DNA from: a virus
Direction: 5' to 3' (one strand)
Length of the DNA stretch: 29,005 bases
IMG/VR virus record: IMGVR_UViG_3300032177_000056
Coordinates: 1 to 29,005 of that record
Under the pieces are notes generated by a model. The model made no database searches, was not told the origin of the DNA, and was given only the letters and a program-made list of their open reading frames with translations. A program made the translations under genes and the position numbers. Positions 1 through 29,005 of this stretch are shown here, in pieces (position 1 is the first letter of the stretch; each line of letters starts with the position of its first letter).

Positions 1-1045
1 CCAATACCAAGGTCTGTTGTTTCTCACGAAAAGTTTCATCAGTGCTGGCAGTAGGCAAAAACACCTCAGCATCTACATCAGCCTCAGTGGTATCATCATT
101 ACTGTCACCAGCGTCATTGTCACCAGCGTCATTGTCACCAGCCTCAGCATCATCTACATCGTCCGCATCAGCATCAGATTCTTTCCCACCAGACTCTTCG
201 CCTTCATCCTCGGACTCTTCGCCTTCAGACCCTTCATCCTCGGACTCTTCACCTTCATCCTCGGACTCTTCGCCTTCAGACCCTTCATCCTCGGACTCTT
301 CACCTTCATCCTCGGACTCTTCGCCTTCAGACCCTTCATCCTCGGACTCTTCACCTTCATCCTCAGAATCTTGTCTCTGCTTCTCGCGCTTTTCTTGTTT
401 CTTTTTGGCGATTTCATCCTTCTGCTTTTCCTTGTCCTCTTCGCCCTTCTTCTGTTCATCCTTGCTGAATTCAAACAACTTGTTGGTCAACGCAAGAGTC
501 TCGTCCCAGGTCTCTATCTTCATCAATTCATCGTAGAAGGGCTGTTGTTCGGGGGTAAAGGTAATACCCAATTGCGAACCGCACTTAGCGACCAAGTTCA
601 GTTTGTTGATAAGGTAGAGTGTATTGTAGTCAAGAACCTTGCTCAGACCGAAAAAGTCTCGCGCAAGCAAATCCTTATATCCGCGAATCATCGGCGCACG
701 CAGACCGGGATATTGTCTCTTGACGTGTTTTTCAATTCGGGCATCCTCAACGGTATTGAGAAACCCAAGATAGGCTTTTTGTTTCTTTTGGGAAACTTTC
801 GTGGTTCCCCCTGCACACTCAACCGCCCGCATCCATCCCTTCGCAGGAGTGCGGAGGGCATGGGAAATTTCATGCCCCATAAACAGGTCATACAAGTCTC
901 CCGACATGTCTTTCCAGATTGGGCATATCAACACCCGCTTTTCCAAGTCAAACTGCGCAGTCTTGGCATTGCTGTGGTGTTCCACGCGAATGTTTTCTGT
1001 TGCCATCAACTTCGCCAACAGACTTTTTGTTTCAGCAGTAAACAA
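1..1045 (-). CDS. VWA-associated metallopeptidase-like protein, 3' end outside window
   Basis: Incomplete at its C-terminus because it runs off the window at base 1. I read 348 codons without a stop. The zinc signature HEISH follows the motif LYDLFMG, and about 40 residues later comes NTVEDARIEK, the downstream acidic-ligand motif usual in metallopeptidases of the CobT/DUF2201 type, which normally carry a C-terminal VWA-like domain. That domain would lie outside the window. After the catalytic part comes a Lys/Glu-rich helix and then an extremely acidic linker built from a 17-residue repeat. I chose TTG at 1045: a GGAG lies 8 nt upstream, the preceding gene stops 4 nt away, and the stretch LLAKLMATEN it adds matches the N-terminus I recall for marine T4-like homologues. 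The next choice is ATG at 1006. In cellular genomes such proteins often work with MoxR ATPases; the substrate here is unknown. Confidence 0.8.
   Translation of the reverse strand, partial: MFTAETKSLLAKLMATENIRVEHHSNAKTAQFDLEKRVLICPIWKDMSGDLYDLFMGHEISHALRTPAKGWMRAVECAGGTTKVSQKKQKAYLGFLNTVEDARIEKHVKRQYPGLRAPMIRGYKDLLARDFFGLSKVLDYNTLYLINKLNLVAKCGSQLGITFTPEQQPFYDELMKIETWDETLALTNKLFEFSKDEQKKGEEDKEKQKDEIAKKKQEKREKQRQDSEDEGEESEDEGSEGEESEDEGEESEDEGSEGEESEDEGEESEDEGSEGEESEDEGEESGGKESDADADDVDDAEAGDNDAGDNDAGDSNDDTTEADVDAEVFLPTASTDETFREKQQTLVL
193..366 (-). repeat. 51-bp in-frame tandem repeat, about 3.4 copies
   Basis: Three nearly identical 51-bp units (193-243, 244-294, 295-345) and a partial fourth (346-366) lie within the metallopeptidase gene. 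Each unit is 17 codons and encodes an acidic Ser/Glu/Asp/Gly block of the form SEDEGSEGEESEDEGEE. Unit 1 differs from the others by one base near its start. A shorter 15-bp repeat encoding GDNDA lies at about 108-140. The period is a multiple of three, so copy-number changes keep the reading frame. Confidence 0.93.
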
Positions 1046-1049
1046 GATG

Positions 1050-1307
1050 TTATCTCCACATGTCGTAAGAGGTTGATTCGGTAGTAGGCGGAAGGACTAC
1101 GCTATGCGCGTTTGTCGCACGCAAAACTTCGTCCCAAAACGCGGAGTTGAAAGTCTTACCCTTGGTCGTGTAGTTTACCCACAAATATCGGCGACCATAG
1201 CGCATTCCCGCCTCAGCGATAACGCGACCTGTTGCCTTGCCCATGCCATATTGTGAGGTATGACCGACGAACATTCCAACGACGATGCTGTGTTGTGTCT
1301 TTTTCAT
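1050..1307 (-). CDS. Small unknown protein (85 aa), first gene of the P1 transcript
   Basis: A short, soluble-looking protein beginning MKKTQHSIVVGMFVGHT, with Gly, Tyr and basic residues in the middle (GMGKATGR, RYGRRYLWV). I do not recognise a family and see no signal peptide, membrane segment or Cys pair. The ATG at 1307 sits only 6 nt downstream of a consensus -10 box, so the mRNA should start at or beside the start codon and no Shine-Dalgarno can fit. Met12 is an alternative start with weak upstream pairing. The stop is 4 nt before the TTG start of the metallopeptidase, so the two are probably co-transcribed. It is called as a gene because of its promoter, its spacing and the lack of a competing frame; function unknown. 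Confidence 0.7.
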   Translation of the reverse strand: MKKTQHSIVVGMFVGHTSQYGMGKATGRVIAEAGMRYGRRYLWVNYTTKGKTFNSAFWDEVLRATNAHSVVLPPTTESTSYDMWR

Positions 1308-1313
1308 ACTATA

Positions 1314-1341
1314 ATTATAGCATATTGGCAGGAAATGTCAA
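1314..1341 (-). promoter_or_regulatory. Sigma-70 promoter P1 (TTGACA-16-TATAAT)
   Basis: On the minus strand TTGACA is at 1341-1336 and TATAAT at 1319-1314, separated by 16 bp. TGC directly before the -10 makes it an extended -10. Expected transcription start is about base 1307, the A of the ATG of the 85-aa gene. The -10 lies in a perfect 12-bp palindrome (1309-1320). Confidence 0.85.
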
Positions 1342-1452
1342 GTTTTGTAACCTGTTGATATTACAGGGATTGCAGAGTGGGGTCGTTTTGAGGGGTGTAG
1401 TCTGACCTACCTTTAGGGGAGATCGTTGATCCTGGGGCAATCTAGAGGGCTT
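1342..1452 (-). other. Intergenic leader between methyltransferase stop and P1
   Basis: About 110 bases without an ORF of interest. Next to the methyltransferase stop is an 11/12-bp near-perfect tandem duplication (1441-1463) that also forms a short hairpin (TCTAGA arms). It has no following T-tract, so I do not call a terminator. Nothing else is recognised. Confidence 0.4.
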
Positions 1453-3042
1453 CTAGAGGGGCTTCTGATAGACGATGATGGGTTCATATTTCAAATAATG
1501 TTTTCCGTCACGACAATAATTTCTAGTCTTTGGTAGACCAGTTTCTTCACAAATTCTATGGGACCCTGGCATTTGACTGAGTGCCATTTTTACGGTTTCC
1601 ACATATTGCATGCCAGCACTTTCAAGATACTTACGAGAATCCTCTTCCAGGGGCAACACTTCGCTCCCAAATTCTACGTCTGCCACATTCCACGCCAAGT
1701 AGCCACCCGGTCGTAACCATTCCACAGCCGTTTTGAGAGTGGGAATGAGAAAGCCATCGCGCCATGCGTCATAACCTGAAAACTTGTTACATGATTGGGT
1801 CGCATCGTCGGAGTATCGTTCTTTGGCGAAGTAGGGAGGACTGGTGAACACCAGACTCAACTTGCCTCTAAACCGTTTGAACAAACGGTCATGCTGCATG
1901 TCCTCGGAGCCTAGTTGCCAGAATTGAAAATGGTTGTGGTCCAATCCCCACATCCCACCCTTCCTAACATGCTCACAATAAAAATCATACACTTCATGAT
2001 ATTTTGTTCTACCAGGGGTTGTGTTGTGGTCGGTGTTCGGGTCATTGCCCAAGTAGGTCAGATGCCTACTATCTTCAACGGCTAATGCGCCAAGCAAGCG
2101 ACCACCCCAACCCGCTGATGGGTCCCACACATAGATGCTCTTTTCATACTTCCACGGTTCGGTATACTTTTCGTAGACATACTTGGCGACTAATGGAGGA
2201 AACTGGACAGCATATTGACTGAAACTTACACGAAAGGCTTTCAGCCCGATTGGAAATAACTTCTGCCCTTTTTGAAAGGTGCGAATAGCATAGGACTCGG
2301 ATTTTTCAAAATCCACATTGGTCATGCACGGTGCGGGAATCATCTTATCCGCTACCAAGGTTTCAATATCCTTGCGGGTGAGGCGAATGCTTTGGGTGGT
2401 TTTGAGTTCTTCTTTGAAACCGGTGTATTCATCATCCTTCATGGGTGCGAGCCAGTAGTCATAGTTTCCGCGATCCCGCCAATGCTCATATTCAAAGGCT
2501 ACGATCCATTCAACCGCTGTGCGCTCAACAGGTAAGACCCCTTGATGTTCTTGTTGCATCGCTTTGACTGAGAGGGAATAGTTGTAGAAACCGTCGCGCT
2601 TGAAGTGCCGGGTGGCGTAGGTGATGAATGGTTCAAGCAATTGGGGTTGCTGAAACCAGTCATAGATTGATCTGCCTATGGCGAGATTGTGGCTGTAGTT
2701 GATTTTGGTCTTGAACATGGTGGGGAAGAATTGATTGACCGCATTCCCCAGGTTGGTTGTGCACCGAATGATATCATGCTTGCCGGTGACTTCATCCACC
2801 TTCTCATATTGCTGGACGTTGACCGCTTCCATCTTCTGAAACTGCTCAATGATTTCTTGCTTGTCAAACCCCATGCGCGGCGGCAGACCCTTTTCATCCC
2901 AGAGGTAGACCACGACTTTGCGAAGTTCAATGCACCAGGCGCGAAACTCGTCGGTAGTCATCCACAGGATTTCCTCAAAGGTCTTGTTGACCGGGGATTC
3001 CATGAGTTCCCGATTGCGTTCATAATAAAATTGTTCAGCCAT
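1453..3042 (-). CDS. DNA methyltransferase (N4-cytosine/N6-adenine amino-MTase)
   Basis: A 529-residue protein from ATG 3042. The C-terminal half is a Rossmann-type methyltransferase. The AdoMet-binding motif I is DPSAGWGG (about 307-314), and the catalytic motif IV is TSPPYF (about 400-405), followed by ERYSDD, a conserved W/F-rich stretch and LRPGGYLAWNV. The S/D/N-PP-Y motif is diagnostic of exocyclic amino methyltransferases acting on adenine N6 or cytosine N4; sequence alone does not decide which. The first 290 or so residues are not a domain I recognise and may hold target recognition. It follows the SLOG-family gene, probably in one transcript from P2. ATG 3042 is preferred over an upstream TTG at 3102 because of a G-rich tract before it, although Shine-Dalgarno spacing is poor. 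Likely role: modifying phage DNA against host restriction (inference). Confidence 0.85.
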   Translation of the reverse strand: MAEQFYYERNRELMESPVNKTFEEILWMTTDEFRAWCIELRKVVVYLWDEKGLPPRMGFDKQEIIEQFQKMEAVNVQQYEKVDEVTGKHDIIRCTTNLGNAVNQFFPTMFKTKINYSHNLAIGRSIYDWFQQPQLLEPFITYATRHFKRDGFYNYSLSVKAMQQEHQGVLPVERTAVEWIVAFEYEHWRDRGNYDYWLAPMKDDEYTGFKEELKTTQSIRLTRKDIETLVADKMIPAPCMTNVDFEKSESYAIRTFQKGQKLFPIGLKAFRVSFSQYAVQFPPLVAKYVYEKYTEPWKYEKSIYVWDPSAGWGGRLLGALAVEDSRHLTYLGNDPNTDHNTTPGRTKYHEVYDFYCEHVRKGGMWGLDHNHFQFWQLGSEDMQHDRLFKRFRGKLSLVFTSPPYFAKERYSDDATQSCNKFSGYDAWRDGFLIPTLKTAVEWLRPGGYLAWNVADVEFGSEVLPLEEDSRKYLESAGMQYVETVKMALSQMPGSHRICEETGLPKTRNYCRDGKHYLKYEPIIVYQKPL

Positions 3043-3131
3043 GTTATAACCGATCCCCCCACCATTCCCTAACGAAGATAAGCAACACAACCAATAATTC
3101 AACCGAGACTACACGATGATTGAATAGAATA

Positions 3132-3527
3132 TCAATCAACATATAAACACATACTGGGTTGATAGATCGTCTGAATTCCTTGTTCAGTATACACGAACAC
3201 TTTGATGTTTTGTTTTCGTGCCTGCTTCACCATATTCAGGGTGCCTTTAGAATTCTGAATATCATTGTGGAAAGCCACCACCATGTCAGGCTTGCCTTCA
3301 TCCAACATTTGTTTGTTGCGAATGGGTCCCGCAGCCCGTCCATATTGCCCCCAATCGGCGTGAAATGGAAGCACCGGAATTCCAAAATACTCCGCTGCAT
3401 CTCTGGCGAGTGAATCCGCACCTGGGGCTTCCCCCTCTATGACTGCATCAGGATTGAGGTCTGCCATCACGTCACAGATGGATTTGTAGTTGGTCCAATG
3501 TCTGTCACCGCAAAATAAAATTCTCAT
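3132..3527 (-). CDS. SLOG-superfamily protein (DUF2493/YspA-like)
   Basis: 131 residues with family hallmarks in order: the N-terminal strand MRILFCGDRHW, the glycine-rich EGEAPGADSLA, then HADWGQYGRAAGPIRN, then VVAFHNDIQNSKGT near the C-terminus. This is a Rossmann-like fold of the SLOG superfamily, whose members bind nucleotides or nucleotide-derived ligands; no defined reaction is known for DUF2493 proteins. Because the conserved strand begins at the first residue, ATG 3527 must be the start, although a GTG at 3542 is in frame. The ATG is only 5 nt after the -10 box of P2, so the message is predicted to be leaderless. It lies upstream of the DNA methyltransferase. Confidence 0.87.
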   Translation of the reverse strand: MRILFCGDRHWTNYKSICDVMADLNPDAVIEGEAPGADSLARDAAEYFGIPVLPFHADWGQYGRAAGPIRNKQMLDEGKPDMVVAFHNDIQNSKGTLNMVKQARKQNIKVFVYTEQGIQTIYQPSMCLYVD

Positions 3528-3532
3528 GATGT

Positions 3533-3561
3533 ATTGTATCACAGTTAGGAAAGTTTGTCAA
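3533..3561 (-). promoter_or_regulatory. Sigma-70 promoter P2 (TTGACA-17-TACAAT)
   Basis: TTGACA at 3561-3556, a 17-bp spacer, TACAAT at 3538-3533 with an extended TGA before it. The -35 box lies inside the last codons of the upstream 68-aa gene. Expected start is at about 3526-3527, coinciding with the ATG of the SLOG gene. Confidence 0.87.
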
Positions 3562-3751
3562 GCGGAACCGCACAAATTCCGCTCCGTCTATAGAGTTGTG
3601 CATCCTTCTTTTCTACCTCTTCAATCAACGCCTTCACATACAAGTCGGAGAGAACAACGTCAGGATATGCAGCCAACTGTTTTTCTAATGACACAGGGTA
3701 AGTCACACTACAACCACTATGGTCACTTTTCACTTCAATTTTCACCCACAT
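3545..3751 (-). CDS. Small unknown protein (68 aa) after peptide deformylase
   Basis: Starts MWVKIEVKSDHSGC and ends PLDKLS; a predicted strand-rich N-terminus is followed by a helical stretch (LYVKALIEEVEKKDAQL). No family recognised. ATG 3751 is chosen because it follows an AGGGAG at good spacing and is 1 nt after the deformylase stop; a longer reading to 3859 would overlap the deformylase gene for no reason. It is the last gene of the P3 transcript, and its final codons contain the -35 box of P2. Confidence 0.72.
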   Translation of the reverse strand: MWVKIEVKSDHSGCSVTYPVSLEKQLAAYPDVVLSDLYVKALIEEVEKKDAQLYRRSGICAVPLDKLS

Positions 3752-3752
3752 G

Positions 3753-4478
3753 TTAGTTCTCCCTATTGGAATGCACCGCTGTTGAGGGGGCTTGGGAGTT
3801 GAAGTGGTGCGTGATGCTCGTTGGGGTCTCGCGTCCATAGGTCTTGTCTTTCCCCTCAATCTTCAATTGTCGTTCCTTGTGTTCTACGATTTGCTGAATT
3901 TTCTTGAACAACTTCTTACGCTTCTTCTTCGCCATCTGCAAGGTGAGGTTGCCCACATGCTTCGTGTAGACAATCCCGTTCAGATGGTCTAGTTCATGCT
4001 GTGCGATCTTGGCAGTCGCGCCATTCCAAGTGGCTTCCACTGGTTTACCGAATTCATTGAGATACTTGATACGGATGGTCTCAGGTCGCGTGACCGATAG
4101 ATAGAGACCTGGGAAACTGAGGCATCCCTCTTTCGTTTGAACCGTCTCCTTGGAGGATTCAAGAATGACGGGGTTGATGCAGACAATTCCACCCACCATA
4201 ACGAACAGACGATAGGGGAATCCACACTGAGGCGAGGCGAGACCTGCCCCGCCATAGTGGTTCATGGTGTGGAGCATCGCATTGGCGAAGTCAATGATGT
4301 TGACGGGGGAATCCCCAACATTGAATTCAGGTTGCACCATTGCCAGCATCGGGTTCTTCTCGTTATACAACGGAAGCAACTGTGGAGTCGGCTTGGTGAT
4401 CGCCGGTGGGGTATCCGTGCGGTAGACGAATTCTTTCGGTGGGGTTTGGACTACAGGCTTGAGATCATCGATATTCAT
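3753..4478 (-). CDS. def: Peptide deformylase
   Basis: Removes the N-formyl group from nascent proteins using a metal ion (Fe2+ or Zn2+). All three family motifs are intact: GAGLASPQ (77-84), EGCLSFP (117-123, metal-ligand Cys119) and QHELDH (160-165, two metal His and the catalytic Glu). At 241 residues it is longer than bacterial enzymes (about 170) and much longer than minimal cyanophage versions. It carries roughly 55 extra N-terminal residues and a basic C-terminal tail from about 185 (KKKRKKLFKK). AGAGGA precedes the ATG, 11 nt after the gp46 stop, so it belongs to the gp55-gp47-gp46 operon. In cyanophages deformylase is thought to help synthesis of host or phage membrane proteins; whether that applies here is unknown. 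Confidence 0.95.
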   Translation of the reverse strand: MNIDDLKPVVQTPPKEFVYRTDTPPAITKPTPQLLPLYNEKNPMLAMVQPEFNVGDSPVNIIDFANAMLHTMNHYGGAGLASPQCGFPYRLFVMVGGIVCINPVILESSKETVQTKEGCLSFPGLYLSVTRPETIRIKYLNEFGKPVEATWNGATAKIAQHELDHLNGIVYTKHVGNLTLQMAKKKRKKLFKKIQQIVEHKERQLKIEGKDKTYGRETPTSITHHFNSQAPSTAVHSNREN

Positions 4479-4489
4479 AGTATTTCCTC

Positions 4490-6199
4490 TCAGGTGACGA
4501 TGCGTGAAAAACTCTGTTGTTTACTGAACTTGATGACTGACGCAAACTTGTCTTGTAAAATGTCTCCTCGGTGGCTAATCACAAACACATTGGTCGCGTC
4601 TAAGTTATGGAGTATCTTCATCAGTTCTTCGGTGCCATTATTGTCAAGGCTGGAATCAAAAATTTCATCCAAGAGTAAGAGGTTGGTGTCTGCGGAGTTT
4701 TTCAACTTCGCTACCGCACGCCAGGTCAACACCAATGCCATATCGATTCGCATTTTCTCACCCTCGGAGAATGAGTGATAGGTGAATTCGTCCCTATGCC
4801 GCGACTTGATAGTTTCCTTGAAAGTTTCATCAAGATTGAAGTTCACAAAGAAGTCCATCCCCGCCAGATATTTATTCACCAGTGTATTGATGATCGGGAG
4901 ATACTGACGAATGATCTTCGTTTTGATCCCTGTGTCCTTCAGGAGCATCCCGGCGGCTTCCAGGTAGGACCCCTCGCTAATCAATTGCTTCTTCTCTTCT
5001 TCTAGTGTTCCTTGCAACACATCCAGTTCGGCTAACCGCTCACGTTCGCGCCCCGTAGACTTATGCTTCGTTTTGTAATCCTGCATCTTGGCTCTGAGTT
5101 TCTCCATGTAGCGTTCGATCTGACTGATCGTATTGCGATGGGTCGCAATGACTAATTCATGGTTGGAAATCTCCTGTTCCACCGCTTCAATTTCCTGCAT
5201 GCGCTTTTGAGCATCGAGAAACTTCTGCTCCAATTGCTTTAGCCCCGTCTCGCAGTCCCCGATCTTGGAACCCAACATCATGATCTGTTGCGTCTTGAAG
5301 GCTTCAGCAATCTCCTGAATACAGGTAGGGCAGGTTTTCTCTGTGTCATAGAACTTAGAGGTTTTCTTATGTTTGGTCAAGACACTTTCAATCTGTGCTT
5401 CCAATTGCGTGATCTTCTTGATTGCCACGGTCATCTTGGCTTTGTCTAAAATCTTGAAGTTGAGCGCAACAATAGCGGTAGACCGATCATTGATATCAGC
5501 CAGCACGCGAGTAATATCCGCTTGGTTTTGTGCCAATTCCTTTTCAAGTTCAGTGATACGTGTCTCGGCATCCTGCATGGCTTCTGCAATGAAGCGTTCC
5601 TGCATGGTAATCTTTTCGGAAGCACTATCAAGTTTGAGGCTATTGGAGTTGCGATCTAACGCGAGTGTGGATTGGCGATTTTTCACCAGTTTGTTCATGC
5701 GCGAAAAGATTTGAATGTCCAGCAAGTCCTCAATGACTTCGCGCCTCTCAGCGGCTTTCAATTGCATGAAGGGAGTGAAACTAGCCGACCCTAGAATGAC
5801 GATCTGTGTAAAACTCTTGTGGTTCAGTTTGAGAATAAACTTTTCCAGTTGTTCCTGATAGTCCCCCGACGCGGTTTGGTCAATCATGACTCCGTTACGG
5901 TAGATTTCAAACATATCAGGCTTGATGCCCCGCACAATCTTATACTCGTTACGGTCAGCAGAGAATTCTACTTCCACCACGGTATCGCGGTTGTTGATTG
6001 AGTTGACAAGCGAAGGCTTGTTGATGTTCCTGAATGGCTTGTTATACAGGGCATACGACAAGGCATCTAAGACTGTAGACTTTCCTGACCCGTTCTCTCC
6101 CACGATCAAGGTATTCTGTGATCCGTTGAGCGGAATCTCAGTGAAATAGTTACCGGTGGATAAGAAGTTTTTATAACGAATGGTCTTGAAGTTTAACAT
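4490..6199 (-). CDS. 46: gp46 recombination endonuclease ATPase subunit (Rad50/SbcC-like)
   Basis: 569 residues, close to T4 gp46 (560). The ATPase is split as in SMC/Rad50 proteins: Walker A GENGSGKST (34-42) at the N-terminus, a long coiled coil, a CPTC zinc hook (290-293) at the apex, a returning coiled coil, the signature SFSEGEK (476-482), Walker B LLLLDE (507-512) and the His-switch SHR (542-544). With gp47 it forms the nuclease complex that resects DNA ends for recombination-dependent replication and host DNA degradation. Its ATG overlaps the gp47 stop by one base (TAATG), which indicates translational coupling. Confidence 0.97.
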   Translation of the reverse strand: MLNFKTIRYKNFLSTGNYFTEIPLNGSQNTLIVGENGSGKSTVLDALSYALYNKPFRNINKPSLVNSINNRDTVVEVEFSADRNEYKIVRGIKPDMFEIYRNGVMIDQTASGDYQEQLEKFILKLNHKSFTQIVILGSASFTPFMQLKAAERREVIEDLLDIQIFSRMNKLVKNRQSTLALDRNSNSLKLDSASEKITMQERFIAEAMQDAETRITELEKELAQNQADITRVLADINDRSTAIVALNFKILDKAKMTVAIKKITQLEAQIESVLTKHKKTSKFYDTEKTCPTCIQEIAEAFKTQQIMMLGSKIGDCETGLKQLEQKFLDAQKRMQEIEAVEQEISNHELVIATHRNTISQIERYMEKLRAKMQDYKTKHKSTGRERERLAELDVLQGTLEEEKKQLISEGSYLEAAGMLLKDTGIKTKIIRQYLPIINTLVNKYLAGMDFFVNFNLDETFKETIKSRHRDEFTYHSFSEGEKMRIDMALVLTWRAVAKLKNSADTNLLLLDEIFDSSLDNNGTEELMKILHNLDATNVFVISHRGDILQDKFASVIKFSKQQSFSRIVT

Positions 6200-7278
6200 T
6201 AGATCATTGCCGTTTCAGAATTCACAGCTTCCACATATAACTCTTGTAGCATACCCTTGAGTTTATCAGGTTCGACACCCCCTGGCATCGTCATCCCATC
6301 CACACACTTACGAATAATGGTCACGGTATCCTCTGCTTGGTCCACCACGCCTTGTGTGGGGTCCAAGACCGATTCGGAGTAATCCTCAACCACCGTCACA
6401 TCTAACGGGCTGACCTTATACAGGGAGTCCAACATCTGATCGAACAGGTAGGGATTCTGTTTGCGGGTGACCACGACCTTGACAAATGCACTGGCATAGG
6501 CTTGGAAGTCATGGCGTTTCCAGAATTCAAAGTTTTGAATTGAATCATCATAAAGAATCTTGTGGAACAACCGATAGGGATTTTCAATGAAGGTCAGTTC
6601 TCGCGTTTCGGTATCCAGAATATGGAACCCTCGCGGGTCCTTGTAGTCTGCCCAGGTAATTTCAACCTGATTTCCCAAGTAGTGAATGCACCCATCACTT
6701 GACTTGTGGTGAAAGTGTCCAGACAAGACCATATCAAATCGCTCAAAGGTCGCTTTGCTCATACCAGAGAGGCAGACATTGCCCTGGTCCATTTCAAACC
6801 CAGTGATTTCCAAGTGCCCCAAGATGATCGGGGACTTGGTGGTGGCGAGGAAGTTCATGGATTCTTCGTAGTTGCCTGAATTGATCCACGGCACCATCGC
6901 AACACTCAAACTACCAAATTGTTTATCTTTTACTCCCGTATAGATCGTGACATTCTTGTAGCCCCCGCATAATTCAGACAATGCGTTGATCTCGTTGGTG
7001 TTGCGGTAGTAGCAATCATGGTTGCCTGTCAGCATGTGCACGTCAACACCCATGTCAAGGAGTCTATCAAAGAAGTTCGTGCGCCAGGAATTCCATATCG
7101 CATAATTGATGAACTTCCGACGATCTACCACATCACCCAAATGGACCAGGGTGGTGATATTGTGCTTCTCAATATATGGAAAGAAGATGTTGTTGTAGAA
7201 CTTGAGGAAAAAGTCATTGACCTGTGTGTTGTCGCCTCTAGCCCCGAAGTGAGTATCGTTCAATAAGGCTACGAGCAT
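6199..7278 (-). CDS. 47: gp47 recombination endonuclease subunit (Mre11/SbcD-like)
   Basis: 359 residues, close to the length of T4 gp47. Calcineurin-like phosphoesterase motifs occur in order: DTH (8-10), GDVVDRR (48-54), GNHD (85-88), then LGHLEI and SGHFHH, which supply the metal-binding histidines. It is the nuclease partner of gp46, resecting DNA ends. The start is ATG 7278: it is 1 nt after the gp55 stop and has GGAG at 6-nt spacing. A longer reading would extend back through the gp55 gene and adds no recognisable sequence. Confidence 0.97.
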   Translation of the reverse strand: MLVALLNDTHFGARGDNTQVNDFFLKFYNNIFFPYIEKHNITTLVHLGDVVDRRKFINYAIWNSWRTNFFDRLLDMGVDVHMLTGNHDCYYRNTNEINALSELCGGYKNVTIYTGVKDKQFGSLSVAMVPWINSGNYEESMNFLATTKSPIILGHLEITGFEMDQGNVCLSGMSKATFERFDMVLSGHFHHKSSDGCIHYLGNQVEITWADYKDPRGFHILDTETRELTFIENPYRLFHKILYDDSIQNFEFWKRHDFQAYASAFVKVVVTRKQNPYLFDQMLDSLYKVSPLDVTVVEDYSESVLDPTQGVVDQAEDTVTIIRKCVDGMTMPGGVEPDKLKGMLQELYVEAVNSETAMI

Positions 7279-7279
7279 A

Positions 7280-7831
7280 TTAGTCTCCCACAAACTTGAG
7301 TGTGCCACCACAGGCTTTGACTTTTGGAATCTTCCGCCTGCTCTTATTCTTCCGACCCTGCTCATAGGTGGCGATGAAGTCAGAAATGTTTTCATACACC
7401 TGGAAGGACCGGCCCCTATCCTGTCCAATGCTATCAAGATCGTGCATGTTTGATTGTTGGAGAAGCCCTAGTTGCTCCGTGGCTTTATACTTGACGTAGA
7501 GTTGCTTTTTCTCTTTACTGATTCGTCGTAAGAATGCCCAGTAGATAATCTGTGTAAAATAGGCAAAGGGATTCTTGCCAATCTCAGGGTCAAAGTTGTG
7601 GACATACTGAATGCAGTTCTCCACCGCATCGGAAATCATATCCTCTCTGAAGGTGTAGGACATGAAGTTCGGCTTGCGAGACAACCGCTCCGCAATCTTG
7701 AGAAAACACATACCGATATAATGACTCAGTTCAGGCACGGGTTTGTTGCGTGCCTTGGCTTTCTCCACTAACTTGCGATGAGCGAGCAGTGCTGCGAGCA
7801 GTTCCTCGTTCTTGATGTAATGTGTTGCCAT
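7280..7831 (-). CDS. 55: gp55 late-transcription sigma factor
   Basis: 183 residues (T4 gp55 is 185). The central part contains a minimal sigma region 2: FREDMISDAVENCIQYVHNFDP, here quoted in pieces as FREDMISDAVENC and the promoter-melting stretch KNPFAYFTQIIYWAFLRRI. The C-terminus is basic (GRKNKSRRKIPK) and ends in the hydrophobic LKFVGD, comparable to the sliding-clamp-binding tail of T4 gp55. It would direct host RNA polymerase to TATAAATA-type late promoters, and such motifs occur upstream of genes 18, 19, 22 and the first post-portal gene in this window. AGGGGG lies just before the ATG. It is followed directly by gp47 and gp46. Confidence 0.95.
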   Translation of the reverse strand: MATHYIKNEELLAALLAHRKLVEKAKARNKPVPELSHYIGMCFLKIAERLSRKPNFMSYTFREDMISDAVENCIQYVHNFDPEIGKNPFAYFTQIIYWAFLRRISKEKKQLYVKYKATEQLGLLQQSNMHDLDSIGQDRGRSFQVYENISDFIATYEQGRKNKSRRKIPKVKACGGTLKFVGD

Positions 7832-7840
7832 AGACCCCCT

Positions 7841-8362
7841 TCAGTGGGAAATTTTTGAATTGCCCCAAGTTAAATCCTCTTCAAAAAATGCGAGTAGTGC
7901 TTCGTTGTTCTGTGCATCCGTGCCTGCGTTTCCCACAGTCCAACGCCTCTTGGCATCGGCATATTGGGTTGTAACCATTTTTTCAAGTTTCGTGACTTGC
8001 AAGGAATACAGGCTTCCCATCGTTTTCAGTTTGTCCTCTTCAATTTTGACCCAGGCTGAATAGAAACTGAGTAGTTCGGGAGAGGGATTCATCCATCCCA
8101 CAACGCTCTTGACTCGCACACGGACTACAGGGCTGACCAGGAGTTCATTCGGGGTCCACGGTTCAAGCATGAATCCCAGGATTCCCCCAAAGGGGCGTTC
8201 AGTCATGACCTGTGCGGGGTGATGGAGGAGATATAGCCCCTGCGCCGATGAATACTGGGAGCCTTCATGCACCCGCGCAATCACCGTGACCCCACTCTCC
8301 AACATGACCATTTCTGTTGTAAATGGCAGTTCGTATAATTCCATTCCCATGAGCACGTTCAT
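7841..8362 (-). CDS. Conserved-looking unknown protein upstream of gp55 (173 aa)
   Basis: First gene of the P3 transcript. ATG 8362 is chosen over GTG 8368 because AAGGA lies 8 nt before it. The protein begins MNVLMGMELYELPF and has a beta-rich first half with several turns (HPAQVMTERPFGG, LEPWTPNE). A helical second half contains the Lys/Glu-rich segment WVKIEEDKLKTMGSL, and the acidic C-terminus is FFEEDLTW. I see no catalytic motif, signal peptide or transmembrane segment. Cyanophages also carry unknown genes between uvsW and 55, so a role in transcription or replication is plausible, but only from position. Confidence 0.75.
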   Translation of the reverse strand: MNVLMGMELYELPFTTEMVMLESGVTVIARVHEGSQYSSAQGLYLLHHPAQVMTERPFGGILGFMLEPWTPNELLVSPVVRVRVKSVVGWMNPSPELLSFYSAWVKIEEDKLKTMGSLYSLQVTKLEKMVTTQYADAKRRWTVGNAGTDAQNNEALLAFFEEDLTWGNSKISH

Positions 8363-8395
8363 AGGCACAGTCCTTTCGCTTCTTTATCGTAAGCC

Positions 8396-8424
8396 ATTAT
8401 ACCACATTTTTTATTTCAAGTCAA
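8396..8424 (-). promoter_or_regulatory. Sigma-70 promoter P3 (TTGACT-17-TATAAT)
   Basis: TTGACT at 8424-8419, 17-bp spacer, TATAAT at 8401-8396 preceded by TGG (extended -10). The -35 lies within the last codons of uvsW. Predicted start is at about 8389, giving a leader of about 27 nt with AAGGA before the ATG at 8362. Confidence 0.88.
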
Positions 8425-9871
8425 TCAAATACTGTAGGAAAGTGAATTTTTCACTGTGGTAGAGTTCCGCACGGTGTTTGAAATGATGTAAGAGAAAATT
8501 TGTGTGCTTCTTAATGCGTAAATCATCCACGATATCAAAGAGGGTGACGTGGGTTTTGCCTTCCGCCTTTCTCAATCCTCTTCCGATGGACTGTAGGTTC
8601 CGAATGCGAGACTTGGAGGGCGCGGCGAACACGACATTATGGAGATTCTTGATATTGATACCAGTGCTGAAGGTCCCATAGGAGGCAACGATAATCGCGT
8701 TGCTGCTTTCCTCAGTAATTCGGCGGACTTCCTCGCGGTCCATTGTCTCAACCCCACCATGCACAAAGAATACAGGTCTGCCCTTCGTGGCTCCATCCCG
8801 AATCCCTTCATACATGGGTTGCCCATGCTTCATGACCAATTGGAATAACACTAACGTATTGCCCGTCAATGACAGCGCAAGGTTTCGCACAAACTTTGCT
8901 CGCGGAAGATAACTTACCACGGCATTATACTCTTCTTGGTAGGTGGATTTTCTCAACGATTGGCAGACTGTCGTAGGATACTTGAGAATCAGACACTTGA
9001 TTTGGAGTTGCGCTAACCGCCCAGAATCCATGAGTTCTTTGGTGGTGACGGGGGCAAACACAGGTCCGAAGTGCCCCTCTAACACCAACCGATTCGTTTT
9101 GGTGCCATCTAAGGTCCCTGTGGTGCCGACGCGCACATCAGCATTGGACAGATTCGCTAAGATGGTGCTGAGTTCTTTGGCTTTATGTTGATGGGCTTCA
9201 TCCCCGATCACGAAATCAAATTGTTTCAGGTAGGTAGGGTCAAAGTTCTTGAGTGATTGCCAGGTGGAAACGGTGAGGAAGTGGTCAGCCTTTTTCTCCT
9301 TGCCTGCATACATGCGATGCACGAATTTGTCAACATTCCACCCATAGTCTCTAAAGTCGCCAAAGAGTTGTTCAACAAGTGACGTGGTGCCAACGATGAT
9401 AATACCTTTGATGTGATTCATGTGCAAGTAGCGCACGATCAGATACATGATAAGGGATTTTCCACTGGCTGTAGGGGATACGATCAGAATACGACGATTG
9501 CGGATCGCCTTGGCGAAGGCTTCAATCTGATAATCGTGGGGTTCCACTGGCAACTTCAGCGAGTCGGCAAAGACTTGAGCCTCTGCGATGGAGAAGTTGC
9601 TGGTTAGGAGAACGGCATCATCAAATTGAAGAGAGTATTGACGATCAGCAGCAAATTTTTGGAGATGTGCAACAAGCCCAAAAGGGAGAGAATAGTAACG
9701 GCGATCAAATAATCTGACCTTTCCATCCCACCGTCCCGCCTTGAAAAGAGGCTGGAACTCATGTCCTGGCACAAAAAACGCAAAATAATCGGAGAGTTCC
9801 TGTGCCACAGACTCATCACAGGTAACTTGGATAAACGATTCATTCTTCTTACTCACAAAAAGATTTGACAT
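8411..9871 (-). CDS. uvsW: UvsW-type DNA helicase (superfamily 2)
   Basis: 486 residues, near T4 UvsW (503). N-terminal region of about 110 residues, then a RecA-like domain with the Q-type entry PHDYQIEA (111-118), Walker A PTASGKS (133-139), DEAH box (224-227) and motif III GTTGTL (249-254). Domain 2 has the ASYGTFSTGINIKNL stretch and motif VI QSIGRGLRK (427-435). UvsW unwinds R-loops and branched recombination intermediates and drives branch migration, helping the switch from origin-dependent to recombination-dependent replication. It follows uvsY and the nuclease-like gene in the P4 transcript. Shine-Dalgarno pairing before ATG 9871 is weak, so translation may depend on upstream ribosomes. 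Confidence 0.96.
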   Translation of the reverse strand: MSNLFVSKKNESFIQVTCDESVAQELSDYFAFFVPGHEFQPLFKAGRWDGKVRLFDRRYYSLPFGLVAHLQKFAADRQYSLQFDDAVLLTSNFSIAEAQVFADSLKLPVEPHDYQIEAFAKAIRNRRILIVSPTASGKSLIMYLIVRYLHMNHIKGIIIVGTTSLVEQLFGDFRDYGWNVDKFVHRMYAGKEKKADHFLTVSTWQSLKNFDPTYLKQFDFVIGDEAHQHKAKELSTILANLSNADVRVGTTGTLDGTKTNRLVLEGHFGPVFAPVTTKELMDSGRLAQLQIKCLILKYPTTVCQSLRKSTYQEEYNAVVSYLPRAKFVRNLALSLTGNTLVLFQLVMKHGQPMYEGIRDGATKGRPVFFVHGGVETMDREEVRRITEESSNAIIVASYGTFSTGINIKNLHNVVFAAPSKSRIRNLQSIGRGLRKAEGKTHVTLFDIVDDLRIKKHTNFLLHHFKHRAELYHSEKFTFLQYLIDLK

Positions 9872-9884
9872 AATATAGTAGAAA

Positions 9885-10205
9885 CTACCCCTTCATGACA
9901 ACCGCAAACCCCTCCGTAATCATCTGTTGATTGATGCTCACCCCGTTGATGGTGATTTCACCCAATACCCGCCCATATTTCTCAAACTCCTTATTGATCT
10001 TTGTGGTCACCACAAAGTCCTGGTTGGTGAGTAGATTGGCTAGGTGTTCCTTGGCAGGTTGCCCCTGCGGGGTTTTCATTTCTGGTGCATTGATGCCGCT
10101 CAAGCGAATCTTGGCAACGTAGTGAATATCAAAGCCCAAGTCGATGTTGGCTTCAACGGTATCACCATCAAGAACGCGAACAAGTTTTGCAGCATAGGTA
10201 TACAT
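9885..10205 (-). CDS. Thermonuclease-like (SNase fold) protein
   Basis: 106 residues, a minimal staphylococcal-nuclease fold without signal peptide. Key residues are in place: DGDTV (metal-binding Asp), RLSGINAPE (Arg and Glu corresponding to SNase Arg35 and Glu43) and EKYGRVLGEI (Arg87 equivalent), so Ca2+-dependent phosphodiesterase activity is plausible. ATG 10205 follows an AAGGAG at 5 nt and begins directly at the first strand (MYTYAAKLVRVLDGDT); a longer in-frame reading to 10280 overlaps uvsY and lacks a good start. It sits between uvsY and uvsW, so it may act in DNA processing during recombination or host DNA breakdown (inference). Confidence 0.9.
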   Translation of the reverse strand: MYTYAAKLVRVLDGDTVEANIDLGFDIHYVAKIRLSGINAPEMKTPQGQPAKEHLANLLTNQDFVVTTKINKEFEKYGRVLGEITINGVSINQQMITEGFAVVMKG

Positions 10206-10224
10206 GGTATCTCCTTGTAGTAGA

Positions 10225-10692
10225 TTAGTGACCACCACCAGCAATAAACATTTCCCACTTGACAATATCTTTGAGTGCAAAGGTGCGGGAATTCAGTTCT
10301 TTGAGAATGCGTTCGCAGATATCTAAAATTTCTTCATGCACCGCTAGCACGGCTTTTCCATTGAGCAAATCTTTGTCGGACTCCATGTAGGTGACCAGAT
10401 CACCCTTCAGGGTATAGGGAAAGGGTTGCCATTGGCATTTCTCAAGGGTGTCTTGATCGAGTCTACCAGTATAGTATTCATGCTTGAGCCTCTTGAGTTT
10501 GGCAATCTTCCGTTCGGCCGCTCTCAAGGCTCTGCGGTGGGATGATAAGATGTTCATATACTTGGCTTGTAGCACAGGGACCTTACGCAACTCTTCTGCG
10601 GGTTCAAGCTTATCCATCTTGGCATCACCCGCCCACTCTTCTAAGAGGGCATCCACTTGTTCCTCTGAGACCTTGGAGGTATCAATTTTCAT
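10225..10692 (-). CDS. uvsY: UvsY recombination mediator
   Basis: 155 residues (T4 UvsY is 137). Resemblance to T4 UvsY is clearest in the helical KLKRLKHEYYTGR segment, the YMESDKDLL stretch, and the C-terminal sequence ICERILKELNSRTFALKDI with WEMF following. UvsY loads the UvsX recombinase onto gp32-coated single-stranded DNA. UvsX and gp32 are not in this window. ATG 10692 overlaps the phosphatase stop (ATGA), indicating translational coupling; an upstream TTG at 10713 would overlap the phosphatase gene further. The first 45 or so residues are an acidic extension compared with T4. Confidence 0.9.
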   Translation of the reverse strand: MKIDTSKVSEEQVDALLEEWAGDAKMDKLEPAEELRKVPVLQAKYMNILSSHRRALRAAERKIAKLKRLKHEYYTGRLDQDTLEKCQWQPFPYTLKGDLVTYMESDKDLLNGKAVLAVHEEILDICERILKELNSRTFALKDIVKWEMFIAGGGH

Positions 10693-11075
10693 GGTAAGGC
10701 AACCTTTAGCCAATGTTCGCGGTTTTCAACAATCGAGCGTTTTGCGTGCATGAGAGTGTAGGCTTCTGCAAACGTCATACTATGATATTTGCGGAGATAC
10801 CACGCAATCGTCAATGGGGAGCGTTCCATGCCAACCGCACAGTAAACCAACAGGGGATTGTCCACTGAAAGGTGTTCATGGATATAGTCTGCTGCTTCGT
10901 CCATTGCGTTTGGGCGAACCCCAATACCCTTATCGTGATACCATGTGGTGACGATGTGTTTGCTTTCGGGGTTGATGCCAGGTTCGCCATACCACATGAC
11001 ACAAAGCGAATCAATGGTCGCATCACGCCCATCGACCATGCTGCCCAAGTATAAATGTTCAATAATCTCTTCCAT
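10689..11075 (-). CDS. Dual-specificity protein phosphatase
   Basis: 128 residues with the dual-specificity phosphatase fold. It opens with EIIEHLYLGSMVDGRD, the usual first strand, and contains the P-loop VYCAVGMERSP, a perfect CX5R catalytic signature, then an SIVENREHWL end. The usual His before the catalytic Cys is Tyr here. The general acid may be the Asp in WYHDKG. ATG 11075 is required: the conserved strand begins three residues later, and the in-frame TTG at 11081 lies upstream of the expected transcription start. The ATG is 8 nt after the -10 of P4, so there is essentially no leader. It heads the uvsY-nuclease-uvsW operon, so it may alter host or phage phosphoproteins early in infection; the target is unknown. 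Confidence 0.9.
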   Translation of the reverse strand: MEEIIEHLYLGSMVDGRDATIDSLCVMWYGEPGINPESKHIVTTWYHDKGIGVRPNAMDEAADYIHEHLSVDNPLLVYCAVGMERSPLTIAWYLRKYHSMTFAEAYTLMHAKRSIVENREHWLKVALP

Positions 11076-11083
11076 ATCCAACT

Positions 11084-11112
11084 ATTATACCATAGTGAAA
11101 GGTAAAAGTCAA
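11084..11112 (-). promoter_or_regulatory. Sigma-70 promoter P4 (TTGACT-17-TATAAT)
   Basis: TTGACT at 11112-11107, 17-bp spacer, TATAAT at 11089-11084 preceded by TGG. The TGA stop of the zinc-finger gene lies within the -35 box. Predicted start is about 11077, 2 nt before the ATG of the phosphatase gene. Confidence 0.88.
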
Positions 11113-11312
11113 CAGGTAACTTTGAATTCTGGACCTGGGAGGTTCGTGTCAACCGGACTATCAAATACAGGTGGATACACCGGGGGATAGTTGAACACAT
11201 ATTGGTGACAGGGGCATGACAATACATCGGGTGAATTCCCCCTGTTGCACTTTGGGCACACCCATCCCATACGATCTCTAAATGTGAATACTATCGGGTC
11301 GCCTTGTGCCAT
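11109..11312 (-). CDS. Small zinc-finger protein (67 aa)
   Basis: Contains WVCPKCNRGNSPDVLSCPC, a four-Cys arrangement (CPxC, then CPC) like a short zinc ribbon or RanBP2-type finger. After it comes a Pro/Tyr-rich tail (YPPVYPPVF) and a final Cys. ATG 11312 shares its first base with the stop of the upstream gene (TGATG), so the pair is translationally coupled. Function unknown: nucleic-acid binding or protein-protein contact is possible. It is the last gene of the P5 transcript, and its stop codon overlaps the -35 box of P4. Confidence 0.78.
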   Translation of the reverse strand: MAQGDPIVFTFRDRMGWVCPKCNRGNSPDVLSCPCHQYVFNYPPVYPPVFDSPVDTNLPGPEFKVTC

Positions 11313-11845
11313 CAAAGAATCTCCACGTCATAGAAGTCAAACCGAAAGACTGCATCAGCCGTAACGGGTTCCTCAGCCGACGATGCTGCGGAGAACATAA
11401 TGTCGGTGAGACTGGTTGGGAAGCAATTGCGATACTTGACGCGAATGTGTGGGTTCTGCTTGGAGTCCAAGACGATCAAGGTCGCGTCAGAAAATTGTGG
11501 CTGCGGTTTGTGCAGCATACCAGGGCGCAATGATAAGGCTTTGTATTCATCAAAACTAAACGGGAAAGTCAACGCACGCATCCAATTATAGACTTCCATC
11601 CATCCGGTCAAATCTTCGTCAACCTGGAAGGTGATTGCCAGTGGATTGATGTTGAGTTTTTCTCCTGGTGAAAACAAGTCAATCAAGGGGGTCTGTCGTA
11701 TGGCTTCTCCTGATGAAATGCCTGCGATATTCACGGCTTGACACCAATACTCCACGGTAGGAATTGTGGAGAAACTCAACACGAATTTATTTGGGTGCAG
11801 CACATTCGGATTCATCGGGGTGTGGGGAATACCAGGAATAGCCAT
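11312..11845 (-). CDS. Tail-tube (gp19)-like structural protein, second copy of the fold
   Basis: 177 residues. The order of elements matches the phage's own tail tube protein gp19: NKFVLSFSTIP against NLFEVQLTFP, then a Cys/Pro-Gly turn (CQAVNIAGI against CKTASMPGM), then PGEKLN against GREVKL, then ITFQVDEDLTGWMEVYNWM against WTLSVINDEDF with EKWM following, and finally an aromatic FRFDFYDVEIL against VTLAYQYF. I infer a gp19/Hcp-type tube fold by hand alignment, not by profile search. I recall similar proteins annotated as virion structural in marine T4-like phages. It lies outside the late block, in the P5 transcript, coupled to the zinc-finger gene. AAGGA precedes ATG 11845. It might cap or start the tube. 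Confidence 0.7.
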   Translation of the reverse strand: MAIPGIPHTPMNPNVLHPNKFVLSFSTIPTVEYWCQAVNIAGISSGEAIRQTPLIDLFSPGEKLNINPLAITFQVDEDLTGWMEVYNWMRALTFPFSFDEYKALSLRPGMLHKPQPQFSDATLIVLDSKQNPHIRVKYRNCFPTSLTDIMFSAASSAEEPVTADAVFRFDFYDVEIL

Positions 11846-11846
11846 C

Positions 11847-12362
11847 TTATTGTTCCTTTATCCAATTGAGGACATGTTCGGGTGCGAGCACCCCGCCATC
11901 AGTTTCAAAAATCATATTCGGTGGCACCTGGGAATAGACCAGTGTATTTATCTGCCCATCTAACGCTCTCGCTTCGTCCTCGGTTTGCGTGCGTCCAAAT
12001 AGAACGTAGGGCTTTGTGCGCTTGAGGATGACCGCGTAGTTCTCGTATTCATGAAAGAGGTCTTTGACAAAGGGAAAGAAACTCTGCGGCATCATGCGAC
12101 AATAAACAAGAGAGAGGAGCAATGGGCTATCCGTCACGCAATAGTCTACTTTATCCTTGAGAAGAAAAATCCTATGATGTTGTTTGGCAGTAATATAGAG
12201 TTGATCGTCCAGTTCCTTATGCCGACCTGCCCATACAATGTCCTTTGCATACTCCGTCACCAACTCCACCTTATACCCATCCAACTTCATCAGATGAAAT
12301 AGCCCGGCTGCGACGGTGGATTTCCCTGCACCGGGACCCGCAAAAAGATTGATAACCTTCAT
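11847..12362 (-). CDS. P-loop NTPase, nucleoside-kinase-like
   Basis: 171 residues. Walker A is GPGAGKST (9-16), close to the N-terminus. A TEYAKD segment follows the second helix, CVTDSPLLLSLVY has the DSP motif seen in AAA_28/NadR-type and deoxynucleoside-kinase-like proteins, and lid-like ARALDGQIN occurs later. Such phage proteins are usually listed only as ATPase or kinase; the substrate (nucleotide, NMN or other) cannot be told from sequence. Its ATG overlaps the stop of the preceding gene (ATGA), and the gp19-like gene follows after 1 nt, so all are in the P5 operon. Confidence 0.8.
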   Translation of the reverse strand: MKVINLFAGPGAGKSTVAAGLFHLMKLDGYKVELVTEYAKDIVWAGRHKELDDQLYITAKQHHRIFLLKDKVDYCVTDSPLLLSLVYCRMMPQSFFPFVKDLFHEYENYAVILKRTKPYVLFGRTQTEDEARALDGQINTLVYSQVPPNMIFETDGGVLAPEHVLNWIKEQ

Positions 12363-12850
12363 GCCTCGTCCTTGTGGGAAAATACTTCTGCTGCGTCCTC
12401 TGTCTCTTCGTCAACCTCACCCTCATCAATCCACGCCATTACCGCATCGTCCTTTATCAGCACGATAAAGGCTTGCCCACCACTCTTACGGAATATGTTG
12501 AGTTGAATGGCAACGATAGGCAAAGAGCCTGCATCATTCTGAAGGATTTGCACGCTGCTTGCTTTTATGGTTAGGGGTTCCTTTGGATAGCGTGCTTGCG
12601 CGAATGTTTTGATAATGACTTCAAATTTGTTCTTCTCGTCGGTAGAGGAGATGGGGGTTGGTTTTTCTCTGCACTCAATGCGAAAACTGGCATCACCAGG
12701 GTAGGCTTTTTCCATATCTCTTGCGATCCGATCCCGCTCCATGCTGCAATCGGTGCTGGCAGTCGGAGAGTTGAAACTGTTCAATTGGTAGGAGGTTTCA
12801 AACCCTGTTACTGGGGTAAGAAGAACCATGAGTAAAATCCATATAGCCAT
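12359..12850 (-). CDS. Unknown protein with N-terminal signal or anchor segment (163 aa)
   Basis: Begins MAIWILLMVLLTPVTGFE, a hydrophobic run of about 14 residues ending in a plausible signal-peptidase site (VTG-F). It lacks a lipobox Cys, so export to the periplasm or inner-membrane anchoring is predicted rather than lipidation. The remaining part has two Cys (about 35 and 60), beta-rich sequence and an acidic C-terminus (EGEVDEETEDAAE). No family recognised. It is first in the P5 transcript, with a GGGG-type ribosome site before ATG 12850, directly after the terminator of gene 23. A role at the host envelope early in infection is inferred only from the signal and promoter type. Confidence 0.75.
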   Translation of the reverse strand: MAIWILLMVLLTPVTGFETSYQLNSFNSPTASTDCSMERDRIARDMEKAYPGDASFRIECREKPTPISSTDEKNKFEVIIKTFAQARYPKEPLTIKASSVQILQNDAGSLPIVAIQLNIFRKSGGQAFIVLIKDDAVMAWIDEGEVDEETEDAAEVFSHKDEA

Positions 12851-12876
12851 AGGAGACCCCTCTATTGTGAGCCTGT

Positions 12877-12905
12877 AGTATACACTATTTAGGAGGCATT
12901 GTCAA
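12877..12905 (-). promoter_or_regulatory. Sigma-70 promoter P5 (TTGACA-17-TATACT)
   Basis: TTGACA at 12905-12900, 17-bp spacer, TATACT at 12882-12877. It begins a few bases after the T-tract of the gene 23 terminator. Predicted start is about 12870, giving a leader of about 20 nt before ATG 12850. Confidence 0.88.
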
Positions 12906-12908
12906 GAC

Positions 12909-12940
12909 AAAAAGAATGGGGACCCCTTTCGGAATCCCCA
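12909..12940 (-). terminator. Intrinsic terminator after gene 23
   Basis: On the minus strand bases 12940-12917 form a 10-bp stem (two G-U pairs) with a GAAA tetraloop, followed by TTCTTTTTG. It lies 60 bases past the capsid gene stop and isolates the late virion block from promoter P5. The tetraloop and T-tract make this a confident call. Confidence 0.92.
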
Positions 12941-13000
12941 GTCTCTTATGATATCACACTTCGGTCAGAAAGTCAACGATTATCTAATAAGTAGTTCTTA

Positions 13001-14347
13001 TTAGGCAATGTTGGCTATCTTGAACGCCCTGTAATACATGTTGGCTTGGCGAGTAAGTGCGCCCAAACCTTGAACTGCGCCTTCTGCGAATGGGTTCGCA
13101 ACCATGCCATAACGAGTCTTGAACCCGATCTTTGGCTGGAAGGTTGCGGTATCAATCGCACGGACCATCTGGAGAGGCACGTATGGGCAGTAGAAGATTC
13201 CTGCGTCAAACGCATTGGAACCCTTATAGCCGACTACGGCAAATTCCTGGGTCTGAGCGGCTGGGAAGTACGGGTCAATGTAGACCTTGTAACGACCAAG
13301 CAATGTTCCTGCGAACGTGTTGCCTGTGTCATCGACGTTGAGGCTGATGTTATCCTTCAGTGCGCCTGCATAGTCCAAGACTCCTGCGAGTGCCAAGGCT
13401 GAGGCTACGTCTGAAGAACAAATAACCACGTTACCCTTGCCACGACGAGTCTGCTTGGAGATCACGTTCGCTTCGCGCTCGATCTGGAACACAAGTCCCT
13501 TGATCTTTTCCACCATCCAACGACCGTTTGAATCGGTGTCAAGGTCGAAAGTACCAACCTTGGTCGTTCCCACTTGGCAACCGACCTTGGAGACAATGTA
13601 GATCGTGCGGATAACTTCACGGTTGATTTCTGAGAGCACTTCGGCGGAGAGGATGTTGGAGAGTTCAGTCTCGGCATCGAGTCCATGAACTGCCTTCAAA
13701 TCCTGTGCCAATTCCAGAGTGTATTCTGCCTTCAAAGCGCGTGTCTTTGCAGTCACGGTCACCTTTTCAATGCTGAATCCCATTTCTGCGAATGGAACTG
13801 CACCACCACCCAAACCTTCTGCAACTGACGTGGACATGGCACCAAGAACCAAACCAGCAACCGATTCATCGAAGATTGCGGCGGTGTTGGTGGAAGCAGT
13901 CAAACCGATTGCGGTTTGTGCTGCGGAAACGCCGGTGAATCCGGTATTCGCTTCCTGGTAGAATGCTTCATCGGAACGTGTTCCTGCGCCGTTTGCGTTT
14001 GCATACAAGGAACGCATGGCGAAAATCAATCCCGTAGGACCTGTCATCGGCTGAACGCCGCACACGTCATACGCAATCAAGTTAGGCAAAGAACGACGAA
14101 CGAGGGAGATGAGGATTGGGTCATAACCTGCCATAGGACCAGAGGCTCCTGCGGCACCCGTCAAACCACCACCTGTGGCGTTGACTGCGGTTTCCGACAA
14201 CATCTGCGCTTCGCCCTTGAGAGCAATGGCTTGGTTTTCCAAAACGATTGCGGTCACGGCGCGCTTGTGCTTATCGGTAATTGGCGAAAGCCCAGGCACA
14301 TCGAGGACGGCCGCCCACTTCTTTTCTAAACCTTCTGACATGAACAT
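13001..14347 (-). CDS. 23: gp23 major capsid protein
   Basis: 448 residues (T4 gp23 is 521). The stretch SLPNLIAYDVCGVQPMTGPTG, seen here as RRSLPNLIAYDVCG and QPMTGPTGLIFAMRSLY, is the family hallmark after the N-terminal propeptide; the C-terminal half has the expected GFKTRYGMVANPF. The probable gp21 cleavage site is MLSE-T after residue 52, at the position of the T4 site after residue 65, fitting the L-x-E rule. It forms the head hexamers. AAGGAG lies 8 nt before ATG 14347; Met3 is the next choice. It is the last gene of the late block and has its own terminator downstream. Confidence 0.97.
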   Translation of the reverse strand: MFMSEGLEKKWAAVLDVPGLSPITDKHKRAVTAIVLENQAIALKGEAQMLSETAVNATGGGLTGAAGASGPMAGYDPILISLVRRSLPNLIAYDVCGVQPMTGPTGLIFAMRSLYANANGAGTRSDEAFYQEANTGFTGVSAAQTAIGLTASTNTAAIFDESVAGLVLGAMSTSVAEGLGGGAVPFAEMGFSIEKVTVTAKTRALKAEYTLELAQDLKAVHGLDAETELSNILSAEVLSEINREVIRTIYIVSKVGCQVGTTKVGTFDLDTDSNGRWMVEKIKGLVFQIEREANVISKQTRRGKGNVVICSSDVASALALAGVLDYAGALKDNISLNVDDTGNTFAGTLLGRYKVYIDPYFPAAQTQEFAVVGYKGSNAFDAGIFYCPYVPLQMVRAIDTATFQPKIGFKTRYGMVANPFAEGAVQGLGALTRQANMYYRAFKIANIA

Positions 14348-14378
14348 AGTAGATACTCCTTGTGAATGGTATTGGTGA

Positions 14379-15578
14379 TTACTTCAAACTTCTTGTCAAC
14401 GAGGCAACAACAGACGCGACTCCTGCATCAATGATGACTGACTTCTCTTCAGCAACTTCGCTGGCTTCTGTCAACATCTTCGCATTGCTGTCTGATGCTG
14501 GCTTCCCAGTGGTAATCGGGAAGTAGTTCTCACGGATTGTGGACACCTTCTTGGTGTAATCACCTTCTGCGGTGAATTCGACACTCTCTGCGAGTGTGCG
14601 AACTTTTTCAACTTGGGTCTGTGTCAATCCTTCACAGACACCGTTGAGAATTTCTGACTTCTTGGATTCGCCGAGTTGCTTCTTGAGTTCAACACCCTTG
14701 GCGACTTCTTCGTTCAATTCGCTGGTCAACTCTTCAACCTTGGTGGCGAGTTCGTCAACGAGGTCCACCTTCTCGGAAGGCACATCAATGAAACTCTCAA
14801 GGAACAGGTTACGCAATCCACCGATAAACTCTTCGGTCAATTCGGAACGGAGTCCCTTTTCAATGGCAAGTTCGTTCTGCTCCATCCACTGACCCACGAC
14901 ATAATCAAGGTAGTCATTGACTTGTTCGGTGAGGTTGTCACGCACTTCCAATACAGCGGCTTCAAACTTCTCTGCGTATTCTGCTTCAATGGATTCTTGA
15001 ATGCTCATGACCTTATCGGACACGCGAGCCTCATAAATGGTTCCGATCTTTTCGGCAAATTCTTTTGGAAGGGAGGTTTCAGACGCGAGGATCGCTGCGA
15101 CATCTCCTTGGAGTTCAGCTTGCCATTGTGCAGCGGCTTCTTTCAGGTCCTTTTCGTCCTTATCCTTCTTGTCGTCATCGTCGTCGTCGTCGTCATCATC
15201 CTTGTCATCGTCATCATCCTTGTCATCGTCCTCGTCCTTGTCCTCTTCCTTCAAATGACCCGCACGGAGTCCTGCTTCAATACGTGCCTTGCGTGCATTG
15301 GCTTCTGCATCTTCGGCATCGCCTTCTTCTTCTGGTGTAATTGCAACGGCTTGACCTGCGGCTTTCACCAATGGGGCTTTAGTGTCTGACGAAGGCTGTT
15401 TCCCTGGAGGGGTCGCTTCCTTGGCACCAACATTGATTGCGGAGTGGGTCGCTTGTGTTGGGGTCGGTCCACCAAGGTCTTGAAAGCCCTGTGGTGACTT
15501 TTCCATTGGCATGCCCGGTGCGCTGGACTTGCTACCACTGAGAATCTCTGCTGCGGCTTCCATTAGTGTCTTGCTCAT
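14379..15578 (-). CDS. 22: gp22-type prohead scaffold protein
   Basis: 399 residues, longer than T4 gp22 (269). It occupies the slot between protease 21 and capsid 23. Sequence is mostly alpha-helical and coiled-coil in the C-terminal two thirds, as expected for the prohead core. A striking acidic block spans about 111-146 (alternating Asp runs with Lys). Several L-x-E sites suitable for gp21 are present: LME-A (5-7), LKE-A (145-147), LGE-S and LTE-A (369-371). The scaffold would be digested during maturation. AAGGAG precedes the ATG, and a TATAAATAA late-promoter motif lies about 30 bases upstream. Confidence 0.9.
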   Translation of the reverse strand: MSKTLMEAAAEILSGSKSSAPGMPMEKSPQGFQDLGGPTPTQATHSAINVGAKEATPPGKQPSSDTKAPLVKAAGQAVAITPEEEGDAEDAEANARKARIEAGLRAGHLKEEDKDEDDDKDDDDDKDDDDDDDDDDKKDKDEKDLKEAAAQWQAELQGDVAAILASETSLPKEFAEKIGTIYEARVSDKVMSIQESIEAEYAEKFEAAVLEVRDNLTEQVNDYLDYVVGQWMEQNELAIEKGLRSELTEEFIGGLRNLFLESFIDVPSEKVDLVDELATKVEELTSELNEEVAKGVELKKQLGESKKSEILNGVCEGLTQTQVEKVRTLAESVEFTAEGDYTKKVSTIRENYFPITTGKPASDSNAKMLTEASEVAEEKSVIIDAGVASVVASLTRSLK

Positions 15579-15608
15579 GTAAAAATCTCCTTGTTAGGTC
15601 GCGTGATG

Positions 15609-15617
15609 TTATTTATA
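15609..15617 (-). promoter_or_regulatory. T4-type late promoter motif upstream of gene 22
   Basis: TATAAATAA on the minus strand, an exact match to the T4 late consensus TATAAATA, in the gap between the gene 21 stop and gene 22 start. Expected to be read by RNA polymerase carrying gp55. Confidence 0.8.
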
Positions 15618-15633
15618 AAAATACAGTTTTTGC

Positions 15634-16296
15634 TTACAACCTTCTCATGAAATCAGCAAACAGTCGCACGCAGGTTTCGTTGAGTCTACGGCTCGGTGCA
15701 GCCACTATAGCCTTCCTTGCCACTTCTATGTCCTCTGACATGTAGCGTCCGTCAACAAATACCCATTCCCTGCTCTCCATGATACCGCGAACAAACGCAT
15801 CGGGAGCCGAGGGGTCTGCAACAATATCGGCGGCTGTCGCCAATTGAAAGTCATCTTGAACCAGGGAGATACCATCTGAACCCTGTATCACGGTTCCTAA
15901 CCCGCGAGTGCTCACGCCCAATTTGGCTCCTTCGGACAGCAAGCATTCCACAATCTTACCGTTTGGGGTGCCCGTTGGACCCCCTAAGATTTTGGCTTTA
16001 CCGTAGAAATCCCTGCCTTCAGCCCGAAGAACCTTTATCATGTGGCTGACAAGCGGATAGTTGATAGTTGGGGTGTCAGGATGCCCCAGTTCACCAAAGG
16101 CTCGGTTCTCATCAATATACTCGCGTCGGTATCGGTCTACTTCACGATTCAGGGATTCAAAGACATACTTGCGACGGTTCTTATTAGGTTTATCCGCCTG
16201 CATGAAAATCCCTTCAATGAAGTAGGACTTTCTTCCGCCTTCCTCGGCTTCCGTTATGACTTCAACCTGTTGGGCTTGTTCTTTTATTAGTTTCAT
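15634..16296 (-). CDS. 21: gp21 prohead core protease
   Basis: 220 residues (T4 gp21 is 212). It belongs to the herpesvirus-assemblin-like serine protease clan. The catalytic His is in GELGHP (His72) and the nucleophile in LGVSTRGLG (Ser129). Upstream, KNRRKY precedes helix VFESLNREVDRY, a typical layout for this family. It cleaves scaffold, core and capsid proteins at L/I-x-E sites; candidate self-cleavage sites are VITE-A near residue 16 and RLNE-T near the C-terminus. AAGGAG precedes ATG 16296. Confidence 0.96.
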   Translation of the reverse strand: MKLIKEQAQQVEVITEAEEGGRKSYFIEGIFMQADKPNKNRRKYVFESLNREVDRYRREYIDENRAFGELGHPDTPTINYPLVSHMIKVLRAEGRDFYGKAKILGGPTGTPNGKIVECLLSEGAKLGVSTRGLGTVIQGSDGISLVQDDFQLATAADIVADPSAPDAFVRGIMESREWVFVDGRYMSEDIEVARKAIVAAPSRRLNETCVRLFADFMRRL

Positions 16297-16305
16297 GGAA
16301 ACTCC

Positions 16306-16704
16306 TTAGATATCTTGCGTCTGGACGTTATACACGGCTTCTTTCTTAATCGTCATGTATATGGTTCCGCCACCGGTGATGGTGACTTGGATATTGCCTG
16401 TTGGGGTATTCGCAAACGGCACTTCGTTGTGAATCCACTGCCCCTGCCCTGTAAGGTTCGCTACTACGTTCGCCCCAGTCCCAAGACCCCCGGCATCGCG
16501 TGCAATTTTGATCTGCCCAGTTGGAGAAGCGGTAGACCACTTGCATGACGTGATAATGGCAGTGGTGACGTTTTCGCAGTTTGCATTGGCAATACCGCCG
16601 CGCGTCACTGCCACTGAAAGCTGGCTCAAGTTGAGCGTCAGGTTTTGATCGATCACCATGAGTGTTGAGGGACCCTTGAAACGGTTGACGAGATCGTATG
16701 ACAT
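16306..16704 (-). CDS. Unknown 132-residue beta-rich protein in the head gene cluster
   Basis: Begins MSYDLVNRFKGPSTLMVID and consists of short alternating Thr/Val/Gly strands (QIKIARDAGG, IQVTITGGGTIYMTIKK), suggesting a beta-sandwich. No signal peptide or catalytic motif. It has AAGGAG before the ATG and lies between the gp68-like core gene and protease 21, where T4 has no gene. From its position and fold type it may be a head accessory or decoration protein; that is inference, and I do not recognise the family. Confidence 0.75.
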   Translation of the reverse strand: MSYDLVNRFKGPSTLMVIDQNLTLNLSQLSVAVTRGGIANANCENVTTAIITSCKWSTASPTGQIKIARDAGGLGTGANVVANLTGQGQWIHNEVPFANTPTGNIQVTITGGGTIYMTIKKEAVYNVQTQDI

Positions 16705-16713
16705 AATATCTCC

Positions 16714-17109
16714 TTAGTGAATTCCGTAAGACTTTCGTTTTCTCATTGAGAGTTTCCTCTTTCTCAATGTTTGCTGCATATGCGCTCGACGCTTTCGGGC
16801 TGCACGCCTCTGAGTGATCCTCATGTGAATACGCTTGGCGGCCGGGATTCGGGTGATCTTTCCGTGCCTCAGCGTGAATCCCTTTACGGCTGACTTGCGA
16901 ACCATGCGCTGCACTTTGCCTTTTCTGATGCGCCGACGAATCAGGACTGTGCGACCTTGGCGCATGCGATTGGCTTCCGCAAACATCGTGGCTCCGATCA
17001 CTCGGCGCAACACGGTAAGTTTCTGTTCAACCAACCGGCTGAGGATCGCAGTAATGAAATTCCCGGCGTCTACGAATCGTCCTTCAGCGACAAGCGCAAC
17101 GGGGTTCAT
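16714..17109 (-). CDS. 68: gp68-like prohead core protein, highly basic
   Basis: 131 residues. The N-terminal 47 residues (LVAEGRFVDAGNFITAILSR then LVEQKLTVLRR) resemble the start of T4-type gp68, where an EGRF/A-type helix and a SR/LVE motif recur. From about residue 48 the protein is dominated by Arg and Lys (VLIRRRIRKGKVQRMVRK, RRAARKRRAHM, LRKRKLSMRKRK). The position before gene 21 also matches gp68. A strongly cationic core protein could neutralise the acidic scaffold or remain with packaged DNA. Its ATG shares a base with the upstream stop (TAATG). Homology to gp68 rests on a short region and position. Confidence 0.62.
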   Translation of the reverse strand: MNPVALVAEGRFVDAGNFITAILSRLVEQKLTVLRRVIGATMFAEANRMRQGRTVLIRRRIRKGKVQRMVRKSAVKGFTLRHGKITRIPAAKRIHMRITQRRAARKRRAHMQQTLRKRKLSMRKRKSYGIH

Positions 17110-17864
17110 TACTCCCTGACCTGCTTCCAGGCGAAGTCCAACATTTTATGGAACTTAGGCTGTGAATGCTCCAAGGCATCAGCAAACTTCTTACGGTTAT
17201 CAGGATGCAAGGCACCATGCACCGTCAGTAAGGCATTCGCGGTTGTAGGGTCTATTCTCGTCTGAGACCCGTCTTTATGATACAAAGGCTTGTCGGTCTG
17301 AAAGGCTTTGACTTTCTGCAAATGACTGATCGCATCTTCTTGAATCTGTCCGTTTTCTTTTAGTGGTTTCTTATTCATTTCTGCGGATAACCGCGCAAGA
17401 CGCGACAACTCTTTATCTTTTTTTACGAAGTCTTGTTTTTCACGCTCAAATCGTTTGCGGTCATCTTCGTTTTCCTTCAGCGCGACAGGAGTAATCACTG
17501 CCCGATCATCGCTTGCCTCTCCACCATACGGAATGGAGAAATACTGCCCCAGTTTGTCATTGTAGTATAACGCCACCATGACATTATTGGGGAACTGGCG
17601 AACCGTCTTGCGTCGGAGAATCAGAATGTTTGGGGGCATGGAAGAGTGAGGGATAAAGTTTTCCTCAACCTCTTCAACACCTTCATTCAATTCCACACGA
17701 AAATCTGAGAATTCTTTCAACGGTCTACGCTCCTTTTTCTCCATCTGTGCGTTGTCAAGTTCTCGCTTCACTTTGGCTGAACGTGCCGCCACATCAAGTT
17801 CCTTTGTGGCTTGTGCAGATCGCTTAGTGACTGCTTCAGGAGAAAACTCTTCAGGATACTTCAT
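17109..17864 (-). CDS. Probable prohead-core or internal head protein (251 aa)
   Basis: No family recognised with certainty. The N-terminal 55 residues are charged and helical; a central domain (about 70-115, RKTVRQFPNNVMVALYYNDK) looks like a small beta barrel. A Lys/Glu helix follows, and the C-terminal part, from about 180, ends KFHKMLDFAWKQVRE. L-x-E sites that fit the prohead protease occur at 49-51, 59-61 (LNE-G), 129-131 and 168-170. Its ATG overlaps the preceding stop (TAATG) and its stop overlaps the gp68-like start, so three genes are coupled between portal and protease. T4 has gp67 in this slot, but I see no clear gp67 similarity. Confidence 0.75.
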   Translation of the reverse strand: MKYPEEFSPEAVTKRSAQATKELDVAARSAKVKRELDNAQMEKKERRPLKEFSDFRVELNEGVEEVEENFIPHSSMPPNILILRRKTVRQFPNNVMVALYYNDKLGQYFSIPYGGEASDDRAVITPVALKENEDDRKRFEREKQDFVKKDKELSRLARLSAEMNKKPLKENGQIQEDAISHLQKVKAFQTDKPLYHKDGSQTRIDPTTANALLTVHGALHPDNRKKFADALEHSQPKFHKMLDFAWKQVRE

Positions 17865-18799
17865 TAGACCCCAGGTTCACCCGCGTTGGCGGCGGCATAG
17901 AAACGCTTGTGGTCAAATCGTGGATTCTGGGCTTTGAAAATTCCCGAATGATGCGCTGCGAGTTCCTTGCGCTTGGCGGCATCGGGATGAGCCTTTATCA
18001 CATCAGCAACTTGCTGAAAATGCTTGCGGGTTGGTTGTTCGTCCAACTGTTCGGCTTCTTCTCTCATGGCTGCTTTTCGACCGTAATGCTGGACGGCCGC
18101 GGCCCGTCCGAGGTTGGCCGCCATTTCCGCTCCGTGTTTCTTTTCTACATCTCTCTCAATGCGAGCCGTGAGGGATTTGCTTCTTGCTCGTTCTCTTGGT
18201 TGTCCGGATTCCTCATTTTCAGACGCCTTTTTATAGGCACTGAATTTTGTTTTGAGAGAAATTTCGTCCAACTGCTCGGCCTCTTCGGCCAAGGCATCGG
18301 CGCTTGGGGCAAACAAACTCTGGGCGATTTCTTGCTTGCGACTCGCCAAGGAATCCGATATCCTCACACTCAACAGATCGGTGAGAACCGTGGTGGCTTC
18401 TCCTGGCTGTTGGTTAGCAACCAACGTAATCATGTCACCGATTGGGGAAAATTGTTCTCGCATAGTAACTCCTTTTTTCAATTTCTTTGCTGCTGCTGCC
18501 ATATCAAGAGTCTGCTTCGCTGCTTGTGAACGATAATCTGACCCCTGTTGATCTGTTGCCATTTCGTCTAACTTGCTCATGGCTTCCCCTCTAGCGACAT
18601 TCTTCCTAAAGGCATACTCATACGCTTTCTTGGACCTACTGAATGCCCGATTGGTGACGTGCTTTAGCCCCTTGCGCAGATGTGGTGAAAGACCAGGAGT
18701 TGAGAGGGCATCCTGTAAGCCTTGCCCCTGCTTGAGTCGCTGCCTACCAACTGAGGCTGCAAGTTTGGCAGAAATTTCATCAAGTTGTTGCTGTGCCAT
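17864..18799 (-). CDS. Probable internal head protein with repeated LDE cleavage-type motifs (311 aa)
   Basis: Very hydrophilic, Ala/Lys/Glu-rich protein. The tripeptide LDE recurs at 6-8, 77-79, 177-179 and 252-254, three times as QLDE and twice as EEAEQLDE. Each fits the L-x-E rule for the prohead protease and separates basic helical blocks. The segment QLDEISLKTKFSAYKKA resembles a motif (LDELS..TL.SYI.KA) that I recall from several marine phage virion proteins, and the C-terminal HHSGIFKAQNPRFDHKRF is another such recurring element. A CATAAATAG late motif lies about 35 bases upstream and GGAG precedes ATG 18799. It may be processed into small basic peptides kept in the head or ejected with DNA (inference). 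Confidence 0.75.
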   Translation of the reverse strand: MAQQQLDEISAKLAASVGRQRLKQGQGLQDALSTPGLSPHLRKGLKHVTNRAFSRSKKAYEYAFRKNVARGEAMSKLDEMATDQQGSDYRSQAAKQTLDMAAAAKKLKKGVTMREQFSPIGDMITLVANQQPGEATTVLTDLLSVRISDSLASRKQEIAQSLFAPSADALAEEAEQLDEISLKTKFSAYKKASENEESGQPRERARSKSLTARIERDVEKKHGAEMAANLGRAAAVQHYGRKAAMREEAEQLDEQPTRKHFQQVADVIKAHPDAAKRKELAAHHSGIFKAQNPRFDHKRFYAAANAGEPGV

Positions 18800-18829
18800 A
18801 GGTTTCTCCGTGTGTTCCGATGTTACTTG

Positions 18830-18838
18830 CTATTTATG
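18830..18838 (-). promoter_or_regulatory. Late promoter motif downstream of gene 20
   Basis: CATAAATAG on the minus strand, one base from the T4 late consensus at its first position. It lies immediately after the gene 20 stop and upstream of the 311-aa gene. The same sequence occurs before gene 18. Confidence 0.7.
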
Positions 18839-18840
18839 TA

Positions 18841-20559
18841 TTATCTACGCTTGAAGGCTTTCTCCACAGACTTGTCAAGCCCTGGTGTTTGTGACTGACT
18901 TGGCTGCTCCGTAGAGTCCACGGTGTTATCCTCTGGTTGAGGCTGTCCTGGCATCCCTGGCTGACCTGGCGCACCCCCACCGGGCATTCCTGGTTGTCCA
19001 CCCATCGGTTGACCGTCTGGACCCATCATCCCTGGCAGTTGCAGCGGCAATTCTCCGCTCTTGGTCTCTTCTTCAATTTCATCGGCAATATCTTCAATCT
19101 CTTCATCGCTCAAATGTAAGACATGACGCTTGACCCACACGTTGCTGTAGTAGACTCCAATAAACGGTTGGACTTGTCCGAGCAGCGTGACTCGTTCGCG
19201 GAGCAATTCGGCATCGCGCATTTCTGCGAAGTTGTTATCGTTCTTGAAATCGTAGGAGATGTTCTCTCTGAAAATCTCCCATTCGTCCAGTGAACAAACT
19301 CCCGTAAGGACCATATGCTGTCTCAAGGCTTCATCAAAGAGTCGTGAGAACTTGTTGCGGAGTCGGTGAATGAATTTGTTGAACTTGACTTCATCGCGGG
19401 TAATTTCTGCGACTCTGCCAAGTCCAACCATGCCTCCACCAGCCTGTTGTGCGTCCAGGCGACCGATTGGCACATTCAAAGACTTATAGAGTTTCTTTTG
19501 GAAGTATTCAACGTCCTCAATGTGACCCAAGTTTTCTCCACCTGGCAAGGTAGCAATTTCCGTTCCCTTGCTGCCTTCGCGGCGGGGCAACCAGAAATCT
19601 TCCAGCATGGATAAGTGCTTACGTTCATCGCGGAGTTCACCCGTATTCGCATCATAGACGAGCTTGTTGCGATACTTCGTCATAATGTCTTTGAGGTATT
19701 GTTCGGCTTTGAGTTTTGGGAGTGTGCCCACGTCAATGTAGAATATGCGGCGTTCGGGGGCGCGGGAGAGACGATAAATGACAATCGCATCCTCAATCAT
19801 GCGGAGGTTGTTCAAAGGCTTGATGGCTTTGTGTAACCACCCAATGACCATCGTAGACTTGGCATCAAGCAGCCCCGATGGAACAAACACGATACCATCT
19901 GTGGCAATACGTGTGCCTTGATTGACAGAAGCGGTGTAGGATTGTGCAGTCAGACCCCGATCATTGTAGACATAGTATTCGGAAATCGCCTTGATGAATT
20001 CTACCCCAGTCTTAGGATCGCGGTCCTTGAGCACTTCACGGACCTTACGAATCTTGCGAGGATCAATATAACGGAGTTCCTGCACCCCGTCTTTGGAATT
20101 CGTCTTATCAATGACCACTTGAAAATATAAGCGACCATCCACATACCAACGCTTGAACAAGTCCTCACCGAGGTCTTGGAAACTCAGCATGGTCTTGATC
20201 TTGTTGAAACCTTCTTGGATTTTCTTTTTGACGGAGGCTGGTGTGTCGAGCTTATCAAGGTTGATGGTGACTACTTCGCCATCATCATCTTCGGTTACGG
20301 CTTCGGTGATGATTTCTTCAATCGCTTCGGAGCACTCAGGATGCAGGGACATTTCGCGGTAGCGAGTGATGAGTTCTAATTCGTTGCGAACAGACCCTTC
20401 CAAATCGACATAGGTGCCGTAGTACGCGCCCTGGGTGATGGTTATAGCCCCATCGTCTATTTTTTCTTGGGGGATAACGAGGGTTTGTCTATCGGGGTTT
20501 TCTATCTTCGTGACATCAGGATTCTTGCCTAAACTATATCCGAATAGGTTCCATGCCAT
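18841..20559 (-). CDS. 20: gp20 portal vertex protein
   Basis: 572 residues (T4 gp20 is 524). Family features include the LEGSVRNELELITRYREMSLHPE region near the N-terminus (seen as RYREMSLHPECSEAIEEI), the RRIFYIDVGTLPK strand, KHLSMLEDFWLPRREGSKGTE (the WLPRR motif), and LNVPIGRLDAQQAG. It forms the dodecameric DNA portal and initiates head assembly. The difference in length is explained by a C-terminal tail from about residue 510 rich in Gly, Pro, Gln and Met (QPGMPGGGAPGQPGMPGQ), which T4 lacks. The ATG follows AAGGTGG. Confidence 0.97.
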   Translation of the reverse strand: MAWNLFGYSLGKNPDVTKIENPDRQTLVIPQEKIDDGAITITQGAYYGTYVDLEGSVRNELELITRYREMSLHPECSEAIEEIITEAVTEDDDGEVVTINLDKLDTPASVKKKIQEGFNKIKTMLSFQDLGEDLFKRWYVDGRLYFQVVIDKTNSKDGVQELRYIDPRKIRKVREVLKDRDPKTGVEFIKAISEYYVYNDRGLTAQSYTASVNQGTRIATDGIVFVPSGLLDAKSTMVIGWLHKAIKPLNNLRMIEDAIVIYRLSRAPERRIFYIDVGTLPKLKAEQYLKDIMTKYRNKLVYDANTGELRDERKHLSMLEDFWLPRREGSKGTEIATLPGGENLGHIEDVEYFQKKLYKSLNVPIGRLDAQQAGGGMVGLGRVAEITRDEVKFNKFIHRLRNKFSRLFDEALRQHMVLTGVCSLDEWEIFRENISYDFKNDNNFAEMRDAELLRERVTLLGQVQPFIGVYYSNVWVKRHVLHLSDEEIEDIADEIEEETKSGELPLQLPGMMGPDGQPMGGQPGMPGGGAPGQPGMPGQPQPEDNTVDSTEQPSQSQTPGLDKSVEKAFKRR

Positions 20560-20614
20560 TATGTTACCACCTTTTTCTTATATGATGTGTGCATAATAAA
20601 GTCACAATAATGAC

Positions 20615-20635
20615 GGGGGACCGAAGGCATCCCCC
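20615..20635 (-). terminator. UUCG-capped hairpin between genes 19 and 20
   Basis: On the minus strand GGGGGA pairs with TCCCCC around an inner C-TTCG-G tetraloop, with a 3-nt bulge on one side. The following sequence is only moderately T-rich (GTCATTATTGTGACTTTATT), and GTCA/TGAC there can form a second small stem. It may be a weak terminator, an attenuator or an mRNA-stability element after gene 19. Confidence 0.5.
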
Positions 20636-20642
20636 ATGCTCA

Positions 20643-21197
20643 TTAAACGATAACAGTGCCGTCTTTTGCGACTGCGGTAAAATACTGGTAGGCGAGCGTG
20701 ACGCTGAATTCTTCGATGGTGTCGTTGCTGCCCCAGTCCAAATCGATCTGTGACATATCAACAGGGAACATACCAGTGAAGGTATAGGTCTTGATGATCT
20801 CACCGGTCTTGGAGAACTGGTTGACTAATGCAGTGGTCGAGTAACCAAGCGAGTTGCCTGCCCACTGATCCCGCACGTTCGTTACCACACGGTTCATACC
20901 ATTCATCCACTTTTCAAAGCCATTGCGTACCGAGAAATCTTCATCGTTGATGACAGAAAGCGTCCACTCAGGGAATGTGCGGTTTCCTGCGAGTTTCACT
21001 TCACGACCAAAGTAGAACAACGGCACATGCCCGATGGTCATACCCGGCATCGAAGCCGTTTTACACATGAAGGTCAGCTTACGATTTGCCGCACCTGGAT
21101 TGACCGAAGTGGGAAACGTGAGTTGAACTTCAAACAGGTTTGGGCGAGCGCCGTCACCTTGTAACTGCGCTCTGAATTCATAGGCATTGAAGGGCAT
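20643..21197 (-). CDS. 19: gp19 tail tube protein
   Basis: 184 residues (T4 gp19 is 163). It starts MPFNAYEFRAQLQGDGARPN, followed by the family's LFEVQLTFP strand, the CKTASMPGMTIG turn, FYFGREVKLAGNRTFPEW and FEKWMNGMN, and it ends with a beta strand FSVTLAYQYF. It polymerises into the inner tube of the contractile tail. It lies directly downstream of sheath gene 18, as in T4, with AAGGAG before the ATG and a weaker late-promoter motif about 20 bases upstream. Confidence 0.95.
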   Translation of the reverse strand: MPFNAYEFRAQLQGDGARPNLFEVQLTFPTSVNPGAANRKLTFMCKTASMPGMTIGHVPLFYFGREVKLAGNRTFPEWTLSVINDEDFSVRNGFEKWMNGMNRVVTNVRDQWAGNSLGYSTTALVNQFSKTGEIIKTYTFTGMFPVDMSQIDLDWGSNDTIEEFSVTLAYQYFTAVAKDGTVIV

Positions 21198-21216
21198 GTT
21201 AGTCTCCTTAGTTACG

Positions 21217-21225
21217 CTTATTTAG
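21217..21225 (-). promoter_or_regulatory. Weak late promoter motif upstream of gene 19
   Basis: CTAAATAAG on the minus strand, matching TAAATA of the late consensus, in the short gap between the gene 18 stop and the gene 19 start. Confidence 0.5.
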
Positions 21226-21226
21226 A

Positions 21227-23131
21227 TTAGAATTTTCCTACGACTTCATCGAAGGAAACTCCGGTACGCACAGCCACAAAGTTCAACTGAATACCGTTGA
21301 TGCTTCGTGCTGGCTTCACGTAGATATCACCGATGAACTGGTTTGCGTCAATCACGGCTGGCGTGTTGTTCGTGGTATCGCAGACTACACGGTAGTCAAA
21401 GATACCTCGGCGACCCATGACATCTCTGAGGTATGGGTCAACCAATGCCACAAATGCGGCTCGCGTAAATTCATCGTTGAATTCAAACAAACTGAACTTA
21501 GCAGCACGCGCAATGGCTTTCTCCAACACGATGAACAAGCGGCGCACGTTGATACGATCAAACGCGCTTGGCTTGGTCTGCATGGTCTTGTCCCCAAACA
21601 ACACTACTCCCTCACCTGGGAATGTCACAATGGAATTGATGCCATTCTTGTATAAGGTGTCGCGTTCTGTTTGGATTGGGTTCCACGCCAACTTGATAAC
21701 ATTCTTGATCTGCCCTCGGTCGAATCCTGCGGGTGAGAACCACGGATCGCGCACGGTATCGGTGCGAACACAGGTTCCCGCTACGTCAGCGTTCAATGGG
21801 AGGTAGCGATAGGTGTCATTGTATTTGTCATACTGGTATTTCCAATTGCAATCCATTTCCGCATAACTGGTTGAACTGAGTGTGTTGCGGTAGGCGACGG
21901 CGGCATCTACCTCGGCGCCACTGTTGTTGACTACACTTGCACGCGAAGGTGACAAGAATACCATGCAATCCTTACGGACGGTGACGAGGTTATCAATGAT
22001 GTATTGGGAGACCGTTGCATCGGCTTCTCCCGCAACCAACAGGCTGACATCGACGATTTCTGCGTTCTTGTAGAGGTCCCATCCACGTTCCCAATCTCCC
22101 ACGGAGACCGGGGCATCGGTTCCACCTGCGAGGCTGAAACGTCCTGCGACGGTTACATCCGTATAGGTCGTTCCGGTGACTGGGGTGCCCCAGTTGGTGC
22201 CAAGAGGATCGTGGTCACCGAAATACACGTAGAGTGAACTGTTGAAGAGGACTGTTGGGTAGTAGGTGCTTGATCCATCGTTGGACTTGACATCAAGACC
22301 CTTGGAGAGGAATGGATACTTCTCAAGGACAAAGCCCTGCGTGCCTGAGATACCACCATCTTCGTCAAGAACAATGATGTGGAGTTCGTCGTTCGCTCCG
22401 CTCTTACCTGCTGCATAAACGGACGTGCCAGGAGCACCGTCAAACTGGTCGGCATATTCCCACTTGCGAAGGATCATGCTTGGTCCGGTGATGGCGACGG
22501 TCAATGCACTTGCGAGAATAATCGCAGTAGCATTCGCTGAGGCAACTTGGAGGTAGGGGTTCGTTCCAAACTTCACATAGTCACCAGGACGAACATACGG
22601 GGCACTGTTGCCGGTCGTGTTGACCGTCAACGCTCCAACGATGGCGGAATTCGCAGTCGAACCAGCCTGTAAGGTTGCATTGCTTGAGAATACATTTGCG
22701 CTTCCGCAGACAGAGACCTTGAGGTTGTTGCCAAGAGCACCTGGGTAGCGTGCGGCGAACTGCCCGAAGTCACCCTGTCCTGTGTAATAGTTCAGTTCAT
22801 AGGTCTCTTCGTTCTTGATCTGCAATGGGGCATTGACAGCGGTATTTGCTACTGCATTCTTGGTGCCATTGTTGGCGGCGCGGGTCACATAGAGTTGGTT
22901 GCCATACGCCAAGAAGTTTGCGGCTGAGAAGAAGGACAAAAAGGTGTTGGAGTCAGGCTTGCTGAAGCGATTTGCCAGGGTCACTTCACTACCAGTCAGT
23001 GAACGGGTCTCGACGGGTCCCCATGCAAATTGCCCCACCGTTGCACCTGCACTGGTGGATACGACAGGAATTCCTGTGGTAAGGTCGATCTCGGATACGT
23101 TGGTGCCAGGTGAGAGAAGTTGAAACGCCAT
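21227..23131 (-). CDS. 18: gp18 contractile tail sheath protein
   Basis: 634 residues (T4 gp18 is 659). The N-terminus is typical: LLSPGTNVSEIDLT then a small-residue stretch and GQFAWGPV, followed by VTLANRFSKP. The conserved C-terminal domain has GEGVVLFGDKTM, FDRINVRRLFIVLEKAI, FEFNDEFTRAAF and GIFDYRVVCDTTNNT, which provide the sheath-linking strands. The middle portion is the variable surface domain. Good Shine-Dalgarno (AAGGAG) before ATG 23131, and a CATAAATAG late motif upstream. Gene order 17-18-19 is as in T4. Confidence 0.97.
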   Translation of the reverse strand: MAFQLLSPGTNVSEIDLTTGIPVVSTSAGATVGQFAWGPVETRSLTGSEVTLANRFSKPDSNTFLSFFSAANFLAYGNQLYVTRAANNGTKNAVANTAVNAPLQIKNEETYELNYYTGQGDFGQFAARYPGALGNNLKVSVCGSANVFSSNATLQAGSTANSAIVGALTVNTTGNSAPYVRPGDYVKFGTNPYLQVASANATAIILASALTVAITGPSMILRKWEYADQFDGAPGTSVYAAGKSGANDELHIIVLDEDGGISGTQGFVLEKYPFLSKGLDVKSNDGSSTYYPTVLFNSSLYVYFGDHDPLGTNWGTPVTGTTYTDVTVAGRFSLAGGTDAPVSVGDWERGWDLYKNAEIVDVSLLVAGEADATVSQYIIDNLVTVRKDCMVFLSPSRASVVNNSGAEVDAAVAYRNTLSSTSYAEMDCNWKYQYDKYNDTYRYLPLNADVAGTCVRTDTVRDPWFSPAGFDRGQIKNVIKLAWNPIQTERDTLYKNGINSIVTFPGEGVVLFGDKTMQTKPSAFDRINVRRLFIVLEKAIARAAKFSLFEFNDEFTRAAFVALVDPYLRDVMGRRGIFDYRVVCDTTNNTPAVIDANQFIGDIYVKPARSINGIQLNFVAVRTGVSFDEVVGKF

Positions 23132-23192
23132 AGTAGACTCCTTACATTGGATAGGTTACAGTCAAAAGGGATTGAAGGTGTGCTTCGTTGAA

Positions 23193-23201
23193 CTATTTAT
23201 G
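23193..23201 (-). promoter_or_regulatory. Late promoter motif upstream of gene 18
   Basis: CATAAATAG on the minus strand in the gap between the gene 17 stop and gene 18 start. Identical to the motif after gene 20. Confidence 0.7.
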
Positions 23202-23213
23202 TTTTTCGTGTTT

Positions 23214-24947
23214 TCAGATGCCTTGCGCTCGCTTCACGTAATTTTTCATAAAATTCATCATCTCTTGTGGGTCCATTCCACGGCTGTCCACCCACAAATC
23301 CCCATCGTCCACCGTAAAGGGGTCCTCCAAGCCCGTATCAATCAGTCCAAACGGCACTAGATCATCCTCTGTGGCTCGCTCCTGTTCGGTTTCCAAGGCT
23401 TTTGCCATGCTCATGTCGGACCCTTGGGCTTCTCGGAAATACTTCTGAGTCACCAACCAGGCAAACATCACCAAGCACATAACCATATCATCGTGCTTAC
23501 CGACTTCAGCCTTATAGGTCTGGAGTTGCTGCGTAAAGGTGCTGAGTTCGGTGATCGTCATGAAGTCATGAATCAGGAGTTTGTTACCTTCTAGAATGGC
23601 TTTGAGGTTCAGGCACCCGATACGCTTGACCGATTCAGTCATACGCAACCCTAGACGCATGGATTTCTTATATCCACCAGCAATCTTCGCGCCCGTCTTT
23701 TGGGTTGATTCTAGTTTGAAAATGTTTTCATATTCCAGGTCGTAGTGTAACATGTCCACGATTTGCTGCCCGTTATCGTTGATCTCAACGAGGACGAATG
23801 CGCGATTATATTTGACCGCTGCGTTGTAAATCAGGTTTGGGAACACCATCGGGGCAATGGACGCACTGTGGAATTGTGCCACACCTCGATACGGAAGTTG
23901 CGTCACGTCCACCACCCAAAACGCGCTCGCGTCCTGATCGAGTCCTCTAGCCGGGTCAACGCAAATGACGTAGGTATGATCTTCCTGTGGTTGGTCATAG
24001 ACCACCCATCCCCCATCCTCAAAGATGGGTTCGCGCTTGTTCAGGACCATCAGCGCAAGGGTCGCTCCTGAGATCAGGGTATCCGATGAACCCAAGAATT
24101 CGCAGAGGACTTCCTGGCGGAACTTCATTTCACCCAGGGTTCGTCGCTGTTCCTCAAACCATACCAAGTCACGATCTGGAATCTTGTTCCACGGATACTC
24201 AATCGGCACAAAGTCATTCTTGCCTGATAGCGCATCGTTCCAGAATTCGCAATAGTGGTTCAACCCCTTGGGAGTGGAGGCAATGAGGATTTTCGTTTCT
24301 TTTCCTGATGAAAGAGTCGGAAAGGTTGAGGTAAAGAAGTCCTCAGCGATATTATCAGGGACGTGCGCAAATTCGTCCATGAACACCATTGACAAGGAGT
24401 ATCCTCGGATTGCGCTTGAACTGGTTGCGGCGGCAAGAATGCGCGACCCATTTTCCAGAGTGATAGAGCGTTTGTTCCATTCAATGATACCTTGCTGCAT
24501 GAACGAAGGCAAATGCTCATACATCAACTGGATACGGTTCAGGATTTCCTGTGCCATCGGTGCTTTGTTCGCCAGGATTGCACAGACCTTGTGTTGCTGG
24601 AAGAGGACATACCACAAGAAGAAGGCGGCGGTGGTGGTGGACTTCCCCATCTGACGAGGCAGCTTGACGATGACCTTACGTTCAATGAAGTAGGCTTCTA
24701 TGATCTCTTGCTGGAAATCATACAAATCAAACGGGATGACTCCCCGATCTACATGGATAATTCTACCATAGGTCCGAATAAAATGGATGGGGTCATGTGC
24801 ACAGCGGGTCCACTCATTGATTTGATCTTGAGTGAACTGTTCTTTGACACCAGCACGCTTGAGGCGGGGATTCTTCAGATAGAATCGTTCCGCCACGCGC
24901 ATAATTTTGAAAGACTCTTTAGGTTTCTTCGTTCCGGTAACAGCCAT
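23214..24947 (-). CDS. 17: gp17 large terminase subunit
   Basis: 577 residues (T4 gp17 is 610). The N-terminal ATPase has Walker A LPRQMGKST (96-104), Walker B MVFMDEF (188-193) and coupling motif IASTP (222-226). The C-terminal RNase H-like nuclease has the acidic residues at VDPARGLDQDAS (Asp331), LVEINDNG (Glu388) and GKHDDMV (Asp486/487). It powers DNA packaging into the prohead and cuts the concatemer. ATG 24947 follows the gp16 stop by 1 nt with AGGA close before it, so the two subunits are co-expressed. Confidence 0.98.
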   Translation of the reverse strand: MAVTGTKKPKESFKIMRVAERFYLKNPRLKRAGVKEQFTQDQINEWTRCAHDPIHFIRTYGRIIHVDRGVIPFDLYDFQQEIIEAYFIERKVIVKLPRQMGKSTTTAAFFLWYVLFQQHKVCAILANKAPMAQEILNRIQLMYEHLPSFMQQGIIEWNKRSITLENGSRILAAATSSSAIRGYSLSMVFMDEFAHVPDNIAEDFFTSTFPTLSSGKETKILIASTPKGLNHYCEFWNDALSGKNDFVPIEYPWNKIPDRDLVWFEEQRRTLGEMKFRQEVLCEFLGSSDTLISGATLALMVLNKREPIFEDGGWVVYDQPQEDHTYVICVDPARGLDQDASAFWVVDVTQLPYRGVAQFHSASIAPMVFPNLIYNAAVKYNRAFVLVEINDNGQQIVDMLHYDLEYENIFKLESTQKTGAKIAGGYKKSMRLGLRMTESVKRIGCLNLKAILEGNKLLIHDFMTITELSTFTQQLQTYKAEVGKHDDMVMCLVMFAWLVTQKYFREAQGSDMSMAKALETEQERATEDDLVPFGLIDTGLEDPFTVDDGDLWVDSRGMDPQEMMNFMKNYVKRAQGI

Positions 24948-24948
24948 A

Positions 24949-25428
24949 TTATCCTACATTATCTATGCTAATTGCTTTGGCTTCAATTATACGCATCTTC
25001 TTTTCTTGGCGTTTTTGATTGATTGCTTCCGCAAGTTCAGCAGTGGACCCTGTAAAGACCACGGTGCCAATAGTGACTGGAGTTACGTCTGGTGGGTCAA
25101 CGAGTGTGGCTTCCTGTTGGTGGACTTCTAACAAGTCTTTATTGAGTTCTGTCATAGTCTTGAGCATGTTCGCAAAGACTTCATAGGTGCGCGGAGTCTT
25201 GAGTTCACGCGAGAGCGCAAGGAGTTCTCCAATGGCTTGTGTGCCCATTGCGACCATGAGCCTGACGTTATTGCGTGCGTCTGAGGCATCCTGACTGACA
25301 GAATTATTGGTGGTGAGGGAGACATCAGGCATTGCCGCAATCACGGCTACAGTATTTTGTGTAGGTGATTTTTGGATTGGCGCAGGCGGGCTAATGTCAA
25401 TGTCAAGAATCTCATTCAACGATGCCAT
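24949..25428 (-). CDS. 16: gp16 small terminase subunit
   Basis: 159 residues (T4 gp16 is 164). The central helical region, DARNNVRLMVAMGTQAIGE then LKTPRTYEVFANMLKTMTEL, resembles the coiled-coil oligomerisation core of T4 gp16, including the P-R-x-YEV motif. It recognises phage DNA and regulates gp17 during packaging. The location immediately before gp17 agrees. ATG 25428 is preferred over GTG 25437 because AGGTG then lies 6 nt before it. Confidence 0.87.
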   Translation of the reverse strand: MASLNEILDIDISPPAPIQKSPTQNTVAVIAAMPDVSLTTNNSVSQDASDARNNVRLMVAMGTQAIGELLALSRELKTPRTYEVFANMLKTMTELNKDLLEVHQQEATLVDPPDVTPVTIGTVVFTGSTAELAEAINQKRQEKKMRIIEAKAISIDNVG

Positions 25429-25440
25429 GATGTTCACCTA

Positions 25441-26307
25441 TTATGCGTTAGGAAATTCATTGATAAATGTGGTATAGCCGTAATCCGAATCAACATTGGC
25501 AGTAATCGGGTTTTGGTAAATCCAGATCGACGCATCAACCCCCGTTGTCGTATTGGTGGTTTCCACCCCAGTAGCGGTATTCATGGTAATGACATTGCGG
25601 GTTTCCAGCAAGTTGACCACGATCCCACCAGTCACTACCGCATTCGCGTTCGCAATGTTTGCCGAGACTCCCATGATGATCTTAGAATTGGCGACCGGTC
25701 CAAACAACCATCCCTTGAGAGTGAATTCCAAATCCCAGGTTATCATGCGCGTGCCATCAGCGTAGGCACCTTCATAGTCAATCTTCTCTGTCACGCCTTT
25801 GAGGATGATCGGGATATCCTTGATGATATTGACTTCTTGCGATACCGTCGCGGTTACCGTGTAGTCCGGTGTAAAGAAGGGGAGAATTTGTTCAACAATC
25901 TGCAATCCATCTTCTATGTTACGCACATACAGCGATAGGGAAAATTCAAAGTTATACGGCACCCCCACATATTGAGAACTGGTCGTGGCAATGCCCACTG
26001 CCGGGGTGGTCATGTGGCGAATCGTGGACTGCTGCTTACGCGCCGCGTCATACTGCATGCTCACCATTTCAAATGACATGCGCGGAACGGTGGTCGCAAT
26101 GGACTTGGTGAGTGTGGGATCACCTTGGAGACGCAGAATAAACTTCTCTTTCGGCGCATACGAGATCGGCACCTTGCAGCGTTCTTTCTCAACCATGTTG
26201 GTGTCATGGCGAACCAACGTGATATCATTGAAGCAGTTGCCAAAGAGTGTCACATACTTTCGGATGCTGCGGTGGTAATATGGATTATGCCCAAAAATTT
26301 TACTCAC
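25441..26307 (-). CDS. 15: gp15 tail sheath terminator/stabiliser
   Basis: 288 residues (T4 gp15 is 272). It matches T4 gp15 along its length: the start NPYYHRSIRKYVTLFGNCF corresponds to YFYNSSFRRYATLMGDLF; then VPISYAPKEKF and TVPRMSFEMV follow, then NFEFSLSLYVRNIEDGLQIV and EQILPFFTP, and WDLEFTLKGWLFGPV near residue 220. It caps the sheath and joins tail to neck. A GTG start at 26307 is chosen because AAGGATGG lies directly upstream and conserved sequence begins 8 residues later. The C-terminal region is Asn/Thr-rich (NTATGVETTNTTTG) and not shared with T4. Confidence 0.93.
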   Translation of the reverse strand: MSKIFGHNPYYHRSIRKYVTLFGNCFNDITLVRHDTNMVEKERCKVPISYAPKEKFILRLQGDPTLTKSIATTVPRMSFEMVSMQYDAARKQQSTIRHMTTPAVGIATTSSQYVGVPYNFEFSLSLYVRNIEDGLQIVEQILPFFTPDYTVTATVSQEVNIIKDIPIILKGVTEKIDYEGAYADGTRMITWDLEFTLKGWLFGPVANSKIIMGVSANIANANAVVTGGIVVNLLETRNVITMNTATGVETTNTTTGVDASIWIYQNPITANVDSDYGYTTFINEFPNA

Positions 26308-26431
26308 CCATCCTTCTCTTCTGCCATGATGCAATAACAGCCTGTCGGTGCTTTTCCTTATGGATAGGATTAGCGTGACGAGTTATTGCCGCAGAAGAAT
26401 AATTTTTGGTATCGCTAGGTTTCTTTGACAT
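26300..26431 (-). pseudogene. Fragment resembling a homing-endonuclease C-terminus (NUMOD-like), 43 codons from ATG
   Basis: After the gp14 stop the same reading frame stays open for 70 further codons (26512-26300). It encodes two similar basic blocks: ISQKAKEAWNNPELRKRMS and ANPIHKEKHRQAVIASW with QKRRMGE. The W-x-N/D-PE-x-R-K/R pattern is common at the DNA-binding end of phage HNH endonucleases. The only ATG is internal (26431, poor ribosome site), giving 43 residues. No HNH or GIY-YIG catalytic part is nearby, and base composition is AT-richer than neighbours. I read this as a remnant of a mobile endonuclease gene. A small functional DNA-binding peptide is possible. Its stop overlaps the GTG of gene 15. 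Confidence 0.5.
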
Positions 26432-26512
26432 TCTTTTTCTCAACTCTGGATTATTCCAGGCTTCTTTTGCTTTCTGAGATATGACTTCTCTGAATAATAT
26501 GATGTTTGTGCA

Positions 26513-27412
26513 TTATGCGTCACCGAAGGGATTTTGTTCTGAAAAATCAAGGATCGCATTGGATTCAGTCTCTAGAATCTTATTGTCCACGGTATCCTCA
26601 AACTGCAAGTCCAGAGGCGTGTTCGTGTCAAGGCTTGCCATAATCCATGTCGCTCCGCTGTTCGCCCCCTTGACGTTCGCGGTATTGGAGAACAACCCGT
26701 TCACCAACGCAATTCCCAATGTGCTGTTGCCAGAATACCAAGTGTGCGCGGTTCCAAACGCATTCGCGTATGCTACATTCGCCCCCTGATATACAATTTC
26801 ATTGTTCGCCACATCAAAGGTGCCTGTGCCGCCCGCAGTCAAGACGAGATTCGTGAGTTGATAGGATTCAAGTATCTGATCGTCCACTTCATCAACCCCT
26901 GTTTGAATACGTTCATTGGAGAACACAAACTGCTTCAACTTGAGTGCGTAGACATACACATTGCCCCCTCGACCACGCCCCAAGGTATAGAACATCGCTT
27001 GTTGGTTTTCATGCTCCACGAAGGTAATCTCCATGAAATTTTGCATGAGGGGGACATAGATGATGTCTCCTTCGCGGGGTCTGACCAAGGAAGGAATGGT
27101 AAAGTTGAATCGTCTGCGCGACACCAGTAGGGTCATTTCATCGCGGATTTCCATGCCAAACTTACTGATAATATCCCCAACCCCATCCATCCCCACGATG
27201 TTTTCCACATACATCTCAATAATGTAGGCTTGCGGGAAGGTCTTGAGTTGATCTTCACCCATGAGTTTGTCAATCTGGTCACGCGATTCTCGCGGCAGAT
27301 AATAGACATCCATACCATGAATTTTGTTGGCTTCTATCACCAAGTCCTCAATGAGCAATTGCTCTGAGGTCACTGTCTCAGGAAAGAAGTTGAAGTATTG
27401 ATTAGTAGGCAT
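26513..27412 (-). CDS. 14: gp14 neck protein
   Basis: 299 residues (T4 gp14 is 256). Shared with T4 gp14: LLIEDLVIEANKIHGMDVYY then LPRES, then GDIISKFGMEIRDEMTLLVS, RPREGDIIYVPLMQN and FMEITFVEHENQQAMFYTLG. It forms the collar connecting head and tail with gp13, which is not in the window. An insertion of about 70 residues (about 200-265) rich in Asn, Ala and Gly (GANVAYANAFGTAHTWY, NTANVKGANSGATW) has no T4 counterpart. AAGGA lies before ATG 27412, directly after the Fe-S carrier gene. Confidence 0.92.
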   Translation of the reverse strand: MPTNQYFNFFPETVTSEQLLIEDLVIEANKIHGMDVYYLPRESRDQIDKLMGEDQLKTFPQAYIIEMYVENIVGMDGVGDIISKFGMEIRDEMTLLVSRRRFNFTIPSLVRPREGDIIYVPLMQNFMEITFVEHENQQAMFYTLGRGRGGNVYVYALKLKQFVFSNERIQTGVDEVDDQILESYQLTNLVLTAGGTGTFDVANNEIVYQGANVAYANAFGTAHTWYSGNSTLGIALVNGLFSNTANVKGANSGATWIMASLDTNTPLDLQFEDTVDNKILETESNAILDFSEQNPFGDA

Positions 27413-27418
27413 AGGTCC

Positions 27419-27736
27419 TTATGAGAATGAGGAGCCACAACCACAAGTACTTTTTGCTTGTGGGTTCTTGATTGCAAAGCCCGAACCTTGAAGCGTGTCC
27501 GTGTAATCAATGTCGGCACCCACAAGCATCGGCGCACTTTGCGAGTCTATCACTACCTTGATACCGTTCTTCTCAATCACTGTGTCATCTTCTTCAATCT
27601 TTGTTTCTAGTGCCATGCCATAGGAAAATCCATGACATCCACCCCCCTTGACATAGACGCGCAACCCTTGGGCGTCGGCATCATCAGCCATGAACACCTT
27701 GATCTTCGCTACGGCGGCTTCAGAAATTGTCACCAT
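27419..27736 (-). CDS. A-type iron-sulfur cluster carrier (IscA/ErpA/HesB family)
   Basis: 105 residues, the normal size. The three conserved cysteines are present: GGGCHGFSYG (Cys34) and STCGCGSSF (Cys98, Cys100). Cellular homologues usually have GGCSGF; His replaces Ser here. These proteins receive Fe-S clusters from scaffolds and deliver them to apo-enzymes. GAGGT precedes the ATG, 10 nt after the gp88-like gene, and gene 14 follows after 6 nt, so it is embedded in the virion operon. Homologues are known in T4-like cyanophages; the client protein is not established. Confidence 0.93.
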   Translation of the reverse strand: MVTISEAAVAKIKVFMADDADAQGLRVYVKGGGCHGFSYGMALETKIEEDDTVIEKNGIKVVIDSQSAPMLVGADIDYTDTLQGSGFAIKNPQAKSTCGCGSSFS

Positions 27737-27746
27737 GATATACCTC

Positions 27747-28907
27747 TTAGTGAACGAGCAAATATGTACCTATAACATCCTTACGAGTTGCGCTATCATC
27801 GCCATGCCCCGACCATACCAGGACGTTCCAATGGGGAGCCGTTCCTACAGGTTTCTTCATCATTTCATCATAGGTGATGATGGTGGAGACATCAGAAATA
27901 GCATACTTGTGTGCCATGCGGTGTCTGAATTCATCCAAGGCTGCGGCATCTCTAAATTGCATGCGACCTTGAGAATCCTTGATAAGGGTGTTGCCTTTGC
28001 GAGCGATCAGGTCGTAGAATAAATCTTTTGGCACAACGCGACTATGCTTGGTCTTGGCAAAGTCTACCAACTTCTCCTGGGAAGGCTGTGCGCCGCCGCT
28101 GAAGTTGAACAGGAAGTTGTCGGGCTTGTTGCTGGCTTGTGCAACCGCAGCAATCTTAGTATAGGCGTAGAATTCAATCGCAGGATATCTGCGTGCCACG
28201 TCAAAAGCCACTTCCATATACTCAGGGCTGAAGAAGTCTCCCGCATCATGCCAACGTAGGACAACCTTTGTTCCCTTCTTGGCATACTTGCGCTCGGCAT
28301 CAGCCAACTCGGCACTGAGCATATGCTTGAATCCATCGGGATCATTGAGTAAAAAATTCAAGACGCGAGTGGTGCCAAGGCTAGCAGCAGGGTATTGAAT
28401 GTATCCACCCTTCATGGCATAACAGAACGTCTTGCAGACACCCGCACCTGGGCAGGTATCCACAATGACAAATTCCCCAGTCTTTTCATCGACTGCCAAT
28501 CCTTTGAGTGCGGGGAGTCCGACATTGAAGAAAATGCTACTGGTGCCATCGGAGTGCTGCATCTTCTCGTTCTGCTTGGTGATCCGCTTGGGACGCTGAG
28601 TCACTAAGGCACGCAGCTTCTCCAGGTCATATTCTTGCCCATGTTCACCCTTGATTTCAATGTTGCTACCGTGAATGTAGGGCTTGGCATACTTTTCTAG
28701 TTTGCCTTTGCTTCCTTCTTTGGTGCGCTTCAGGTAATCCTGTAATTCAGCATGGGGGAACGCATGGGTGGTCGCACCCAAGGGGTTCCACATTTCCTGA
28801 AGGGAAGTCGTTTTGAGAAAGGTCTCCAGAGGAACAATGGTGAGATTGTTCTTTTTCTTGCCTGGAATGCCTTCTGCGATGAATCGTCGGAATTTTCTCA
28901 GTGCCAT
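27747..28907 (-). CDS. gp88-like protein (PF17338-type), putative metal-cluster protein
   Basis: 386 residues. The family signature is VDTCPGAGVCKTFCYAMKGG; Cys152, 158 and 162 are the only cysteines in the protein. Then come VLRWHDAGDFFSPEYM (about 216-231) and IEFYAYTKIA, which are the hallmarks I recall for the mycobacteriophage gene-product-88 family. Alternating strands and helices in the C-terminal two thirds suggest a TIM-barrel-like fold. The first 110 residues are basic and not conserved in my memory of the family. The Cys cluster (C-x5-C-x3-C) suggests Fe-S or zinc binding. No biochemical function is established. A GGGG-type site precedes ATG 28907, and the next gene is the Fe-S carrier. 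Confidence 0.78.
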   Translation of the reverse strand: MALRKFRRFIAEGIPGKKKNNLTIVPLETFLKTTSLQEMWNPLGATTHAFPHAELQDYLKRTKEGSKGKLEKYAKPYIHGSNIEIKGEHGQEYDLEKLRALVTQRPKRITKQNEKMQHSDGTSSIFFNVGLPALKGLAVDEKTGEFVIVDTCPGAGVCKTFCYAMKGGYIQYPAASLGTTRVLNFLLNDPDGFKHMLSAELADAERKYAKKGTKVVLRWHDAGDFFSPEYMEVAFDVARRYPAIEFYAYTKIAAVAQASNKPDNFLFNFSGGAQPSQEKLVDFAKTKHSRVVPKDLFYDLIARKGNTLIKDSQGRMQFRDAAALDEFRHRMAHKYAISDVSTIITYDEMMKKPVGTAPHWNVLVWSGHGDDSATRKDVIGTYLLVH

Positions 28908-28911
28908 CGTT

Positions 28912-29005
28912 TTACCCCATAAGGAAGTCTGATTGGAGGGTGTTCCACGTCAAGAACTCTGCCTTGAGCCGTGCTATCTCTGCTTCTGCTTCATCAAAAA
29001 TCTGT
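28912..29005 (-). CDS. 3' end of an unknown gene, 5' end outside window
   Basis: The last 31 codons before a TAA at 28914-28912 are open to the window edge. They encode a Glu/Ala-rich amphipathic helix (IFDEAEAEIARLKAEFLTW) followed by NTLQSDFLMG. Too short to identify. It ends 4 nt before the gp88-like ATG and is probably in the same transcript. Confidence 0.6.
   Translation of the reverse strand, partial: QIFDEAEAEIARLKAEFLTWNTLQSDFLMG

Follow-up and report, generated by a model that had tools for sequence, protein, structure and literature searches.

A phage GP88-family protein resembling radical SAM enzymes shares a fixed-order slot with iscU and iscA in one clade of T4-like phages

Results

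A GP88-family gene and an A-type carrier gene at the head of a virion operon

The window, i.e., the whole 29,005-nucleotide stretch of viral DNA analysed here, comes from a T4-like phage whose virion genes lie on the minus strand, running from a gp14-like to a gp23-like gene. A GP88-family gene and a gene for an Fe-S carrier lie at one end of it. The features of this region, with the evidence for each in brackets, are as follows.

28908..29005, minus strand: 3' end of the upstream gene, truncated by the window edge (relatives L001-L019)
27747..28907, minus strand: GP88-family protein, 386 aa, predicted to be radical-SAM-like (PF17338, conservation, AF2 model)
28422..28457, minus strand: cysteine-motif codons TCPGAGVCKTFC, Thr151-Cys162, with Cys 152, 158 and 162 (counted from the start codon at 28907)
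27737..27746, minus strand: junction GAGGTATATC, 10 nt (sequence)
27419..27736, minus strand: A-type Fe-S carrier (ErpA/IscA type), 105 aa (NF010147, PF01521, PDB 2apn_A, Cys positions)
26513..27412, minus strand: gp14-like head-closure protein (Hc2), the downstream border of the slot discussed below (phrog_460, 1e-65)

In relatives L001-L019, a gene of ~320 aa in the gp13 position stands directly upstream of GP88 and forms the upper border of the slot. Downstream of GP88 and the carrier, on the same strand, are gp14-, gp15-, gp16-, gp17-, gp18-, gp19-, gp20-, gp21-, gp22- and gp23-like genes. The junction between the two genes reads TAA-GAGGTATATC-ATG; a GAGG Shine-Dalgarno-like site immediately follows the GP88 stop codon, with the carrier ATG 6 nt further on, and this placement suggests possible translational coupling of GP88 and the carrier.

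Elsewhere, the window contains a peptide deformylase gene (phrog_2890; 3753-4478, minus strand) and two tail-tube genes (phrog_45; 11312-11845 and 20643-21197, both minus strand). One of the latter sits outside the usual gp18-gp19-gp20 order, and no direct similarity between the two was detectable by BLASTP. At 192-372, a 51-bp tandem repeat gives rise to an acidic, SEDEGEE-type tract in a 348-aa open reading frame (2..1045, minus strand).

The carrier scored above the cut-offs of the ErpA model NF010147 (5.7e-38; 129.6 bits versus 117) and of TIGR00049 (126.3 bits versus 58.8), and matched PF01521 (1.9e-21) and PDB entry 2apn_A (HI1723; 5e-30). All three ligand cysteines (Cys 34, 98 and 100) are present in the arrangement C-x63-C-G-C, which places the protein in the A-type family. 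The phage IscU proteins encoded by relatives of the window retain three cysteines and the LPPVK motif, which is the recognition site for HscA.

The window GP88 matched PF17338 with an E value of 5.5e-32 and 111.9 bits, against a Pfam gathering cut-off of 24.4, and belongs to that family. Its sole cysteines are those of the motif C152-x5-C158-x3-C162. Thus, where the first-pass annotation had described a protein with all of its cysteines in C-x5-C-x3-C, followed after 10 nt by an intact A-type carrier within a virion operon, our analysis agrees on each count.

Conservation and distribution of GP88

The three motif cysteines were kept in 68 of the 68 viral sequences covering the motif, most of which had no other cysteine, so that the motif is not a chance arrangement; they were also invariant in an 83-sequence alignment that included actinobacterial homologues. 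The cyanophage-type proteins carry C-x5-C-x23-C-F-A (27 of 28, the remaining one having the short loop), and the ligands therefore persist despite a changed loop length. Also invariant were the motifs R218-x-H220-x2-G-D-F and Y-T-K251.

The cysteine motif, GDFF and YT[KR] are common to the window GP88 and the gp88 family of mycobacteriophage D29 (PF17338; PHROG 1392 and 1617). However, the window protein, at 386 aa, is longer, with N- and C-terminal parts that are not found in the PF17338 types of 215-250 aa. It also lacks the extra conserved C-terminal 4-Cys motif, ending C-x2-C-x2-C, of GP88 from D29-type mycobacteriophages (L389-L395), a motif whose sequence suggests a candidate second, fully ligated (auxiliary) cluster site in that clade. 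Five GP88 open reading frames (L036, L054, L072, L078 and L080) have N-terminal extensions of ~200-400 aa, based on putative starts, and these extensions matched no Pfam family.

GP88 was found in 471 viral stretches and in 285 phage records, chiefly of Mycobacterium and Streptomyces phages, and by fold match in archaeal viruses. It is also carried by actinobacterial genomes (loci L101-L178), some of which have two or more copies; here PrgI and Replic_Relax are common neighbours, and, judged by these neighbours, the loci are probably conjugative elements. The neighbours at other GP88 loci include a carbamoyltransferase, an AAA ATPase, a kinase/cytidylyltransferase, PrgI and Replic_Relax, and because they vary no clue to the substrate could be read from them. 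A search of the PDB with the GP88 sequence returned nothing meaningful, and a literature search found no paper on PF17338 or "gene product 88". The sole paper found that combined gp88 with radical SAM concerns a different gp88.

GP88, iscU and iscA share a slot of constant order

Phages of the window's clade carry GP88, iscU and iscA in the slot that lies between the ~320-aa gene in the gp13 position and gp14. The order is constant, with each member absent in some lineages: all three genes are present in L002 and L013, GP88 and iscU in L010, and GP88 and iscA in the window. In L013, an inserted GIY-YIG endonuclease-like gene (6550-7314) separates iscU from iscA. In 55 loci outside this clade, the border genes are only 6-19 nt apart.

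Among 24 cassette rows we counted GP88 with iscA in nine, GP88 alone in five, iscU with iscA in five, all three genes in two, iscA alone in two and GP88 with iscU in one, while iscU alone was not found. On a gp14 tree of the same rows, the minimum number of changes was 4 for GP88, 4 for iscU and 5 for iscA. Within the clade, gene losses are uncoupled, and the association therefore rests on shared position and order.

Two large genomes, L187 (176 kb) and L326 (178 kb), have isc genes, and no GP88 or PF04055 match was found in either; conversely, L017 (168 kb) has GP88 and no isc gene. The carrier is therefore neither required for GP88 nor exclusive to it. An isc gene was present somewhere in three of ten GP88 records longer than 100 kb (L006, L042 and L072), and among 204 further GP88-type loci isc genes occurred, within the flanks that were read, only at L033 and L081, both from the window's clade. 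Most GP88 phages have no isc gene in the sequence examined, and adjacency of carrier and GP88 was seen in a single phage clade.

These results modify the proposal, made in the first-pass annotation, that the two genes form a module in which the carrier may load GP88. The association itself stands, within the window's clade, so that the refuting outcome named there, in which other phages would show no genomic association of the two genes, is rejected. What it had taken for two genes is a three-gene slot with mosaic losses, and an obligate two-gene module is ruled out by the loci with a single gene, nearly every subset having been seen. The pairing is genuine without being obligatory: the carrier is a frequent neighbour of GP88 in one clade and not its obligate partner.

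It is almost an even call whether the pairing has any functional meaning. We put at a little under one half the chance that GP88 and the isc genes, as passengers without any relation to each other, share an insertion hotspot between gp13 and gp14, with the carrier feeding Fe-S proteins of the host, or phage Fe-S proteins other than GP88, and the cluster of GP88, if any, coming from the host. In favour of this are the mixture of subsets among the 24 cassette rows (nine with GP88 and iscA, down to one with GP88 and iscU) and the genomes with isc genes or GP88 alone (L187 and L326, or L017). However, the order GP88-iscU-iscA never changes, and iscU never occurs by itself. Moreover, no PF04055 client was found in L001-L003, L006 and L013, and GP88 is therefore the obvious candidate client in these records, as judged by a search for PF04055 only. 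This explanation concerns the pairing alone and does not conflict with GP88 being radical-SAM-like. For a functional, non-exclusive link between GP88 and the carrier, our estimate is about one half.

A chain of resemblance leads from GP88 to a radical SAM family

When GP88 was aligned with DUF5131 (Gp37/Gp68) using hhalign, the score was 38.6; the highest score among 100 column shuffles was 25.7. The alignment pairs Cys162-Tyr-Ala of GP88 with a Cys-Tyr-Ala of DUF5131, GDFF with SDLF, and YTK with LTK. In addition, the DUF5131 protein of L191 exceeded the Pfam cut-off for GP88 (28.1 versus 24.4 bits). By sequence comparison, then, GP88 and DUF5131 share ancestry of the core. They are nevertheless distinct: the window GP88 had no match to PF07505 and is not a member of DUF5131, and the short GP88 of L089 reached 16.2 bits, below the cut-off of 28.9. 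Unlike GP88, DUF5131 has the spacing C-x6-C-x2-C in place of C-x5-C-x3-C and an Asn at the position aligned with His220, and it differs in its C-terminal part, in its TcmP neighbour and in its match to the candidate defence models PDC-M41B/M30B. In L191 (1489-3368), the DUF5131 gene adjoins TcmP (TIGR04474) and matched these PADLOC models; GP88, which is distantly related to this candidate defence protein, matched no PADLOC defence model itself.

The protein of L191 also matched TIGR04471, "radical SAM mobile pair protein A", with an E value of 4e-22, although its score was far under the equivalog cut-off (78.7 versus 355). This likeness comes through the DUF5131 relative and not from GP88 itself, which matched no NCBIfam model. 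The window GP88 has no canonical CX3CX2C motif and no PF04055 among its Pfam matches. When GP88 was compared by hhalign with 27 viral PF04055 (radical SAM) proteins, the scores were at the level of shuffles, and a direct profile link to canonical radical SAM proteins was dropped as evidence. Because the canonical motif is absent and the comparison with PF04055 failed, the path from GP88 through DUF5131 to TIGR04471 is a chain of sequence resemblance, short of membership of the radical SAM family. Departures from the canonical spacing are known among radical SAM enzymes: CX5CX2C is functional in HcgA and HmdB (PMC10100467), and QueE has a lengthened cluster loop, CX14CX2C (PMC4389238).

Predicted structures rank radical SAM enzymes first

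AlphaFold (AF2) models were obtained for the window GP88 (pLDDT 87, pTM 0.83) and for a 246-aa homologue of the Streptomyces-phage type (pLDDT 93, pTM 0.89). Both contain a strand, the cysteine loop, helices, a strand ending in R-x-H-D-x-G-D-F and more β/α units. In the window model, which is barrel-like, the cysteine loop comes immediately after a core strand; DSSP assigned a strand at 145-150, followed by the cysteines (152-162), helices, a strand at 214-219 (R-x-H) and strands at 245-250, 265-270 and 288-291.

Using VIA-align, spore photoproduct lyase took ranks 1-6 for the window model (Z = 7.6-6.9; the next row had 5.7), with QueE, viperin and NifB at 5.5-5.6. For the 246-aa model, ranks 1-7 were all radical SAM enzymes (EpeE, BtrN, ChlB and MiaB; Z = 6.7-4.4). 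Values of Z below 8 may reflect a common barrel and are not proof of kinship. Plain TIM barrels were also among the fold matches, and in a library of viral-protein folds the matches to GP88 included one protein named Gp37/Gp68-like. Foldseek alone gave no match with E <0.05 for either model. The best matches to the two models (spore photoproduct lyase, QueE, viperin, EpeE and BtrN) differ from GP88 in that identity is 8-14%, with Z <8, and GP88 lacks both CX3CX2C and the GGE motif. In these predicted structures, the informative part of the comparison is that two models each rank radical SAM enzymes first.

The idea that GP88 is radical-SAM-like, which had been raised together with a proposed check by structure prediction, thus gains from the DUF5131/TIGR04471 chain, from the barrel-like model and from the top ranks of radical SAM enzymes for both models. 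It is held back by Z values of at most 7.6, by the null result with Foldseek and by the failed profile comparison with PF04055 proteins.

Discussion

The explanation that we favour, and consider moderately probable, is that GP88 is a phage [4Fe-4S] enzyme of the radical SAM type with a non-canonical cluster loop, accompanied by Fe-S helper proteins as putative suppliers. The three invariant cysteines would hold three irons of the cluster at the mouth of a (β/α) barrel, leaving the fourth iron open to S-adenosylmethionine, and cleavage of the latter would initiate radical chemistry on a substrate, either nucleic acid or protein. The ErpA/IscA-type carrier, together with the IscU scaffold in relatives, may raise the supply of clusters late in infection, with GP88 as one likely client among several. 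In this proposal we infer iron rather than zinc, the binding of SAM, the transfer from carrier to GP88, and the substrate.

Two other accounts of the cysteines were considered. It is unlikely, in our view, that GP88 carries a [4Fe-4S] cluster for a structural, sensing or nucleic-acid-binding role and performs no radical chemistry with SAM. Such a role would suit the failure of radical SAM profiles to match directly, as well as the location of the genes, which in phages and conjugative elements lie in regions for packaging or transfer, but the polar residues that are strongly conserved at strand ends (R218, H220, D221, D224 and K251) fit catalysis, and radical SAM enzymes head the fold matches. 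Slightly less likely still is a structural or catalytic zinc protein, in which the three cysteines and His220 would hold zinc and the barrel would carry out hydrolytic or other non-radical chemistry: His220 is invariant, three cysteines and one histidine form a common zinc site and plain TIM barrels are among the fold matches, but the DUF5131 relatives linked to the NCBI radical SAM family have Asn in place of His220, the cysteine loop varies in length from x3 to x23 with an added 4-Cys motif in one clade, and the slot is shared with Fe-S biogenesis genes.

Returning to GP88 as a radical-SAM-type enzyme, a broader and distinctly more doubtful proposal is that it represents an unrecognised radical-SAM-like lineage of tailed phages, archaeal viruses and actinobacterial conjugative elements, with the loop C-x5-C-x(3 to 23)-C-[YF]-A. 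Such a lineage might perform radical modification or repair tied to the way in which the element packages or transfers its DNA, one phage clade having combined GP88 with its own IscU and IscA.

It has already been published that marine T4-like viruses encode A-type carriers and IscU, proposed to support Fe-S proteins, in genomes with many Fe-S clients that include radical SAM enzymes (PMC5332604). Whereas those viral isc genes were treated as auxiliary metabolic genes, the genes described here lie within the virion operon, where they share a slot of constant order with GP88. This slot, and the link of GP88 to the radical SAM class, are new.

Hundreds of phage genomes encode GP88, among them those of D29, a well-studied mycobacteriophage, and its relatives, and we found no function for the protein. 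The prediction of an oxygen-sensitive [4Fe-4S] radical enzyme makes this large "unknown" family a target for biochemistry. The fixed-order slot also provides a natural case in which to ask whether phages supply their own enzymes with Fe-S assembly factors, as has been asked previously for the marine T4-like viruses.
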